From positions 1 through 64,000 of the forward strand of contig NZ_KB903292.1 of NCBI RefSeq assembly GCF_000379685.1: DNA of 64,000 nucleotides, written 5' to 3'. Shown in pieces: positions 1 to 64,000 of the stretch (positions are counted from its first letter, which is position 1; each line of letters starts with the position of its first letter). A model generated the notes under the pieces. That model was not told the origin of the DNA and searched no databases. It saw only the letters and a program-made list of their open reading frames with translations. This DNA comes from Catelliglobosispora koreensis DSM 44566 (lineage in GTDB: Bacteria > Actinomycetota > Actinomycetes > Mycobacteriales > Micromonosporaceae). The position numbers and the translations under genes were made by a program.

Positions 1-1314
1 TCCGCTCGAAACACCTTCGATGCCGGTCCACAGGTTGGTCCAGCCATTGGCGCTGCTGGCTTCGTAAACCTTGCCGTTGATTATCGTGTAGATGTACTTG
101 ACGTTGTTGGAGTTGATCGTGGCGATGGCGGTCCCAGTGACTCCACTGATCCCAGTGGGCTGGTTTAGCCAGCTAGTCGAACTCGCCGCCTCGTAGACCT
201 TTCCAGCACTAAGTGTGTAGATGAGCTTGGTGCCGCCGTAGTTCAGTGCAGCTACAGCTGAACCTTTCACTGCGCCTGATGCGCCATCCACTGGCAAGTT
301 ATTCCAAGCTCTATCGCTTGCGGTCTCGTATATCTGCGTCCCTTGCGGGGTGCCACTGCCGCCGCCTCCTGGACTACAGACGCAAGGATCGCCTGTCCAG
401 ATCGATTTCGCGTCCGTCGAGAATGGCAGAGCCTCCGGTAGATCGCTTCCCGCGTAGCTGATGTTGAAGCCCATACCGCTGGGTGTAGAGGCGTCGACGC
501 CAAAGTTCCAGGAGCAGTTACAGCCGTTATCGTTGCGTTCGTACACCGTCTTGCCGTAGAGGGCCATGTCATCACATGGGTTTGTGACCTTGTAGGAGAT
601 GTAGCCCCATCCGTTGTCGACGTACGCAGTTTTGTCGTCGACCCAGTCGGCGACTCGGAAGAGGATGAACTCTGGCCCAGCATCCTTGATTCCAAAGAAC
701 TGGGAAGGGCCGCCAAGGGCTTCTACGAGCGCTTGGTGAACATTATCCCGCGCGGAGAAATAGCCGGCCTGTCCGTCCATCTTGAAACAAGACAGGTTGA
801 TCTGTGAGGTAACTAGGCCGAACGCGTCCCAAGGTGTTCCGCCCCAACGATCGTCTGTTCCTTCGTCGGTGAAGTCCCATGATCCGAAGTACGTGTACCA
901 GGTGCCGTAAGCGCCGTCATCCACCTTTGACCAATAGCCGTCCACGACTATCTCGTTGCCACCGATTCCCATGGTGCTCATCTGGGTGGTCGCGGCAGAT
1001 GTGCTGCTGCGTTGTTTGTGACTGTCGACTGCAGCCTGCGCCTGCTCCGGTGACAGGTTCTCAAGCCCTAGCGAGCTGATATTGAAACTGACGGGCGAAC
1101 CGCCGGCCTCGACGATCGCGCGGTTAAGGCCAACGTAGTCGTGGGGGTTGTTCTGGCGGTGGTTCTTTACTGCCTCGATAAGCCGGACGTTGCCAGGGAC
1201 GTAGTCTCTAGGGTTTTTCGAAGCGAAGGCTGGCTGCATGGGCATTGCCACTGATGCCGCTGTGGCCGCGAACGCGACAATCCCAGCAACTAGCCGACGG
1301 GGGGTGGGAAACAC
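1..1314 (-). CDS. Secreted protein with C-terminal propeller-like repeats (5' part; 3' end off window)
   Basis: The minus-strand frame is open from a GTG at 1314 to the left edge, so only the N-terminal 438 residues are visible. The start fits a GGAG 5 nt upstream and gives a Sec signal peptide (PTRRLVAG-type n-region, hydrophobic core, cleavage near PAFA-S). The middle part is Cys- and Trp-rich. After a Gly-rich linker near residue 315 come three repeats of about 45 residues, each with an IYT/VYEA...W...PTG pattern, like the blades of tachylectin/PLL-type beta-propellers. This suggests an exported protein with a sugar-binding propeller. I do not recognise the N-terminal domain. The divergent neighbour starts at 1504. 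Confidence 0.7.
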   Translation of the reverse strand, partial: MFPTPRRLVAGIVAFAATAASVAMPMQPAFASKNPRDYVPGNVRLIEAVKNHRQNNPHDYVGLNRAIVEAGGSPVSFNISSLGLENLSPEQAQAAVDSHKQRSSTSAATTQMSTMGIGGNEIVVDGYWSKVDDGAYGTWYTYFGSWDFTDEGTDDRWGGTPWDAFGLVTSQINLSCFKMDGQAGYFSARDNVHQALVEALGGPSQFFGIKDAGPEFILFRVADWVDDKTAYVDNGWGYISYKVTNPCDDMALYGKTVYERNDNGCNCSWNFGVDASTPSGMGFNISYAGSDLPEALPFSTDAKSIWTGDPCVCSPGGGGSGTPQGTQIYETASDRAWNNLPVDGASGAVKGSAVAALNYGGTKLIYTLSAGKVYEAASSTSWLNQPTGISGVTGTAIATINSNNVKYIYTIINGKVYEASSANGWTNLWTGIEGVSSG

Positions 1315-1503
1315 TTGAACTCCAATCAACACCGTACATTCCTGGCACCTCGAAAGTGATCCAGTTTCACGCCCGGTCAAGATAACAGCGGCGCCGTTAT
1401 CGGTGGGGGCACAGTATTCCGCAGCTAGACGGGCGCGTGGCAAGATCCTGCCTAACCCAGAAGCCTCGTACGACAGCGGTCGCCGAGAATTTGAAGGAGC
1501 GGT

Positions 1504-1785
1504 ATGTCTAAGAACCCGGACACGCGTCATGACCTCGACGACTTGCCACTTCATCCAGGCGAGTCACCAGTCATCCCAATTCTGGTAATTCTGGGGTTCA
1601 CGATCGGCGGAGCATTTTCGTGGTTCGCCACCGCTAATGGCGACCTTGAACACCTGTGGGCATACCTAAGCACCATCCTCTTCGTACTGTCGGCAATCGC
1701 AGCAGCAGCATTCGCCTATGCCAGGATTTTGCTACGCCACGAACAATGGAAGAGTCATCCAAACCGAGCCGACACGGCTTCATAG
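1504..1785 (+). CDS. Small two-helix membrane protein
   Basis: 93 residues. The ATG has a good GAAGGAG site just upstream. A polar N-terminus of about 23 residues is followed by two hydrophobic helices (about 24-42 and 52-75) and a short basic tail, so it is an inner-membrane protein with no catalytic motif. It is divergent from the propeller protein and separated by over 300 bases from the next gene. Function unknown. Confidence 0.6.
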   Translation: MSKNPDTRHDLDDLPLHPGESPVIPILVILGFTIGGAFSWFATANGDLEHLWAYLSTILFVLSAIAAAAFAYARILLRHEQWKSHPNRADTAS

Positions 1786-2108
1786 ACCCGGAGTCAGCCC
1801 AGCCAGGCACATGATGTTTGGCGCATGGCATGCCAGGTGTCGCGTGACTAATGAGTGACTACCCGTACGCATTGGCCCGCACAGTGGCGGATGCTCACGG
1901 AAGCCACACGCAGCTCGTGATACGTTCCGGCAGAGATCGGCTAGGTCTGGTGTTTGCTTCACGCGGAAGGTGACCGGGCGTGCCCAATTCGTGCCCGTAG
2001 TGCGAGTCGGTCTGGGTAAACAGAGGGGAATGGCGGGCAGGCGCGGACGTTTTCCCTGGTGGCCGAACTGCAAGATGGCGCCTTGGTATCAGCTCGTCCC
2101 AGTGCCCT
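1786..2108. other. Gene-free stretch
   Basis: About 320 bases with no frame showing actinomycete-like codon use. I see a short TGGCATGCCA palindrome near 1825 and a GTGACTA direct repeat near 1850. I found no terminator with a T-tract and no tRNA-like fold. It probably carries the promoter of the 2109 gene. Confidence 0.4.
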
Positions 2109-2735
2109 TTGAGCGGTCACGGGTACGCGACGGTTAAGAATCCTGTGGCCGAGAGGCGTGGTGAAAGCCATCATGTCAGCGTGAAGCAGTACCGAAACCG
2201 CGATGGCGCGCTCAACGGTGCCGACGTCGTGATCGTCGGGCTGTTCTCGGCCAAAGATAGGGAGTATGAGGCCCGCCTCGACGAGCTCGCCGACTTGGTC
2301 GAGGCCCGCGGTGGCCGGGTGGTTGGACGATTTGTTCAGCGTCGAGGCGCTTCCGACCGGTGGAACGAGCGCCCAGGCGGGGCAGCGCGGATGTCTCAGC
2401 CGTTCTCTCGCCGGACGCTGCTGACCCACGGCAAGGTCCACGAAATTGCTGAAGCCTGTACGAAGGATAAGGTCTACGCTGCGGTCTTCCTCAACGCCTT
2501 GACGAATGTTCAGCGGGCGGTCTTGGCCAACATGCTGGGTTGTCTTGTATTCAGTGGCGAGGACCTCGCTGCCTACGACGGGACCGTTAGCCGAGACGAT
2601 GAGCCGTACAAAAATACCGGGCGTAAAGAGAGTAACGGGCCAGGTATGGATCCGGACAGCTCAGCATTCGTTGTGGCTCAACAGGAGGGAGGCACCGATG
2701 CCCCAGGTCTTTATCGAGATACCGTCGCCGCTTAG
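2109..2735 (+). CDS. Orphan HflX N-terminal-domain protein without the GTPase domain
   Basis: 208 residues. Residues about 38-155 match the N-terminal domain of the ribosome-associated GTPase HflX: a VVIVGLF strand, an ExRLDELADLVEARGGRVVGRFVQRRG segment (broken here by position, about 52-77), a THGKVHEIAE stretch and an ALTNVQRAVLANMLG stretch. HflX proteins are normally 400-500 residues, and the G1-G4 GTPase motifs that should follow are absent. The last 50 residues are polar and unrelated. The listed start is TTG; GTG codons at about 2151 or 2180 are possible. It overlaps the next gene by 38 nt, suggesting coupling. It is either a stand-alone ribosome or RNA-binding domain or a relic. Confidence 0.6.
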   Translation: MSGHGYATVKNPVAERRGESHHVSVKQYRNRDGALNGADVVIVGLFSAKDREYEARLDELADLVEARGGRVVGRFVQRRGASDRWNERPGGAARMSQPFSRRTLLTHGKVHEIAEACTKDKVYAAVFLNALTNVQRAVLANMLGCLVFSGEDLAAYDGTVSRDDEPYKNTGRKESNGPGMDPDSSAFVVAQQEGGTDAPGLYRDTVAA

Positions 2736-3024
2736 CGATTGCATCACCTTTTGTGAGATCGAGTGTGTGCTTGCGTGCTGCGGGATCAGCGCAGTGTCCA
2801 CCGATCCGGTCCACGTTGACGATTGGTGCCGCCAGGCTGGGTCGGCCGCAGTGATTGAAGCTCGCCTTCAACTTGCCACATTGATCGACGTGGTCGAGGA
2901 CCGCTCAAGCCAGGTCGTGTCGATGTTCCTCAACCACCGCACACACAACGAGGCTTCGCGACGCGAGCTGCTGGATTTTCTGACGGCCATCGAGGCTGGG
3001 CTGAAAGCCAGCGACGCCTCGTGA
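2698..3024 (+). CDS. Small protein of unknown function (DUF6331-like)
   Basis: 108 residues. The ATG at 2698 has a strong AGGAGGGAGG site and lies inside the end of the HflX-like gene, so translation is probably coupled. A longer frame starting at 2506 has no such site. The N-terminus has IPxPLxDC followed by CEIECVLACCGI, a Cys-rich helix I associate, from memory only, with DUF6331 proteins. The rest is helical and acidic. It resembles small proteins found among toxin-immunity genes, but no function can be assigned. Confidence 0.6.
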   Translation: MPQVFIEIPSPLSDCITFCEIECVLACCGISAVSTDPVHVDDWCRQAGSAAVIEARLQLATLIDVVEDRSSQVVSMFLNHRTHNEASRRELLDFLTAIEAGLKASDAS

Positions 3025-3044
3025 AGTTGCTGGCTTCGGACCGC

Positions 3045-3143
3045 CTAGGGCCGGGGCCACACCGCGATACCAGCGGGCGATATCGGCAGCGGGACACCCG
3101 GAACCGCGACGCTATGTCTCGCATTCTGGTGCGCCAGGCCCAC
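3045..3143 (-). CDS. Mini-ORF 1, 32-residue peptide of the HQN family
   Basis: GTG start, 32 codons, TAG stop. The peptide begins VGLAHQNAR, continues with VAVPGVPLPI and ends PAGIAVWPRP. It is alignable without gaps over 29 codons with the ORF at 4707-4808 (minus) and more weakly with 5966-6067 (minus). Differences between copies are mostly synonymous or conservative (K/R, I/V, S/T). It lies 82 nt downstream of the TPR gene on the same strand. No clear ribosome-binding site is visible, so translation is unproven. Confidence 0.3.
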   Translation of the reverse strand: MGLAHQNARHSVAVPGVPLPISPAGIAVWPRP

Positions 3144-3224
3144 TCACATAACGCACGTGCGCGGTGCCCGCGCCAGCTGATCAACGGTTGTTGGATTCGA
3201 CGTCGGCTGGTTTAGCCTGCATCG

Positions 3225-4517
3225 CTAATTGAGTGCGGCACCGCTTCGTTCGATGTAAGTCATTGCTTGTTGGTAGTCGGCCAGAGCGTCGCCGTATCGG
3301 TGCCCGGCGACCAAAACCATGGATCGGTCGGTTAGCGCCTTGATCAATGCTCGGTCGGCTGACGCACCATCTTCTACGCGCCACTGACTCGCGGCCGCGA
3401 CGCTGTCATCAAAGGCTGGCAGCGTGGCGGTGAGGAAGCTGTGGCCGAGGTGCCACAACCCGTAAGCGGCAGTTCGGATGGCGATACGACGGCGTAACGT
3501 CGCCAGTTGGGGCAGCCTAAGTTCACGCTGGGCCGCATGTGCCATAGTGTCGGCGCTGACAGGCCCGCATTCGCATAGGTTTGCTCCGATTTGTTCGACG
3601 TATCGGATGCGCAGGTCGCGTGACCAGTCGCTCATGTCCACCCCAAACGCCGGCCGAGGTTGGCCAGGAACGATTGGTTCAACATCGCTTGCTTGTGCGG
3701 TGATGAGGATTCCAGCGGTGGTGAACTGCTCGCCGCTCCGACCGCGTGGCTCTCCGCTTTCAGCGAGTCTGCCTAGCAGGTCAGCTGCTTCCGTTCGTGC
3801 CGAAACGGCATCGCCAGTCTGTTCAGCCCGATCGGCTAGAACCGCATACCAGACCAGCATGTGAAAGACATCGCTTAGCGACGTCTTGTGTATCGCGAGC
3901 TGGCTTCGGGCGTTGTTGAGGACCCGGTTCAGCGCGTGCACGGCAGCTCCGACTTGCCCAGCCGCTTCGAGGGTGGCGACTAAACTGAACTGGTCCCAGG
4001 TCGTCATACAGAAGTACTCAGGGATCTCGATTTCGACGATCTCCTTGAGCATGACAGCTGCCTCGTCATATCGGCCTTCCTCGGCCAGTCCATAGGCGAG
4101 CGGCTGAAGTCCTGATCTCTTCTCGACGGGGTTGTCCGCTGCGTGGCTCACCTCGGCCATTTCCATCCGTACGGCCAGTCCTTCGGCCCGGCGGCCGAGC
4201 TCGTAAAGGGTGACCTGGTACGGGTCGAGGGCGTCGATAAGAGGCTTGGTTCGTGTGGGTTCTCGACCGAATACCGTCCGTGCGGTCGCAACCGCTTCTT
4301 CAAGTAGTGGCAGACGCTGTTGCGCGTTCTGGCGACCCTGGTCCCAGCTTAGGTTCACGAGAGCCCTGGCAAGCTGCAGCTCGTATGCATTGGGGTTGAC
4401 CTGGGCCAGAATCCGGTACGCCTTCACCAGTTCGGCAGCGCTTGGTCGTCTCGATCCAATTAGGAGGGTACGGGCCCACACTTCAAGTTCGTAATCCACA
4501 GCTTCCTGGCCGGTCAT
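3225..4517 (-). CDS. TPR-like helical repeat protein
   Basis: 430 residues from an ATG at 4517 preceded by AGAAGGAA. The frame is open for about 50 more codons upstream, but those have poor coding character. The protein is almost all alpha-helical with repeated 30-40 residue units containing LARALVNLS, LEEAVATAR and YRILAQVNP-type signatures of tetratricopeptide repeats, ending with ALADYQQAMTYIERSG. I see no HTH, kinase or membrane segment. It should be a cytosolic protein- or peptide-binding scaffold. Two HQN-family mini-ORFs lie on the same strand on either side (4707-4808 upstream, 3045-3143 downstream). Partner unknown. Confidence 0.7.
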   Translation of the reverse strand: MTGQEAVDYELEVWARTLLIGSRRPSAAELVKAYRILAQVNPNAYELQLARALVNLSWDQGRQNAQQRLPLLEEAVATARTVFGREPTRTKPLIDALDPYQVTLYELGRRAEGLAVRMEMAEVSHAADNPVEKRSGLQPLAYGLAEEGRYDEAAVMLKEIVEIEIPEYFCMTTWDQFSLVATLEAAGQVGAAVHALNRVLNNARSQLAIHKTSLSDVFHMLVWYAVLADRAEQTGDAVSARTEAADLLGRLAESGEPRGRSGEQFTTAGILITAQASDVEPIVPGQPRPAFGVDMSDWSRDLRIRYVEQIGANLCECGPVSADTMAHAAQRELRLPQLATLRRRIAIRTAAYGLWHLGHSFLTATLPAFDDSVAAASQWRVEDGASADRALIKALTDRSMVLVAGHRYGDALADYQQAMTYIERSGAALN

Positions 4518-4706
4518 CGTTTCCTTCTGTCTCGCCACACGAAGGGCAAGAGTAGGCGGGAAACGCGCTGCCCAACACGTACGTAAGGCCGAATGACCGC
4601 TAACGATCTTCACGCTAAGCTGACTACAGGTCACACCTCCTGCGGGGGTTCGGTGCAACCGCATCAGTTGCATCCTGCGGTCTCTCCACAGGTAGACAAG
4701 TGTGAA

Positions 4707-4808
4707 TCATTTGGTTCTGCCCAGCACGGCGATGCCAGCGGGCGTTACTGGCAGCGGTTGGCCCGACACCGCGACAGTCTGTTTCACATTCTGGTGCGTC
4801 AGGCTCAC
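4707..4808 (-). CDS. Mini-ORF 2, 33-residue peptide of the HQN family
   Basis: GTG start, 33 codons, TGA stop. The peptide begins VSLTHQNVK, contains VAVSGQPLPV and PAGIAV, and ends in basic residues. An ATG-TAA pair directly precedes the GTG; in mini-ORF 1 the same place reads ATG-TGA, so the upstream flank is also conserved. It sits 190 nt upstream of the TPR gene start, on the same strand. Whether it is translated, or is a structured repeat, cannot be told from one genome. Confidence 0.3.
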   Translation of the reverse strand: MSLTHQNVKQTVAVSGQPLPVTPAGIAVLGRTK

Positions 4809-4918
4809 TTACATGGCGCACGTGCAGACTGCTTGCGCCAACCGTTTGGTGACCTGGAGTTCTCCCCTACGCCACGCTTGTCCCAGTTCGGCGGCTAAGC
4901 GCGTCCGATTCAGGCCCT

Positions 4919-5485
4919 CTATAAGAGTTGCAGTCCGTCGGCATTTTGTTGCTGTGCCTTGTGTCCCTGCCAAGCCCATTCGACGTTGCCTGCGTTTAGC
5001 CAGCCTGACCTACGCAGCGGAATGCTCCGATCCTCTATGTGGGCAATGCATAGCGCTCGTCGACCCCGCGTCAGTGCGCTCCAGGCACTGTCGGCGATGA
5101 TGCTGAGCAGGGTCATGGCATCGTCGTAGCGGTGTTCCGCGTAGACACCGAAGTTTCTTAGAACCAAGACCACTCCTGTGGCGTCTGCCGGTGTGTCCCA
5201 AAGGATTCCGGCTACCGATCCGCTCAGGCATTGCCAGCACTCGTCGCCAGGACAGTCGTTCCACGACATCCCCGACAAGTCGCGAATCATATGTACGGAG
5301 ATAAGCCAGGATGCCTCGACCTCAATGAGGTGATACCTCTCCTCGCGCAGCCAACCCGTCACTTCGGCCAAGGTCTCAGCGGAATGGACGCGAGCGATTG
5401 GTGACTGGGTTAGGAGAAAAAAGTCAGGACGGTTTCTGTCCTTCTCCCGGTCGAATGCGGCCATCACCACAGGATGCCGCTCCAC
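4919..5485 (-). CDS. Barstar-like protein
   Basis: Up to 188 residues. Residues about 35-145 follow the barstar (barnase-inhibitor) pattern: a strand HLIEVEASWL, a helix, a W.....D.CWQCLSG segment where barstar has its Asp/Trp-rich inhibitory loop, and a VVLVLRNFG strand followed by a long helix. In that family the protein binds and blocks a ribonuclease toxin. No ribonuclease gene lies nearby, so it would be an orphan immunity protein. The start is unsure (GTG 5485, GTG 5470 or ATG 5464). The barstar match is from memory and moderate. Confidence 0.5.
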   Translation of the reverse strand: MERHPVVMAAFDREKDRNRPDFFLLTQSPIARVHSAETLAEVTGWLREERYHLIEVEASWLISVHMIRDLSGMSWNDCPGDECWQCLSGSVAGILWDTPADATGVVLVLRNFGVYAEHRYDDAMTLLSIIADSAWSALTRGRRALCIAHIEDRSIPLRRSGWLNAGNVEWAWQGHKAQQQNADGLQLL

Positions 5486-5691
5486 TTCGCCACGCGCACG
5501 CGTATTCTCCTACGGTTGATCTGGTTTGCAGCCGCTTACCCGCAGTCGTCGACGCGACATTTCGAGCGCCGATTTAGACCGGAACACTCCCATATCGCCA
5601 CGGACGAACTGCCCGGCACCAGAGACGCTCGACCTCGTCCCGGCCGTAGAACTCGGTAAAGTCTGGGCCTGACATTGGCTTGGGAGCACTC

Positions 5692-6036
5692 ATGACATCA
5701 GCAAATAGCGCGCAGCGGCCGGTCCGGATGCTGGTTCTTGAAGTTCCGGCCTACTCCGATGAACGGGGCCTGTGGCGTGAACTCGACGATGGGCATGTCT
5801 CCGTTGACCTTGTCGGTGAGGATGTCAACCTTCGCGCCGACCGATCAGGGCTGGTCTGGTTGGCGACCCAGCTATTGGCGTTAGCTGGCGAAGACGTGCC
5901 GGACGGTTACCATCACCACATAGACCGCGTCAGTGGTGAGTTGGCTGAGGGCTCCCTAAACCTGATCATCGAATACGACGCAGACCTCTGGGCGATGCCA
6001 TCCCAACAGGCAGAGGATCGCCAGCCACCGAAATGA
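5692..6036 (+). CDS. Small immunity-type protein (possibly Imm32-like)
   Basis: 114 residues, ATG at 5692. A strand-rich first half (VRMLVLEVP, HVSVDLVGED) is followed by GLVWLATQLLALAGEDVPDG, a His-rich YHHHIDR segment and EGSLNLIIEYD. This resembles small toxin-immunity proteins (Imm32 is the closest I can recall, unverified). The last dozen codons overlap, antisense, the third HQN mini-ORF, so the C-terminus may have been altered by that repeat. A hairpin terminator follows at 6076. Confidence 0.5.
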   Translation: MTSANSAQRPVRMLVLEVPAYSDERGLWRELDDGHVSVDLVGEDVNLRADRSGLVWLATQLLALAGEDVPDGYHHHIDRVSGELAEGSLNLIIEYDADLWAMPSQQAEDRQPPK

Positions 6037-6067
6037 TCGGTTTCGCATTCTGGTGCGTCAGGCCCAC
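5966..6067 (-). CDS. Mini-ORF 3, 33-residue peptide of the HQN family (antisense to gene end)
   Basis: GTG start, 33 codons, TGA stop. It begins VGLTHQNAK, then IISVAGDPLPVG, and ends with an Arg-rich tail. The first 21 residues align with mini-ORFs 1 and 2; the tail does not. It overlaps the 3' end of the 5692 gene on the opposite strand, and its upstream flank is not shared with the other copies. It may be a degenerate copy. Confidence 0.2.
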   Translation of the reverse strand: MGLTHQNAKPIISVAGDPLPVGMASPRGLRRIR

Positions 6068-6075
6068 CAACGAAA

Positions 6076-6103
6076 GTCCAGGTCTAAGACCTGGACGTTT
6101 TCT
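6076..6103. terminator. Hairpin terminator
   Basis: Perfect 10-bp inverted repeat GTCCAGGTCT / AGACCTGGAC separated by one base, followed on the plus strand by GTTTTCT. It lies 40 nt after the stop at 6036, so it probably ends transcription of that gene. Confidence 0.6.
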
Positions 6104-6147
6104 ATATCTAGGCTGCGCAGTTGCGGCGCCAGAAGGGGAGCACGAGG

Positions 6148-6570
6148 GTGAAGCAGCCACCCGGACCGGAGGTGCTTGAGGCTCCCGCGAACGCGGCGAT
6201 CATCGGCTATCTGCGGTCGTCAGCCACGCCTCACAGGCCGGGTCATGGCATGGAGTACGGCGGCTGGGAGCTGATGACCCATCCTGATCTGGGCGAGATG
6301 TTCGGCAAGCTCGCGGGACGGTCCAGTGTGGTGCCAGTGTTTGGCCGTCCCGCTGTGGTGGAGCACGGCGTGATCGCTGCTGTCGCGGTCGGGACCACCT
6401 GGCTCTTGTTTCGGCTCCCGTCGCCGCCGGCCGGAGTGGAGATGAACAAGCCGATCACGGCGCTTGAGGGCACCGGCTGGTATGCGGTCTCGGCGTGGCA
6501 GCCGGACTCTGACGGCGACAGCCGTTTGAAGAGCGTCTTGCGTGACGCCTTGGAGTTCGCTGTTTCATAG
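6148..6570 (+). CDS. Protein of unknown function
   Basis: 140 residues from a GTG at 6148 with AAGGGGAG 7 nt upstream; a TTG at 6121 in the same frame has no such site. It has a GW.LMTHPDLGEMFGKL helix, a GRPAVVEHGVIAAVAVG strand pair and a LLFRLP strand. No signal peptide or membrane segment. It looks like a compact alpha/beta protein of the kind often found with immunity genes. I do not recognise the family. Confidence 0.6.
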   Translation: MKQPPGPEVLEAPANAAIIGYLRSSATPHRPGHGMEYGGWELMTHPDLGEMFGKLAGRSSVVPVFGRPAVVEHGVIAAVAVGTTWLLFRLPSPPAGVEMNKPITALEGTGWYAVSAWQPDSDGDSRLKSVLRDALEFAVS

Positions 6571-6587
6571 GATGTGGCGTGCCAGAG

Positions 6588-7589
6588 TCAATCTGAGACC
6601 TGTAGGCGCAGCGTGAGCCAGTACTCGACGACGGAGTTCGGCGGGACAGGGGAGTTGGGCGCAGGCTCCACCGCTATCGACTCGAATCCGCATATCTGGC
6701 CCGCGACGCTAATGAGAAGGACGTCGCTCGTCCTGCCGGTTTCCGCTCCGCCGCTGTCGAGGCTGACGGCATAGCAGAGCCGGCCTGCCCGGTCGGTAAC
6801 GATGCCCCGCCAGGCGAGGCCCGGAATGCCGGCCAGGACGGTGAGGACCGCGACGCGCTGGCCGACGCGCAGGTAGTGGATCCGTGAGACGTCGGCAAGG
6901 GCGCGCAGGATCGCTTGTGGCCCATTGGAACGTGGCTGGTGTTTGTCCAGCTGCGACTCGAGCTGTCCGGCATCGGCTGACGGCGTTCCGTTGAGGAGGT
7001 CGGAAAATTCACCGGGCCCGTACATGATGGGGACGGTCTGGGAGCCTGAGGGAAGAGCGTCAAGGTACTGCACTGTTTTGCTGCCGGGCGTCTGTGGTGG
7101 AAGCGCGGTTTGCAGCTCCTTGCCCGAGCGGTCTTGATGCCACCAGAGTTTGACGTCATTGGCCACGAATCCGTCTGGGTGGATCGTGTCCGCGGTCCAC
7201 TCCTGGCGGTGCACATAGGTGGTGCCGCCGTTGACGGTGGCATCCGGCTGCTGACGCACGGCCCGGATGAGATCTTGCAGATGGCTGGCGGCTGGTGTCG
7301 CGGGTTCTGCCGTGTCCATGTCGAGACGGCCCGGACCGGCGTACGCGGGCGAGGAGGCTCCGAAGTAGACAGTGGCCACAGTCGCGACTATCCCTGCCGC
7401 TCCACCGGTTAGGGCAAGCCGCCTCGTGAAAGATATGGCATACCAAGGCTTTCTGAGCCGGCCTCGTGCCTCGGCGACCACACGCATTTGCTCGGGTGTC
7501 AGAGTCGGCGGTGGCACTTCCTTGCCATAAGCGGGATTACGTGCATCCATGACATGCTGGAGGAGGTCATCATTGATGTGGCCCGTCAC
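6588..7589 (-). CDS. CU044_5270-type membrane-anchored protein paired with a sigma factor
   Basis: 333 residues. An N-terminal cytosolic part with TLTPEQMRVVAEARGRL is followed by one membrane helix (about 56-77) and a large extracellular domain containing the DV..IHYLRVGQRVAVLTVLAGIPG-type segment typical of actinobacterial CU044_5270 proteins. These sit next to ECF-like sigma genes and are assumed to be membrane sensors or anti-sigma-like partners. Its start overlaps the stop of the sigma gene by 4 nt (ATGA), so the two are co-translated. It has no zinc-finger motif of classical anti-sigma factors. Confidence 0.7.
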   Translation of the reverse strand: MTGHINDDLLQHVMDARNPAYGKEVPPPTLTPEQMRVVAEARGRLRKPWYAISFTRRLALTGGAAGIVATVATVYFGASSPAYAGPGRLDMDTAEPATPAASHLQDLIRAVRQQPDATVNGGTTYVHRQEWTADTIHPDGFVANDVKLWWHQDRSGKELQTALPPQTPGSKTVQYLDALPSGSQTVPIMYGPGEFSDLLNGTPSADAGQLESQLDKHQPRSNGPQAILRALADVSRIHYLRVGQRVAVLTVLAGIPGLAWRGIVTDRAGRLCYAVSLDSGGAETGRTSDVLLISVAGQICGFESIAVEPAPNSPVPPNSVVEYWLTLRLQVSD

Positions 7590-8236
7590 TTCGGCTCCTC
7601 CTTCGAGCGTAGGTGTTCTTCAAGGATCGCGGTGGCTTTCACCCGGGCTCGTGACAGCCGTTTGCGGGCGGTGGCGGGGCGTAGGTTGAGGTGCGCGGCG
7701 ATCTCATTGGTGTCAAGCTGGTGCTCGTAATAGAGCTCAAGCAGTTCAATATCGTTGGGGTGCAAGCGGTCCAGCTGCCCGCAGAGCTCAAGGCTTGGCT
7801 CATCGAACATCGCGTCCGCTGGCGGCTGCGGATTCAAATGAGCCATGGTGTCGGGGTCATATTCTTGGTGCGGCTGGTTGCGGTGCGCCCGAAGGTAATT
7901 GCTCAGGTGAAACTTGGCGGTCGTTATCAACCAGGGATAGGGTTCTTCCGGGACGGCATCAGATTTGCGCCATGCGGTGATCAGAGTTTCTTGAGCTAGG
8001 TCGCGTGCGGTAGCCATGTCGCCGCGGAGTTTGCTGGCAAGCACCTTCGCGATCCTTTCGAAATATTCCTTGACGAGCGCGTTGTGCCACGCGTCGTCGC
8101 GCACCCTTTCGCTTGCCAAGAGCAGCTCTCCTACACCTTCGTCCGCGGAGCTAGTGGTGATGTTCTGCACACGGTGAGTACCGCTATTGATGAGATGTCG
8201 CTGGCGGCCCGGCTGTGTGACATCAGGAAATGACAA
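7586..8236 (-). CDS. ECF-like RNA polymerase sigma factor
   Basis: About 216 residues. Region 2 is visible as DLAQETLITAWRK plus PYPWLITTAKFHLSNYLR, and region 4 as LHPNDIELLELYYEHQLDTNEIAAHLNL, then a recognition helix with RPATARKRLSRAR. It should direct RNA polymerase to a small set of promoters, with its activity set by the co-translated membrane partner. The listed TTG start at 8236 lies inside a perfect palindrome (8231-8243), so a start further in (for example GTG near 8170) may be real. Confidence 0.8.
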   Translation of the reverse strand: MSFPDVTQPGRQRHLINSGTHRVQNITTSSADEGVGELLLASERVRDDAWHNALVKEYFERIAKVLASKLRGDMATARDLAQETLITAWRKSDAVPEEPYPWLITTAKFHLSNYLRAHRNQPHQEYDPDTMAHLNPQPPADAMFDEPSLELCGQLDRLHPNDIELLELYYEHQLDTNEIAAHLNLRPATARKRLSRARVKATAILEEHLRSKEEPK

Positions 8237-8243
8237 TTTGTCA
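8231..8243. promoter_or_regulatory. Palindrome TGACAATTTGTCA at sigma gene start
   Basis: A perfect 6+1+6 palindrome on the first possible start codon of the sigma gene. It could be an operator for that gene, which would argue for a start codon further inside. Confidence 0.4.
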
Positions 8244-8537
8244 CTTGGCCGGGCCAGGATTGATTAGTTATCAACTGGGAGCTGTCCGGGCCTGCGGTTA
8301 GCCCAAAGCGGTCAGCCCTGCGTCATCATTGTTGGCACACTGGCGGACAGCGACTGTCCAATGCGGCGTATGAATGAAATCCATGAACCTGAACTGTGAC
8401 AGCTCACTCATTGTCATCTATGTATCTCATTGGCGTCCGTGCGTGACGGTTCACCTACTGTCTGTGGCAGCGCGCGCAAAGTTGCTGGCCCGCTCTGCGC
8501 ACCGCGGGCCATCCCTCATCCGCGAAGGAGGGCTTCC
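8244..8537. promoter_or_regulatory. Divergent intergenic region
   Basis: About 290 bases between the sigma gene (minus) and the inhibitor gene (plus). It contains TGACAG and ATTGTC elements near 8396-8414 and the 12-mer TGTCCAATGCGG at 8355-8366, which recurs at 13756-13767 in front of another small secreted protein. No small gene is convincing here. Confidence 0.35.
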
Positions 8538-9062
8538 ATGCCACCTCGCACTACCACCGCCGTGGTGGCGACACTGCTGGCTGTCGCCATGGTGCTCGCC
8601 AGCGCGAATAGCGCTATGGCGGTGAAACCCACCAAAGATCTTCAGGCCAAGATTGATGCTCATCTCGCCAGGTATCCCGGTGGAACGCAGATTAGTGATA
8701 CCGAGGTCGCCTACGCCGGCGGCACGTTCGTCATCACGTTCGCCGCGCCGGAAGTCAGTGTCAACGGGGTCGCTGACTGTCCGTCAGGGTGGTTCTGTTT
8801 CTACGAGCACACCAACTTTGGCTATCCGCGAGGCAAGCTTTCCAGCTGTGGCTGGCAGGACCTGGCCTGGTGGGGCTGGCACGATCGCACCGAAGCCGTT
8901 CACTTCAACCAGTCCGGGGGCTCGGTCGTTTTCATCTCGCACGTCGGACCGCCCGACCACTCCTATGATTACGGGCTGTTTAGCGTGAGCACCGGTAGGC
9001 GCACTATCTCCGACGTGTACCCATACAGAAATATGGCCGACCACGTCTATCGCTACTGCTAA
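8538..9062 (+). CDS. Secreted peptidase inhibitor, I36 family
   Basis: 174 residues from an ATG with GAAGGAGG 7 nt upstream; the frame is open further upstream without a site. Sec signal peptide of about 38 residues ending SAMA. The C-terminal half has the I36 (SMPI-type) pattern: CPSGWFCFYEHTNFGYPRGKLSSCGW, given by position about residues 76-101, with four Cys for two disulfides, then DRTEAVHFNQSG. Family members inhibit metalloproteases such as the M4 type. An M4 protease is encoded 11 kb away, but a link is only a guess. Confidence 0.75.
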   Translation: MPPRTTTAVVATLLAVAMVLASANSAMAVKPTKDLQAKIDAHLARYPGGTQISDTEVAYAGGTFVITFAAPEVSVNGVADCPSGWFCFYEHTNFGYPRGKLSSCGWQDLAWWGWHDRTEAVHFNQSGGSVVFISHVGPPDHSYDYGLFSVSTGRRTISDVYPYRNMADHVYRYC

Positions 9063-9073
9063 GCCGCATTAAC

Positions 9074-9106
9074 GCTGGTGGCGGGGGACGGCTCCCTGTC
9101 ACCAGC
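9074..9106. terminator. Stem-loop after inhibitor gene
   Basis: GCTGGTG / CACCAGC arms with an imperfect GC-rich interior, starting 12 nt after the stop codon. No T-tract, so it is a weak terminator or mRNA-end structure. Confidence 0.45.
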
Positions 9107-9229
9107 CCAATGCACCTCCACTAGTGCCAATTCGTGATGTTTGCGATGTCACGTCGATCTTGGTCTGTCGACATTGCACAGATGAGGCACAACACCGCAT
9201 TGCGGACAGCTACCGAAGAGGCACGGTAG

Positions 9230-9535
9230 GTGATGGTGGAGGAGAAGCTAGAGGTGACAGTTGAGAAATCCTGTGCGGCGGAACAGGAAGCACCAGAAAC
9301 AGAGGCCCCGGCGCTAGAAGAGCAGATTGACCTGCGGCGCGCGCTGGCCAGCATCCCACGGTCAGACCGCTTGCTCCTGTGGCAGGCCTACGTCCAGGGC
9401 CTGAAGAGCACGGATATCGCGGCCGGTCTTGGGGTCGCGCCCCAAGCCGCAAGGCAGCGCATCGCGCGTGCGGCCGGCCGCCTGCGCCGGGCGCTTGGGC
9501 CTGGCTACGACAGGGCGAGCAGTGAGCCTGCATAG
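9230..9535 (+). CDS. Short sigma-like protein with region 4 only
   Basis: 101 residues. After an acidic N-terminus rich in Glu and Ala, residues 32-90 form a sigma region 4: SIPRSDRLLLWQAYVQGLKSTDIA then GVAPQAARQRIARAAGRLRRAL. Region 2, needed for core binding and -10 recognition, is absent, and an in-frame TAG sits directly before the GTG. The gene overlaps a CU044_5270-like partner, mirroring the pair at 6588-8236. It is either a truncated sigma factor or a region-4 regulator. Confidence 0.65.
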   Translation: MMVEEKLEVTVEKSCAAEQEAPETEAPALEEQIDLRRALASIPRSDRLLLWQAYVQGLKSTDIAAGLGVAPQAARQRIARAAGRLRRALGPGYDRASSEPA

Positions 9536-10391
9536 CCACCGGCGTCCGCCGCAAGGCAAGCGGCGCAGGGCAAACCGGGTTCGCATCCGCGTCACGGCGG
9601 TGGCGGCGAGCCTGGCGCTAGCGGCCGTGCCAGCCTCAGCCCCGACCTGGCGAGGCACCTCGGCTCAAGCTGACGCTGCCAGCCATACGCCGGGGGTTGT
9701 CCCGGCGGCACGCTTCACCTGGCGTGGGTCGTCAGCGCGGGAGGTCCTTCGCCGTGTCATCGAGGGCCTCGAGCACATGGCAATTGCCGAAAAGGCTGAC
9801 CCTTATACCTATTTCCACGTGCGGAGCTGGCCAGCTGAGGGACGGCGCTCCACCTCCGTGGCCGACGTTCGTCGTTGGCTGCGATCCGATGGATTCGGCA
9901 GCCAGCTGTCCTCCGTTGTCGCGACCGACGAGTCCCTCGCGGTTATGGCATCGCCGGTGCAAACGACGGCAACACAGGCTGGGCCGCCGGTCGAGATGAC
10001 CGCGCCCGCGACGCGGCCCGAGGCCCTCGGCGGTCAGCTGCACCATTACGCCAGCACCCTCCACATGAGACTCGCCGAGGTGATTACCTTGATACATAGC
10101 AGGTTCTGCCTGAATTCTGGTCAGCGCGCCGCCCTACTGCAGGTCCTGGCCGACACCGATGACGTGCAGTATCTCGGCCGATTCGCCGACCGGGGCGGGC
10201 GCCAGGGCACGGTCATCGCCATTCCCGGCCAGGCCAACGACGGGGCGGACGTCCTTGACATTCTGATTTTCGCCGACTCCGACGGCGCCTTGCTGTCGCA
10301 TGAACTGCAAACCAGCGAGCCCACCGCGCTCGTGTCCTACACCCGCTATCTCGGATGCGGTAGGGCAAGCGATCCGGGAGCGGTGAGATGA
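9522..10391 (+). CDS. CU044_5270-like exported or anchored partner of the short sigma protein
   Basis: 289 residues from a GTG at 9522 that overlaps the sigma-like gene by 14 nt, implying coupling. A strongly basic n-region is followed by a hydrophobic segment (VTAVAASLALAAVPASA), which may be a signal peptide or anchor. The outer domain has GLEHMAIAEKADPYTYFHVRSW and LLQVLADTDDVQYLG...DRGGRQGTVIAIPG, resembling the 6588 protein in its last 100 residues. It is likely the membrane partner of the 9230 protein. Confidence 0.6.
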   Translation: MSLHSHRRPPQGKRRRANRVRIRVTAVAASLALAAVPASAPTWRGTSAQADAASHTPGVVPAARFTWRGSSAREVLRRVIEGLEHMAIAEKADPYTYFHVRSWPAEGRRSTSVADVRRWLRSDGFGSQLSSVVATDESLAVMASPVQTTATQAGPPVEMTAPATRPEALGGQLHHYASTLHMRLAEVITLIHSRFCLNSGQRAALLQVLADTDDVQYLGRFADRGGRQGTVIAIPGQANDGADVLDILIFADSDGALLSHELQTSEPTALVSYTRYLGCGRASDPGAVR

Positions 10392-10943
10392 CGGGCAAAT
10401 GTGGGGCCCACCGGGCCAACGGTGAACCCCACCAAGCCCAAGGCCATCGCAACCAAGAGAGAGCATCAAGGGCTTACCTGACCAGCATGCTGGCCGCCTC
10501 TAGTGAAGCGTTGATAACAACGGTTCGGCAAGGGGCAGCAAAAGGTTGCTATCAACAACACATCGCTGCCGGACAGCGTTTCTGGCATCAATCCGGGCAA
10601 TGTGACGCAGCGTCACTGCCCAGATTGCGGCTAGCCGCAGTGCCAGAGCGTTCCAAGCGAATTAATGCCGCTGAACAAAAGGCCGCGAGTCCGCTTTGGA
10701 ATCAAAGCCACGCACCGGATCGTGTTCACTTCACATTGGCGACGGCTGTGCCGCCGCCATGGCCCGGCAACGTCAAGGGCTGCAGCTGAGGCCAACTGCT
10801 GCAGCACATTCACCACGGCGGTGCCGCCATCGCAACCACAGCACCACATCCGGAGCCACCAGCGCCAGGTGGCTCCGGACTAACAGCCGAGTCCACAAAG
10901 GACAGAGAGTTCATCAACTGACTTACCGGAAAGGGGCACCCTA
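10392..10943. other. Gene-free stretch with a stem-loop
   Basis: About 550 bases. An open frame begins at 10388 (overlapping the previous stop) but has low third-position GC and no recognisable protein. A 12-bp inverted repeat with one mismatch lies at 10510-10521 / 10545-10556 (GTTGATAACAAC and GTTGCTATCAAC). The last 100 bases probably carry the promoter of the 10944 gene. Confidence 0.45.
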
Positions 10944-11210
10944 ATGCCCAAAGCACAGGAGACCCAGCCCACACTGGGCCCCGTCTTCACCGCCTTAGCC
11001 GCCTTGGCTGGCATCGGACTACTGCTGACGTTCTCCGTGATTTGGTTCCATCAAGGCAACCCGGCGCTCGGCGGAGCGGCTGGAACAGCTGCCATCGGGC
11101 TCGTCGCCTGGGCGGTCAGGCACCTGCTTAACGCGGCTGTGCGCCCCCCTGTGGACGACGGCGAGCGTCCTTCAGCCGACGAGAAGCCCGCCGCGGCGGA
11201 GGTGCCGTAA
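10944..11210 (+). CDS. Small two-helix membrane protein
   Basis: 88 residues, ATG with GGAAAGGGG upstream. Two hydrophobic helices (about 13-34 and 42-62) and a charged Pro/Glu-rich tail. It ends 2 nt before the membrane HTH gene, so the two form an operon. Probably a membrane partner or stabiliser; no motif is recognisable. Confidence 0.6.
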   Translation: MPKAQETQPTLGPVFTALAALAGIGLLLTFSVIWFHQGNPALGGAAGTAAIGLVAWAVRHLLNAAVRPPVDDGERPSADEKPAAAEVP

Positions 11211-11212
11211 AC

Positions 11213-12790
11213 ATGCGCCCCGGCCGCAAAGAAAAGGAACTCGAAACCGTCAGCAGCCCCGCTGCCGGATTCGCCGCGGCGCTACGGGAGGCCCGCCGTC
11301 AGGCGGGTTCTCCCACCTACCGCGACATGGCAGAAGGTGCCCACTACTCCGGGCCGGCGCTATCCCAGGCCGCCAATGGCGCCAAGGTGCCGACCTGGCC
11401 AGTGACCGCCGCCTACCTCAAGGCCTGCGGCATCACCGATTTGGCGCCGTGGCAGAACGACTGGCACATCGCCAAGCTCGCCGCGAAGCTTTCCAAGGCG
11501 AAAGGCAACGCAGCCAACGTCAGCTACCCGATCCACCGCGCACGGACATGTGCGGTCCCTACAGTGTCCAAAGACGACAGCTCGCCTAGCCCTCAGACGC
11601 AGCTTCTAGACATGCTGCGCTGTCTCGGAAAGGCAAAAGGCTTGTCGCTGCGGGCGACCGCGAGCCAAATGCAGACGTGCCAGGCCGCTCTTGTCGCCAA
11701 AGGCGGGCCTAACCAGACATATTCCTCCAGCGCCATACACGAAGTGCTCAAAGGCGATTCACCGCTGACGGCAGAGTTCGTCACGGTCTACCTCAACGCC
11801 ATCGGTGCGACTCATGAAGAGGAGGTCCACGTTGGCGAAGCCATCGGGCGGCTCAACTTCAAACTCGCGCACTGCGCGCCCGTACCAACTGTCAGCCCAG
11901 ATCTGCCCGCAGGATCGGCAACGCCGCCGGAACCGGACGTCATGGTGGCGGAACCGAGAACGGCCCGAGCTGGCCGTGTCTATGTGTCGCAACGCATCTC
12001 GGCCACCGTCATGGAAGACCCGCTGGCCGATTCCTTCCTGCAATGGCAAGGTGACGACATCCATCCGCCGATTCACCAGCCAATGGACCGGCCGCACGGA
12101 AGCGGCGTCCGGAGGCACCGAGCGCCGTGCACCTGCTGCCGGGAGCAGGGAAGCAGCGAGACAGCCAAGGGACTTCGGCAGAAAGTCGCCCGGCCCGGTT
12201 TCGTCGGTGCGGCAACGATCTTCAGCGGTCTGCTGTGCTGGGCGCTGGCGTTCGTTCTTGAAGCTGCCCGCGATGCGCGCCTTAGCCTGGCAGACCTCGG
12301 ATCAGCTCTGCTCATCACGACCGGTTCCGTCACGCTGGTCGCGGTCCTCGTGCTTCTTAGAACTGTCCTGCGTGATGAGGACCGCGTCATTGACCGCCCG
12401 GCTCGGCAAGCGGGCCTTGCCAAATGGGCTCAGAGGTGGCGCTACCAGCCACGTCATTCGCGGGCGCCGAGATGGGGCCTGCGCGTAGGTCTGCTCAACA
12501 CGTATGGCCGAACGGCGCATGCGGCTGCGGCCGGTGTGTTTGCCGCCCGGAGTTGGGCGATCCGGTTGCCCGGTGTCGCGGCGGCCACCGCGATCGGCAT
12601 CAGCGTCGCCGTGACCCTTGTCGCGACCGCTGGTGTCCGCGCGGCGGCCAGTGAGCCTCCGCCAACATTCACCCCAAGCCCTGCTGTTGTTGATACAGAG
12701 CAGCCAGGTCACTTACCTTCCGGCGGTGAAGCGGTGGTCCTGGACGGATGGGCGGGGCTCAGGCAACGGCTGGAACCGCCGTCCGGGTGA
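11213..12790 (+). CDS. Membrane-anchored HTH protein with two N-terminal HTH-like units
   Basis: 525 residues; GGAGG 10 nt before the ATG. Residues about 20-75 form an XRE-like HTH (LREARRQAGSPTYRDMAEGAHYSGPALSQAANG, by position), and about 130-205 contain a second similar unit (LRATASQMQ...YSSSAIHEVLKG). After a polar linker come three membrane helices (about 328-350, 358-385, 462-486). The DNA-binding half is cytosolic and the tail extracellular. It could be a one-component membrane regulator. Its target is unknown, and it is cotranscribed with the 10944 protein. Confidence 0.65.
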   Translation: MRPGRKEKELETVSSPAAGFAAALREARRQAGSPTYRDMAEGAHYSGPALSQAANGAKVPTWPVTAAYLKACGITDLAPWQNDWHIAKLAAKLSKAKGNAANVSYPIHRARTCAVPTVSKDDSSPSPQTQLLDMLRCLGKAKGLSLRATASQMQTCQAALVAKGGPNQTYSSSAIHEVLKGDSPLTAEFVTVYLNAIGATHEEEVHVGEAIGRLNFKLAHCAPVPTVSPDLPAGSATPPEPDVMVAEPRTARAGRVYVSQRISATVMEDPLADSFLQWQGDDIHPPIHQPMDRPHGSGVRRHRAPCTCCREQGSSETAKGLRQKVARPGFVGAATIFSGLLCWALAFVLEAARDARLSLADLGSALLITTGSVTLVAVLVLLRTVLRDEDRVIDRPARQAGLAKWAQRWRYQPRHSRAPRWGLRVGLLNTYGRTAHAAAAGVFAARSWAIRLPGVAAATAIGISVAVTLVATAGVRAAASEPPPTFTPSPAVVDTEQPGHLPSGGEAVVLDGWAGLRQRLEPPSG

Positions 12791-12814
12791 CCTTGTCGCG
12801 CTCTATAAGCGGAT

Positions 12815-13657
12815 TCAGCCGTGTGCTTGCGCCGCGCCAGATCGCGACCGGCGGCGGATCCAGGCCACAAACATCGGCCACGAAAGCACTTCCAGCATCT
12901 GAAGCACCGGGGTCAGGAGGCCAAAGCAGGCGACAGTCATCCAATCGGCGAAGGTGGCTGGCTTCGAGGACCATAGTGTGAGAAGCCGTCCGGTCACGAC
13001 GATCAGCATGATCGCGGCGTAGGCGACGCTGAACACGGTAATCGGCATCGTGAGCTGTGCGACGCAGGTCGCCCACAGCACGCAGGCGGTCAGGTGGCCG
13101 ACGGCGGCGATCGACGCGCCAGTTCTCGCCATGCCAGTCGAGCACCACAGTGCCGCGAGGTCGCGCGTTTTGAGCATGGCCGCCGCGGCGATCCCGTGTG
13201 CGACAACGAACAAGACTGACACGGTGACGAGCAGTTCACGGCTGCGGACCGATCCGCCTGGGTCCAGATCGCGGATCGTCGCTGGCAGGTCAGCTCCAAA
13301 TAGGTCCCACAACGTGGCCAAGACCTTGGCGCCGATCCAGTACGAGCCGGCGATGGCCGCGGGCAGGAAGGCCACGCCAGCCCAGAACATCACCGATGGC
13401 ACTGACGCCGGCGCCTGCGGAAGGGGCTGCGGGCCGCTTACTGGCGCTGCTGTGGCCTGCGAACGGTTCGCCAGCACCTTTTCGACGCCAAGCGTCAACA
13501 GCCAGGAGACAACTGCGACACCGCCGCTGAGCAGAAGCTTCTGCAGATCCGACAGGTTTGCCTCGCCTGGTAGCGCATTGACGATGCCGTTGGCGAACAC
13601 CAACGCCGCGGCTACGACCGGGACGACTGGCTGCGACAGAATGGACCGTGTGGGCAC
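12815..13657 (-). CDS. Polytopic membrane protein, function unknown
   Basis: 280 residues from a GTG at 13657. Seven or so hydrophobic segments are spread through the protein (about 8-28, 38-58, 88-112, 140-160, 180-200, 205-228, 240-262). An Ala/Pro/Gln-rich cytosolic loop sits at 68-86 and the C-terminus is Arg-rich. It converges with the HTH membrane gene, 24 nt apart. No transporter signature is recognised. Confidence 0.6.
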   Translation of the reverse strand: MPTRSILSQPVVPVVAAALVFANGIVNALPGEANLSDLQKLLLSGGVAVVSWLLTLGVEKVLANRSQATAAPVSGPQPLPQAPASVPSVMFWAGVAFLPAAIAGSYWIGAKVLATLWDLFGADLPATIRDLDPGGSVRSRELLVTVSVLFVVAHGIAAAAMLKTRDLAALWCSTGMARTGASIAAVGHLTACVLWATCVAQLTMPITVFSVAYAAIMLIVVTGRLLTLWSSKPATFADWMTVACFGLLTPVLQMLEVLSWPMFVAWIRRRSRSGAAQAHG

Positions 13658-13761
13658 GGTCGGATCCTAGGCGCGGCAGTCAAGCGGGGCCAGAGGCTCC
13701 GGCAGCGCCTTCCGGCCGATCGGAGGACGCGGGAGATATTGACAGGTGTCAGCATTGTCCA

Positions 13762-14157
13762 ATGCGGATACTGGGTCGGATGTTAACTGTCGTCGTGGTC
13801 GCCGTAGCCGGTCTGCTGGCGGTGCCGTCCGCCGCCATGGCCGATAGCTACGCCTGCACTTATGGTCCGGGTGCCTATAACTGCGAAGGCCGCGCCGAGT
13901 TCGTCTCCCACGGAGAGCACTTCTACCTGATGGACCGCAAGGCTGACGGCCACTCAGCCGTGCTGCGTTACTACCGGGCCGATACGCAGCAGTGGAAGAC
14001 GTCCTGGAACCACGACGGTGCTGGAACCACCAAGCACATCAACCTCGACATGCCCGAGGGCTACGACGTCGTCTATTACGTGTGCCTCGGCGAATACGGC
14101 GACCGCGACATTCTCGAAGAAACCTGCGGCGTACCAACCTATGGCGACATGTCCTAG
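13762..14157 (+). CDS. Small secreted Cys-containing protein
   Basis: 131 residues. Sec signal peptide (LTVVVVAVAGLLAVPSAAMA), then a mature domain of about 105 residues with four Cys and many Tyr/His/Asp, starting DSYACTYGPGAYNCEG. ATG 13762 or ATG 13780 could be the start. The 12-mer TGTCCAATGCGG overlaps the first ATG, which favours 13780. No family recognised. Confidence 0.6.
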   Translation: MRILGRMLTVVVVAVAGLLAVPSAAMADSYACTYGPGAYNCEGRAEFVSHGEHFYLMDRKADGHSAVLRYYRADTQQWKTSWNHDGAGTTKHINLDMPEGYDVVYYVCLGEYGDRDILEETCGVPTYGDMS

Positions 14158-14214
14158 CCGAGCGCTTTAGCGAACTGGCGTTTCAGCGGTGGCACCGCAC
14201 CGGTGAGGCGCAGC

Positions 14215-14373
14215 ATGCCGCGCAACATCGCACGGCCGATGCGATTGGCCGAGCTGGCCTGCTTCGCATTGCGCAGAGACGTGCGCGCGGCGTTTTACGG
14301 ACCCGCAATCGCCGGAGTTTTGGCGCACTGCCGCGAGCAACTAAGGCTACTGGTCGCCCGCATCCTGAACTAA
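14215..14373 (+). CDS. Possible small basic protein
   Basis: 52 codons, ATG with GTGAGG upstream, TAA stop. The peptide is rich in Arg, Leu and Ala (LRRDVRAAFYGPAIAG, then HCREQLRLLVARILN) and looks like an amphipathic helix pair. It is in the same frame as the preceding gene just past its TAG. It lies in the 240-base gap before the S15 peptidase. It could equally be a relic. Confidence 0.25.
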   Translation: MPRNIARPMRLAELACFALRRDVRAAFYGPAIAGVLAHCREQLRLLVARILN

Positions 14374-14397
14374 GGATTGACGCATCTAAATTGATGT

Positions 14398-14417
14398 GCA
14401 TGACTGTGGAGTCATGC
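14398..14417. promoter_or_regulatory. Inverted repeat over the S15 peptidase start
   Basis: Perfect 8-bp arms GCATGACT / AGTCATGC around GTGG. It encloses the GGAG motif and the ATG at 14414, so it could act as an operator or as an mRNA hairpin hiding the ribosome site. Confidence 0.4.
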
Positions 14418-16420
14418 GGAATATCTTGCGTGGGGCAGTCACCCTTGCCCTCATCCTGCCGTTCACGGCCGGGCCAGTAAAACCGGCGGCCGCGTTGGCA
14501 GTCACTGAAGAACGGGTCTATGTCGAGACAACCGTCGACAGTGACCACAACGGCCGGCCCGACCGGGTCGCCATCGACATCGCCCGCACCACGGGAGCCA
14601 CGAACCTTCCCGTGGTCTTCGAGCACAGCCCCTATCGCAGCCCACTCAACAACGCCCCCAACCACAACGTCAACGTCGACCGTCTCCCGCAAGAGGACCT
14701 CTTCGGGATCGCTGGCAGCTCGCCGCGCATCGACGCGGCTCGGGCCGTGCCGGACCTGCCCGGCTGGTACGACGACTACTTCCTCTCGCGCGGATATGCC
14801 GTCGTCTTGGGCCATAGCATCGGCACCGGCGACTCCGAAGGTTGCCCGACCAGTGGTGACATGCAGGAAACCCTTGGCACCACAGCGGTTATCGACTGGC
14901 TTAACGGGCGCGCACGGGGCTACAACGCCGCTGGGGCACAAGTAACAGCATCGTGGAGCAACGGAAACGTTGGCATGATTGGCATCTCGTATAACGGCAC
15001 GCTGCCCAACATGGCCGCCGCCACGGGAGTGCCTGGCCTCAAGGCCATCGTGCCCATTGCCGCCATCTCCAGTTGGTACGACTACTACCGCGCCAATGGC
15101 TTGGTCGTCGCCCCGGGCGGATACCAGGGCGAAGACGCTGATGTGCTCGCCAATGCCGTCGTCAAACGAACCGGCTGCACCGATGAGATCGCGGCCATCG
15201 CCGCCGCGCAGGACCGCAACAGTGGTGACTACACACAGTTCTGGCGTGACCGGGACTACGTCAAAGATGTCGCCAACGTGAGCGCGGCCGTGTTCGTCAT
15301 CCATGGCCAGACCGACTGGAACGTCAAGAGCATGCAATACGCCCAGTGGTACGAGGCACTGCGCCAGCGCAACCACCCGCGCAAGATCTGGCTGCACCGG
15401 GGCGGGCATGGCACGGCTTCCCGGACTGACTATCAGTCCACGGTGGGCCGGTGGTTTGACCGGTATGTCAAGGGGATCGCCAACGGCATCGACACCGAGC
15501 CCAAGGCTGACGTGCAGGCACCGGATGGCACGTGGCGCACCTACGGCGACTTCCCCGATCCGCAGGTGCAGAACACCGTCTTCTATTTGGGTTCGGCGGG
15601 CGGTGTGCTGTCACCAACTCCCACGTCTGGCAACGTCAATCAGTCGTTTGTGGACAATGGCCGCAGCCTTACCGCCGAACAACTCGCGGCGAGCCCTGAT
15701 AGCGCTAACCCCAACCGGCTCATTTACCGCACCGCGGCGCTCGCCAGCGCGGTCAGGCTCTCAGGGACTCCTCGCGTGACGTTGCGTGCCGCTGTCGACA
15801 ACCGCAAGGACGCCAACCTAACCGCACTGCTCGTGGACTACAGCGGAAGCACCCCAACGATTGTGACCCGCGGCTGGCTGGACCCGCAGAACCGCAACGG
15901 CACGGCTGGGCAGCCGCTCGAGCAGGGGCAGGAATACACGATGACGTTCAGTCTTCAGCCGCGTGACTATGTTTTCGCGGCCGGGCGCAGGATCGGGCTG
16001 GTCGTCATTTCGACCGACTACAACTTCACCCTGCGTCCCCTGAGCGGAACCCAACTGCACGTGAACCCGGCGCTCAGCTCTCTTTCGCTGCCTTTGGTCA
16101 GCGCGCCTAGCGGCAGCACGTGCACCGGTTACGAGTCCACCTACTCAGGCACGCTTTCCAGTGGTGGCAACGCTTATCAGCCCAGTTTCCAGACCACGAT
16201 CACGGGCTCGCATCGCGCGTGCCTCGACGGTCCCGCTGGAGCGGACTTCGACCTCTACCTGCAGAAGTGGAATGGCTCCGCCTGGACGACCGTCGCCAGT
16301 GGCACGACAAGCGCCGCTGACGAATCCTTCACCTACAACGGCACCGCAGGCACGTATCGCTACCGCGTGCACGCCTACTCCGGTTCCGGTTCGTACTCGG
16401 GCGGTTACGACGCGCCGTAA
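14414..16420 (+). CDS. Secreted S15-family (X-Pro dipeptidyl-peptidase / CocE-like) hydrolase with PPC domain
   Basis: 668 residues. Signal peptide to about residue 29. An alpha/beta-hydrolase with the S15 triad: Ser192 in GISYNG, Asp301 in HGQTDW and His332 in HRGGHG. A jelly-roll domain (about 385-560) with RLSGTPRVTLRAAVD and ARYYV/FAAGRRIGLVV-type segments is usual for X-Pro peptidases and cocaine-esterase relatives. The last 100 residues (from STCTGYESTYSG) form a bacterial pre-peptidase C-terminal (PPC) domain. It should remove X-Pro dipeptides or hydrolyse esters outside the cell. The start could also be GTG 14396. Confidence 0.85.
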   Translation: MRNILRGAVTLALILPFTAGPVKPAAALAVTEERVYVETTVDSDHNGRPDRVAIDIARTTGATNLPVVFEHSPYRSPLNNAPNHNVNVDRLPQEDLFGIAGSSPRIDAARAVPDLPGWYDDYFLSRGYAVVLGHSIGTGDSEGCPTSGDMQETLGTTAVIDWLNGRARGYNAAGAQVTASWSNGNVGMIGISYNGTLPNMAAATGVPGLKAIVPIAAISSWYDYYRANGLVVAPGGYQGEDADVLANAVVKRTGCTDEIAAIAAAQDRNSGDYTQFWRDRDYVKDVANVSAAVFVIHGQTDWNVKSMQYAQWYEALRQRNHPRKIWLHRGGHGTASRTDYQSTVGRWFDRYVKGIANGIDTEPKADVQAPDGTWRTYGDFPDPQVQNTVFYLGSAGGVLSPTPTSGNVNQSFVDNGRSLTAEQLAASPDSANPNRLIYRTAALASAVRLSGTPRVTLRAAVDNRKDANLTALLVDYSGSTPTIVTRGWLDPQNRNGTAGQPLEQGQEYTMTFSLQPRDYVFAAGRRIGLVVISTDYNFTLRPLSGTQLHVNPALSSLSLPLVSAPSGSTCTGYESTYSGTLSSGGNAYQPSFQTTITGSHRACLDGPAGADFDLYLQKWNGSAWTTVASGTTSAADESFTYNGTAGTYRYRVHAYSGSGSYSGGYDAP

Positions 16421-16428
16421 AGCGATCT

Positions 16429-16457
16429 CTGGGCTGCCTGGCTAACGGGCAGCCCAG
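16429..16457. terminator. Bidirectional terminator between convergent genes
   Basis: 10-bp arms CTGGGCTGCC / GGCAGCCCAG with a 9-nt loop. It lies just after the S15 gene and includes the stop region of the convergent DUF4240 gene. Confidence 0.6.
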
Positions 16458-16996
16458 GTGATGTACCAGCCGGCGGGGTTGGTGCACGATTCGCGCGTGA
16501 TGCCGGAGCCGGTGTCGGGACGTTTGCCGAACAGCTCCTCGTGGACGTCGGCGAAAAGATGGCACATCTCTTCGCAGTCGCAATCCAACACCGCTAGTGA
16601 TGGGTTGCTCACGACAGCCTCGTAATAGTGCTGGCCTAAAGCGACGATGAACCCGCGAGCGTAGAGGAAGCCGTCATCGGAACCATCCGTGACCTGCTGA
16701 ATGTCGGACCGGTCGATGTCGAAGAGCAGGCGCTCGACCACGCGGTCGAGGTCGGTCAGGCCGGCCGAGGTCAGGTCCTGCCCGTGATCTTCGAGGAATT
16801 CGATAACACCGGTCAGGGCCTTGTCCACATGGGACATCAGCTTGAAGACGCCATCGTCAGAGGTGCGGGTGGCTAGCCGGTAACGGGCTTCATTCGCCTC
16901 CGGCGATGCGTGTGACCAGGCCTGCTCCACTAAGGCCCAGAAGCGTTCCACGTCATGCTGCGACGGCCGTCGCCCGCCGGAGGAGTGAAAGGTCAC
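16442..16996 (-). CDS. DUF4240 domain protein
   Basis: 184 residues, GTG start. The N-terminal DVERFWALVEQAWSHAS and the DLDRVVERLLFDIDRSDI, then DDGFLYARGFIVALGQHYYEAVVSNP, segments match the helical DUF4240 family common in actinomycetes, often beside toxin or immunity genes. No catalytic residues are known. A cytosolic single-gene unit. Confidence 0.65.
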   Translation of the reverse strand: MTFHSSGGRRPSQHDVERFWALVEQAWSHASPEANEARYRLATRTSDDGVFKLMSHVDKALTGVIEFLEDHGQDLTSAGLTDLDRVVERLLFDIDRSDIQQVTDGSDDGFLYARGFIVALGQHYYEAVVSNPSLAVLDCDCEEMCHLFADVHEELFGKRPDTGSGITRESCTNPAGWYITWAAR

Positions 16997-17147
16997 AGCC
17001 GGATCGTAACCTCTGACGTGAACAGTTCACCGCCCGGCCACCACCCGGTAGGCATCAGCTTCATCAATGTAAGCGCGGGCTCTTGTCGCCGATGGGGCAA
17101 AGTGCCTAGATTAACGACAGTTTCGCCAGGCAGGGGGTGGTGGCGCG

Positions 17148-19835
17148 GTGAGAGTCGCCGGTCGCAGTGAGGTGCTGCGTGATGCGACGGGGGCGATCAA
17201 CGCGGGTCGTAGCGTGCTGCTCTACGGACCGTCAGGAATAGGAAAGTCGGTTATCACTAACGCTATCGCCGACCAGCTGTCGGCGAGTGGCACGACAGTG
17301 CTTCGCACCGCACCCGCGGAAGTCGAGGCGAGCTTGCCGCATGTCGTGCTGGTGGACCTGTTCGCGGGTCAGCTTTCGCAGGTGAGAGGGCTGCCCGCGC
17401 ATTTGCGTGAGGCGCTCGAAGTGGCGCTGCTGCGCGCGCCCGCCCCGGCGAAGCCACGTGATGCGCTGACGGTGCGGATAGCCGTGCTGGAGTTGTTGCG
17501 CCGGCTGGGCGTTGAACGCCCGGTGACGCTCGTGATCGACGATGCGCAGTGGGTTGATGAAGCTAGTGCTGAGGTGCTGACCTTCGTCGCCCGGCGCCTC
17601 GGCGACGCCGGCGTGACGGTGCTGACCGCCGAACGGGTAGCCGAGGGCGATCCTCGTGCACATCACCTGTGCCCGGGTGAGGTCCAGGCGATCGCGGTGG
17701 CTCCGCTGAATTACCGGGCAACGGCCAAAGTGCTTGCCCAGCAAGGTCTTTCACCGTCAACGGTGCGGCGCATCCATGCGGCGAGCGGCGGTAACCCGCT
17801 GGTCGCGGTGGAGCTGGGCCGGGCGCTGTCCAAACAAGACAAACATTTAGAAGATCATGAGCCTCTGCCGGTACCGGGAAGACTGCGCTCTCTTCTGTCA
17901 GCTCACTTAACAGGTCTTGACGCGACGGCGCGCGAGGCGCTGCTGCTCGCCGCGGCGGTCGCCCGTCCGGCCGTCGGTTCGCTTGGCCTGTCAGCTCAGG
18001 ACTTCGACGCCGCGGTGCGCGCACAGATCGTCGCCGTTGGCACCGATGGCAGCGTGACGTTCCGCCATCCCTTGTTGCGTGAGCTTGTTTACGCCGACGC
18101 GACGGTCTGCGAACGGCGCTCAGCGCACGCGAAGCTGGTGTCGATTGTGGACGACACGGCCGAGCGGGTGCGGCATTTGGTGCTGGGCAGCGCGGAGCCG
18201 GATGAGGCGACCGCTGCGCTAGCCGACGCGGCTGCGTCCGACGCTGCCGCTAGAGGCGCTTTCGCCGGTGCCGCAGCGCTTTCCCGGCTCGCCGCGCAGC
18301 ACACTCCGGTGGGCAGCAGGAACGGGACGGCCGCGCGATTGCTGGCAGCGGCCCGTTATGCCCACGCGGCAGGTCACGTGGTCGAGACGCGAGAAGCCGC
18401 CACCGCCGCACTGGCCGCTGGAGGAACAGCGGAAATCAGGGTAGAGGCCCGTTTGCTGCTCATCGACGCGGCCGGGCAGGACCTCACCGGAGTGGCCGGG
18501 CACCTGGCCGATGCCGAGCGCGATGCCGCTGGCGATCCCGGCCTGGAGGCCAAAGTCGCTTGCTACGCGGCCACTTTCGCCTACTTCGAGCGGCGTTACG
18601 CCGATGCCGACGCCGAATCGCAGCGGGCTGAGAAGCTGGCGCGGGTCGCGGGAGACACCGATCAGATCATCAGTGCCGTGGGGATGCAGGCCACCATGGC
18701 GCTGACCCTTGGGCGTGAAGACGCCGACGAGTTGCACGCCAGCGCTTACCGTCTGGCCGAGGGCCGTCCGGTCACGTCGGCGACGGTAGATGCCCGGCAA
18801 TCCTGGGCGATGACAGCGCTCTTCCAAGGCGACATCAACACAGCGCGGTACGAGATTCAGCGCCTCGAGTCGGATGTGCGTGACCTGGGTCTGGTGCGGG
18901 ATCTGATGACCGTGCTCATCTCGTGTGCCGCGATTTATGTCCGGTCCGGCTACGGCGACGACGCGCTAAGGGCGGCAACGGAATGCGAGCGGCTGTTCAC
19001 CGACGCTGGTGGTTCGCCAGCGGTCGGTCTCGTTGTCGCGGCCGCGGCGCATTGGTGCGCGGGATCGGCCGAATCGGCCATCGACTTCGCGAGCAGAGCG
19101 ATCGCGGCGTGCGAGGAGATTGGCGACACTGAGTGGCTTGAGGTGAGCTATGCGGTGCTGGGGCAGGGCCTGCTCCTGTCCGGCGACGCGAGAGCTGCCG
19201 TGATCGCCTTCAACCGTGCGGCCGAGCTCGAAGCGGCCGCGCGTTCCGGTGACCCTGCGGTCATTCCATGGCATGCCGATCACGTTGAGGCGCTCGTGCA
19301 CGCGGGCGAGCTTGAGGCGGCAACCGTCGCCTTCACGGAGGTCAGGCGCCGGGTGTCGCGGTTCAAGCGGCCGGTGGTGCGCCTTGGCTTGGAGCGGTCA
19401 TGCGCGCTGCACCGTGCCGCGAGCGGCGATCCAGCCGGTGCCGCCGAGGCGTTGCGAGCCGCGATCGAGAAAAACCCCTCGTACCCGCTAGATGTTGCCC
19501 GGGCCTATCTGACCCTCGGTCAGTTGGAGCGGCGGGCACGCCGGCGCGCCGCGGCCCGGATCGCGTTCCAGGAAGCCATTTCCAGGTTCACCCAGATCGG
19601 TGCGCACGCCTGGTTGCCTACGGCACAGCAAGAACTGGACAAACTTGACAAAGGGTCCGGTCAGCTTTCCGAAACCGAGCAGCAAATTGTCCAGTTTGTA
19701 CGGTCGGGGGCGACTAACCGCGAGATCGCCACGGCGATGTACCTGTCGGTCAAAGCGGTCGAGGCGTATCTGTCCCGCCTATACCGTCGGTTTAGCGTCC
19801 GTAACCGTACGGACCTGTTACGCATCCTGTCCTGA
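17148..19835 (+). CDS. LuxR-family regulator of the LAL type (AAA ATPase, TPR, HTH)
   Basis: 895 residues, GTG start. Walker A GPSGIGKS (about 27-34) and Walker B TLVIDDAQWVD (about 127-137) define an STAND/AAA ATPase. The middle 500 residues are Ala-rich TPR-like helices. The C-terminus has a LuxR HTH: LSETEQQIVQFVRSGATNREIA followed by SVKAVEAYLSRLYRRF. Such regulators bind an effector and ATP and then activate nearby promoters. The next gene in the same direction, an M4 protease 119 nt away with its own promoter region, is a likely target. Confidence 0.85.
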   Translation: MRVAGRSEVLRDATGAINAGRSVLLYGPSGIGKSVITNAIADQLSASGTTVLRTAPAEVEASLPHVVLVDLFAGQLSQVRGLPAHLREALEVALLRAPAPAKPRDALTVRIAVLELLRRLGVERPVTLVIDDAQWVDEASAEVLTFVARRLGDAGVTVLTAERVAEGDPRAHHLCPGEVQAIAVAPLNYRATAKVLAQQGLSPSTVRRIHAASGGNPLVAVELGRALSKQDKHLEDHEPLPVPGRLRSLLSAHLTGLDATAREALLLAAAVARPAVGSLGLSAQDFDAAVRAQIVAVGTDGSVTFRHPLLRELVYADATVCERRSAHAKLVSIVDDTAERVRHLVLGSAEPDEATAALADAAASDAAARGAFAGAAALSRLAAQHTPVGSRNGTAARLLAAARYAHAAGHVVETREAATAALAAGGTAEIRVEARLLLIDAAGQDLTGVAGHLADAERDAAGDPGLEAKVACYAATFAYFERRYADADAESQRAEKLARVAGDTDQIISAVGMQATMALTLGREDADELHASAYRLAEGRPVTSATVDARQSWAMTALFQGDINTARYEIQRLESDVRDLGLVRDLMTVLISCAAIYVRSGYGDDALRAATECERLFTDAGGSPAVGLVVAAAAHWCAGSAESAIDFASRAIAACEEIGDTEWLEVSYAVLGQGLLLSGDARAAVIAFNRAAELEAAARSGDPAVIPWHADHVEALVHAGELEAATVAFTEVRRRVSRFKRPVVRLGLERSCALHRAASGDPAGAAEALRAAIEKNPSYPLDVARAYLTLGQLERRARRRAAARIAFQEAISRFTQIGAHAWLPTAQQELDKLDKGSGQLSETEQQIVQFVRSGATNREIATAMYLSVKAVEAYLSRLYRRFSVRNRTDLLRILS

Positions 19836-19954
19836 AGGTTTTCCCTTGCCTGTGCCCTAGGGGTTCTCTTGGGGCAGTGACGTGCCTGTGAACATCTGAA
19901 AAAAATTCTCCTGCACAGCCGCCACGAGCGGCTGGCTCTGTGGGAGGAGTTCAC

Positions 19955-21529
19955 ATGCGTGTATTACGTTTCGCCGGCATTCTCGCGGCGGCTGTCCTGG
20001 TGACAGCGAACCCCGCCGTGGCCGAACCACGGCGCGCCGATGGCGTAACGGTTACCGACTCGGCCGGAAACGTGACGGGAATCGTTGCGGCGGAAGGACA
20101 ATCGCTGCGCGCGGGCAATGGCGACGCCAGCACTCACCTCCAGGCTTACGCCCGGCGGTTTGGCGTCAACGCCAAGGACTTCACGGTTGAGCGCGTGACC
20201 GAGCTGCCGGGTGGCAGTGCGGTCCGGTTCCAGCAGCGGGCGGGCGGCGTTCCGGTGCTGGGCGCGCAATTGGTTGCGGTGCTTGATAAATCCGGCAGTC
20301 TGCAGTCATTGCACGGCAACGTGTCGGCGGTGAGCAACCGCCTGGCCAACGCGGGCAAGAAGGCCGCGGACGTGCGCGGTCGCGCGGGCCGGGTTTTCGC
20401 CGCCGAGGCGCAAATCGCGGTGGAGGACCTTGAGGAAGCCGAACCGCAGCTCGCCTGGTTTGACTCGGCGATCTGGAATGGCGTCCCGTCAAAGGGCAAC
20501 GTCCGGCTCGTGTGGTCGGTCAAGGTGGAGCCCACGTCACTGGCCGGCTGGGGTGGCCAGATCCTTTACGACGCCCACTCTGGTGCTGAAGTGCTCAAGC
20601 TGAGCCACAAGCACGAGATCAACCGGGCGATCTGTGACGCCAACACCACCAACGTCACGACGAGCGCGATCTGCCTGTCCAAGAATGCTAAGCGTCTTGA
20701 GGGCAGCCCGGTTTCGTCCGTGCTCGATGTCAACCAGGCCTTCGACTACTTTGGCGCCACGTCGTCTTACTACCAGAGCAACTTTGGTTACGACCTCACG
20801 GCGAACATCGGGTCAACGGGCAAGGGCGACAACACCCGCCGGCTGCGTGCCATCGTGCGCGCTTGTGTGCCGGGCTACGGCTGCCCGATGCAGAACGCTT
20901 TCTGGAACGGCAAGGGCATGACCTTCGGTCCTGGCTTCGCCTCGGCCGATGACGTGGTCGGGCACGAGCTGACGCACGGTGTCACCGAGCACACGTCCGG
21001 CCTGACCTACTCCAGCCAGAGCGGTGCCATCAACGAGGCGCTGTCGGACATTTTCGGCGAGTTCACGGACCTGACCGACGGCATGGGCAACGACACCGCC
21101 AGCGTGCGCTGGGACATGGGCGAGGACCTGCCCGCGTCGATCGGTGTCATCCGCAGCATGTCCGACCCGACCCGGTTCTCCGACCCGGACAAGGTGTCGA
21201 GCAGCCTGTGGTACACGGGCACGAGCAACTCGGCCTACGTGCACATCAACTCCGGCGTCGGCAACAAGGCGGCGTACCTCATGGTGGATGGTGGCACTTT
21301 CAACGGTCAGACCATCAGCGGTCTGGGCCTGGCGAAGGCCGCACAGATCTGGTGGCGTGCGCAGAACACGCTGACGTCCTCGGCCACCTACAAGGAGCTG
21401 GCCACCGTGCTTCCGGCCAGCTGCCGGGCTCTGGTGACCGCTGGCATCGGTGGGCTGACGAGCGCTGACTGTGCCCAGGTCGACAAGGTCGTGCTGGCAA
21501 CCGAAATGAACCTCACCCCGGCGGGTTGA
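19955..21529 (+). CDS. Secreted M4 (thermolysin-like) metalloprotease
   Basis: 524 residues from an ATG with GGGAGGAG 6 nt upstream. Signal peptide to about 24. A FTP/PepSY-type propeptide (about 35-210) contains RFQQRAGGVPVLGAQLVAVLD. The catalytic domain has the zinc motif H337-E338-L-T-H341 and the third ligand Glu361 in GAINEALSD, spaced 23 residues as in thermolysin. His424-region HINSGVGNKAAYL supplies the transition-state His. It is exported, self-processed and degrades protein. No P-domain or PPC tail. Confidence 0.92.
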   Translation: MRVLRFAGILAAAVLVTANPAVAEPRRADGVTVTDSAGNVTGIVAAEGQSLRAGNGDASTHLQAYARRFGVNAKDFTVERVTELPGGSAVRFQQRAGGVPVLGAQLVAVLDKSGSLQSLHGNVSAVSNRLANAGKKAADVRGRAGRVFAAEAQIAVEDLEEAEPQLAWFDSAIWNGVPSKGNVRLVWSVKVEPTSLAGWGGQILYDAHSGAEVLKLSHKHEINRAICDANTTNVTTSAICLSKNAKRLEGSPVSSVLDVNQAFDYFGATSSYYQSNFGYDLTANIGSTGKGDNTRRLRAIVRACVPGYGCPMQNAFWNGKGMTFGPGFASADDVVGHELTHGVTEHTSGLTYSSQSGAINEALSDIFGEFTDLTDGMGNDTASVRWDMGEDLPASIGVIRSMSDPTRFSDPDKVSSSLWYTGTSNSAYVHINSGVGNKAAYLMVDGGTFNGQTISGLGLAKAAQIWWRAQNTLTSSATYKELATVLPASCRALVTAGIGGLTSADCAQVDKVVLATEMNLTPAG

Positions 21530-21547
21530 TCCATCCGCCCAGTGAAA

Positions 21548-21592
21548 GCGCCGGGGTCTGCTCGTGGGGAGCAGACCCCGGCGCCCTTTTTT
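21548..21592 (+). terminator. Strong rho-independent terminator
   Basis: 16-bp perfect stem GCGCCGGGGTCTGCTC / GAGCAGACCCCGGCGC, loop GTGGG, followed by CC and six T. It ends the M4 protease transcript 19 nt after the stop. Confidence 0.9.
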
Positions 21593-21676
21593 GTCACAGA
21601 AACTTTTCCCGCTGACCGTAATGGCAGGCCTCGCTGACGTACCTACTATCGAACTCATCTCACCCCGGAGGCAGCA

Positions 21677-22993
21677 ATGAGGTCGGACGTCACCTTGGCA
21701 CGCGCGGCGAAAGCCGGGGACCGTGATGCCTTTGAGGCGCTTTATCTCCGCCACCGCCTCGCGATGTATGGCCTGGTGCTGCGCCAGGTGGGCAACCATC
21801 ACGCGGCCGAGGACATCGTGCAGGAGTGTTTCCTGGCAGCCTGGCGTGACCTGGAAAAACTGCGTGATCCGGCCGCGGTGAAGACGTGGCTGTTTTCCAT
21901 CGCCTATCGTCAATCGCTCAGTTATGCCAGCCGTCACGTGGCGCTGCCACTGGCCGAATTCCCCGATCTGCCCGACGATGAGGTCTCGCGCCGCCCGGAG
22001 ACCGCTGCTGAGCGGCGGGAAGCTCGTGAGCTCGTGTGGAGTGCCGCCCTCGGCCTAGAGCCGCGTCAGCGAGCAGTGCTTGAACTTTCCGTGCGGTGGG
22101 AGCTTTCCAGTAGTGAGATCGGTGAGGTGCTCGGCGTGGGCCGCGCCCATGCCGCCGTGCTCGTGCACCGTTCCCGCTCGGCCCTGGGCAACGCGATCAA
22201 GGCGATGCTCGTGGCCCGCCAGCGCCAGCGCTGCCACGGACTTTCCAAACTCCTTGGGGGTACTCATCGTGAGCTCTCCAGGGGCCAGCGCTCCAGCGTC
22301 GACCACCATATTCGCCGTTGCCCCGACTGTCAGCGGTTGAGCCGCAACCTCGCTTCGTTTGCCCCGCTGGCATTGTTGCTAGGCAAACCCGGCGGAGCGA
22401 CCGCGACTGTCCACAGTGGATGGATGCTCAAACTTGGCGCGGCAGCGGCGAGCGTTGCCGTCGGGACGATCGCCTACGCCGCCGACGATCCGCCTGTTGT
22501 CGTGGGCACGCCGGCCTCGCAGCACCCCATCGCATCGGCGCCGGTTTCGCCGTCCGCCTCGCCTTCGGCCTCACCGTCAGCTTCGCCAACGCCAAGTCCA
22601 TTGCCGTCGAATCTGTCGCCCGAGGCGCAAATGGTCGTGCTGATCAACGAGGTGCGGGCCGCCGCCGGGTGCAATCCCGTTGCCGCGAACGCACTGTTGG
22701 CCAAGGCAGCCGAGGCACACAGCGCGGACATGGCGGCCAATAGCTACTTCTCGCACCAATCACAGGACGGCCGATCGCCGTGGGACCGGGCCAAGAGTGC
22801 CGGATATCAGTGGCCGTCAGCGGAAAACATCGCGGCTGGAAACGCGAGCGCGAAGGCGACCATGGATCAGTTCATGAACTCGCCCGGGCACAAGGCCAAC
22901 ATCCTGAACTGCGGCCACAAAGCTGTTGGGGTCGGGCGGGCGTCCGGAGGACCGTACCGTTATTACTGGACTCAGCTGTTTGGGTCCAGATAG
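21677..22993 (+). CDS. ECF sigma factor fused to zinc-finger, membrane helix and extracellular CAP domain
   Basis: 438 residues; GGAGGCAGCA before the ATG. In order: sigma region 2 (about 15-80, DIVQECFLAAWRDLEKL and WLFSIAYRQ), region 4 (about 118-165, ELSSSEIGEVLGVGRAHAAVLVHRSR by position), a zinc-finger anti-sigma-like HHIRRCPDC motif (about 208), one membrane helix (about 247-267), a Ser/Pro/Ala linker (about 280-305), and a CAP/SCP domain (about 312-438) with HSADMAANSYFSHQS, SAENIAAG and NSPGHKANILN. Sigma factor, its restraining domain and an outside sensor domain lie in one chain. Release would need proteolysis or a direct conformational signal. The end overlaps the DNA ligase gene by 22 nt (convergent). 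Confidence 0.85.
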   Translation: MRSDVTLARAAKAGDRDAFEALYLRHRLAMYGLVLRQVGNHHAAEDIVQECFLAAWRDLEKLRDPAAVKTWLFSIAYRQSLSYASRHVALPLAEFPDLPDDEVSRRPETAAERREARELVWSAALGLEPRQRAVLELSVRWELSSSEIGEVLGVGRAHAAVLVHRSRSALGNAIKAMLVARQRQRCHGLSKLLGGTHRELSRGQRSSVDHHIRRCPDCQRLSRNLASFAPLALLLGKPGGATATVHSGWMLKLGAAAASVAVGTIAYAADDPPVVVGTPASQHPIASAPVSPSASPSASPSASPTPSPLPSNLSPEAQMVVLINEVRAAAGCNPVAANALLAKAAEAHSADMAANSYFSHQSQDGRSPWDRAKSAGYQWPSAENIAAGNASAKATMDQFMNSPGHKANILNCGHKAVGVGRASGGPYRYYWTQLFGSR

Positions 22994-23937
22994 GACAGAC
23001 GCACATCCTTGGGCCGCTTGTCTATGCGCAGTCCTCGCCAGCTGGGATGGCGCATGGTCACATCCGGCGTCCAGTTGCGGAACTGCACCTCACCGACCAG
23101 CTTCGGCTTAGTCCAGTGCGCGTCGCGGGCATACATCTGCGGCACCGGGCGGCCGGTGACCACGGAGTCCGGGACCTCCAGCGGCTGAAGCTCTTTGAGT
23201 AAGTCGTCGAGCATGCGCTGGGTGAATCCGGTGCCCACAGCGCCGATGAACGAGAGCTGCTTGCCGTCGGGCTCGTGTGCCGCGAGCAGAAGCGAACCCA
23301 GGGTGCCTTCCCGCCGGCCCTCGCCCGGGCGCCAGCCAATGATGATGCCCTCCTGGGACTGGCTGATCGGCACCTTGATCCAGGACTTCGACCGGCGCCC
23401 CGGCTCATAGACCGAAGTGGACACCTTCGCCACGACGCCTTCAAGGCCATGCGTGCGCGCGGTTTCAAAGACGCTGGCTCCCGGTCCGTGAAACCGGGGC
23501 GACAACTGCATCAGGCCCTCGGCGAGCGGCAGGTCTTCCAGGGCCGCGCGCCGCTTCTCATAGGTCCAGCCGGTGGTTCGTTTGCCATCCAGGGCGAGCA
23601 GATCGAAGCAGTAGAACAGGACGGGCACCTTGGCCACCAACGCCGGCGAAGGAGTGCGCACGTGCATCCGCTGCTGCAGTTGGGAGAAGGAAGGCGCTCC
23701 GGTCGCGTCGAGCGCCACCAATTCACCGTCGAGTACGAGCTCACGCTGGCCGGTCTGGGCGGGCAGAGACTGTAGCTCCGGGTAGGACGCCGTGAAGTCA
23801 ATGTTGTTGCGGGATATGGCCTGCACGGTGCCGCCCTTGAGGCCGACGATCGCGCGCACGCCGTCCCACTTGAACTCATACTGCCACTGCTCGCCCTCAG
23901 GGAGGGGGCCAAGCGTAGCCAGCATCGGCAAGTCCAT
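22972..23937 (-). CDS. ATP-dependent DNA ligase (LigC / LigD-ligase type)
   Basis: 321 residues. Motif I E21-F-K23-W-D-G with the adenylated Lys23, motif III (FYCFDLLALDG), motif IV (LEGVVAK) and motif V (SWIKVP), followed by an OB-fold. The size and motifs fit the stand-alone ligase domain found in actinobacterial NHEJ-related ligases. No Ku or polymerase domain is next to it. It seals nicks using ATP, probably in accessory repair. Confidence 0.9.
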   Translation of the reverse strand: MDLPMLATLGPLPEGEQWQYEFKWDGVRAIVGLKGGTVQAISRNNIDFTASYPELQSLPAQTGQRELVLDGELVALDATGAPSFSQLQQRMHVRTPSPALVAKVPVLFYCFDLLALDGKRTTGWTYEKRRAALEDLPLAEGLMQLSPRFHGPGASVFETARTHGLEGVVAKVSTSVYEPGRRSKSWIKVPISQSQEGIIIGWRPGEGRREGTLGSLLLAAHEPDGKQLSFIGAVGTGFTQRMLDDLLKELQPLEVPDSVVTGRPVPQMYARDAHWTKPKLVGEVQFRNWTPDVTMRHPSWRGLRIDKRPKDVRLSYLDPNS

Positions 23938-24015
23938 GATCGTTACTTTACGCCGCCGGCCAGCTTGCCGTTCGCGGTTACCCCTGACCCGTGTCGATCG
24001 TGCTCGTGCTGTCTG

Positions 24016-24975
24016 TCAGGCCTGAGGCGTGATGGACAGCGGCTCCCAGCTGAAAACACTGGCCTTTCGCGGGTCGGCGGTGACCTTCAGCCACTCGGTT
24101 GCCGTGTCGCCAAAGGTTTCCAGCCGGGTCAGGTTCGGCACGCCGGCGTAGCCGGGCTCCACTTCGTACACGTGCTCGTCGCCGTGAGCGAGCACCACGG
24201 GCTTGCCGTACTCAAGGGAATGCTGGACTATCCGCGCGCGGATCTGTGCGAACCCAGGCGTGTCAAGCGGTTCGGCCTGCATCAGGAGGAAGACGCCCGC
24301 AGCCCCCGAATGCCATGCGGTGGCGAAGGAAAAGTCGATCCAGTCCAGAGCCGCGGCAAGCCGCGCGTCGAACTCAGCCAGCCGGACCGAGGGCTGGTCG
24401 CCGCCTGGCAGCTGGCTCCACGGGGCGAGGTCGTTCTCGCTTCCAACCACGTGAACGGCGGCGAAGACGACCCGGTTGCGTAGGAACAGGGTGTTTTCCA
24501 CATAGGGCCGGTGCCGTGGATCAAGTGATTGCGGCAGAACCGGCATCCGGTGCTGTCCGAGGGTCAGGCCAGGGATTGGGTAGAAGATGCGGCGGACAGC
24601 TTCGAGCCGCTCCGTCGGAACGTATCGTCCAGCGGCGGTGCGGTGGCAGTCCGTCCACTCGTTGTCGCCGGGTGTGAGAACGAACGGATCGGCGAAGGTG
24701 CCATAGAGCGCTGCCAAGTCAGCGAAGCGCGCGTCGTCGCAAGTAGACGATCCGTTCTTGATGTCACCAGCGTGCAAAACGAAGCGGACCTTGGGGTCGG
24801 CATTGATCGCCGTCACGAGCGAGGGAAAGATGACTCGCTGCGCGTCGCCATAGGGAGTGTCTCCCAGCAGGGCAAACGTCACGGGCGCGCTGCCATGGGC
24901 ATGAGGAGCGGCGGCGGCTGGAACGGCCATCAGCAAAGTGCCCGCGAAGGCAGTCAGGACAAGGAAACGTCGCAT
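24016..24975 (-). CDS. Secreted metallophosphoesterase
   Basis: 319 residues from the ATG at 24975, which gives a clean signal peptide (MRRFLVLTAFAG..VPAAAAP). Calcineurin-like motifs are visible: FALLGDTPYGD, VLHAGDIKNG, TPGDNEWTD and, late, VLAHGDEHVYE. It is an exported phosphoesterase or phosphatase; the substrate is unknown. It is divergent from the PQQ dehydrogenase gene and shares the intergenic region that holds the 21-bp palindrome. Confidence 0.8.
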   Translation of the reverse strand: MRRFLVLTAFAGTLLMAVPAAAAPHAHGSAPVTFALLGDTPYGDAQRVIFPSLVTAINADPKVRFVLHAGDIKNGSSTCDDARFADLAALYGTFADPFVLTPGDNEWTDCHRTAAGRYVPTERLEAVRRIFYPIPGLTLGQHRMPVLPQSLDPRHRPYVENTLFLRNRVVFAAVHVVGSENDLAPWSQLPGGDQPSVRLAEFDARLAAALDWIDFSFATAWHSGAAGVFLLMQAEPLDTPGFAQIRARIVQHSLEYGKPVVLAHGDEHVYEVEPGYAGVPNLTRLETFGDTATEWLKVTADPRKASVFSWEPLSITPQA

Positions 24976-25031
24976 GCCCTGATTCGTGCAGCTGATACTC
25001 ACCGCGAGGTAAAGGTGACGCATCCTGAGGA

Positions 25032-25061
25032 TTGACATAAGGGCATGTTTGATGGTTACTT
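25032..25061 (+). promoter_or_regulatory. Candidate promoter of the PQQ dehydrogenase gene
   Basis: TTGACA at 25032-25037 and a weak TTACTT-like -10 about 18 nt later. The palindrome at 25076-25096 would then lie in the early transcribed region. This is pattern matching only. Confidence 0.35.
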
Positions 25062-25075
25062 CATGGTGCCGCGCC

Positions 25076-25096
25076 AGTAAGTCAGACTGACTAACT
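25076..25096. promoter_or_regulatory. 21-bp palindromic operator, copy 1
   Basis: Near-perfect palindrome with half-sites AGTAAGTCAG and CTGACTAACT around one central base, 14 nt before the dehydrogenase ATG. It matches the site at 62866-62886 in front of pqqA at 18 of 21 positions, and each differing position keeps the overall symmetry or is in the core. Probably the binding site of a dimeric regulator. Confidence 0.65.
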
Positions 25097-25110
25097 ATTG
25101 GAAGGTGACC

Positions 25111-28017
25111 ATGCAGAGACGTCTAAGGTTCGCTGCGATGGCTAGCGCGTCAGCGCTGGTGGCGGCGACCCTCGTCGCAGGCAATCCTGCCCAGGCGGCA
25201 CCCACGCGTTACGAGGCCGAGACCGCGCCAGCGACGTGCGATGGGACCATCGACTCCAACCACACCGGGTTCTCCGGCACCGGATTCTGTAACGCGATGA
25301 ACGCCATTGGCGGCCAAGCACAGTGGACGGTCAGCGCGGCGAACGCGGGCACGGCCACGATCGCGATCCGCTATGCCAATGGCACCACGGCGAACCGTCC
25401 GGCGGACATCGCCGTCAACGGGACGGTCGTCCAGGCGGCCAGTGCCTTCAACCCCACTGGAGCCTGGACCACATGGGCGACGAAAACCCTTACCGCCCAA
25501 GTGAACGCGGGCACCAACACGATCCGCGTCACGGGCACCACCGCCACCGGCCCGGCCAACCTCGACTTCGTGGACTTTGAAGTCGCTCCTCCCCAGAACT
25601 TCACCGACTATCAGGCCGAAAGCGCTTCGATCGGCCAGGGGCTGGTCGAGTCCAACCACGCCGGTTTCACCGGCACCGGTTTCGTCAACTACGACAATGT
25701 CGTGGGGAGCTTTGTCGAGTTCACCGTGACGACGGCCGCGGCAGGCAACTATCCGCTGACGTTCCGCTTCGCCAACGGCACCACGATCGACCGGCCGATG
25801 GACATCACCGTCAACGGCCAGCCTTCCGCGCCAGGGCTTTCCTTCCCTGGTACTGGAGCGTGGACGACGTGGACGGAAAAGACCGTCACGGCATCACTAA
25901 ACGCGGGCTCGAACACTGTCAGGGCGACTGCGACGACGGTCAACGGCGGGCCGAACCTCGACCGGCTCAGGGCTTCCGTCCCCGCTGACGCCCAGCCGCC
26001 GACGGCACCCGGCAACCTCAGGCTGACCAGCCCGGCCCGTCCTTATGCGATGGACATCGCCTGGGACGCCTCAACCGACAACGTTGGCGTCGCGAGTTAC
26101 AAGATTTACAACGGCGGCAACGTGATCAAAGAGGTTGGCGGCAACATCCTGGCCACGACGCTCATCAACCTCACGCCAAACACGCGATACGTGCTCACGG
26201 TTCTCGCTCAGGACGCGGCCGGAAACGCTTCGCCCACAAGCAATAACCTTGACGTGACCACACCGCCGAGCGATGACCTCCAGCCGCCCACCGTCCCGGG
26301 CGGTCTGCGCTCGACGAGCATTCAGCCCACGAGCGTCTCGCTGGCCTGGAACGCGTCGACGGACAACATTGGCGTGCTGGGTTACCGGGTCTTCCGCAAC
26401 GGCACGCAGATCGCTGACGTGCCCGACCTCGTGGCCACGGACAGCGGGCTGACACCGGACACGACGTATAGCTACACCGTGCTGGCCTACGACGCCAACG
26501 CCAACGCCTCGGCGCAAAGCCCAGCGGTGGCGGTCAGGACGACCGTGGCTGGCGGCGGGGGCGATCCCGCGTTCGACCGCAATATCAATACGCAACTGGA
26601 TCTGCCGTGGGGCATCGGCTTCCTGCCGGACAACACTGCCCTCGTGGCCGAACGCGACCGGTTCGAGATCGTGCGTGTGACGCTCAGCGGCCAGAAGACC
26701 GTCCTGGGAACGATTTCCGAGGCGGTCACGACGACCGGAGAAGGTGGCCTGCTGGGGCTTGCCGTCTCACCGACGTTCTCCACGGACAACTACGTCTACG
26801 TCTACTACACGGCCGCCACTGACAGCCGGGTGTCGCGGTTCAAGCTCATCAACAACACCATTGGTGCCCGTGAGCCGATCGTGACTGGCATCGCCAAGAG
26901 CACCTTCCACAATGGAGGACGGCTTAAGTTTGGCCCGGACGGGTTCTTGTACATCACAACCGGTGACGCTCAGACGAGCAGCCGGGCGCAGAACCTCAGC
27001 TCGCTCAACGGAAAGATCCTGCGCGTGACGGCCACGGGCGATCCCGCTCCGGGCAACCCGTTCGGCACGAGGATCTACAGCTATGGTCATCGCAACGTTC
27101 AGGGCATCGCCTGGGACTCCCAGGGCCGCCTTTGGGCGTCAGAGTTCGGCAACAGCACCTGGGACGAACTCAACCGGATCCAGTCCGGCGGCAACTACGG
27201 CTGGCCGACCTGTGAAGGCTCTTGCGGCACAACAGGGATGATTAACCCGGTCCGGCAATGGGATGTCGCTTCGGCCTCACCGAGTGGCCTTGAGATCGTC
27301 AACGATTTCATCTACATGGCAGCGGTCCGTGGGGCACGCCTGTGGGTCATGAAGATCACCGGGGCGAACTCTACTGATACCCCCAGAGCGTTTTTCAATG
27401 GCACTTGGGGACGACTGCGCACGGTCGTGAAGTCACCCGACGGCGGCCTGTGGCTGACGTCGACGAACAACGACAAGAGTGGCGGCACGCCAACGGTTTT
27501 GAACAACGTCATCGTGCGGCTCAAGTTCGCGCTTACGCTGACGAGCACCGCGTTTGGCCACGGCGGCAACATCCCGGCCAAGTACACCTGCGCCAACGAT
27601 GGGGTGTCCGGCAACGACATTTCCCCGCCGCTGGCGTGGATGGGCGATCCGGGTGCTGGTGCGCAGAGCTATGCCATCACCTTCATTGACACCGCCAACA
27701 GCGGCAAGCATTGGGTGATCTGGGATATCCCAGCCGCTCGCAGTTCACTGCCGGAAGGTTTGGGGCTCGGCTTTGACGTGCCGGGACAGTCACCGGCCAA
27801 GCAACGCTCGTTTGGCACCGGGAACAAGACCTACCAGTTCTTTGGCCCGTGCCCAGGGGGCTCGAATCACTTGTACCAGTTCAAGATTTACGCCTTGAAT
27901 GTGGCGACGTTGCCCGGGGTGAACTCCAGCTCCACGGTCGCGCAAGTCGAGACGGCGATCCTCGCCAACGACATCAGCAGCGCGATTCTCAACGGCAACT
28001 CCAACGCGTCAACGTAA
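25111..28017 (+). CDS. Secreted PQQ-type sugar dehydrogenase with two CBMs, two Fn3 and a PEBP domain
   Basis: 968 residues; GGAAGG 6 nt before the ATG. Order: signal peptide (1-31), CBM6/35-type modules (about 33-158 and 165-290), two fibronectin type III domains (about 294-386, 390-478), a GSDH/soluble aldose dehydrogenase six-bladed propeller (about 490-805), and a PEBP/YbhB domain (about 808-960). The propeller has His600 in HNGGRLKFGPDG, the usual catalytic base, Arg661-Asn662 in GHRN, and E..G....DELN.I..GGNYGWP, all part of the PQQ/Ca site in this family. It should oxidise an aldose at C1 to a lactone while bound to polysaccharide. It is comparable to CAZy AA12 pyranose dehydrogenases. 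pqq genes are in the same window and share its operator. The PEBP fusion is odd. Confidence 0.88.
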   Translation: MQRRLRFAAMASASALVAATLVAGNPAQAAPTRYEAETAPATCDGTIDSNHTGFSGTGFCNAMNAIGGQAQWTVSAANAGTATIAIRYANGTTANRPADIAVNGTVVQAASAFNPTGAWTTWATKTLTAQVNAGTNTIRVTGTTATGPANLDFVDFEVAPPQNFTDYQAESASIGQGLVESNHAGFTGTGFVNYDNVVGSFVEFTVTTAAAGNYPLTFRFANGTTIDRPMDITVNGQPSAPGLSFPGTGAWTTWTEKTVTASLNAGSNTVRATATTVNGGPNLDRLRASVPADAQPPTAPGNLRLTSPARPYAMDIAWDASTDNVGVASYKIYNGGNVIKEVGGNILATTLINLTPNTRYVLTVLAQDAAGNASPTSNNLDVTTPPSDDLQPPTVPGGLRSTSIQPTSVSLAWNASTDNIGVLGYRVFRNGTQIADVPDLVATDSGLTPDTTYSYTVLAYDANANASAQSPAVAVRTTVAGGGGDPAFDRNINTQLDLPWGIGFLPDNTALVAERDRFEIVRVTLSGQKTVLGTISEAVTTTGEGGLLGLAVSPTFSTDNYVYVYYTAATDSRVSRFKLINNTIGAREPIVTGIAKSTFHNGGRLKFGPDGFLYITTGDAQTSSRAQNLSSLNGKILRVTATGDPAPGNPFGTRIYSYGHRNVQGIAWDSQGRLWASEFGNSTWDELNRIQSGGNYGWPTCEGSCGTTGMINPVRQWDVASASPSGLEIVNDFIYMAAVRGARLWVMKITGANSTDTPRAFFNGTWGRLRTVVKSPDGGLWLTSTNNDKSGGTPTVLNNVIVRLKFALTLTSTAFGHGGNIPAKYTCANDGVSGNDISPPLAWMGDPGAGAQSYAITFIDTANSGKHWVIWDIPAARSSLPEGLGLGFDVPGQSPAKQRSFGTGNKTYQFFGPCPGGSNHLYQFKIYALNVATLPGVNSSSTVAQVETAILANDISSAILNGNSNAST

Positions 28018-28024
28018 CCAGACA

Positions 28025-28057
28025 GCTCCGGGCACCAGAAATATCGGTGCCCGGAGC
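28025..28057. terminator. Bidirectional stem-loop
   Basis: 12-bp arms GCTCCGGGCACC / GGTGCCCGGAGC with a 9-nt loop, lying between the convergent dehydrogenase and GH43 genes. No T-tract. Confidence 0.65.
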
Positions 28058-28065
28058 CACCCTGC

Positions 28066-29472
28066 TCAGACGCGCGTGATGCGGATAGCGTCGGCGATCA
28101 CTAGACCGGTGCCATTGGTCCAGCGGCTAACGGCCACCTTGTTCTCATCGCCCGCGGTCAGGGTGAACGTGCCCAAGGTGCGCCAGGTGCCACCGTTGAC
28201 CCGCTGGTCGACATGGACCGACACGTTGCCCGTCGCCGTGACGATGACATGCGGCGCGCTGCTGTTGTAGCCAGGCAACGCAGGCCACCACACCTCGACG
28301 CGATAGTTGCCCGTCTCGGGAATGGCGAACTTGTACCAAGCCGCGTCACTGGCCGCGACCGGGCTCGCGTAGCGATAGTCGGGCCCGTAACGCTGAGCCG
28401 AATACGACGACGTGCCCCAGTTGGCACTGGCCGTGAACCGTCCCTCGGTCGTGTTGTCCACAATGGACGACCATCCTGTTGACGGGTTGTCCGGGTCTCC
28501 CGCCGGCGGCGTCAGCGCTGTGCCCAGCGAGTAGGGACGGCCGAAGTTCGGCGTGCCGTCACCGTTCCACGAGATCTTCTGTGCCCGGGTCGTCCGGCCG
28601 GCGTAGGTGTAAGCCGACGATGTCTTGCCGTGATAGACGATCCAGTCTTCCGATCCGTCCGGTGACTTGAAGAATCCGTTGTGTCCCGGGCCGAACACGC
28701 CTGCCGCGTCGTTGCGCCAGAATACGGGCCCGGCGTGCTGAAGCCAGTTGCCGGGCACGAGCGGGTCCGCGCCGTCAGCGATGGACTTCATCCACAGCTG
28801 ATAGTCGGGCTTGCCTGTGTCGCAGGTGGAGTAGACGAGGAACAGGCGCCCCGGTCCCTTCAGGCCCACCGGGCCTTCGCGAACCTCCGTGCAGCCACCG
28901 CTGGCGGGCAAGGCCAGACGGTTGCCAGTGACGGTCCAGGGAGAGTTCATCTTCTGCAGGTAGATCTGTGCCGGGCCACCCATGCCCCGGCCAGGTCCCG
29001 CCCACGCGAAGTACATCTGCCCGTTGTGGACGAACGGTTCGCCGTCGATGGCGTAGGTTCCCCAGTCGGCGATGCGCGCTTTGAAGTGATAGGGACCCAA
29101 CGGATCCAGGCCATCAGACTCGATGACGTAGTTCCGGTGGTTCGCGTCCACGCCATCGCTGGCGGTGTAGTAGATGTACCAGCGCTCACCAAAGCGGTAG
29201 AGGGCTGGTGCCCACACCTGCTTGTTGCGGCTGTTGTCGGGGTCGCGGAAGACCGTGTTCTCCGGTGCGTTCTTCAACCCGGCCAGCGTCGGTGACTTCC
29301 AGATGCCGATGCGGTCGCCGAGCGTCGTCGCCAGGTAGTAGTTCCCGTTGTAGTAGGTCAGGGTGGGGTCCGCGCTCCCGTTGAGCGGGTTGGTGAAACT
29401 GCCAGCTGCCTGCGCCGGTGCCGCGGGCAGAACGAGCAGTAGACAGGTGACCAGCAGGGCCAGCCTCTTCAT
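28066..29472 (-). CDS. Secreted GH43 glycosidase with golvesin-like C-terminal domain
   Basis: 468 residues, ATG with a GAGGTGAT-like site. Signal peptide to about 22. A five-bladed GH43 propeller: FTNPLNGSADPTLTYYNGNYYLATT carries the catalytic-base Asp (SADPT, about 34-38), WAPALYRFGERWYIYYTASD the second signature, and EVREGPVGLK the general-acid Glu. The last 130 residues (YKFAIPETGNYRVEVWWPA...VSVHVDQRVNGGTW) match golvesin/Xly-type binding domains. Likely an arabinofuranosidase or arabinanase acting on pectin side chains; an AraFGH-like importer is encoded 6 kb away. Confidence 0.85.
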   Translation of the reverse strand: MKRLALLVTCLLLVLPAAPAQAAGSFTNPLNGSADPTLTYYNGNYYLATTLGDRIGIWKSPTLAGLKNAPENTVFRDPDNSRNKQVWAPALYRFGERWYIYYTASDGVDANHRNYVIESDGLDPLGPYHFKARIADWGTYAIDGEPFVHNGQMYFAWAGPGRGMGGPAQIYLQKMNSPWTVTGNRLALPASGGCTEVREGPVGLKGPGRLFLVYSTCDTGKPDYQLWMKSIADGADPLVPGNWLQHAGPVFWRNDAAGVFGPGHNGFFKSPDGSEDWIVYHGKTSSAYTYAGRTTRAQKISWNGDGTPNFGRPYSLGTALTPPAGDPDNPSTGWSSIVDNTTEGRFTASANWGTSSYSAQRYGPDYRYASPVAASDAAWYKFAIPETGNYRVEVWWPALPGYNSSAPHVIVTATGNVSVHVDQRVNGGTWRTLGTFTLTAGDENKVAVSRWTNGTGLVIADAIRITRV

Positions 29473-29607
29473 GACATCACCTCGTAGATCGATGTCCGTT
29501 ATGCCACTACGAGCTTGCGGCTAGGCATCACCAAACGGCGCCCACTTCGGCCAAGACCGAAGCAGTGCGTCGTTTCTGGACGACCGCGTTCGGGTATGCG
29601 TCGGGGC

Positions 29608-31842
29608 ATGGCTGACGAGGAAAAGCCCAAGAGCAGGTGGCACCCGAGCCGCATGCTGGCGTGGTATGCGGTGTTTATCGTGCACCTGCGATGGGTAGTC
29701 GTCGCGTTCTGGACGGCGGCGACGGCAGCGGCGGTGCTGTATCTGCCGCCGATCGGGACTGGCGGCGGCGACCTCAACGAGCTGGTGTCCATCGAGAACC
29801 CAGCCATCCAAAGCGAGGTCAAATCGTTTGAGAAGTTCGGGTTCCCGCTGCTGAGCCGGGTCGCCATCGTGCAGCGCAAGGCGGAGGGACTGCCGCCCAA
29901 CGTGCACGCCGAGGCCGTTACCCGGGCACGGGACCTGAGCAATGGTGCCTTCCCTGACGCCAAGCCCATCATCGCCGCGATTCCCGTGACTAACAGTCTG
30001 GGACTCGTCCCCGGCTCGGAAGAGCGTGGAACCACGGTCATCACGTACCTGTTTACTGACGCTGACGTCACGTTTGAGGAACAACTTGAGGCGGCCGAAC
30101 AATTCGTCGCCAGCCATTATGACGCCGAGGATGGTGTCATTGGCGTGACCGGCTCGGTGCCCGCGCGCGTTGAGCAGGGCCGCATCGTCTTGTCTGCCGT
30201 GCCGTGGGTGGAGATCGCCACCATCGCCGCGGTGTTCCTGATCGTGGCGATCGCGTTCCGGTCACCCATCGCGTCATTGGTCGCGATGGCCGTCGCGGGA
30301 GTCGCGGTTGTCCTCACGCTGTTTGTCGGTGGTGCCCTCGCTGATCGTCTCGGCATCCCGGTGCCACAAGAAACGCAGCCGTTGCTCGTCGCCCTGTTAC
30401 TAGGTGTAGTAACGGATTACGTCGTGTTCTATCTGTCCGCCGCGCGATCGGAAATGGCGGCCGGAACGGGGCGCCTGCAGGCCGCCGAGCGGGCGACCGC
30501 TCGCTTCACCCCGATCATCGCCACCGCCGGGGCCACCGCCGCCGCGGGCACGGGCGCGCTCATCGTGGCGGACTCGCCAGCGTTTCGCGCGTTTGGGCCG
30601 GGCATGGCACTGGCCGTGTTGATCGGCATGCTGGTCGCGGTGACGTTGGTGCCAGCGCTGATCGCCATCCTGGGCCGGGCCGCGCTGTGGTCACCCCGAA
30701 CCAACTCCGTGCCAGAGGCTAAGGAGCTTGCCTCAGAGGAGAGCAACGGGCGCTGGTCGCGGTTGCTGACCCGGCCCTGGTTTGCCTTGCCAATGCTGCT
30801 TTTGTGCATCGGTGGCCTCTTGGTCGCGGCAGCACCGATCCGCGATATCGGGCTAGGAGTGTCGTTTGTGGAGGCTCTGCCCGCCGGTCACCCAGCGCGG
30901 CAAGCGGCAGCTCAGGCAGAGGAAGGCTTCGCAGACGGCATCCTTTCCCCAACCGAGCTGCTCATTCAGGGACCAGGCGTAGCAGCCCGCACGACAGAAC
31001 TAACCAAGCTGCAAGAGTCGTTGGCGCGGGTGCCAGGCGTCGCCGCGGTGATTGGGCCTGGGAACCAGGCCGTCCCGGAAGACCTCAATCTGTTTGATAG
31101 TAAAGACGGTTCAGCGGCGCGCTATCTGCTCGTCCTATCTGACGAGCCGCTAGGGGCGAGTTCCATTAAGACGCTGACACATTTGCAGGGTCAGCTGCCG
31201 GGGCTGTTGCAGGCAGCGGGGCTGTCCGAGACAACGGCGAGCTTCGGCGGTGACACCGCTATCGCGAAGGTCATCGTGGATCAGACAAAGCACGATCTGT
31301 GGCGCATCGCTATCGCGGCACTGCTCGCCAACCTGCTCTTCCTCATGCTGTTCCTGCGCGCGTTCTTCGCGCCGCTCGCCTTGCTCGCGTGCAGTGTGCT
31401 CGCCATCGCCGCCACGCTCGGCCTAACGACATGGGTGTTTCAGGACCTGCTGGGCGCGGACGGCTTGACGTTCTACGTTCCGTTCGCGGCGGCTGTGCTC
31501 CTTGTCGCCCTCGGGTCGGACTACAACATCTTCGGCATCGGCCCGGCGTGGAAGGAAGCGCGAGGGCGCCGATTGCGGGAGGCATTGGCTATCACGCTGC
31601 CCCAGTCGGCCCGTGCCATCAGGACGGCGGCGATCACGCTAGCGGTCAGCTTCGGCCTGCTCGCCTTGGTGCCACTGCGTCCGTTCCAGGAACTCGCCTT
31701 CGCCCTGTCGATCGGCATCCTGATCGACGCGTTCGTGGTGCGCTCGCTGCTGGCTCCCGCTCTGCTGGCTGTCTGGAACCCGCGCCCGGAACCTTTGGAG
31801 ACGGCGCCGGAGGAAGCGGTCGCCATCGCCAGTGCCGAATGA
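29608..31842 (+). CDS. MMPL family transporter
   Basis: 744 residues. Start taken at the ATG giving MADEEKPKSRW; the frame is open upstream to 29515. Two copies of a six-helix unit: helix 1 (about 24-46), an outer loop of about 170 residues, then five helices (190-340); the pattern repeats from about 395. Signatures include GVVTDYVVFYLSAARSEM and VALGSDYNIFGIGPAWKEAR, the RND/MMPL proton-relay helices with Asp/Tyr. Exports lipids or hydrophobic compounds using the proton gradient. No lipid-synthesis genes are adjacent. Confidence 0.85.
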   Translation: MADEEKPKSRWHPSRMLAWYAVFIVHLRWVVVAFWTAATAAAVLYLPPIGTGGGDLNELVSIENPAIQSEVKSFEKFGFPLLSRVAIVQRKAEGLPPNVHAEAVTRARDLSNGAFPDAKPIIAAIPVTNSLGLVPGSEERGTTVITYLFTDADVTFEEQLEAAEQFVASHYDAEDGVIGVTGSVPARVEQGRIVLSAVPWVEIATIAAVFLIVAIAFRSPIASLVAMAVAGVAVVLTLFVGGALADRLGIPVPQETQPLLVALLLGVVTDYVVFYLSAARSEMAAGTGRLQAAERATARFTPIIATAGATAAAGTGALIVADSPAFRAFGPGMALAVLIGMLVAVTLVPALIAILGRAALWSPRTNSVPEAKELASEESNGRWSRLLTRPWFALPMLLLCIGGLLVAAAPIRDIGLGVSFVEALPAGHPARQAAAQAEEGFADGILSPTELLIQGPGVAARTTELTKLQESLARVPGVAAVIGPGNQAVPEDLNLFDSKDGSAARYLLVLSDEPLGASSIKTLTHLQGQLPGLLQAAGLSETTASFGGDTAIAKVIVDQTKHDLWRIAIAALLANLLFLMLFLRAFFAPLALLACSVLAIAATLGLTTWVFQDLLGADGLTFYVPFAAAVLLVALGSDYNIFGIGPAWKEARGRRLREALAITLPQSARAIRTAAITLAVSFGLLALVPLRPFQELAFALSIGILIDAFVVRSLLAPALLAVWNPRPEPLETAPEEAVAIASAE

Positions 31843-31916
31843 CTTGGCGCCGGTTAGCGCGGCATTTCGCCGGGGCCACGATGGCAGGTTCCGCGGTCGC
31901 CATGTCGAGGCGAGAG

Positions 31917-32480
31917 TTAGGTTAAGCGCTGCCGTTCGGCGAACGCGCGGGCCTTGGCCCGGTTGCCGCACACGCGCATGACATCCCAGCGCCGGGTGCC
32001 CTTGGGTGAGGAGTCCCAGAAGGCCCACGCACAGTCGTCGGCCGGGCACCGGCGCAGCCGGGGCCAGTGGCCGGAGGCTACCGCCGCGGCGTAGCCGGCT
32101 ACCACCTGTGCCAGGGCGGCCCGGATGGGCGAAACCGACTGGGGGACAAGGTTTCCGCCCACGGCAACGGTCAGCGGGAGTTTCGCCAGGGCACGCTCCA
32201 ATAGCGACATGGAGTGCTCATCTGGTACTCCCTCGTTGTTTTGCAAAGCGAGGTCGCGCAAGCCTGCGCGCAAGTCGAGCGCTAGCCGCAGATCACCATC
32301 GCTCACAGGAGCCGGCTTGGCCAGGAGGCCCTGTGCCACGAGCCACGACGACAGCGCCGTGGGCGGACCGTCGAACACGTCGGTCCCGTCCTCGACATCC
32401 ACCGTGTTGATGAAGTTGAGCACGGGCCGCAAGCTGTCTGGCATCTCATGCAACGCACCCACCCCCTTGACGACCAGCAT
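31917..32480 (-). CDS. CGNR zinc-finger (ABATE) transcriptional regulator
   Basis: Up to 187 residues. The N-terminal ABATE domain has LNFINTVDVEDGTDVFDGP and LSSWLVAQGLL. The C-terminal zinc ribbon has RRCPADDCAWAFWDSSPKGTRRWDVMRVCGNRAK, given by position about 142-175, with the CPADDC and CGNR cysteines. It is divergent from an MFS exporter with an 11-bp inverted repeat between them, so it probably represses that gene and itself. The start is uncertain (ATG 32480, GTG or ATG about 12 codons later). Confidence 0.8.
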   Translation of the reverse strand: MLVVKGVGALHEMPDSLRPVLNFINTVDVEDGTDVFDGPPTALSSWLVAQGLLAKPAPVSDGDLRLALDLRAGLRDLALQNNEGVPDEHSMSLLERALAKLPLTVAVGGNLVPQSVSPIRAALAQVVAGYAAAVASGHWPRLRRCPADDCAWAFWDSSPKGTRRWDVMRVCGNRAKARAFAERQRLT

Positions 32481-32492
32481 AACCCATGCAAA

Positions 32493-32527
32493 CCTCTAAC
32501 CGGTTAAGTACGATCACCGGTTAGAGG
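32493..32527. promoter_or_regulatory. Inverted repeat between CGNR regulator and MFS genes
   Basis: 11-bp perfect arms CCTCTAACCGG / CCGGTTAGAGG with a 13-nt spacer; the left arm also forms TAACCGGTTA on its own. It sits in the 58-base divergent promoter, right before the MFS ribosome site. Likely the CGNR regulator's operator. Confidence 0.6.
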
Positions 32528-32538
32528 GGCAAACGGGC

Positions 32539-33765
32539 ATGCGCAGGAACGAATGGGCGCTGGTGGCGTTCACCGGGCTCACCAACACGGCCGACGCGGT
32601 TACGCGGGTGGCGCTGCCCTTGCTGGCGCTGCGCTTCACGGACTCGCCCGCGCTCGTCGCGCTCGTGGCCGTGCTCCTGACGCTGCCGTGGTTGCTGACC
32701 GCGCTGCATGTGGGCGTGCTCGTGGACCGCTACGACCGCAGGCACCTGATGTTTGGCGCCGAAGTCGCCCGCATGGTGTCCGTCGCGGCTCTGCTCGCCG
32801 CGGTGCTCACGGGGACGGCCGGTCTCGCGCTGATCTTCGCCGTAGCGACTGTGCTCGGTGTGGCCGAAGTCGTCGCGATGACCGCCGGAGCATCCATCAT
32901 CACCGCGGCGATTCCCGAGCAGCGCCGGGAGAAGGCGAACGCGCGGATCACGGCGGTCGAATACCTGTGTAACGGGTTCGTGGGGGCGCCGGTGGGCGGA
33001 TTCCTTGTCGCCGCTGGGTTCTCCGTCGCTCTCGGGACGACCGGCGTGGTTTACGTCGTTGGAGCACTGCTATTGCTGGCGCTGTCCGGGAGCTTCCGCC
33101 CGGCTAACGTCATCAAGCAGCCGGTGCACGGGCAGATCCGCGAAGGGCTGACTTTCCTGTGGCGTAACCCTCTACTGAGGACGATGGCGCTGTCGGTCGC
33201 GGTGATGGCCGGGTGCTGGTCGGCTTGGCTTGCCATCATCCCTGTGTACGCCGTAGGCCCGCTCGGTCTTAGCGAGTCCCAATACGGTTTCCTGCTGACC
33301 GCCCTCGGCGCCGGAGGCGTCACCGGAGCACTCGTCGTCGGCAAGGTGAACCGGATCCTCGGGCGCCGCAAGGCGATGTTCGCCGACATCGTCGGATCGT
33401 TTCTTCTCGTCTTTGTTCCCGTCGTCGTGCCGTTCACGCAAGCGGGCGCGATAGCCGTTGCGGCAGCTGCGTTCGCGGCCGGACTGGGCGGCACGATGTG
33501 GGTCGTCAACGCCCGCACGATCTATCAGTCGCTGGTGCCCGACGAGCTGCAAGGAAGATTCCACGCGGCGAGCCGGCTGGTCGGCTGGGGCATGAATCCG
33601 ATCGCGGCGGCGGTCGCAGGCGTTGTGGCGCAGGCGGTTTCGTTCCGTGTGGCGTTCGCGGTGTTCGCCGTCGCGTGCGCGGGACTGGTGTATCCGTTCC
33701 TCAAGGTCGTCACGCCCGCCACCCTCGACGAGCGCCCTAGGGAACTCGTCACAGATGGTAGATAG
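32539..33765 (+). CDS. MFS exporter
   Basis: 408 residues, ATG with AGAGGGG upstream. Twelve hydrophobic helices; loop 2-3 has VDRYDRRHLMF, the usual MFS GxxxDRxxRR motif. A LTFLWRNPLLRTMALS segment precedes the second half, as in macrolide- and multidrug-efflux permeases of the enterobactin-exporter type. Under probable control of the divergent CGNR regulator. Substrate unknown. Confidence 0.85.
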   Translation: MRRNEWALVAFTGLTNTADAVTRVALPLLALRFTDSPALVALVAVLLTLPWLLTALHVGVLVDRYDRRHLMFGAEVARMVSVAALLAAVLTGTAGLALIFAVATVLGVAEVVAMTAGASIITAAIPEQRREKANARITAVEYLCNGFVGAPVGGFLVAAGFSVALGTTGVVYVVGALLLLALSGSFRPANVIKQPVHGQIREGLTFLWRNPLLRTMALSVAVMAGCWSAWLAIIPVYAVGPLGLSESQYGFLLTALGAGGVTGALVVGKVNRILGRRKAMFADIVGSFLLVFVPVVVPFTQAGAIAVAAAAFAAGLGGTMWVVNARTIYQSLVPDELQGRFHAASRLVGWGMNPIAAAVAGVVAQAVSFRVAFAVFAVACAGLVYPFLKVVTPATLDERPRELVTDGR

Positions 33766-34750
33766 TCTCCATAATGGACAGATAAACCGTGTATGGGTTC
33801 TTCACATACTCGACTCGGCGGAGGGCCTGCGCCTCACCAGCGGCCTCCAGCGTGAAGGTGCCGAAGTCGAACACGCGCCCGAGTGCGCTCTGCTCGAAAG
33901 CCGCATCAGTGAGGCGCGTTGTCGGGATCATGCTCACCCTTCGTTCGATGACCCCGTTGAGGAGCATGACCCGTTTATCCGTCACCACAAGGCGTTCGGT
34001 GGACCGGGTGACCGCGAACCTGATCACCGCCCACGCCGTGACCACGGACCAGAAAAGAATCCCCGGCAACACGAACATACCAATGGTGATAAGCACGATT
34101 AAGAGTGCCGTCGCCAGAATCAGCGCAGCCATCAGCACAGGATGCGACAGCACGCTAATGCGGTATTCGCCCACTAGCTTCTCGGTCGGGAAGAGGTATC
34201 TGCTGACCATTGTGGACGGCTCAGAGCCGCCGGGCATTGGCCCCGGGGATGCCTGCCGCAGCGGTTCCTTCGGCTGAGCCGGAACCGGCAGGGGCGCAGG
34301 GGCTTGCCGCGCCGTAGCGGCTTGGGGCGACCGGGCTGGTTGCTGTGGGGCGGGCGGTGGGGGAGTCACCGCGGGCAGGAGCTGGCGCAGGCGGGCCAGG
34401 AAGCGCGACGAGGGGACCTCGCCGTTGGTGACGTCTTCGTGGTGCAGGTCAGCCACTTCGATAGGGACCCGGCACGGCTCTAGAAGCAGAGGCACAATCG
34501 GCTTGTTGTGGGCCTCGGCATAGGACAGTTCTCGGCCGACCCACTTCGACCCGGCCGCTTCTGGTGTTAGCACGACGATGAAGACGGCACATTCGTCGAT
34601 CTGCTGCTGAATCACGGCACCAAACCGTTGCCCTGCCGCCATTTCGTAGTCGTACCAAACGGTCACATTGGCCTCGCTCAGGTGAGTGGCCAGCTTGTCA
34701 ACGTAGTGCCGGTCTCGCCGGCTGTAGCTAATGAACACATGGCCGCCCAC
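33749..34750 (-). CDS. TIR domain protein with membrane helices and bacterial PH domain
   Basis: 333 residues from a GTG at 34750 right before HVFISYSRRD; a longer frame (ATG 34861) adds 37 residues of poor coding quality. TIR domain at 1-140 with SYSRRD, VWYD and W70-x3-E74, the Glu position used by NAD-cleaving TIRs. Then a long Pro/Ala/Gln linker (about 140-195), two membrane helices (about 207-250), and a bPH_2/DUF304-type domain (about 255-333, STERLVVTDKRVMLLNGVIER). It could be a membrane-tethered NADase or signalling protein in stress or phage defence. Tail-to-tail overlap of 17 nt with the MFS gene. Confidence 0.75.
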   Translation of the reverse strand: MGGHVFISYSRRDRHYVDKLATHLSEANVTVWYDYEMAAGQRFGAVIQQQIDECAVFIVVLTPEAAGSKWVGRELSYAEAHNKPIVPLLLEPCRVPIEVADLHHEDVTNGEVPSSRFLARLRQLLPAVTPPPPAPQQPARSPQAATARQAPAPLPVPAQPKEPLRQASPGPMPGGSEPSTMVSRYLFPTEKLVGEYRISVLSHPVLMAALILATALLIVLITIGMFVLPGILFWSVVTAWAVIRFAVTRSTERLVVTDKRVMLLNGVIERRVSMIPTTRLTDAAFEQSALGRVFDFGTFTLEAAGEAQALRRVEYVKNPYTVYLSIMETIYHL

Positions 34751-34957
34751 GCACGGCACCCTACTAGCTGGAGCGCTCCCATTGCACTGGTCGCCAAGGC
34801 ACTTTATTCTGCTTTGGACAGTCGTAGCCGATTCCGGGGCTTCCGTGACTTCTGGCGGCATCTGAAGAGCCGCTACGGACTCTGACCCACCGAATTCATC
34901 CCATCATGTGGGCGTACTGGCTCAACATTAGTCCGGATAGGACGGCTAGGTCCCCGT

Positions 34958-34972
34958 ATTCATTGGATGAAT
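34958..34972. promoter_or_regulatory. 15-bp palindrome ATTCATTGGATGAAT, copy 1
   Basis: Arms ATTCAT / ATGAAT around TGG, about 110 nt before the AraF-like gene. An identical copy is at 41902-41916. Probable operator of a sugar regulator, perhaps the FadR-like protein at 43345. Confidence 0.6.
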
Positions 34973-35079
34973 CCCGGCCTTGTTATCCAGCTGTGACCTT
35001 TGCGCCCTTGTATTTCGACCACGATCCATGTTTGTTTTTGAGTGTTTACTTTGGACGATGTGCATCGATGGGAGGGATC

Positions 35080-36102
35080 ATGGGGTGGCTGCGTCACACC
35101 GCCGCTGTCTCGGCTGCGCTGGCCCTTAGCTTGACCGGGTGTCAGTCCGGAAAGGAGGAAACTCCGCCTCCGGGAGGCACGGACGGCAAGGTAAAGATCT
35201 ACTACATGCAAAAGCAGGGCACCCAGGACTACTTCCTCGGCGAAGCCAAGGGCGCCAAGGATAAAGCCGCCGCCCTCGGCATTGAACTCGTGATGGTCGA
35301 TCTCGGCAACGACACCAGCAAGACACTCGATGCCATCAACACGGCCGCCGCGCAGAAGGCCAACGGCATCATCATCGTGGTGCCCGACCCATCGGTGGGA
35401 CCGGCTGTTGTTCAGGCGGCCAAGGACAAGGGCATCCACTTGCTCACGACCGATGACCAAATCTGTGTCGACAAACCGAAACCAGCCGACTGCTCGCCCG
35501 ACAAGATTGTGCCGCGCATCGGTTTCTCCGGCACACAGATGGGCACCGAAGTAGGCAAAAAGGCGGCTGAGCTATACAAGGCCGCCGGATGGAGTCCCGC
35601 CGAGACCGCAATCATCGCGGCCTGGAAACAGGACGTGACCGTTTGCACCGACCGCGTCAAAGCAGCCCTGCCAGCCTTCAAAGCGGCTGGTGGCCCTGAC
35701 CTCAAGCTGATCGAAGTCGGCACCGACAACACGCCGCCGGACGCGCAAACCAAAGTCGCGGCAACGGTTACCGCCAACCGCGCGGTCAAGAACTGGATCG
35801 TCTGGGGTTGCAACGATGAGAACGTGACCGGTGGCGTGACCGCTCTGGAAAACGCCGGCTACAAAGTCGAGAACATCATTGGCGTTGGTATCAACGGAGA
35901 CCTGGCCTGCAAGGCATGGAGCGCTGGGAAGGCGACCGGCACGAAAGCCTCGCTGTGGCTGGCCGGGCACGAGGTTGGTTCCCTCGCGGTGCAGAGCATG
36001 TACGACAAGATTAAGAACAACAAGGATTTCGAACGCGAGGCTTACGCCAAGACGACGATGGTGACGCCGGATTCATACAAGGCGGCCGGGCTCACATGCT
36101 AG
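35080..36102 (+). CDS. Pentose (L-arabinose type) ABC transporter substrate-binding lipoprotein
   Basis: 340 residues from an ATG at 35080 giving a lipoprotein signal peptide with lipobox LTGC (Cys about 22). The body follows E. coli AraF closely in motif order: TLDAINTAAAQKANGIIIVVPDPSVG, TTDDQ, a WIVWGCNDENVTGGVTALENAG stretch and IIGVGING. It should capture L-arabinose or a similar sugar outside the membrane for the ATPase and permease encoded next. The stop overlaps the ATPase start by 7 nt. The gene name is withheld because orthology cannot be tested here. Confidence 0.85.
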   Translation: MGWLRHTAAVSAALALSLTGCQSGKEETPPPGGTDGKVKIYYMQKQGTQDYFLGEAKGAKDKAAALGIELVMVDLGNDTSKTLDAINTAAAQKANGIIIVVPDPSVGPAVVQAAKDKGIHLLTTDDQICVDKPKPADCSPDKIVPRIGFSGTQMGTEVGKKAAELYKAAGWSPAETAIIAAWKQDVTVCTDRVKAALPAFKAAGGPDLKLIEVGTDNTPPDAQTKVAATVTANRAVKNWIVWGCNDENVTGGVTALENAGYKVENIIGVGINGDLACKAWSAGKATGTKASLWLAGHEVGSLAVQSMYDKIKNNKDFEREAYAKTTMVTPDSYKAAGLTC

Positions 36103-37556
36103 GTGTGGCCCACCTGAGTAAGCGGTTTGATCCGGTCCAGGCACTCGATGATGTGACCCTGGACTTCCCGGGCGGCACGGTGACGGCGCTGCTCGGCGAG
36201 AACGGGGCCGGAAAGTCAACGCTGGTAAGGATTATCGATGGTGAGCACCTGCCCGACACCGGGCAGGTGCTCCTCGACGGTCAGCCGGTGGGGCTGCATT
36301 CACCAAGGGACGCCCGGCGCCACGGCATCCGCGTCATCCCGCAAGAACCTGAGATCGTGCCGCACGTCTCCGTCGCCGAGAATGTCTACATTGGAGCGCT
36401 GTCTAAAGGCTTTCTGTTTCATGGAGCTTCCCTGCGAAAGCGAGTGGAGCAACACATCGCCCGGCTCGGCTTTGAGCGCATGTTGCGCCCCGACACCCTC
36501 GGGCGGGATCTAACCCCGGCGCAACGTCAGCTCGTCGAGATCTTGCGGGCGCTGACCACTCCGGCGAAGGTGATCGCGTTTGACGAACCGACATCGTCAC
36601 TATCGGAGCACGAAGTCACGGCCCTCTTCACACTCATCCGGCGGCTTCGCGACGAGGGGCTGGCCATCATCTATGTCTCGCACCGGCTGGCGGAGATCTT
36701 CCAGATCGCTGACCGCATCGCCGTGCTGCGCGACGGCAAAGTCGCGGGAGTCGTCGCGGCGCAAGAGACCACTGAACGTGCTGTCGTGTCCATGATGGTC
36801 GGGCGTGACCTGACCACGATGTTCGCCCGTGACCACGTCGCGACGACCGAGCCCGTGCTTGAGGTCGATGAGGTCAACGGCATCAGCCTGACTGTCCACG
36901 CGGGCGAGGTCGTCGCCTTGGCGGGCCTCGTCGGTGCGGGCCGGTCGGAATTCTGCCGTGCCTTAGCCGGAGACCTTCCGATCCGGGGCGGAAGCATCAA
37001 AGTGGACGGACAGCCGGTCACCATCAAGCACCCATGGCACGCGATCCGCGCCGGGATCGTCTACGCCCCCGAGGAACGCAAAGCTCAAGCCCTCCTGCTC
37101 GGGCGGCCGGTGCGTGACAACATCGTGCTCGCGGTGCTCAACCGGTTGCGGCGCTGGCGATTCGTGCGGCGCCGGGACGAAAGCGAGCTGGCCCGTCATT
37201 TCGTGAACCGCCTCAACGTGCGCACACCCACGGTCGGCCAGTTGGTCAGCAAACTGTCGGGCGGCAATCAGCAAAAGGTGGTCCTCGCGCGCTGGCTCGC
37301 CCGGCAACCGCGGCTGCTGATCCTCGACGAACCCACTCGCGGCATCGATGTGGGGGCGAAAGCCGAGATCTACCAGATCATCGCAGGGCTCGCCCGCGAC
37401 GGCATGGGCATCCTGGTCGTCTCGTCGGAACTGCCCGAAGTGCTCGGCCTCGCTGACCGGATCGCCGTCATGAAGGACGGCCGCGTCACGGGTGTCCTTG
37501 GCCGGGCCGAAGCGAGTGAAGAAGCCATCCTCAGCCTCGCGATGGGGGAATCGTGA
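36096..37556 (+). CDS. Sugar ABC transporter ATPase, two-cassette (AraG/RbsA type)
   Basis: 486 residues. First cassette: Walker A GENGAGKST (about 33), signature LTPAQRQLVEIL, Walker B VIAFDEPTSSLSEHE. Second cassette: degenerate Walker A ALAGLVGAGRSE, signature SKLSGGNQQKVVLARWL, Walker B LLILDEPTRGIDVGAK. The degenerate second Walker A is normal for this CUT2 family. It powers uptake with the preceding binding protein and the following permease. Coupled by overlaps at both ends. Confidence 0.92.
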   Translation: MLGVAHLSKRFDPVQALDDVTLDFPGGTVTALLGENGAGKSTLVRIIDGEHLPDTGQVLLDGQPVGLHSPRDARRHGIRVIPQEPEIVPHVSVAENVYIGALSKGFLFHGASLRKRVEQHIARLGFERMLRPDTLGRDLTPAQRQLVEILRALTTPAKVIAFDEPTSSLSEHEVTALFTLIRRLRDEGLAIIYVSHRLAEIFQIADRIAVLRDGKVAGVVAAQETTERAVVSMMVGRDLTTMFARDHVATTEPVLEVDEVNGISLTVHAGEVVALAGLVGAGRSEFCRALAGDLPIRGGSIKVDGQPVTIKHPWHAIRAGIVYAPEERKAQALLLGRPVRDNIVLAVLNRLRRWRFVRRRDESELARHFVNRLNVRTPTVGQLVSKLSGGNQQKVVLARWLARQPRLLILDEPTRGIDVGAKAEIYQIIAGLARDGMGILVVSSELPEVLGLADRIAVMKDGRVTGVLGRAEASEEAILSLAMGES

Positions 37557-38521
37557 ACCGCGTCCAGAACCTCAGCCTCATCGGCGCGCTCGCGGGGGTG
37601 CTAGCCGTCTTCGGCATCCTCAACGACCAGTATCTGTCGCTGAGCAACCTTGCCGTCATCGGCCAGGCCGTCACCATCGCCGGATTGCTCGCCGTCGTGC
37701 AGACCGCCGTCATCATCTGTGGCGGCATCGACATTTCCGTTGGCTCCCAAGCGGGTTTAGCGGCCGTTGTTAGTTCCATGGTGTTCGCGTGGACCGGTGA
37801 CGGACTGGCCAACGGCAACGCGTTCGCCGCCATCGGCGTTGCCATCGTGGTTGGCGCGGCAGGCGGGGTCGTGAATGGAGTGATCATCGTCTATGGGCGG
37901 GTGAACGCGATCATCGCCACGCTAGCCATGCTCGCCGCCTACAAGGGCATCGCGCAGCTCATTTCAGGTGGGCGGGCACAGGGGTATCTGCTGACTAATG
38001 ACTTGTTCATCTTCATCGCGCGGGGGAGCGTTCTCGGAGTACCAGCGATGATTTGGATTCTTGGCATTGTCGCGCTCTTGGTGCATCTGTTGCTGAAAAC
38101 GACGGACATCGGCCGCAACATGTATGCCATTGGCGGCAACGCCGTCGCGGCCCGTCTCGCTGGCATTAACATCAACAAATACATCATCTCGGTGTACATG
38201 CTCGTTGGTGCCGTGGCTGCTTTGGCGGGCATCATCTTGGCCGCGCGCAGCACGGCCGGTCATCCCACCGCCGGGTCCGAGGGCCTGGAATTGAAGGCGA
38301 TCACCGCCGCGTTCCTGGGCGGCTGCGCGATCGCCGGGGGCAAAGGAAGCATCGGGGGTACGCTGTTAGCCGTCACCCTGTTGGGAGCGCTAGAAATCGG
38401 GCTGACCGTCGTTGGCGTGAACCCGTTCTGGCAAAACGTCGCCCAGGGCGCCTTGCTCGTCGTGGCTGTCGTGATTCAGCAGCGGCGCACGGGAGACCGG
38501 GCGGTCGGCTTGCCCGGTTAG
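37553..38521 (+). CDS. Sugar ABC transporter permease (AraH/RbsC type)
   Basis: 322 residues, GTG start overlapping the ATPase stop by 4 nt. Eight to ten hydrophobic helices. GGIDISVGSQAGLAAVVSSMV and GNAVAARLAGININKYIISVYMLVGAVAALAGIILAAR are the BPD_transp_2 signatures. It forms the channel of the CUT2 importer. Convergent with the L-rhamnose mutarotase gene; their ends overlap by 4 nt. Confidence 0.9.
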   Translation: MNRVQNLSLIGALAGVLAVFGILNDQYLSLSNLAVIGQAVTIAGLLAVVQTAVIICGGIDISVGSQAGLAAVVSSMVFAWTGDGLANGNAFAAIGVAIVVGAAGGVVNGVIIVYGRVNAIIATLAMLAAYKGIAQLISGGRAQGYLLTNDLFIFIARGSVLGVPAMIWILGIVALLVHLLLKTTDIGRNMYAIGGNAVAARLAGININKYIISVYMLVGAVAALAGIILAARSTAGHPTAGSEGLELKAITAAFLGGCAIAGGKGSIGGTLLAVTLLGALEIGLTVVGVNPFWQNVAQGALLVVAVVIQQRRTGDRAVGLPG

Positions 38522-38829
38522 GGAAGCGACCAGACGTGTTTGATCCCCGAGTCGCTGCCAGAGTAGTCATCTTCGACCTCGAGCAGCTCGGCCATCTTCG
38601 CCTGCCACGGGATGTTGGCCGGGTGGTCACGCAATGCGGCCCGCATCGCTTGGTAATCCTCGACTTCGACAAGGTGGAACAGATCGCGCCCGTCCCGCCA
38701 GATCCGCCACGAGCGCACGCCGGCCTCGCGCAGCGCCACGTCGAGGCCGGCGGGGATGACAGCGTGTTCGCGGTCGTAGCCGGCTTCCTTGCCGGGCTTG
38801 AGTTTCGTGTGCAGGGCGATGGTTTGCAT
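38518..38829 (-). CDS. rhaM: L-rhamnose mutarotase
   Basis: 103 residues. It matches the RhaM family over its length: LHTKLKPGKEAGYDREHAVIPAGLDVALREAGVRSW (by position 5-40, with active-site His about 22), then WRDGRDLFHLVEVEDYQAM and a C-terminal HVWSLP. It interconverts alpha and beta anomers of L-rhamnose; relatives also act on L-fucose-type sugars. Last gene of the importer operon that begins at 41829 (7-nt gap to the permease). Confidence 0.88.
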   Translation of the reverse strand: MQTIALHTKLKPGKEAGYDREHAVIPAGLDVALREAGVRSWRIWRDGRDLFHLVEVEDYQAMRAALRDHPANIPWQAKMAELLEVEDDYSGSDSGIKHVWSLP

Positions 38830-38836
38830 GGTGCGT

Positions 38837-39658
38837 CTAGCCTTTCGTCGCGCCGCCGGTCAGTCCTTTGACGAACTGCTTTTGTAGCAAGAGGAAGAAC
38901 AGGAGCACAGGCAAGGTCGCCAGGAACATGAAGGCGAACAGCGAGCCGAAGTCCTGCTGGTATTGCCCGATCGAGCGGTAGATGCCGGTTGTGATCGTCG
39001 TGCCCGTGCCCGGGCCGAGGATGATGAGCGGGTTGAGGAAGTCGTTCCAAATCCACACGCCGAGGAAGATGAGCACACTCGCGGTCGCGGGCCGCAACAG
39101 CGGGAAGACGATGCGCCAGAACACCTGCATCCGCCCCGCGCCGTCGAGTGCGGCCGACTCCTCAAGTTCGATGGGGATCGAGCGCACGAAACCGGCGAAC
39201 ACGAACACGCCGAAGGGCACGTAATAGCCTACGTTGAAGAGCACGAGCCCGACGAGCCGTGTCTGCGGCGTTTCCATCAACTGCAGGAACCGCAGCACAT
39301 CGACGACGGGCTTCAGGATGACTTGCGGCGGAATCATCAGCCCCGAAAGCAGAAGCAGCGTCAGGGCTTTCGACCACAGCCCGGGTGTCCGCGCCAGGTA
39401 GTGACCCAGCATCGCCGACAAGACGGTCAGCACGATGATCGACAGGGAAGTCACCATGATGCTGTTCGTCAGGCTGACCCAGAACAAGTTGTCAGTTCTG
39501 CTGAGCACAGCGTCAAGGTTTGCCAGCGTTGGCGGGATCGGCAGCGAGGCTGGTTCAGGAGCGATGCGATCGCCGCGTTTGAACACGTTGACCAAGGTCA
39601 TATAAAGTGGCACGAAGAAGACGGCGCCGATCGCCAAGGCCAAGAGTTTGCGTCTCAT
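38837..39658 (-). CDS. CUT1 sugar ABC permease (MalG-like)
   Basis: 273 residues, six membrane helices. The EAA loop reads ELEESAALDGAGRMQVFWRIVFPLLRPA with the conserved Gly. Second permease of the importer, with a 4-nt overlap with the preceding permease gene. Together with 39655-41829 it should import an oligosaccharide or deoxy-sugar. The ATPase is not in the cluster; such systems often use a shared MsiK-type ATPase. Confidence 0.9.
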   Translation of the reverse strand: MRRKLLALAIGAVFFVPLYMTLVNVFKRGDRIAPEPASLPIPPTLANLDAVLSRTDNLFWVSLTNSIMVTSLSIIVLTVLSAMLGHYLARTPGLWSKALTLLLLSGLMIPPQVILKPVVDVLRFLQLMETPQTRLVGLVLFNVGYYVPFGVFVFAGFVRSIPIELEESAALDGAGRMQVFWRIVFPLLRPATASVLIFLGVWIWNDFLNPLIILGPGTGTTITTGIYRSIGQYQQDFGSLFAFMFLATLPVLLFFLLLQKQFVKGLTGGATKG

Positions 39659-40527
39659 AGGTCCACCTCGCGGCGCTGCAACAGTTTCAAGGCGACGGCT
39701 GAGGCGGTCGCGATGATGAGCAGCATGACGATCGCCTCCGCTGAGGCGTATCCAGGGCGGTTGGCCACGAAGGCTTCCTCCAGCACGAGATAGGCGATGG
39801 TCGCCGTGGTGCCGGTGCCCGGGCCGCCGCGCGTGATGATCTGCACGTGGTCAAAGACTTTGAAGGCCGTGATGAGCAGGATCACGGTGTTGACGGTCAG
39901 CGCGGGGGCGATCATCGGCCAAGTCACACGCCAGAACCGGCGAAACGGCCCAGCGCCGTCGATAGCCGCGGCTTCAAGCAGTTCAGCTGGTACTCCTTGG
40001 AGCCCAGCCAAATACACGACCACGCAAAACCCCAGCATCTGCCAGGACAAGATGCCTCCGAGACTGTAGAGCGCGTAGTCCGGATCGGACAGCCAGCCCG
40101 GCGGATCGCTGACACCCACCGCGCGCAGCGTCTGGTTCAGCAAGCCCTCGCTGTCGAGCAGCCGCGTCCAGATAATGCTCACGACGACCGAGCTGAGCAC
40201 GACGGGCACGAAGAAGACACTCCGCAAAGCGTTGTAGACCCAGCCTTTGCGATCCAGGAGCACAGCGATCGCGAGCCCGAGCGCGTTGGGCACGATGACC
40301 ACGATCACGGTCAGGATCGTGGTCACGCGCAGCGAGGTCAGGAACTCCTCATCGGAGAAAAGGAGCGAGTAGTTCCGCAGCCCGACGAATTTGGTGGGCG
40401 GGTTGAACGGGTTGTAGTTGGTCAGGCTGTAGCCGAAGCTCACGATGATGGGCAACAGCACCAGTGCGCTGTATATCGCGACCCCCGGTCCGCCGAACGA
40501 CAAGAAGTGCGTGAATCTGCGCCGCAC
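39655..40527 (-). CDS. CUT1 sugar ABC permease (MalF-like)
   Basis: 290 residues, GTG start with GAGGAGG upstream. Six helices and the EAA loop ELLEAAAIDGAGPFRRFWRVTWPMIAPA. It pairs with the MalG-like permease. 21 nt after the binding protein gene. Confidence 0.9.
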   Translation of the reverse strand: MRRRFTHFLSFGGPGVAIYSALVLLPIIVSFGYSLTNYNPFNPPTKFVGLRNYSLLFSDEEFLTSLRVTTILTVIVVIVPNALGLAIAVLLDRKGWVYNALRSVFFVPVVLSSVVVSIIWTRLLDSEGLLNQTLRAVGVSDPPGWLSDPDYALYSLGGILSWQMLGFCVVVYLAGLQGVPAELLEAAAIDGAGPFRRFWRVTWPMIAPALTVNTVILLITAFKVFDHVQIITRGGPGTGTTATIAYLVLEEAFVANRPGYASAEAIVMLLIIATASAVALKLLQRREVDL

Positions 40528-40548
40528 GGCGGACCTCCTCGTCTGGCC

Positions 40549-41829
40549 TCAGCCGGCGGCTTTCTGCCATTCGCTGTCTAGGAACGAGCACACCTGATCC
40601 GGATTCTTCTGGCCTGACACGAGGTCTACAAGAGACGAATCCAGCTTGGCGCCGACGCCGGCAAGCATGCCGTCGTCGCCCGCTTCAAAGCCCATCGAGG
40701 CGACTATCGCCTTGGCGGCCACGCCCTTGGCGTAAAGGTCGTAGCCAGCCTTGTAGTGCGCGCCCACGTCAGATGGTGGCGTGTAGCCTTTCACCGCGAT
40801 GAACAGACCGTCTGCTTTGGACGCGTTGTCCATGTTGGTCTTGTCGAGCTGGAAAGCGAGGGCGAAGGTGCGGGCCGCCTCAAGGTTCTTGGCCTTGGCG
40901 CTAACGAGCAGCCCGCCACCGGTGAAGGCGGGGACCACCATCTTGCCGTCGTCAGACGGCCAGTTGAACTGACCCACTTCGAACGCGGGCTTCTTGCTGT
41001 CCAGTTCGCCAGCGAACCAGTTGCCCATCGGGTAGATAGCGCCCTTGCCGTCGAGGAAGGCTTGCTGCGTCGCGGCATAGTCGCGCGAGACATCGGCCTT
41101 GTTCACATAGCCCTTGGTGGCGAGATCGGCCAGCTTGCCCGCGGCCTTCTTGAACGGGGCGTCGCAGAACTTCACTTTGCCCGCGCGGCGGTCGGCTATC
41201 CACTTTGGATTCGCGCTGTAGACATCAGTGCCGGCTATGCCAGCGAAGAACACGCCCAGGTTGTCGTGCACGCCACCGGTGACGAACGGCTGAATGCCCT
41301 TAGCCTTAAGCTTTTCCGCCGCTGTGAGTAGATCGGCGTAGGTCTTGGGTTCCGAGGTGATGCCAGCGTCAGCGAACAGCTTCTTGTTGTAGTAGACGAT
41401 CGGGATCGTCTGCGTGTTGGCGGGAAGCTGGTAGACCCTTCCCTTTACGGCGCCGTTGCTGGGGAACTCGAAGTCCTTGAGCTCCTCGGGCGTCCACGCG
41501 TAAAGCTCGCCCGCCTCAGCGAAGCCGACCGGCGACACAGCGATCATCACGTCGGGGAACTGAGAAGTCGACAACAACTGCTTGGCATATTTGGTGCGGT
41601 CCTGGTCAGGCGAGACCACCTTGTTCACCTTGATGCCGGGGTGCTTGTCCGTCACCCGCTTGATCGCGGCATCCCAGTATGCCGGGGTGAGGTTGGGCGT
41701 CTCGAAGACGAGGAACGTGATCTCTTTAGTCCCTGAACTTGAGTCAGGTTCCGTGGTGGTGCAAGCGGCCAATCCAGTGGCGCTAAGTAAAACCAGAGCC
41801 AGAGCGGCCGTAAACAGTCTGGTCTTCAT
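40549..41829 (-). CDS. CUT1 extracellular solute-binding lipoprotein
   Basis: 426 residues. Lipoprotein signal with LAAC lipobox (Cys about 23). Family-1 binding-protein features: AYWDAAIKRVTDKHPGIKVNKV near the start, YYNKKLFADAGI and a GGGLLVSAKAKNLEAARTFALAF stretch. First gene of the operon ending with rhaM, so the ligand may be L-rhamnose, L-fucose or a rhamnogalacturonan fragment. Upstream lie an AGATCGGAT motif (41838) and the 15-bp palindrome (41902). Confidence 0.88.
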   Translation of the reverse strand: MKTRLFTAALALVLLSATGLAACTTTEPDSSSGTKEITFLVFETPNLTPAYWDAAIKRVTDKHPGIKVNKVVSPDQDRTKYAKQLLSTSQFPDVMIAVSPVGFAEAGELYAWTPEELKDFEFPSNGAVKGRVYQLPANTQTIPIVYYNKKLFADAGITSEPKTYADLLTAAEKLKAKGIQPFVTGGVHDNLGVFFAGIAGTDVYSANPKWIADRRAGKVKFCDAPFKKAAGKLADLATKGYVNKADVSRDYAATQQAFLDGKGAIYPMGNWFAGELDSKKPAFEVGQFNWPSDDGKMVVPAFTGGGLLVSAKAKNLEAARTFALAFQLDKTNMDNASKADGLFIAVKGYTPPSDVGAHYKAGYDLYAKGVAAKAIVASMGFEAGDDGMLAGVGAKLDSSLVDLVSGQKNPDQVCSFLDSEWQKAAG

Positions 41830-41837
41830 TGGAGCAT

Positions 41838-41847
41838 TAGATCGGAT
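41838..41847. promoter_or_regulatory. TAGATCGGAT motif, copy 1
   Basis: Ten bases just upstream of the binding-protein start. Same motif at 49241-49250 and, inverted, at 49319-49327. Possible regulator site shared by importer and glycosidase promoters. Confidence 0.4.
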
Positions 41848-41890
41848 GTTTCAGGAGTGAGTCAAGGGTGTAACCGTCCAATATGGGCCT

Positions 41891-43207
41891 TCAGCGTGCC
41901 GATTCATTGGATGAATTTGTCCAAGCTGGACCAGAGGGGAACGCATAAGCAGCCAGTGACTCTGGGCGCATCTGTGCGGAGAAGCCCGGTGCCTGGGGAA
42001 CAATATATCGCCCATCGCTAATGGATACCGGATCGGCGAAGTGCTCGTGCAGGTGATCGACGTATTCCAGGGTGCGGTCCTCAAGCGAGCCGGACACGGC
42101 GATGTAGTCGAACATCGCGAGGTGCTGCACGAGTTCACACAGACCAACCCCGCCCGCGTGTGGGCACACCGGCACGCCAAACTTGGCTGCTAGCAACAGG
42201 ATCGCGACGTTCTCGGTGACTCCCGCGACCCGGCACGCGTCGATTTGCAGCACGTCGATCGCGCCAGCCTGCAACAGTTGCTTGAACACGACCCGGTTAG
42301 CGGCGTGTTCCCCGGTGGCGACCTTGATCGGGGCGACGGCTTTGCGGATGACGGCGTGCCCGAGGACATCGTCGGGATTGGTCGGTTCCTCGATCCACCA
42401 AGGGTCGTAGCCCGCCAGCGCCTTGGTCCAGGTGATCGCCTCCTGCACGCCCCACCGCTGGTTGGCGTCGATCGCGATGCGGACGTCGGGGCCGACCGCC
42501 ATCCGTGCGGCCCGCAACCGCCGCAGATCGTCTTCGAGATTCGCCCCGACCTTGAGCTTGATTTGCCGGAACCCTTCGCTGACCGCCAGCCGCGACAGTC
42601 TGATCACGGTTTCGTCGTCGTAGCCGAGCCAGCCTGGGGAAGTCGCATAGGCGGGGTAGCCCTTGTCCGCCAAGTGCGCCATGCGCTCGGCGCGCCCGCC
42701 CTCGGCCGCCTTAAGCAGGTCAAGCGCTTCAGCGTGGCTTAGCGCGTCCTCTATATACCGCCAGTCGACGAGATCGGCGATCTGCTCCGGCGACATGTCA
42801 GATAGCAAGCGCCACACCGGAATTCCGGCCCGGCGCCCAACCAGGTCCCACATCGCGTTGATGATCGCCGCGCAAGCCATGTGCATCGCGCCCTTTTCTG
42901 GCCCGAGCCAGCGCAACTGTGAATCGTGCGTGAGGCGCCGGCCAAACTCGCCGAGGTCGGCCGCGACCTCGTCAAGGTCCACTCCGGTCAGATAAGGCGC
43001 CAATGCCCTGATGGCCGCGCACACCACTTCGTTGCCCCGGCCGATGGTGAAGGCGAACCCATGTCCCTCAAGGTCTTCAGCGGATGTGCGCAAGACGACG
43101 TAAGCAGCAGAGTAATCCGGATCTTTATGCATGGCGTCAGAGCCGTGAAAACCCGAAGACGTAGGGAATCTGACGTCGTGACACTCAATCCCAACGATGT
43201 GTGGCAT
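41891..43207 (-). CDS. fucD: L-fuconate dehydratase (enolase superfamily)
   Basis: 438 residues. It resembles characterised L-fuconate dehydratase along the whole chain: [14 protein letters not shown] near the start, [16 protein letters not shown], and [12 protein letters not shown]. Catalytic Lys217-Leu-Lys219, metal ligands Asp247, Glu273 and Glu300, and His350 are all present at the family spacing. It removes water from L-fuconate to give 2-keto-3-deoxy-L-fuconate in the cytosol, part of the non-phosphorylative L-fucose pathway. The lactonase and later enzymes are not in the window. Divergent from the FadR-like regulator; 61 nt from the importer operon. Confidence 0.9.
41902..41916. promoter_or_regulatory. 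15-bp palindrome ATTCATTGGATGAAT, copy 2
   Basis: Identical to 34958-34972. It lies within the last codons of fucD, 73 nt before the binding-protein gene on the minus strand, so it likely controls that operon. Confidence 0.6.
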
Positions 43208-43344
43208 GGGCTGAACATCCTATGTCTCTGAGTCGCGAATCAGGATGGCTGTTGGTATAGCGCGAGAACAGGAAAAGAGATTTCCAATCAAGGAATCAGA
43301 CATCCAATGTATATGACAGAGCCAACCTCGCCTATCCTTTGCCC
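43208..43344. promoter_or_regulatory. Divergent promoter region fucD / FadR-like gene
   Basis: AT-rich. It contains ACATCCAATGT (43300-43310), a palindrome sharing the core CATCCAATG with the 15-bp sites, and a GATTTCC...GGAATC inverted pair around 43280-43297. Both could be autoregulatory sites. Confidence 0.5.
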
Positions 43345-44016
43345 ATGGCGCTTACAGACGAGGCGATCGAGCGGATCAAAGAGATGATCGTCAAGGGTGA
43401 ACTGCGCCCTGGCGACCGGCTCCCCAAAGAGGTTGACCTCGCCGAACGTCTCGGGTTGTCCCGCAATTCCTTGCGTGAGGCGGTGAAAGCCCTCTCTCTG
43501 ATCCGGGTGCTCGACGTCCGCCAAGGTGACGGCACCTATGTCACCAGCCTGCAGCCCGAGGTGCTGCTCGACACCGTTGGTTTCGTGCTCGACTTCCATC
43601 GCGACGACAGCGTGCTTGCCCTGCTTGAGGTCCGGCGCATCCTGGAACCAGCAGCCACCGCGATGGCCGCCCAGCACATGACCGACGCTGAGATCGTCCA
43701 ATTAGGAGAGCTGCTGGTCTCCATGGAGAACGCCAAAGACCTCAATCAAATGATCGAGACCGACCTGGAGTTCCACCGCCGGATCGCCGTCGGGTCCGGC
43801 AACCCTGTGCTCGCCTCACTTATCGACAGCCTTTCAGCACCGACTTTGCGCGCACGGATCTGGCGTGGGCTCACCGAGGAAGGCGCCACCGACCGCACCC
43901 AAGAGCAGCACCGCGCCATCCACCAAGCCCTCGCCTCACGGCAAGCCGAGGTCGCCCGCTCCTGGGCCGCCGTGCACGTCGCCGGTGTCGAAGACTGGCT
44001 GCGCCGCGCGCTGTAG
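43345..44016 (+). CDS. FadR/GntR-type regulator with FCD domain
   Basis: 223 residues from the ATG at 43345 (an in-frame TTG is two codons earlier). Winged HTH: LRPGDRLPKEVDLAERLGLSRNSLREAVKALSLI (by position about 18-51) followed by VRQGDGTYV. The C-terminal FCD all-helical ligand domain has EVRRILEPAATAMAAQH and the metal/ligand His in DLEFHRRIAVGSGNPVL and EQHRAI. FCD regulators usually sense sugar acids, which fits L-fuconate or its product. It probably binds the CATCCAATG-type palindromes. No ribosome-binding site is visible, so the mRNA may be leaderless. Confidence 0.85.
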   Translation: MALTDEAIERIKEMIVKGELRPGDRLPKEVDLAERLGLSRNSLREAVKALSLIRVLDVRQGDGTYVTSLQPEVLLDTVGFVLDFHRDDSVLALLEVRRILEPAATAMAAQHMTDAEIVQLGELLVSMENAKDLNQMIETDLEFHRRIAVGSGNPVLASLIDSLSAPTLRARIWRGLTEEGATDRTQEQHRAIHQALASRQAEVARSWAAVHVAGVEDWLRRAL

Positions 44017-44042
44017 CCTCGCGCGCGGCGCCCCAGGCCACG

Positions 44043-45977
44043 TCAACGTCGTAGTTGCTCGAACATGATGAGGAACGCGCCTAGACCGTGGAAGTCGTTG
44101 GTGCGCTGTAGCCGATCGCGGTAATAGGCGTAGTTGCCGACATTGGTGCCTTCGGAAATGGTGTCCAGATAGGTCAGGTTGTCCGTGCCGAGGCGGACTT
44201 TATTGAGTACCCCCTGAAATCCTTTATCCGCATTGTCTTGATATTGCGCGGCGGAGACGTAGCCTTTCTCGATGGCCCGGTCAATGGTGTACGTGTACAT
44301 CGACGAACATGACGTCTCGGTCCAGTTGTCAGACAGGTGTCCCTTGTCCACTACTTGGAACCAGCGGCCAGTTCCCGGGTCCTGATACGTCTCGAAGCCG
44401 CGCACGAGGTTCTGCACGATGGAGATGAGCTGTCCGCGCTTGGGATGCGTGGGCGGGATCGTGTCCAGGATCATGTGCGTCGCCATGCCGAACCAGCCGA
44501 TCGCCCGGCACCAGTACTCCTGGGAAAGCCCAGTTGTGTTGTCAGACCACGACTCGTCGCGCGGCTCGTCGTAGGCGTGCTTCATCAAACCGTTGGGCTG
44601 CTGCAGATGTGCGGCGTAGACGAGGAGCTGATCGGCGGCCGTGTTGTAGGACCAATCGCGGTCGGCCTGCGTGGTCGCGGCGTCACGTCCCCATTCGGCC
44701 AGGAACGGCATGGACATGAAGACACCGTCGGCCCAGAGCTGGCCGACGCGGCTCTCGCTCGTGGAGTGCCAATAGCCGCCTGTCGGAGGGTAGCGCGGGT
44801 CGCTCGTCTTGGGATAGGTCTGCAGGCGATCGTGGATTTCCTTAGCAGCCGTGCGGTACTTCGCCTGACCCGTCTCCTTAAAGAGAATCAGCAGCACACG
44901 TCCGCCGAGCATGCTGTCGAGATTGTTGAAGCTGTTGCTGATGTTGCCGTCGGGCGGCACGAAACGGTCGGCCCACTGGCGGATGTAGGTCAAGCGGGAC
45001 GCATCTCCCGTACGCAAATACACGTGATACTGGCCGTAGAGATACAAGGCGATGGGATAGCTCCAGCCTCCGATCGTCGACGGGGTGTAGCGCTGCATCG
45101 TGGACCGGATCATCTCGTCTGACCAGTCGCGCTTTGGCGGTTCCGGCAGGGAGCCAACAGTCAGGTTGTCGATGTTGGCAGGACCGTTGGCTGTGGTGCC
45201 CGTGAGCCGCACGACGTTGGCGCCCGCTTGCAGCGATGCCGTTACGGTGACGACGTTCCAGTTCGTCCAAGCGCCGGTGCCCGGGAAGCTGGGCGTCGCG
45301 AGGATCGTTCCGTTGACACTAACGCTAGCTGGACGGGCCGTCGTGGTTCCGTTGGCGTAGCGGAAGTTGAGCGGAACCGTCAGTGCTTCCGCCACCGTGA
45401 CAGTGAATTCGAGGTAGCTGCCGACGACGTTGTCACAGTTGACATATCCCGTTCCGGTGAAGCCACTGTGCAGCGCCTCAAAGACACATTGGACAGACAC
45501 GGCGTCTTCGGCCTCATAGCGTGCGGCTGGTGGGGTGGCGGTGTCCACGGCGAGGTGGTCCAGGTTGGGTCCACCGTTGATGGTCGTCGCCGTCGCGCGG
45601 ACCAAGTTGCTGCCCGCGTGGAGATTTAGCGTCACCTGCACCGTCGACCAGTTGGTCCACGTTCCCGTACTGGGAAAGTCAACCGGCGTCCCGTTCAGGT
45701 CGACCGGCCGGTTCACCGTCGTCCCGTTGGCATATCGCAACGTCAATGTCGCTGGGCCAGCGGTCGCGGCAGTGACATCCCACTCCACGTAGGAGCCCGT
45801 GCTGTTGTTGTAGTTGACGAATCCGGTGCCAGTGAAGCCCACGTGATTGGATTCGACCACCCCTTGCGAAATCGTGGCGTCCTCGGCCTCGTAGATCACT
45901 GGCGTGGCGTAGGCGGCTGGTCTAGCGATAAGGGTGGTACTGACGATCAGTGCTAAGACTAAGGCTCGTCTGAGCAC
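44043..45977 (-). CDS. Secreted GH105 unsaturated rhamnogalacturonyl hydrolase with two CBMs
   Basis: 644 residues, GTG with AGGAGG upstream. Signal peptide 1-24; CBM6/35 modules at about 28-145 and 153-276 (the second with two extra Cys); GH105 (alpha/alpha)6 barrel at about 285-644. WADGVFMSMPFLAEWG holds the catalytic Asp417, and W...R.IGWFGMA the usual tail signature. It removes the unsaturated uronic acid left by rhamnogalacturonan or pectin lyases. Most GH105 enzymes are cytosolic, so a secreted, CBM-bearing form is unusual. Last gene of the importer operon starting at 49148 (8-nt gap). Confidence 0.88.
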   Translation of the reverse strand: MLRRALVLALIVSTTLIARPAAYATPVIYEAEDATISQGVVESNHVGFTGTGFVNYNNSTGSYVEWDVTAATAGPATLTLRYANGTTVNRPVDLNGTPVDFPSTGTWTNWSTVQVTLNLHAGSNLVRATATTINGGPNLDHLAVDTATPPAARYEAEDAVSVQCVFEALHSGFTGTGYVNCDNVVGSYLEFTVTVAEALTVPLNFRYANGTTTARPASVSVNGTILATPSFPGTGAWTNWNVVTVTASLQAGANVVRLTGTTANGPANIDNLTVGSLPEPPKRDWSDEMIRSTMQRYTPSTIGGWSYPIALYLYGQYHVYLRTGDASRLTYIRQWADRFVPPDGNISNSFNNLDSMLGGRVLLILFKETGQAKYRTAAKEIHDRLQTYPKTSDPRYPPTGGYWHSTSESRVGQLWADGVFMSMPFLAEWGRDAATTQADRDWSYNTAADQLLVYAAHLQQPNGLMKHAYDEPRDESWSDNTTGLSQEYWCRAIGWFGMATHMILDTIPPTHPKRGQLISIVQNLVRGFETYQDPGTGRWFQVVDKGHLSDNWTETSCSSMYTYTIDRAIEKGYVSAAQYQDNADKGFQGVLNKVRLGTDNLTYLDTISEGTNVGNYAYYRDRLQRTNDFHGLGAFLIMFEQLRR

Positions 45978-45985
45978 GGCTCCTC

Positions 45986-46879
45986 CTATCCTTTGATCGC
46001 CCCGCTGGTGAGCCCGCGGACGAACTGCCGCTGGAAGGCAAGGAACACCAGGATCGACGGCAAGACGGCCAGGATGGTGCCGGCCAGCAGGACGCCGATT
46101 CCCACTTCCTCATCCCCACGAAGGCTGCGTAAGGCGAGAGGCAATGTCCAATGTGTGTAGTCGACGGCGACGATCAGGGGCAGCAAATACTGATCCCAGA
46201 TCATGGTGAACCCGAAGACACCGATGACACCGAGCGCGGGCCGGCACAACGGCAAGATGACGAAGAAGAAGGTGCGCAGATCACCAGCCCCGTCGATCTT
46301 CGCGGCCTCCTCCAGCTCGATCGGCACCTCCTTCATGAACTCGGTCATGACGAGAATCGAAAAGCCCCAGGCGCCGACAGGCAGAATCATGCCGAGGTAA
46401 CTATTGGTGAGATTGACACGCATCCCGGGGTCGACGATGCCAAACGGCGGAACGTCCGCGAGCACCACCGACAACGGCACGGCGATGACTTCCTCCGGCA
46501 GCATCATGGTGGCCAAAATCAGCAACATGAGAATGCTCGCGCCCCGCATGCGCTTACGCGCCAGCGAATACGCCGCGAACACACTTACGAGCATCTGTAG
46601 GGCGAGCCCAAATCCCACGACGACAAAGGAATTGAACAGGTAGTTCCAGATCCGCCGCTCCCCAGCCCGGCCGAAGTTGGCGAAGGTAAAGCCGCCTTCG
46701 GGAACGAGGGAGAATTTCGTGGGATCAACGACATGACTGAACGCGCCGATGAGCAGACCGATGAGTGGGCCGGCGAAGACGAGCACCATCAAGGTGTAGA
46801 CAGCGATCTTGATGATCACCGCGAGGGGACTGCGCCGTTGCTGAAGGCCGAGGACGGTGTCGAAACGCTGGGCGCTCAT
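45986..46879 (-). CDS. CUT1 sugar ABC permease (MalG-like), second system
   Basis: 297 residues, six helices, EAA loop ELEEAAKIDGAGDLRTFFFVILPLCRPA. ATGA overlap with the preceding permease gene. It works with 46876-49148 for uptake of rhamnogalacturonan-derived oligosaccharides, judged from the GH105 gene in the same operon. Confidence 0.9.
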   Translation of the reverse strand: MSAQRFDTVLGLQQRRSPLAVIIKIAVYTLMVLVFAGPLIGLLIGAFSHVVDPTKFSLVPEGGFTFANFGRAGERRIWNYLFNSFVVVGFGLALQMLVSVFAAYSLARKRMRGASILMLLILATMMLPEEVIAVPLSVVLADVPPFGIVDPGMRVNLTNSYLGMILPVGAWGFSILVMTEFMKEVPIELEEAAKIDGAGDLRTFFFVILPLCRPALGVIGVFGFTMIWDQYLLPLIVAVDYTHWTLPLALRSLRGDEEVGIGVLLAGTILAVLPSILVFLAFQRQFVRGLTSGAIKG

Positions 46880-47745
46880 GTGTCACGCTCCTTGCGGCGC
46901 AGCAACTGCACTCCGACAGTCAGCACGACGGTGGCGGCGAACAAGACAATCGAGCCGGCCGCGGCGACGCCGAGTTCCCCTTGCTGGAAGCCAAGTTTGT
47001 AGATGAGCGTCATCAGCACCTCGGTCGACCCGTTGGGCGCACCGTTGGTGGCGAGGAAGACCTCGGTGAAGATGCGCAACCCGCGGATCGCGGCGAGGAT
47101 GAAGATGATGAAAAAGACCGGCCTCAGCGCCGGCATCGTGATCTGGGTGAACCGTTTCCAGACGTTGGCACCGTCGACCGCCGCTTGCTCATAGAGATTG
47201 CGATCCACGCCCGCGAGCCCAGCGAGGAAGATCATCATGTCGTAGGGTGCGCCCTTCCAGATTCCCATCGCCATCACGGACATCAGGGAGCTGTTTTCGT
47301 TGGCGAGGAAGGGCTGTGGGCCAATGCCAAACCAGCCAAAGATGGAGTTGAGTGGGCCGTCTTCGGCCGGGTAATACATGATGCGCCAGACCTCCGCCAC
47401 GACGGCGACGGTCGTGACGACTGGCAGGAAAGCGGCGGTCCGGATGAACCACAGATGCCGGGCCTGGCCCTCCACTAGCAGCGCGAGCACGAGTCCAATC
47501 ACGATAGACCCGGCGGTGATGCCGGCCGCGAGGATGACCGTGTGCCAGATCGCGCTCGTGAACGCTTCGCTCGTTAGGACAGTGGCGTAGTTTTCCCAGC
47601 CCACCCAGACGTCACCGCTGTAGCGGACCTTGTAGAAACTCATCTTGAGGCCCTGGGCCATCGGGATGAACTTGAAGTAGAGCAGGAGTATCAGCGCTGG
47701 CGCGAGGAAAAACCAAGGCACAGCGCTGAACCGGCGGCGCGGCAT
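46876..47745 (-). CDS. CUT1 sugar ABC permease (MalF-like), second system
   Basis: 289 residues with GAAAGGA before the ATG. Six helices and an EAA loop NLYEQAAVDGANVWKRFTQITMPALRPV. A 68-nt gap with a stem-loop separates it from the binding-protein gene. Confidence 0.9.
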   Translation of the reverse strand: MPRRRFSAVPWFFLAPALILLLYFKFIPMAQGLKMSFYKVRYSGDVWVGWENYATVLTSEAFTSAIWHTVILAAGITAGSIVIGLVLALLVEGQARHLWFIRTAAFLPVVTTVAVVAEVWRIMYYPAEDGPLNSIFGWFGIGPQPFLANENSSLMSVMAMGIWKGAPYDMMIFLAGLAGVDRNLYEQAAVDGANVWKRFTQITMPALRPVFFIIFILAAIRGLRIFTEVFLATNGAPNGSTEVLMTLIYKLGFQQGELGVAAAGSIVLFAATVVLTVGVQLLRRKERDT

Positions 47746-47767
47746 GCTCTTGTCCTTTCATAGTTAA

Positions 47768-47804
47768 GTGCGGCCGAGGTTCCGTCCCGGCTCCTCGACC
47801 GCAC
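47768..47804 (-). terminator. Intra-operon stem-loop
   Basis: 12-bp arms (one mismatch) GTGCGGCCGAGG / CCTCGACCGCAC between the binding-protein and permease genes. Such hairpins usually raise the binding-protein message over that of the permeases by partial termination or 3' protection. Confidence 0.55.
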
Positions 47805-47813
47805 CTTCTTGCA

Positions 47814-49148
47814 TCAGGAAGCCAGGACGTTCTGCTTTTTCAGCTCCGCGCCTAGCTGATCGGCGAGCTTGTCCATTGACTGCCTGACATCTGATCCGCA
47901 GTTGGCCATCACAGCGTTGATGGCATCCGCGGTCGTCTGTCGGAAGGGAGCCCAGTTGGGCACGCTCGGGGTGTAGACCCCGGCCGTGTTGTAGAAGTCC
48001 TGGAACACCTTCCAGCGCGCGTCCGCGCGCACTTTGCTCATGTCGACGTCCTTGTTGACCGGCAGGCGAACGATCGCGCCCGGGTCGTCTTTGTTCATGC
48101 CGATGGACTGGCCCTCGACACTGGCGGCGAACTCGGCGAACTTCAGCTGACCCGCCTGGTTTTTCGAACCGTCCATCAAGTAGACGTTTTCGCCTTCGGC
48201 GAGGGTGCCTGGCCCTGACGCGGAAGGGCCTTTGGGCAGCGCTATAGCTTCGATTTTGTCCGTGCCCATGCTCTTGACGAAGCGGGCGAGAACATAAGGC
48301 CCGACAAGGTAAATGCCGCCCTGGCCCTTCTCGAAGACTTCGTGCGTGACGGTCGTATTGTTATTGACCGCTCCAGGGTTGACCGTCTTCTGTGCACAGA
48401 ACTGGTCTTTGAGCCAGCTGACTGCCTCAACCGATTTCGTGTTGTTGATCGCTGGCTGCCACTTGCCCTCGCCGGACTTGGCGACGAAGTCACCGCCGTT
48501 GCCCCAGATGAACGACGAGGCGTACCAAGACATGTAGCCGCGTTCGGTGCCGCCCGGGATGACGAAACCGTAGGTGTCCTTCTTGCCGTTGCCGTCAGGA
48601 TCGTTGTCAGTGAAGGCCTTGGCCATGCTGGCGAGTTCTTCCCAGCTCTTCGGCTCGGGCAGGTTCAGCTTCTTGCGCCAGTCAGCCCTGACGAGCAGAA
48701 GGAAAGACTGGGCGGAGAAAGGCATGGCGTAGAACTTGCCGTCGGAGGCTTGTGCGGCCGCCCACGCGCGATCGGTGATTTTTTCGCTGCCGGGGACATC
48801 GCTTTTCTTGATCTCGCGCAGCCAGCCCTGCAGCTGCATGTTGCCCAGCTGAGCGGTGTCGTTGATGACGACATCAGGCAGCGCGTGCTGCGCGCCCTGC
48901 TGCTGAAGCTTCGTCTCGAAACCATCGAAGATGGCGGTTACCTTGGTCTGGATGCCGGTTTTAGCGGTGAAGGCGTTCGCCATTTTGATCAGGGTCTTGT
49001 GTGAGTCGGATTCAGGAGCCTGCCTGATCCAGATCTCTATAGGCGCGCCTGGGTCCTGATTGGTCGGTGGCGGGGTGGTTTTGGAGCACCCTGTGACCAC
49101 AACAGCCAGGGCAATGGTGACCGCGACGGTCCACCTGCGACTCATCAT
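47814..49148 (-). CDS. CUT1 extracellular solute-binding lipoprotein, second system
   Basis: 444 residues; AGGAG 8 nt before the ATG. Lipobox VVTGC (Cys about 21). Family-1 features: PESDSHKTLIKMANAFTAKTGIQTKV, a PDVVINDTAQLGNM hinge, and EKGQGGIYLVGPYV. First gene of an operon with two permeases and secreted GH105. Divergent from the GH29-like gene. Confidence 0.88.
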   Translation of the reverse strand: MMSRRWTVAVTIALAVVVTGCSKTTPPPTNQDPGAPIEIWIRQAPESDSHKTLIKMANAFTAKTGIQTKVTAIFDGFETKLQQQGAQHALPDVVINDTAQLGNMQLQGWLREIKKSDVPGSEKITDRAWAAAQASDGKFYAMPFSAQSFLLLVRADWRKKLNLPEPKSWEELASMAKAFTDNDPDGNGKKDTYGFVIPGGTERGYMSWYASSFIWGNGGDFVAKSGEGKWQPAINNTKSVEAVSWLKDQFCAQKTVNPGAVNNNTTVTHEVFEKGQGGIYLVGPYVLARFVKSMGTDKIEAIALPKGPSASGPGTLAEGENVYLMDGSKNQAGQLKFAEFAASVEGQSIGMNKDDPGAIVRLPVNKDVDMSKVRADARWKVFQDFYNTAGVYTPSVPNWAPFRQTTADAINAVMANCGSDVRQSMDKLADQLGAELKKQNVLAS

Positions 49149-49347
49149 CGCGAAGCTCCTGTCACATATGTGGATTCTTGCCGCCCAGTCGGCAGCAGTT
49201 CACGTGAAGGTACGCCAACACCTGTCGATGGGTCAACACATAGATCGGATCAATCTTGGGTCTTCCATTGATCTATGTCCCGTATGTAGTCTCAGGAAAC
49301 TTAACAGAAACATGATAGATCCGATCTCTTGTTGGAAGTAGGACTTC
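49149..49347. promoter_or_regulatory. Divergent promoter region importer / GH29-like gene
   Basis: It contains the palindrome CACATATGTG (49163-49172), TAGATCGGAT at 49241-49250, a larger inverted pair ACATAGATC (49236) / GATCTATGT (49269), and AGATCGGAT inverted at 49319-49327. The density of symmetric sites suggests a co-regulated divergent promoter. Confidence 0.5.
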
Positions 49348-51864
49348 ATGAATCTCCGCTCACGGGTTGGCGCCTTCCTTGCTGTGCTGCTGACATGTTC
49401 AGTGCTGACAGCAGTGCCAGCCCAAGCCGACTTGCAACACCCGCGGCAGCAGTTCCTGCGCGGATCCGTCGGAGGACTCTTCCTGCACTGGGGGATGCGG
49501 ACCGCACCTTCGCACACCAGTTGCAGCGCATGGGAATCGGCGGTCACCGGCGGAGGCTGGAACGCGCAGTACTGGGTGCAGGAAGCACAGAAGCTACACA
49601 CGCAGTACATCGTTTTGGCCACGTTCCACTCGCGCCTGGGCTACGCCCGCCCGTGGCCGTCGGCCATCCCTGGCACGTGCCGCACGTCGCGTGACTTCGT
49701 GCGAGAGCTCATTGACGCGACCAACGCCGCCAACCCTCCTATGAAGACGATCCTTTACATGACCGACGACCCGCAATGGTGGAACGAAGGTCTGGGTGCC
49801 GGGCAGAGCTGGATGAATTCATCGGCCTACTCCGCCTACAAAGGACTCTCCGTCGACCTGCACACACGGCCGGGCTTCGGCGAGTTCAGCTACGACAACT
49901 TCTTCGAGGTCATGAACCGCTATCCAGACCTCGGCGGCTTCTGGATCGACAACGACAACTCGTACTGGGAAGACCGCGACCTCTACGAACAGATCCACCA
50001 GATCAGGCCCAACTACACGCTGTCCAACAACAATGAAGACACGCCTGAGATGGACATGATCAGCAACGAGCAGAAGACCGGCATGACACCGAGCTATGAC
50101 TATCCGCAAGCGGTCTACACGGCGGCACCGCGGCTGATCGAGGCCGACTTCAAGCTGCCCACGAGCGGATCGTGGTGGTACACCGGAACCGACAACTCGG
50201 TGGACTATAAGCTCACGTTAGGCCGGCTCATCACTAACGCGGGCTCGTCGGTGAAAGCACTGATGGCTGAGACGCCGATGAAGGCGGGGCGCATGCCGCC
50301 CGCTCAGGAGAGCTTCAACAACTTCGCCAACACCTATCTCAGCGCCATCTGGGAATCCTTAAACGGCACTGAGGGCGGCGGCTATATGTATGGCGGGCTC
50401 GATCCTGGGTTCTGGAACGACGGTGCCCACGGCGTGACAACCATCAGCAAGACGAATCCTAACCTGCACTACGTGCACGTGATCAACCGTCCGTCCGGGA
50501 GCACGCTTCGCTTGCGGGACAACGGGTACAAGATTGCCGCCGTGACTAATCTGCGCACGGGCGCGAACGTGGCGTACACGCAAAGTGGTGGTTGGCTGAC
50601 GCTCAACGGGATCTCTTCGTGGGATCAGTACGACACCGTATTCAAAGTGGTTAGCGGGGGACGCGAAGGTATCATCGCACCGTCGACCTACACCATGAGC
50701 GCGTCATCTTCGGCCACCGGCCGCCCGGCCTCAGCGGCCGCCGACGGCAATTACCTCACCTACTGGGACAACAACAACGCGGGTACGGTGAACCTGCGCT
50801 TCGATCTGGGCAGTGCGAAGCCGATCCAGTATGTCGGGATCAACCAGCGCGAAGACTCCACCATCTACCCCGCCGCGAACTCGGCACGTATCAACGCCTA
50901 CTCAGTAGCGGTCTCCAATGACGGCAGTTCGTGGACGACGATTAAGACGGGAAACCTGCCCAACCACAGGGGCGTCCAGATTATCGACGTCCCGCTGACG
51001 ACAGCCCGGCATGTGCGGCTGGAAAAGACCAGTAGTCATGGCATCGCGCGGTTGCGTGTCGATGAGGCTTGGATCGGATCGGCCTACGCGGCCGGTGGCA
51101 CGGTGCCGGTTCCCGGGCCGGGCAAGCTGGAAGCCGAGGACCCGCCTGCCGTCTGCAATGGAACGATCGACTCCAACCAGGCCGGTTACTCGGGCACGGG
51201 TTTCTGCAATACAGCTAATGCCGTTGGAGCATACGGCGAGTGGAAAGTTGACGTGCCGTCGGCCGGAACGTATTCCTTGACGTTCGGCTTCGCTAACGGG
51301 ACAACGACCGACCGCACCTCCACCGTCGCTGTCAACGGGACTGTCGTCGCGACGCCGGCGTTCGCGCCGACAGGTGCCTGGACCACCTGGACCACGACGA
51401 CGGTCACGACTTCGCTTTCTGCTGGCGTCAATACGATCCGGGTCGCGGGCACCACCGCTGGCGGGGCGGCGAACCTGGATTACGTGACGGTCGCTAGCGA
51501 CGGCCCGGGACCGGTTGAGGTACAGGCGGAGACGTGCACCGTCTCGCAGGGAGTGGTGGAGTCGAACCACGCTGGCTTCACGGGAACCGGATTCGTCAAC
51601 GGTGACAACGTCATCGGATCCTATGTGGAGTGTGTGGTCACTGGACCGGCTACCTCGGTGGCGATCCGTTATGCCAACGGGACCACCACGAGCCGGCCGA
51701 TGACGGTCAACGGTGACACGGTCGACTTTCCCGGCACCGGGGCCTGGACGGCTTGGAACACGGTGAACGTGCCAGTGTCGCTGGGCGCAGGGCCACAAAC
51801 GATTCGGCTCACCTCAACGACCGCTAACGGCGGGCCTAACCTCGACCGGCTCTCCCTAACTTAG
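49348..51864 (+). CDS. Secreted GH29-like alpha-L-fucosidase with F5/8C and two CBMs
   Basis: 838 residues. Signal peptide 1-27; (beta/alpha)8 catalytic domain about 35-430 with GLFLHWGMRTAPS near the start and YPDLGGFWIDND around 190-200, where GH29 enzymes place the nucleophile Asp; an F5/8 type C (CBM32-like) domain about 440-580 with SSSATGRPASAAADGNYLTYW; then CBM6/35 modules about 592-718 (two-Cys subtype) and 723-838. Probably cleaves alpha-L-fucose, or a related sugar, from xyloglucan or rhamnogalacturonan II. The general acid cannot be placed from sequence alone, so the activity is inferred. Confidence 0.75.
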   Translation: MNLRSRVGAFLAVLLTCSVLTAVPAQADLQHPRQQFLRGSVGGLFLHWGMRTAPSHTSCSAWESAVTGGGWNAQYWVQEAQKLHTQYIVLATFHSRLGYARPWPSAIPGTCRTSRDFVRELIDATNAANPPMKTILYMTDDPQWWNEGLGAGQSWMNSSAYSAYKGLSVDLHTRPGFGEFSYDNFFEVMNRYPDLGGFWIDNDNSYWEDRDLYEQIHQIRPNYTLSNNNEDTPEMDMISNEQKTGMTPSYDYPQAVYTAAPRLIEADFKLPTSGSWWYTGTDNSVDYKLTLGRLITNAGSSVKALMAETPMKAGRMPPAQESFNNFANTYLSAIWESLNGTEGGGYMYGGLDPGFWNDGAHGVTTISKTNPNLHYVHVINRPSGSTLRLRDNGYKIAAVTNLRTGANVAYTQSGGWLTLNGISSWDQYDTVFKVVSGGREGIIAPSTYTMSASSSATGRPASAAADGNYLTYWDNNNAGTVNLRFDLGSAKPIQYVGINQREDSTIYPAANSARINAYSVAVSNDGSSWTTIKTGNLPNHRGVQIIDVPLTTARHVRLEKTSSHGIARLRVDEAWIGSAYAAGGTVPVPGPGKLEAEDPPAVCNGTIDSNQAGYSGTGFCNTANAVGAYGEWKVDVPSAGTYSLTFGFANGTTTDRTSTVAVNGTVVATPAFAPTGAWTTWTTTTVTTSLSAGVNTIRVAGTTAGGAANLDYVTVASDGPGPVEVQAETCTVSQGVVESNHAGFTGTGFVNGDNVIGSYVECVVTGPATSVAIRYANGTTTSRPMTVNGDTVDFPGTGAWTAWNTVNVPVSLGAGPQTIRLTSTTANGGPNLDRLSLT

Positions 51865-51871
51865 CCAGACC

Positions 51872-51912
51872 CCGGCCGGCGGCCACGAGCTGGTCACGTA
51901 ACCGCCGGCCGG
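51872..51912 (+). terminator. GC-rich stem-loop after GH29-like gene
   Basis: 11-bp arms CCGGCCGGCGG / CCGCCGGCCGG, 8 nt after the stop. No T-tract; the next gene starts 50 nt on. Partial terminator or mRNA-end structure. Confidence 0.5.
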
Positions 51913-51961
51913 CCACCTCTCCCCGGATCGCGCCCTGGGGTTCGCAGACGGAGGAATGAGC

Positions 51962-54202
51962 ATGCGTACATACAGGCGTGTCTTTGTCATGGCCGTAGTC
52001 GGGTTGCTGGCCGGGTTAACACTGGAAACCCCAGCCCACGCCGCGACCTTCAACGTGCGTGACTACGGCGCGACCGGAAACGGATCCACGAACGACACTC
52101 CCGCCATCCAGCGCGCGATCGACGCGGCAGCGGCGGCGGGCGGGACGAATATCGTGCAGTTCCCTTCTGGGACCTACCGTTCAGCTAACTCGATTCACAT
52201 GCGCAGCAACATCGTTGTGCAGCTCGATGCGGGGTCGACGATTCTGGGCTCACCCAACGACGACTATGACCCGCCGGAACCCAACCCCAACGATGAGTAC
52301 CAGGACTACGGCCACAGCCACTTCCACAACGCGATGATCTGGGGTAACAACCTGACCAACATCGCGTTCCAGGGTTCGGGCGTCATCGATGGCGGCGGTC
52401 ACCTCATCACGGGCAACCCCGCTTCCGGGGAAGCCGACAAAATCATCTCGCTGACGCGCTGCAACGGTCTCCGCGTTGACGGGATCACGCTGCGGCGCGG
52501 TGGGCACTTCGCGATGATTACCAACGCTTGCAACAACATCACGTCAAACAACCTCTTCATCGACACCGAAACGGACCGTGACGGCTGGAACGTCATCAAC
52601 GCCACCAACGTCACCATCACCAACGCCCGCATCGAGGCCGACGATGACGCTCTCGCCTTCAAATCGGACTGGGCTTTGGGCCAGCGGTTCACCAACGGCA
52701 ACGTGCGCGTCTATGACACCTATCTGTCCGCGGTGTGCTGCAACGCCTTGATGTTCGGGTCCGAGACCTGTGGCAATTTCACCGGGTACGACTTCCAGCG
52801 CATTACCATCAACGGGTCCAACAAATCCGGGCTCGGCCTGGTGTCCATGGACGGCACCATCATTTCGGACGTCCACTACAAAGACATCACGATGACGAAT
52901 GTGCGTGGCGCGATCTACCAGAAGGTCGGCACCCGCAGGCGCTGCGGGGACAACCCGGGCATCGGCCGGATCGAAAACATCACCTACGAGAACATCACGT
53001 CATCGGGACAGTCGTCGTCTAATTTTACGGCGACGCTCTGGGGCGAGAACGGGACTAACAACCGGATTCGCAACGTGACGTTTACCAACGTCGACCTGAC
53101 CGTGCCGGGTGGCAACGGCTGCATGGGAACCGGCGTCCCGTCCAACGACCCGAACAACTACAACCCGGTCTCGATCGGGACCCGTCCGGCGTATGGCTGG
53201 TACATCCACAACGCGCACGACATCAAGTTCCAGGGCGGCAGTTCGGTGCAGTTCAACAGCAACGACTGCCGGCCAGCCGTGGTCGCCAACGCGGGCAGCA
53301 CCGTGACGTTCGACGGATTCGCCTTCGAGCGCGGAACGTCCAGCCCAGCTGACTTCGTCTTCCAGTCCATCAATCCCTATTGCGTGCAGAACAGTGGCAC
53401 CCCACGCATCACGTCGACCTCCTCCACGTCATCGTGCGGTCCAGTTGAGCCGCCACCGGGGCGCTTTGAGGCCGAGACTTCTCCAGCGGTGTGCGATGGA
53501 ACCATCGACTCCAACCATGCTGGTTTCTCGGACACTGGATTCTGTAACGCTGTCAACGCCGTCGGCGGATCCGCCACGTGGACCGTAAACGCTGCCGCGG
53601 CCGGGCCGCATACGCTGAAGTTCGGTTACGCGAACGGGACGACGTCTGACCGTCCTGCCTCGGTTTCCGTGAACGGGACTGTTGTTGCTACGCCTTCCTT
53701 TGCGCCTACTGGAGCTTGGGCGAGTTGGAACACCGCTTCCGTGCCGGTGACGCTTTCGGCTGGTGCCAACACTATTCGTGTGGCGGGCACGCTCGCTGTC
53801 GGGCCAGCGAACCTGGATTACGTTGACGTTCTCGTCAGTGGCCCGGTTCCGGTGGAGTATCAAGCCGAGAGTTGTGTCATCTCCCAGGGTGTCGTCGAAT
53901 CGAACCATGCCGGTTTCACGGGCACAGGTTTCGTGAACGGCGACAACGTCGTGGGGTCCTACGTGGAGTGTTCCGTCACCGGGCCGGTCACCTCGGTCGC
54001 GATCCGTTACGCCAACGGGACGACGGCCAACCGCCCGATGTCTGTAAACGGTGTGGCCGTGGACTTCCCCGGCACGGGGGCCTGGACCGCTTGGAACACC
54101 GTCACCGTGCCACTGTCGCTGCCAGCCGGGACGCATCTCATCCGGCTGACATCGACAACCGCCAACGGCGGCCCCAACCTTGACCGCTTGTCCGTCACCT
54201 AA
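51962..54202 (+). CDS. Secreted GH28 family hydrolase with two CBMs (Sec-type)
   Basis: 746 residues; GGAGGA sits 6 nt before the second ATG (51962), so that start is preferred over 51956. Signal peptide 1-28; right-handed beta-helix about 30-495 beginning FNVRDYGATGNGSTNDTPAIQRAID; catalytic Asp pair in EADDDALAFKS (about 225-235). The usual GHG histidine motif is not seen. CBM6/35 modules about 500-622 (two-Cys subtype) and 629-746. Acts on polygalacturonan, rhamnogalacturonan or a similar beta-helix substrate. Confidence 0.85.
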   Translation: MRTYRRVFVMAVVGLLAGLTLETPAHAATFNVRDYGATGNGSTNDTPAIQRAIDAAAAAGGTNIVQFPSGTYRSANSIHMRSNIVVQLDAGSTILGSPNDDYDPPEPNPNDEYQDYGHSHFHNAMIWGNNLTNIAFQGSGVIDGGGHLITGNPASGEADKIISLTRCNGLRVDGITLRRGGHFAMITNACNNITSNNLFIDTETDRDGWNVINATNVTITNARIEADDDALAFKSDWALGQRFTNGNVRVYDTYLSAVCCNALMFGSETCGNFTGYDFQRITINGSNKSGLGLVSMDGTIISDVHYKDITMTNVRGAIYQKVGTRRRCGDNPGIGRIENITYENITSSGQSSSNFTATLWGENGTNNRIRNVTFTNVDLTVPGGNGCMGTGVPSNDPNNYNPVSIGTRPAYGWYIHNAHDIKFQGGSSVQFNSNDCRPAVVANAGSTVTFDGFAFERGTSSPADFVFQSINPYCVQNSGTPRITSTSSTSSCGPVEPPPGRFEAETSPAVCDGTIDSNHAGFSDTGFCNAVNAVGGSATWTVNAAAAGPHTLKFGYANGTTSDRPASVSVNGTVVATPSFAPTGAWASWNTASVPVTLSAGANTIRVAGTLAVGPANLDYVDVLVSGPVPVEYQAESCVISQGVVESNHAGFTGTGFVNGDNVVGSYVECSVTGPVTSVAIRYANGTTANRPMSVNGVAVDFPGTGAWTAWNTVTVPLSLPAGTHLIRLTSTTANGGPNLDRLSVT

Positions 54203-54608
54203 CCGTGCGCTCGCCGGTGTGGCTTGCGCGCCTCAGGGCCGGCGGGCCGCGCCGGGCGCGCCCTTCTACCGGCCCACGTTGCCGACTTCGAGCTTGGGGG
54301 GGGTGATCCACAGGCAGTTTGGCCACCCTCATCCTTCTGTGGATCACGTCTCAAGGTCAACGCGCCAACGACGCATCGACTCCGGCGGTCCGCTTTCGGG
54401 AGGCGGGCCGGGCCTTCGCAGCACGCCGTCCTTCTTGGACGGTGCCGCACTTCATCGTGATCCACATCCGAATGCGAGATCCACAGCCCGAGGGACGTGA
54501 TCCACAGGCCTTTTGATCACGTCCCTCGGGATGCCGATCTTCCTTAGGGGCCGAAGGAGCGACCGGAACCATCCGGCGGACAGAGATGGGAATGAAGAGG
54601 AGACACGT
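54203..54608. repeat. Intergenic region with GATCCACA repeats and hairpins
   Basis: About 400 bases without a gene. GTGATCCACAG occurs at 54303 and inverted at 54337-54347, GTGATCCACA near 54459 and 54498, GATCCACAG near 54479. The same element fills the 60640-60730 gap. The copies form nested stem-loops. A GC-rich GCGCGCC palindromic tract lies near 54230-54265. Confidence 0.6.
54487..54530. terminator. 16-bp stem-loop
   Basis: Perfect arms CCCGAGGGACGTGATC / GATCACGTCCCTCGGG with loop CACAGGCCTTTT. It may end the preceding transcript or act as a repeat-borne structure upstream of the next gene. Confidence 0.6.
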
Positions 54609-56762
54609 GTGAAGAGACGGACTGTGCTGGGAGCCGCGGGAGCCGTAGGCGTCGCGGCGAGCGGGGTGACGATCGCGGGGACTCCCGCGCTGGCGAGCCC
54701 GGCGCCGTGGGATCAGGTGTCTGGCATTCTGGCCAGGGTTGTGCCGCCTGTGTTCCCGGACAACACGTTCAGCATCGTGGACTACGGCGCGGTTGGGAAC
54801 AATACGACCGACTGCACCAACGCCTTTAGGAACGCTATCCAGGCGTGCAACGCCGCTGGCGGTGGACGTGTCTTAGTGCCCGCTTCGGGCGTCTACCGCA
54901 CAGGGAAGATACATCTGCTGTCCAATGTGAACCTTCACGTCGAAGCGGGCGCGACGATCCGGTTTCGGACCGACACGGGGTCTTATCTGCCAACGGTTTT
55001 CACGCGCTGGCAAGGCATCGAATGTTACAACTGGTCGCCGTTCATCTACGCCATCGACAAGACGAACATCGCCCTCACCGGCGCGGGGACGATCGATGGC
55101 AACGCGGCCGCCGGACCGTGGTTCGGGTTCGACAGTCAGCGTGGACCCGACTGGGATGCCTTGCAGCAGATGGCGGTCGACGGAGTACCCATCAATCAAA
55201 GGCAGTTTGGCGACGGTCATTTTCTGAAGCCGAATATGATCCAGCTCTACCGCTGCACCAACGTGCTCATCGCAGATCTCGACATCCGGAACTCGGCGAT
55301 GTGGGCTGTGCATCCGGTGCTGTGCACCAACGTGAAGGTGAGCGGCATCAAGGTTTTCACGCGCGGGGCGATGGTGGATGGAGTTGATCCCGAGTCGTGC
55401 ACCGACGTTCACATCACGGGCTGCCGCTTTGACACCGGCGATGACGGCATCGCCATCAAGTCCGGGCGCGATACCGACGGCAGGCGCGTGGGGGTGCCGT
55501 CGCAGAACATTGTCATTGATAGCTGTGTGTTCCAGGGGCGCTGGGGTGCGATAACGGTCGGCAGCGAGATGTCCGGCGGGGTGCGCAATGTGTTCGCACA
55601 GGACTGCCAGATCCAGGCCGGATCGTCCTACAACAACTTCCACGTGGTGTATCTCAAGACGAATCAGCGCCGCGGTGGAACCGTCGAGAACATCAACGTG
55701 CGCAACATCTCTGGCGGACCGTCCGACCGGGGCGTCGTGCATATCGACATGAACTACAGCCTCACCGGGCCGGGCTTTGGGCCGATCGTGTACCCCATTT
55801 TCCGCGACATCCACATCGACAACCTGACCGTGAACGACGCGCCCTATGCGCTAAGGATCAGCGGAATATCGGCCAGCAAACTCAATCATTTCCACATGAC
55901 GAACAGCACGTTCACCGCGATTGACACACCCGCGCCACAGGTGTCCAACGCGACCGACGTTGTGATGTCAAACGTACGCATCAACGGTGTGCTGTATGGC
56001 GATCCGCCACCGGCTGGCGTGAGATACCAGGCGGAGAGCGCTGTCATCAGTCAGGGCGTCGTCGAGTCGAATCACGCGGGCTACACCGGAACCGGGTTCG
56101 TGAATCTCGACAACGTAGCCGGCTCGTACGTTGAATTCTCCGTCACCGCAACGGCTGCGGGGACCGCCACCGTCACGATCAGATATGCCAACGGGACAAC
56201 CGCCAACCGGCCGATGTCGGTTAACGGGACCACGCTTAACTTTCCGGGCACGGGAGCGTGGACGACGTGGGGCAACGCTTCACTAACGCTGCCTGTGGTA
56301 GCGGGCACGAATCTCATCCGGCTGACCTCGACGACTGCCAGCGGCGGGCCAAACCTTGACTGCCTTGACTTCGCCGGGCCGTCTGGTCCTGCCCCGGTTG
56401 ACTATCAGGCGGAGAGCGCTGCGATCAGCCAAGGCGTCGTCGAGTCGAATCACGCGGGCTTCACCGGAACGGGTTTCGTGAATCTCGACAACGTCATCGG
56501 CTCGTCGGTCGAGTTCAGCGTCGCTGGCCCGGCGTCGTCGCTGGTAGTCCGCTACGCCAACGGCACTACCACGAACCGGCCCATGGACGTGCTAGTCGAC
56601 GGTTCCGTGGTCGCCGCAGCGGTTTCCTTCAACGGCACCGGCGCGTGGTCCACGTGGGCGACGAAATCCCTTGCGGCAGCTATCGGTTCGGGCACCCACA
56701 CCGTTCGCCTGGTATCGACCACCATCAACGGTGGTCCCAACCTCGACAAGATAACCATTTGA
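54609..56762 (+). CDS. Tat-secreted GH28 family hydrolase with two CBMs
   Basis: 717 residues from a GTG with GAGGAG upstream. Twin-arginine signal KRRTVLGAAGAVGVA. Beta-helix about 50-465: FSIVDYGAVGNNTTDC, TGKIHLLSNVNLHVEAGATIRF (by position), DGVDPESCTDV and D275-T-G-D278-D279-G-I-A-I-K-S. GSEMSGG follows, but the residue usually His (GHG) reads Trp (RWGAITVGSEM). CBM6/35 modules about 472-592 and 597-717. A close paralogue is at 60964. Likely exo-acting on galacturonan or rhamnogalacturonan. Confidence 0.88.
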   Translation: MKRRTVLGAAGAVGVAASGVTIAGTPALASPAPWDQVSGILARVVPPVFPDNTFSIVDYGAVGNNTTDCTNAFRNAIQACNAAGGGRVLVPASGVYRTGKIHLLSNVNLHVEAGATIRFRTDTGSYLPTVFTRWQGIECYNWSPFIYAIDKTNIALTGAGTIDGNAAAGPWFGFDSQRGPDWDALQQMAVDGVPINQRQFGDGHFLKPNMIQLYRCTNVLIADLDIRNSAMWAVHPVLCTNVKVSGIKVFTRGAMVDGVDPESCTDVHITGCRFDTGDDGIAIKSGRDTDGRRVGVPSQNIVIDSCVFQGRWGAITVGSEMSGGVRNVFAQDCQIQAGSSYNNFHVVYLKTNQRRGGTVENINVRNISGGPSDRGVVHIDMNYSLTGPGFGPIVYPIFRDIHIDNLTVNDAPYALRISGISASKLNHFHMTNSTFTAIDTPAPQVSNATDVVMSNVRINGVLYGDPPPAGVRYQAESAVISQGVVESNHAGYTGTGFVNLDNVAGSYVEFSVTATAAGTATVTIRYANGTTANRPMSVNGTTLNFPGTGAWTTWGNASLTLPVVAGTNLIRLTSTTASGGPNLDCLDFAGPSGPAPVDYQAESAAISQGVVESNHAGFTGTGFVNLDNVIGSSVEFSVAGPASSLVVRYANGTTTNRPMDVLVDGSVVAAAVSFNGTGAWSTWATKSLAAAIGSGTHTVRLVSTTINGGPNLDKITI

Positions 56763-56804
56763 GGGTACGCCGTGAGCGCGCACCTCACGGAGAGGAGCTA
56801 CGTC

Positions 56805-56864
56805 ATGAAAGTAACGGACGAAACGCCGGTGCGCGCAGGCCGCCGGATAGGAGTCGAGTCGTGA
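56805..56864 (+). CDS. 19-codon ORF, first of a coupled chain
   Basis: ATG with AGAGGAG 6 nt upstream; it ends TGA inside a GTGA that starts the next small ORF. Peptide rich in Arg, Val and Thr. Perhaps a leader peptide or a decayed gene start. Confidence 0.25.
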   Translation: MKVTDETPVRAGRRIGVES

Positions 56865-56956
56865 ACGGACGAACTGTGCTGGCAACGCCGGAACTTGCGA
56901 TCGCGCCGGAATGGGTGCCGGTCTTGCCAGGCCGTCTGAGAGGAGCTAAGGCGTGA
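56861..56956 (+). pseudogene. 31-codon relic resembling a GH28 gene start
   Basis: GTG at 56861 in a GTGA overlap with the preceding ORF; the stop overlaps the next gene's GTG by 4 nt. Its first bases (GTGAACGGACGAACTGTGCT) resemble the starts at 54609 and 60964 (GTGAAGAGACGGAC.GTG), and the peptide NGRTVLATPELAIAPEWVP echoes RRTVLGA and later EVP. Probably the remnant of a third Tat-GH28 copy, kept as a coupled leader. Confidence 0.35.
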
Positions 56957-58590
56957 GACGACGGGCAGTATTGACGGCGGGCGGAGCGTTGGTTGCGGGG
57001 GCGCTTGCGGGCAACGGGGTCGCGTCGGCGGGGAGCTCGTGGGCAAACGGGGCGGCAGGTGCTGGCGGTGCGTCGGCGGGAAGTGAAATGGCGACGGGCG
57101 TCGAAGGCGTGGCGGAAGGCGTTGGGGGACAGGCTGTTGCGGCGGCTTGGCAGTTGCGCTGGTCGCCCGTGCCGTCGGTGCATGGGCTCGGTGCGTTTGA
57201 GGGTGTCGAAGACGACCGGGCGGACTCGCATCCGGCCGGCCAGCCGCACATCTTCGTCGTGGGCGATACCTACCGGTTCAACATGCACATGGTCGACCGC
57301 GACACGATGACGGACCGTCAGCGCCAAGAGGTCAGAGGCATGTCGGCCAACGGCGGCAACGTCATCATCAACAACGGTGAGCGGTGGCTGCTGACGCACC
57401 AGATGTACATTCCTGCATCGCTCAAGGCGACGACTAGTTTCACGCACATCATGCAGACCAAGATGCCCGGTACTGGAACGCTGCCCATGATTGTGATGTC
57501 GCTGCGCCGTCACTCAGGCGTGCAGAAGATTGAGCTCGTCGCGGGTGGGGTCACCGTCGGGACGGCTGACCTAGTACCACTGCAGAACAAGTGGATTGAT
57601 GTCGAGCTGGACATGACTGTGGGCAATACTGGGTCGGTCCGGTGGGTGCTGCGCGACGGTGCCACGACCGTGATTGATGTCAGCCGGTCCAATGTGGACA
57701 TCTGGCTCGACGATCGTGTGCGCCCCAAGTGGGGAATCTACAGGTCGCTGGGGGACACTTCGGGCTCGCTGCAGGACTGCTACATGCTGACGCGAAACCA
57801 CCATGCCTATGAGTGGAGCGATACGCAACCGCCTGGCAAGACGCGTTACGAGGCGGAAAGCGCGGCGATCAGCCAAGGGGTCGTGGAGTCCAATCACACT
57901 GGGTACACCGGCACGGGGTTCGTGAATCTCGACAATATCGTGGGTTCTTATGTTCAGTGGCCGGTTCCGGCGACCGCGGCCGGGACAGCGACGCTGACGT
58001 TCAGATACGCGAACGGCACGACGGCGGACCGTCCCATGGACATCACCGTCAACGGGACGGTCGTCGCCAACGATCTGGCGTTCCTTCCGACTCCGGCGTG
58101 GAACGACTGGGACACGCGAACCCTAAGCGGCATTTCGCTCGCCGCGGGAACCAACTTGATTCGTGCCACATCAGCGAGTTCCGCTGGCGGACCGAACCTC
58201 GATCACCTCGAAGTGCAACTCACGCCCGGCAGCAATACCGGCTATCAGGCGGAAAGCGCGACGATCAGCCAAGGGGTCGTGGAGTCCAATCATGCCGGGT
58301 TCACCGGCACAGGGTTCGTGAATCTCGACAACGTAGTGGGGTCCTACGTGGACTTCGCGATCACGGGACCGTGCAGTCAGGTGACGATCCGCTATGCCAA
58401 CGGCACGACAACTAACCGTCCGATGACGGTCAACGGCACGACCGTGAATTTTCCGGGGACCGGTGCCTGGACAACCTGGAACACGGTCAGCGTTCCGCTG
58501 TCACTAGGCGCGGGCGCACAGTCCGTTCGGCTGACGAGCACGACAGTCAACGGGGGACCAAACCTCGACCGCATCACGATCACGCCATGA
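56953..58590 (+). CDS. Tat-secreted polysaccharide-lyase-like jelly-roll protein with two CBMs
   Basis: 545 residues, GTG with GAGAGGAG upstream. Twin-arginine signal RRRAVLTAGGALVAG and a long Gly/Ala-rich linker. Domain about 70-290: LGAFEGVEDDRADSHPAGQPHI, DRDTMTDRQRQEVRGM, MYIPASLKATTSFTHIMQTK and DRVRPKWGIYRSL. This fold pattern resembles heparin/alginate-lyase-like jelly-rolls (polysaccharide lyase superfamily); no characterised enzyme comes to mind. CBM6/35 modules about 293-418 and 424-545. It could supply the unsaturated ends that GH105 removes. It overlaps the next gene's first ATG. Confidence 0.65.
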   Translation: MRRRAVLTAGGALVAGALAGNGVASAGSSWANGAAGAGGASAGSEMATGVEGVAEGVGGQAVAAAWQLRWSPVPSVHGLGAFEGVEDDRADSHPAGQPHIFVVGDTYRFNMHMVDRDTMTDRQRQEVRGMSANGGNVIINNGERWLLTHQMYIPASLKATTSFTHIMQTKMPGTGTLPMIVMSLRRHSGVQKIELVAGGVTVGTADLVPLQNKWIDVELDMTVGNTGSVRWVLRDGATTVIDVSRSNVDIWLDDRVRPKWGIYRSLGDTSGSLQDCYMLTRNHHAYEWSDTQPPGKTRYEAESAAISQGVVESNHTGYTGTGFVNLDNIVGSYVQWPVPATAAGTATLTFRYANGTTADRPMDITVNGTVVANDLAFLPTPAWNDWDTRTLSGISLAAGTNLIRATSASSAGGPNLDHLEVQLTPGSNTGYQAESATISQGVVESNHAGFTGTGFVNLDNVVGSYVDFAITGPCSQVTIRYANGTTTNRPMTVNGTTVNFPGTGAWTTWNTVSVPLSLGAGAQSVRLTSTTVNGGPNLDRITITP

Positions 58591-58598
58591 GGAGAACA

Positions 58599-60581
58599 AT
58601 GAGCAAGTTCTTTTCCGCCATCGCGTCTGCCGCCATGACGGCGACGGCCGTCGTGGCCATCACCGTGGCGACGCCTGCGGCGCCCGCCGTCGCGCTCGAT
58701 AACGGGCTCGCACGAACCCCGCCCATGGGGTTCAACAACTGGAACGCCACGCACTGTGACGCCGACTTCAACGAGGCAATGATCCTTGGTGTCATTGATA
58801 TTTTCGTCAACCAGGGACTGCGCGACGTTGGATACCAATATGTCAACCTCGACGACTGCTGGGCCGTGCCCGCGCCGAATTCGCGGGACGCGCAGGGCAA
58901 CCTGAAGCCAGACCTGACTCGCTTCCCGCGCGGCATCAAATATCTAGCGGACTACGCCCACGCTCGTGGGCTCAAGCTCGGCATCTACACCAGTGCGGGC
59001 ACGAAAACCTGCAACACGATTGGCTTCTCCGGCGGACTCGGCAACGAGGTCAAGGACGCCAACCTGTTCGCGTCGTGGGGAATCGACTACTTGAAATACG
59101 ACAACTGCAACAACCAAGGGGTCGACGCGCGGCAGCGCTACGGGGCGATGCGTGACGCCCTAGCCGCGACGGGACGGCCGATCGTCTACTCCATTTGCGA
59201 ATGGGGGCGCACCGGACCGCCCCGCGTTTGGGAGTGGGGCAAGGAATACGGCAACCTTTGGCGCACCACGGGCGACATCAGTGACAACTGGACCAGCATG
59301 ATTGGCAAGGCCCAGGCCAACCGGGTGCTAGCGCAGTATGCCGGGCCGGGACACTGGAATGACCCGGACATGCTGGAAGTTGGCAACGGCGGGATGACCG
59401 CGACTGAGTACCGCACGCACTTTAGCCTGTGGGCCATTATGGCCGCGCCCTTGCTGATCGGCTCTGACCTGCGTTCAGTGAACGCTGATACGTTCACGAT
59501 CCTGAAGAACACCGACGTCATCGCGGTCGATCAGGATCCGCTGGGACGTCAGGGAACGGTCATCTCGAGCAACGCCGGGCTGGTCGTTTACGCCAAGACA
59601 CTGGCCAATGGCGATCGTGCGGTGGCGCTGTCAAACGAAACGACGTCAACAGCGACGATGGGCACTTCGACGTCGGCTATTGGGCTGGGCGGCTCATCGT
59701 CGTACACGCTGAAGGATCTGTGGTCTAAGGCAGTTTCGACGACCTCGGGGAACATCAGTGCCTCGGTTCCAGGTCACGGCACGGTGATGTATCGCGTTTC
59801 GCGGGCGGGGACGTCCGTTCGGCACGAGTCGGAGGCGGCGACGACGTCAGCGGGGTCCACGGTGGACACGAACTGGTCCGGCTACTCCGGCACCGGTTTC
59901 CTCAACACTGCCAACGCTGTTGGCAGCTACGTCCAGTTCACGGTGAACGCTGCGCAGGCCGGACCGGCGACCCTCACGTTCGACTACGCCAACGGCACCA
60001 CAGCGGACCGCCCCTCGACCCTGTCCGTGAACGGTGGATCCAATGGCACGCTTGCCTTCCCGGCAACGGGCGCCTGGTCGCTGTGGAAAACGCAGACCGT
60101 CAACGTGAACCTCAACGCTGGCGTGAACACGGTCCGCCTGACCTCTACGACGGCTGGCGGTGTCGCGAACACGGACTACCTTGACGTGACGACGGCAGGC
60201 GGCGGCCCCGCACCAACGGAGTATCAGGCTGAGAACGCCGTCATCGGGCAAGGTGTCGTGGAGTCGAACCATGCCGGGTTCACCGGCACGGGATTTGTCA
60301 ACGGCGACAACGTTGTTGGGTCTTATGTTCAGTTCAGTGTTACGGGACCGGCGACTTCGCTGAAGATACGTTTCGCTAACGGGACGGCGACCGCACGCCC
60401 GATGGATCTGTCCGTCGACGGGGCTGCTCCAACTTCGGTGAACTTCGCCGGGACCGGTGCGTGGACAACGTGGACCGAGGTGACGGTTCCGGTGTCTCTG
60501 GCGGCCGGCACGCACACGATCCGGCTAACCGCGAGCACAGCCAACGGCGGCCCGAACCTCGACCGCATCACGCTGAGCTAG
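58599..60581 (+). CDS. Secreted GH27 alpha-galactosidase with two CBMs
   Basis: 660 residues. ATG at 58599 with GAGGAG 5 nt upstream; an ATGA overlap with the previous stop gives another start at 58587. Signal peptide 1-32; GH27 barrel about 34-310 with TPPMGFNNWNA, YVNLDDCW, GIYTSAG, nucleophile Asp168 in YLKYDNC, acid/base region WRTTGDISDNW (about 221-231) and DPDMLEVGNGG; a C-terminal beta-domain about 315-405; CBM6/35 modules about 408-530 and 540-660. Removes terminal alpha-galactose from galactomannan, pectic or raffinose-type sugars. Confidence 0.92.
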   Translation: MSKFFSAIASAAMTATAVVAITVATPAAPAVALDNGLARTPPMGFNNWNATHCDADFNEAMILGVIDIFVNQGLRDVGYQYVNLDDCWAVPAPNSRDAQGNLKPDLTRFPRGIKYLADYAHARGLKLGIYTSAGTKTCNTIGFSGGLGNEVKDANLFASWGIDYLKYDNCNNQGVDARQRYGAMRDALAATGRPIVYSICEWGRTGPPRVWEWGKEYGNLWRTTGDISDNWTSMIGKAQANRVLAQYAGPGHWNDPDMLEVGNGGMTATEYRTHFSLWAIMAAPLLIGSDLRSVNADTFTILKNTDVIAVDQDPLGRQGTVISSNAGLVVYAKTLANGDRAVALSNETTSTATMGTSTSAIGLGGSSSYTLKDLWSKAVSTTSGNISASVPGHGTVMYRVSRAGTSVRHESEAATTSAGSTVDTNWSGYSGTGFLNTANAVGSYVQFTVNAAQAGPATLTFDYANGTTADRPSTLSVNGGSNGTLAFPATGAWSLWKTQTVNVNLNAGVNTVRLTSTTAGGVANTDYLDVTTAGGGPAPTEYQAENAVIGQGVVESNHAGFTGTGFVNGDNVVGSYVQFSVTGPATSLKIRFANGTATARPMDLSVDGAAPTSVNFAGTGAWTTWTEVTVPVSLAAGTHTIRLTASTANGGPNLDRITLS

Positions 60582-60963
60582 CGCGTTCGCGAGGGCGGCC
60601 TGCTGTTTGCCGGCATGTGGGCCGCCCGCTGGCGCACTTGCTCTTGATCCACATCCACAAGCGTGATCCACAGCCTTCGAGACGTGATCAACAGGCCATT
60701 CGATCACGTCCCAAGGGCTGTGGATCACGAGTGAGTCCGGGCACGCCAAGCGTGCTTGCCGACGGGCGGACGCGGCAGGCGGCCACAAGCAGCGGGAAGT
60801 GTAGGACGGCCGCGGGCTAACGGGAGACGGGCGCAAGCAGTCGGAAACGGGTGCAGGCGGAAGCGGCGGGATGCGGATGGCGTGAGGACCCGGCGGCCGC
60901 CGGATGCAAGCGGGGCGACGTGACTAACGGGACGACGGGGATGAGGGAGAGGAGAGGAGAGTC
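60582..60963. repeat. Intergenic region with GATCCACA hairpin and purine-rich leader
   Basis: About 380 bases without a gene. The first part repeats the TGATCCACA element seen at 54203-54608. The last 130 bases are purine-rich (GGGATGAGGGAGAGGAGAGGAGAG before the GTG at 60964, by position), giving several stacked ribosome-site-like motifs. Confidence 0.5.
60663..60727. terminator. Long nested stem-loop
   Basis: Outer arms GTGATCCACAGCC / GGGCTGTGGATCAC and inner arms GACGTGATC / GATCACGTC around AACAGGCCATTC. Closely related to the hairpin at 54487-54530. It lies between the GH27 and third GH28 genes and may separate their transcripts. Confidence 0.55.
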
Positions 60964-62817
60964 GTGAAGAGACGGACAGTGTTGGGTGCGGCCGCTGTGG
61001 GGCTCGCTGGCGCGGCGGCGATGGGCGCCGAAGCAGTCGCGGCAGGGCACGAGACCGGCACAGGCCTGGCAGCCGGGGACGGGTTAGCCGGCCAAGGGCC
61101 TGCGGGGACAGGGGAAGCGGCGGCGGGGCAGGCGCGGGGAGTGATGGCGTCGGCGTGGGATGAGGTGCCGGCGATTCTGGCGCGGATCGTGCCTCCGACG
61201 TTTGCCGCACGAACGTTTGACATCCGCGATTATGGCGCCGTTGGCAACAACTCCACCGACTGCACGGCCGCTTTTCGTAACGCCATCAACGCTTGCACTG
61301 CCGCGGGCGGTGGCCGGGTGCTGGTGACCAGCGGAACCTACAGGACAGGCAAGATTGAGCTGAAGTCCAACGTGGAGCTGCACGTCACGAGCGGAGCGAC
61401 GATCAGGTTCCGGACCGACACGGGATCGTATCTGCCGCCCGTGTTCACGAGGTGGCAGGGAATTGAGTGCTACAACCATTCCCCGTTCATCTACGCCAAC
61501 GGGCTCACCAACGTCGGCATAACCGGCGCCGGAACCATCGACGGCAACGCTCCCGCGGGAAGCTGGTCCGGCTGGGGCGGCGGCGGTGCCGACTGGACGA
61601 AACTGCAAGACCAGGGTCGCACCAATGTGCCTGTGTCACAACGCGTCTACGGCGCGGGCACGAAACTCAGGCCCAACATGATTGGACTCTACAACTGCAC
61701 CAACGTGCTCATCGACGGTGTGTTCTTGCGCCATCCAGCGATGTGGACACTGCATCCGGTCTACTGCACCAACATTACGGTCCGCAACGTGACGTTCTAT
61801 TCCACGAATTCACAGGGTGATGGGCTCGACTTGGATTCGTGCACGGATGCCTATGTCACCGGTTGCCGGATGGACACCAACGACGATTGCGTCGTCATCA
61901 AGTCGGGCCGGGACACCGACGGCAGGCGGGTGGGGCGCCCGATGCAAAACGTCGTCGTCGAGAACTGCAAGTTCAGCGGGCGCTGGGGCGGGATCACGGT
62001 CGGCTCGGAGATGTCGGGCGGAGCAAGCAAGATTTTCGCTCAGGACTGCCAGAACAACCCGGCTGATTTCCCTGGCCGCTACCCGATCAAGTACCCGCTT
62101 TACGTGAAGACCAACAAGCAGCGTGGCGGCACGATTGACGGAGTACACCTAAGGCGCATTCATGCTCGAAACATTGAGCGAGACGGCCTGCACATCACGA
62201 CGGTCTACAACGGCACGACCAGTGGGTCGTTCATCCCGGTGCTGCGCGACTTCACTTGCGATCAGCTGACAGTCGTCAATGGCCGGTCGGCGGTGTCGTT
62301 TGAGGGGCAATCGGATGTTCGCATCCAGGCAGTTGAGATCAGCAATAGCACGTTCACGGGCATGACCGCCGCCAACGTCATCGAATTCACCGACGTCCAT
62401 TGGATCAACTCGTCCATTAACGGTGTGCCGATTGGCGATCCGCCACCTGCGGGAACGCGATATGAGGCGGAGAACGCGTTTATCGGTCAGGGGGTCGTGG
62501 AATCGAACCACGCGGGCTATAGCGGGACCGGCTTTGTCAACGGCGACAACGTCGTGGGGTCATTCGTCGAATGGACCGTTACCGCTGCGGCTACGGGTTC
62601 GGCGACCGTCCGGATTCGATACGCCAACGGCACGACGGCGAACCGCCCGATGAACGTCAACGGCTTGATAACCGATTTCGCGGGTACCGGGGCCTGGACG
62701 ACTTGGCAGACAAAGACTCTGACGCTGAACCTCACTGCCGGGTCCAATGTGATCCGGGCGACCGCCACGACCAGCAACGGAGGGCCAAACCTGGACTATC
62801 TCGATGTGTCGCAATAG
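60964..62817 (+). CDS. Tat-secreted GH28 family hydrolase with one CBM
   Basis: 617 residues, GTG with a GA-rich site. Twin-arginine signal KRRTVLGAAAVGLAG followed by a Gly/Ala linker. Beta-helix about 75-490, strongly similar to the 54609 protein: FDIRDYGAVGNNSTDC, FTRWQGIECYNHSPFIYA, QGDGLDLDSCTD, D304-T-N-D307-D308-C, and GSEMSGG with Trp again in place of the GHG His. One CBM6/35 module about 498-617. Likely produced by duplication with 54609 and then changed in substrate loops. Confidence 0.88.
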   Translation: MKRRTVLGAAAVGLAGAAAMGAEAVAAGHETGTGLAAGDGLAGQGPAGTGEAAAGQARGVMASAWDEVPAILARIVPPTFAARTFDIRDYGAVGNNSTDCTAAFRNAINACTAAGGGRVLVTSGTYRTGKIELKSNVELHVTSGATIRFRTDTGSYLPPVFTRWQGIECYNHSPFIYANGLTNVGITGAGTIDGNAPAGSWSGWGGGGADWTKLQDQGRTNVPVSQRVYGAGTKLRPNMIGLYNCTNVLIDGVFLRHPAMWTLHPVYCTNITVRNVTFYSTNSQGDGLDLDSCTDAYVTGCRMDTNDDCVVIKSGRDTDGRRVGRPMQNVVVENCKFSGRWGGITVGSEMSGGASKIFAQDCQNNPADFPGRYPIKYPLYVKTNKQRGGTIDGVHLRRIHARNIERDGLHITTVYNGTTSGSFIPVLRDFTCDQLTVVNGRSAVSFEGQSDVRIQAVEISNSTFTGMTAANVIEFTDVHWINSSINGVPIGDPPPAGTRYEAENAFIGQGVVESNHAGYSGTGFVNGDNVVGSFVEWTVTAAATGSATVRIRYANGTTANRPMNVNGLITDFAGTGAWTTWQTKTLTLNLTAGSNVIRATATTSNGGPNLDYLDVSQ

Positions 62818-62912
62818 CTAGTGACTTCCATATTTACATTTCTGGTATTAATGTTAACAGTTGACAGTTAGGCAGTCTGACTAACTGTTAGACATCCGAT
62901 GAAAGGAGTCTC
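62818..62912. promoter_or_regulatory. pqq operon promoter region
   Basis: AT-rich for this genome. TTGACA at 62861-62866 is a -35 candidate; the 21-bp palindrome starts on its last base and would fill the -35/-10 spacer, a classical repressor position. GAAAGGAG follows 4 nt before the pqqA GTG. Confidence 0.5.
62866..62886. promoter_or_regulatory. 21-bp palindromic operator, copy 2
   Basis: Half-sites AGTTAGGCAG and CTGACTAACT around one base, extended by AC...GT to an 8-bp perfect outer arm (ACAGTTAG / CTAACTGT). Same site as 25076-25096 before the PQQ dehydrogenase gene. Confidence 0.65.
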
Positions 62913-63020
62913 GTGAAGAAGAAGGAATGGAAGAAGCCCCAGGTGTCCACGGTGGACTGTCGGCCGGAGGTCACGGCCTATTCTGGTGACCTCGGACGTC
63001 CGCTGACGGTCGCGAAGTAG
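62913..63020 (+). CDS. pqqA: PQQ precursor peptide PqqA
   Basis: 35 residues, GTG start with GAAAGGAG. It carries the Glu-x3-Tyr core (E19-V-T-A-Y23) whose side chains are joined to make PQQ, inside PEVTAYSGD, after a Lys/Trp-rich leader (KKKEWKKPQV) and before an 11-residue tail. Usual PqqA peptides are 22-30 residues, so this one has a longer basic leader. It ends 7 nt before pqqC. The one-Cys leader (VDCRPE) is a small oddity. Confidence 0.85.
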   Translation: MKKKEWKKPQVSTVDCRPEVTAYSGDLGRPLTVAK

Positions 63021-63027
63021 GCTCAGC

Positions 63028-63687
63028 ATGGATGCGCTCAGCCGTGGCGAGTTCACTGATGCCCTTTACGCACAAGGGGCACACTACTGGGACAAGCACC
63101 CCTTCCATCAGCGGCTCGCCGCTGGCGACTGCACGCCCGATGAGGTGCGTGCCTGGGTGGGCAACCGCTGGTACTACCAGTCGAATCTGTCTCAGAAGAA
63201 CGCCGCCATCATCGCGAATTGCCCCTTGCCAGAAGTGCGGCTGCGGTGGGTGGAGCGCATCAAGTTCCAGGACGAGGGCGGGCTGGATGACTGGCTCGTC
63301 CTCGGCCGGGCGGTGGGACTGGGCAGCATGCCCGAACCGCTTCCTGGGGTTCGGTTCGCGGTCGACTCCTACGTGAGGTTCTGCAAGGAGAACCCATGGC
63401 GCATCGCCGCAGCCGCCGCGCTCACGGAGCTGTTCGCCCCGGACGCGATGCGTGACCGGGTTTTGGCTTGGCGCAAGCACTACCCGTGGATCGACGAGAG
63501 TGGCTACGCGTATTTCGAGTCACGGATTCCCGTGGTGCGAAACGATTCTGCCTACACGCTCGGCCTCGTCGCCGATCACTGCGCCACGCGGCAGGACCAG
63601 GAGACGGCTATCGCCGCGCTGCGGTTCAAATGCGACGTCCTCTGGGCGATGCTCGACGCCATCTCGCTAGCGGGACAGCGGCCGTGA
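63028..63687 (+). CDS. pqqC: Pyrroloquinoline-quinone synthase PqqC
   Basis: 219 residues of the TENA/PqqC all-helical fold: YWDKHPFHQRLAAGDCTPDEVRAWVGNRWYYQ (by position about 19-50), a CPLPEVRLRWVERIKFQDEGG segment, LTELFAP, HYPWIDESGYAYFESR and CDVLWAMLDA. It performs the last, eight-electron oxidation and ring closure to PQQ. Direct operon with pqqA upstream and pqqD downstream (GTGA overlap). Length matches the family, about 220-250. Confidence 0.95.
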   Translation: MDALSRGEFTDALYAQGAHYWDKHPFHQRLAAGDCTPDEVRAWVGNRWYYQSNLSQKNAAIIANCPLPEVRLRWVERIKFQDEGGLDDWLVLGRAVGLGSMPEPLPGVRFAVDSYVRFCKENPWRIAAAAALTELFAPDAMRDRVLAWRKHYPWIDESGYAYFESRIPVVRNDSAYTLGLVADHCATRQDQETAIAALRFKCDVLWAMLDAISLAGQRP

Positions 63688-64000
63688 ACGGGCCACGGCT
63701 GCGCGGTGGCGTGCGCTTCGTCTTCGACGAGGCGCGGCAGCAGCACGCGGTGCTCCAGCCCGAAGGGGTGCAGCTGCTTAATGAGGCCGCGGCAGCCGTG
63801 TTGTCCTACTGCGACGGTCAGCACGATGCCGCGGCCATCACGGCGTCGCTCGGCGATTCGTTCGACGGCGTCACTCCTGCCGACGTCGAGGCGGCGCTGG
63901 ATTCACTGAGTGGCCTAGGCATCCTGACCGCTGGCGAGCACCTCGTGGGCAGCGGGCACCTTGCTGGCGGTCGCCACACGTCGTCGGGCCGCGAAACCCA
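63684..64000 (+). CDS. pqqD: PqqD peptide chaperone (3' end off window)
   Basis: GTG start overlapping the pqqC stop by 4 nt. The open frame runs to the right edge (105 residues visible). PRLRGGVRFVFDEARQQHAVLQPEGVQLLNEAAAAVLSYCDG and ADVEAALDSLSGLGIL (both by position within 4-82) match PqqD, which holds PqqA for the radical-SAM enzyme PqqE. PqqD normally ends near residue 90; the frame stays open past a Gly/Ser/His stretch, so a longer tail or a fusion to PqqE is possible. Confidence 0.85.
   Translation, partial: MNGPRLRGGVRFVFDEARQQHAVLQPEGVQLLNEAAAAVLSYCDGQHDAAAITASLGDSFDGVTPADVEAALDSLSGLGILTAGEHLVGSGHLAGGRHTSSGRET

What the first reader, a model, noticed from the sequence alone, without database searches (positions are those of the whole stretch)
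21677..22993. Sigma factor, zinc-finger, membrane helix and extracellular CAP domain in one polypeptide
The chain reads sigma2, sigma4, HxxxCxxC motif, membrane helix, Ser/Pro linker, CAP domain. A CAP domain as the outside sensor physically joined to its sigma factor would make a one-protein transmembrane transcription switch. Sigma factors with C-terminal extensions are known in some ECF groups. I cannot tell whether this exact combination is described.
Basis: partly seen in the sequence, partly recalled or inferred. Interest (0 to 1): 0.6.

Follow-up and report, generated by a model that had tools for sequence, protein, structure and literature searches.

The report
Membrane-tethered sigma factor with CAP sensor
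This actinobacterium makes one protein that joins a gene-switching sigma factor, its own built-in brake, a membrane anchor and an outward-facing CAP domain; the general layout is known, but CAP as the outer part appears undescribed and seems to have been recruited at least twice.

Summary
Window 21677-22993 (+) is one 438-aa frame: sigma2, sigma4, a ZAS anti-sigma zinc motif (C186, H211, C215, C218), a weak membrane helix, a Ser/Pro linker and a CAP domain (PF00188, E 3e-24). It is no frameshift: five orthologues in two other Micromonosporaceae genera (55-64% identity) keep the whole chain in one frame. The gene stands alone behind a terminator, with a conserved upstream element, GTAATGG-N16/17-ACCTACT, found before all six genes and before no other gene.

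The chassis sigma-ZAS-TM-outer domain is known (ECF48/52/53; SCO4117) and common here: 45 fusions carry CAP, AbfB, hydrolase, beta-helix or unassigned outer parts. CAP sits on two distant sigma clades (one clade rejected, p-AU 0.001). The second, also in Streptomyces, Kitasatospora and Embleya, often has a separate CAP gene next door.

Most likely it is a one-protein transmembrane switch: CAP senses an envelope-related or secreted ligand, proteolysis frees the sigma part, which activates at least its own promoter. Ligand, protease and targets are inferred. Verdict: new variant of a known kind.

The parts
21548..21592 (+). Intrinsic terminator (16-pair stem plus T run) behind the upstream M4 protease gene; isolates the sigma-CAP gene
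   Evidence: sequence
21618..21647 (+). Conserved promoter-like element GTAATGG-N16-ACCTACT, 59 nt before the ATG
   Evidence: present upstream of all six orthologues; exact copy once per genome in G000, G016 and G061; 0 of 5000 shuffles give two shared 7-mers in register
21667..21671 (+). Ribosome-binding site GGAGG
   Evidence: sequence
21677..22993 (+). Sigma-ZAS-TM-CAP gene, 438 aa, single frame
21740..21934 (+). Sigma-70 region 2 (residues 22-86)
   Evidence: PF04542 E 1.3e-13
22031..22186 (+). Sigma-70 region 4 (residues 119-170)
   Evidence: PF08281 E 1.5e-5, just under curated cut-off
22232..22330 (+). ZAS zinc-ligand set C186, H211, C215, C218 (built-in anti-sigma motif)
   Evidence: four residues invariant in 45 fusions; zf-HC2 only 0.0097
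22421..22486 (+). Membrane helix, Ala-rich and short (about residues 249-270), ending in AYA-A, a possible signal-peptidase site
   Evidence: sequence; hydropathy; alignment
22487..22621 (+). Ser/Pro-rich linker (residues 271-315), presumed extracytoplasmic
   Evidence: sequence; length varies in orthologues
22640..22981 (+). CAP domain (residues 322-435) with conserved H348, H360, E383, H405 and cysteine pair C332/C412
   Evidence: PF00188 E 3.1e-24; residue conservation

Best explanation
The protein is a single-chain transmembrane transcription switch. The N-terminal ECF sigma factor lies in the cytoplasm and is held inactive by the ZAS anti-sigma segment that follows it (motif shown; inhibition inferred). 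A helix anchors the chain with the CAP domain outside on a Ser/Pro linker (topology inferred from domain order, conserved cysteine pair and linker). The CAP domain binds an envelope-related or secreted ligand (inferred). Binding, or loss of it, exposes the juxtamembrane part to a site-1 protease and then an intramembrane protease, freeing the sigma-ZAS part, whose ZAS is inactivated or degraded (inferred from SCO4117 and from sigma-V/RsiV). The freed sigma factor drives its own gene from the conserved GTAATGG-N16/17-ACCTACT element (element shown; recognition by this sigma inferred), amplifying the response. Other targets, if any, use a less strict promoter.
For: Domains in order in one frame; five full-length orthologues in two other genera; ZAS ligand set invariant in 45 fusions; CAP residues H348/H360/E383/H405 and the cysteine pair invariant in all 21 fused CAP domains of both clades, so the domain is maintained as a working CAP; conserved element directly upstream of the gene, behind a terminator, with no conserved neighbour gene, as expected for autoregulation; CAP joined to two separate sigma clades, and in the second clade a stand-alone CAP gene adjoins the fused gene in five of 12 loci, plus one with a weak CAP, which suggests that sigma and CAP biology are linked. 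Precedents: SCO4117 cut down to its sigma part is active and autoregulates (PMC5826349); RsiV is cut by signal peptidase on ligand binding (PMC6066255).
Against: No experiment on any sigma-CAP protein. The helix here is weakly hydrophobic. The AYA-A site is absent in one of three lineages, so signal peptidase cannot be the general site-1 protease. The element has no second convincing copy in the genomes (hits with up to 2 mismatches are fewer than those of the reversed-pattern control), so no wider regulon is visible, and its boxes do not resemble the usual ECF boxes GGAAC and CGTC (general knowledge). The two-row structure model was poor (mean pLDDT 48), so sigma-ZAS contact was not tested.
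Confidence: 0.6

Rival explanations
1. CAP is an anchor or docking part rather than the signal receptor: it holds the protein to peptidoglycan or to a partner, and the signal is membrane or wall stress acting on helix and linker.
For: The lipoprotein DalA of Rhodobacter, whose NCBIfam model matches this CAP (NF052539, E 7e-15, far below that model's cut-off), binds peptidoglycan non-covalently (PMC10470522). Related chassis carry other wall- or glycan-type domains: AbfB, glycoside hydrolase, beta-helix.
Against: The four pocket residues are invariant in all 21 fused CAP domains, more than simple anchoring seems to need; a stand-alone CAP gene lies beside several fused genes of the second clade.
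Confidence: 0.25
2. The switch is cytoplasmic: the C-H-C-C zinc site of the ZAS part senses oxidants as in RsrA, and the membrane and CAP parts only set location.
For: Ligand set C186-x24-H211-x3-C215-x2-C218 has RsrA-type spacing (RsrA from general knowledge) and is invariant in 45 fusions.
Against: Does not explain a CAP domain under purifying selection or the exchange of outer domains on one chassis.
Confidence: 0.12
3. The helix works as an internal signal peptide: signal peptidase cuts at AYA-A constitutively, CAP is secreted, and sigma activity is not tied to it.
For: Short Ala-rich helix followed by AYA-A in this species and in both Hamadaea-group sequences.
Against: The site is altered in the third lineage (VYALMPP, VYVLTPP, VYVLMPP), and there the helix is clearly hydrophobic. 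The fused arrangement is kept in all six genes.
Confidence: 0.12
4. A sequencing or assembly error joins two genes.
For: None found.
Against: Six species share the same continuous frame.
Confidence: 0.01

Closest known systems
ECF52 sigma factors, SCO4117 of Streptomyces coelicolor (PMC5826349)
   Same: ECF sigma, zinc finger, membrane helix, Pro-rich stretch and an extracytoplasmic domain in one chain; proposed release by proteolysis; autoregulation
   Different: Outer domain is a carbohydrate-binding module (smart00776), not CAP; group assignment of the sigma part could not be tested
ECF48 and ECF53 groups (PMC8999054, PMC10766802)
   Same: Sigma fused to a ZAS-type, membrane-spanning regulatory extension in Actinobacteria; some with glycoside hydrolase or carbohydrate-binding parts
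   Different: A CAP outer domain is not mentioned in the reviews read
IutY of Pseudomonas putida (ECF243; PMC8999054)
   Same: Sigma and membrane anti-sigma fused; activated by regulated proteolysis
   Different: Gram-negative siderophore system, no CAP, other partner proteins
Sigma-V/RsiV of Bacillus subtilis (PMC6066255)
   Same: Extracellular ligand-binding domain controls signal-peptidase and site-2 cleavage of a membrane anti-sigma
   Different: Two separate proteins; the ligand domain binds lysozyme and is not a CAP
Bacterial CAP proteins: YkwD family, DalA (PMC10470522)
   Same: Related CAP domain, extracytoplasmic
   Different: Stand-alone secreted or lipid-anchored proteins without a sigma factor

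Membership tests
ECF sigma factors (group IV sigma-70) | Sigma2 and sigma4 present, no sigma1 or sigma3 | tested here: met
   PF04542 above cut-off, PF08281 0.7 bit below cut-off; TIGR02937 73.7 bits against cut-off 42.9
ZAS anti-sigma domain | H/C-x24/25-H-x3-C-x2-C zinc ligands after the sigma part | tested here: met
   C186, H211, C215, C218; invariant in 45 sequences. The profile zf-HC2 itself is below cut-off
ZAS anti-sigma domain | Binds and inhibits the sigma factor | not testable with these tools
   structure model too poor; needs experiment
ECF52 | ECF sigma, zinc finger, TM, Pro-rich extension in one chain | tested here: met
   TM weak in this species
ECF52 | Extracytoplasmic carbohydrate-binding module | tested here: not met
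   CAP in its place; no carbohydrate-binding model matches
ECF48/52/53 | Sigma part falls in the group by phylogeny or group HMM | not tested
   group models and classification papers not held
CAP superfamily (PF00188) | Profile match with conserved pocket residues | tested here: met
   E 3.1e-24; H348, H360, E383, H405 conserved
Regulated intramembrane proteolysis substrates | Signal-dependent site-1 and site-2 cleavage | not testable with these tools
   needs experiment

The most novel reading that the evidence does not exclude
CAP domains act as receptors of transmembrane transcription switches in Actinobacteria, recruited at least twice onto a modular sigma-ZAS-TM chassis whose outer domain is exchanged to change the signal; the clade in this window is an autoregulated switch that stands alone in the genome.
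Probability: 0.5. Interest if true: 0.7.

Novelty: new variant of a known kind. Interest (0 to 1): 0.52.

Why it matters
What bacterial CAP domains bind is largely unknown. A CAP domain wired directly to a sigma factor would turn ligand discovery into a reporter assay: express the protein, add candidate wall or secreted compounds, read the promoter. The repeated exchange of outer domains on one sigma-ZAS-TM chassis also suggests a natural modular sensor platform in Actinobacteria.

Tried and rejected
Structure prediction on a two-row alignment (mean pLDDT 48) was too poor to use, so no fold search was run. Regulon search: exact and up to 2-mismatch copies of the element gave no second convincing site; such hits are fewer than those of the reversed-pattern control, and the one 1-mismatch hit (G000:C7:155479-155508) is not followed by a start codon at the expected distance. 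Functional link to the neighbouring M4 protease and DNA ligase genes: rejected, since neither is conserved beside orthologues. Internal start for a separate CAP product: rejected, not conserved. The Desulfotomaculaceae hit L039 looked like a fusion but is a protein of three CAP domains without sigma. Larger family protein searches failed for technical reasons, so the count of orthologues rests on the promoter-pattern search of 301 genomes and on 60-genome searches, and is a lower bound.

Full report
Observation. The frame 21677-22993 (+) encodes 438 residues with sigma2 (22-86), sigma4 (119-170), the zinc motif, a helix, a Ser/Pro linker and CAP (322-435). The nearest solved CAP structure by sequence is 4ifa. 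A good ribosome-binding site precedes the ATG, and a 16-pair terminator (21548-21592) separates the gene from the M4 protease gene upstream.

One frame, not two genes. Orthologues of full length were found in a Hamadaea MAG (L038, 64%), in G104 of the same genus (63%) and in G016, G149 and G161 of another genus (55%). All keep the whole chain in one frame while the linker changes length. Against L038, mismatches at codon positions 1, 2, 3 are 0.22, 0.17, 0.49 in sigma and 0.18, 0.17, 0.49 in CAP, the mark of selection on both parts. The internal ATG at codon 250 is not shared.

Membrane helix. In this species it is short and Ala-rich, below 1.6 mean hydropathy, while orthologues reach 1.95-2.09. 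It ends in AYA-A in three of six sequences, a possible signal-peptidase site, altered in the others. Topology is therefore inferred with less certainty here than in its relatives.

Built-in anti-sigma part. C186, H211, C215 and C218 match the ZAS ligand spacing and are four of only seven residues invariant in 45 fused proteins.

Own promoter. GTAATGG-N16/17-ACCTACT begins 58-61 nt before the ATG in all six orthologues. These are the only 7-mers shared by the three lineages in the last 100 nt, and 0 of 5000 dinucleotide shuffles gave such a pair in register. G000, G016 and the Hamadaea MAG hold it once each, before this gene. Of 301 family genomes 11 hold the looser pattern (CCTACT, spacer 14-18), and the six sigma-CAP genes account for every hit that has the full ACCTACT box at 16-17 nt; the remaining hits are fewer than those of the reversed control. 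Up to two mismatches reveal no regulon. No neighbour gene is conserved.

A common chassis with exchangeable outer domains. The same genome holds further sigma-ZAS fusions (L003, L004, L005, L006). Across family and order, 45 were collected: 10 with AbfB, 8 with CAP, 7 with beta-helix, 5 with a glycoside hydrolase core, others without a Pfam match. This agrees with reviews of ECF48/52/53.

On the sigma-ZAS tree the CAP fusions form two clades in different parts of the tree; one clade is rejected (p-AU 0.004 with 45 rows; 0.001 with 55 rows). On the CAP tree the clade of this window groups among stand-alone CAPs of the same family and order, whereas the second clade lies apart and mixes with its own neighbouring stand-alone CAPs (few columns, deep forks weak). 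An old CAP fusion followed by many domain exchanges would look similar, so 'twice' counts changes on the tree, not proven gains.

Second clade. It occurs in G007 and G025 of this family, in three further genomes of the class (L191, L201, L202) and on large replicons of Streptomyces, Kitasatospora and Embleya, where annotated only as sigma-70 family RNA polymerase sigma factor. Stand-alone CAP genes lie next to it in L145, L205, L206, L207 and L208, and a weaker CAP in L209, out of 12 loci examined. None lies near the six genes of the first clade within the stretches read.

How it works. By analogy with SCO4117, whose isolated sigma part is active and autoregulates (PMC5826349), and with RsiV (PMC6066255), CAP binding would trigger release of the sigma part. 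What CAP binds is open; peptidoglycan is one candidate, since DalA binds it (PMC10470522). The link of DalA to this CAP is an NCBIfam match far below that model's cut-off.

Novelty. Full-text searches for sigma factors with CAP or SCP domains found nothing, but the main classification papers were not available, so a prior mention cannot be excluded. I rate it a new variant of a known kind.

Noticed in passing
L205 1895-2869, L206 1179-2102, L207 2111-2755, L208 1313-2884, L145 2797-3618: Stand-alone CAP genes directly beside sigma-ZAS-TM-CAP genes of the second clade, in various orientations
   Followed up: partly
G000:C42:151312, C1:175141, C1:685310, C41:148453, C44:43858 (L003-L006, L215): At least five more sigma proteins with long C-terminal extensions in the same genome; outer parts mostly without an assigned domain
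   Followed up: partly
window 7586-8236 and 6588-7589 (-): Another ECF-type sigma factor gene followed by an overlapping 333-aa gene without Pfam match, a possible anti-sigma partner
   Followed up: no
window 25105-28017 (+): 970-aa protein joining carbohydrate-binding modules, fibronectin type III, glucose/sorbosone dehydrogenase and a phosphatidylethanolamine-binding domain
   Followed up: no
window 22972-23937 (-): Stand-alone ligase-domain gene of the NHEJ ligase type, whose 3' end overlaps the sigma-CAP gene by 22 bases; not conserved beside orthologues
   Followed up: yes
window 20813-21937 (-): 374-codon antisense open frame across the gene start, most likely a GC-rich shadow frame
   Followed up: no
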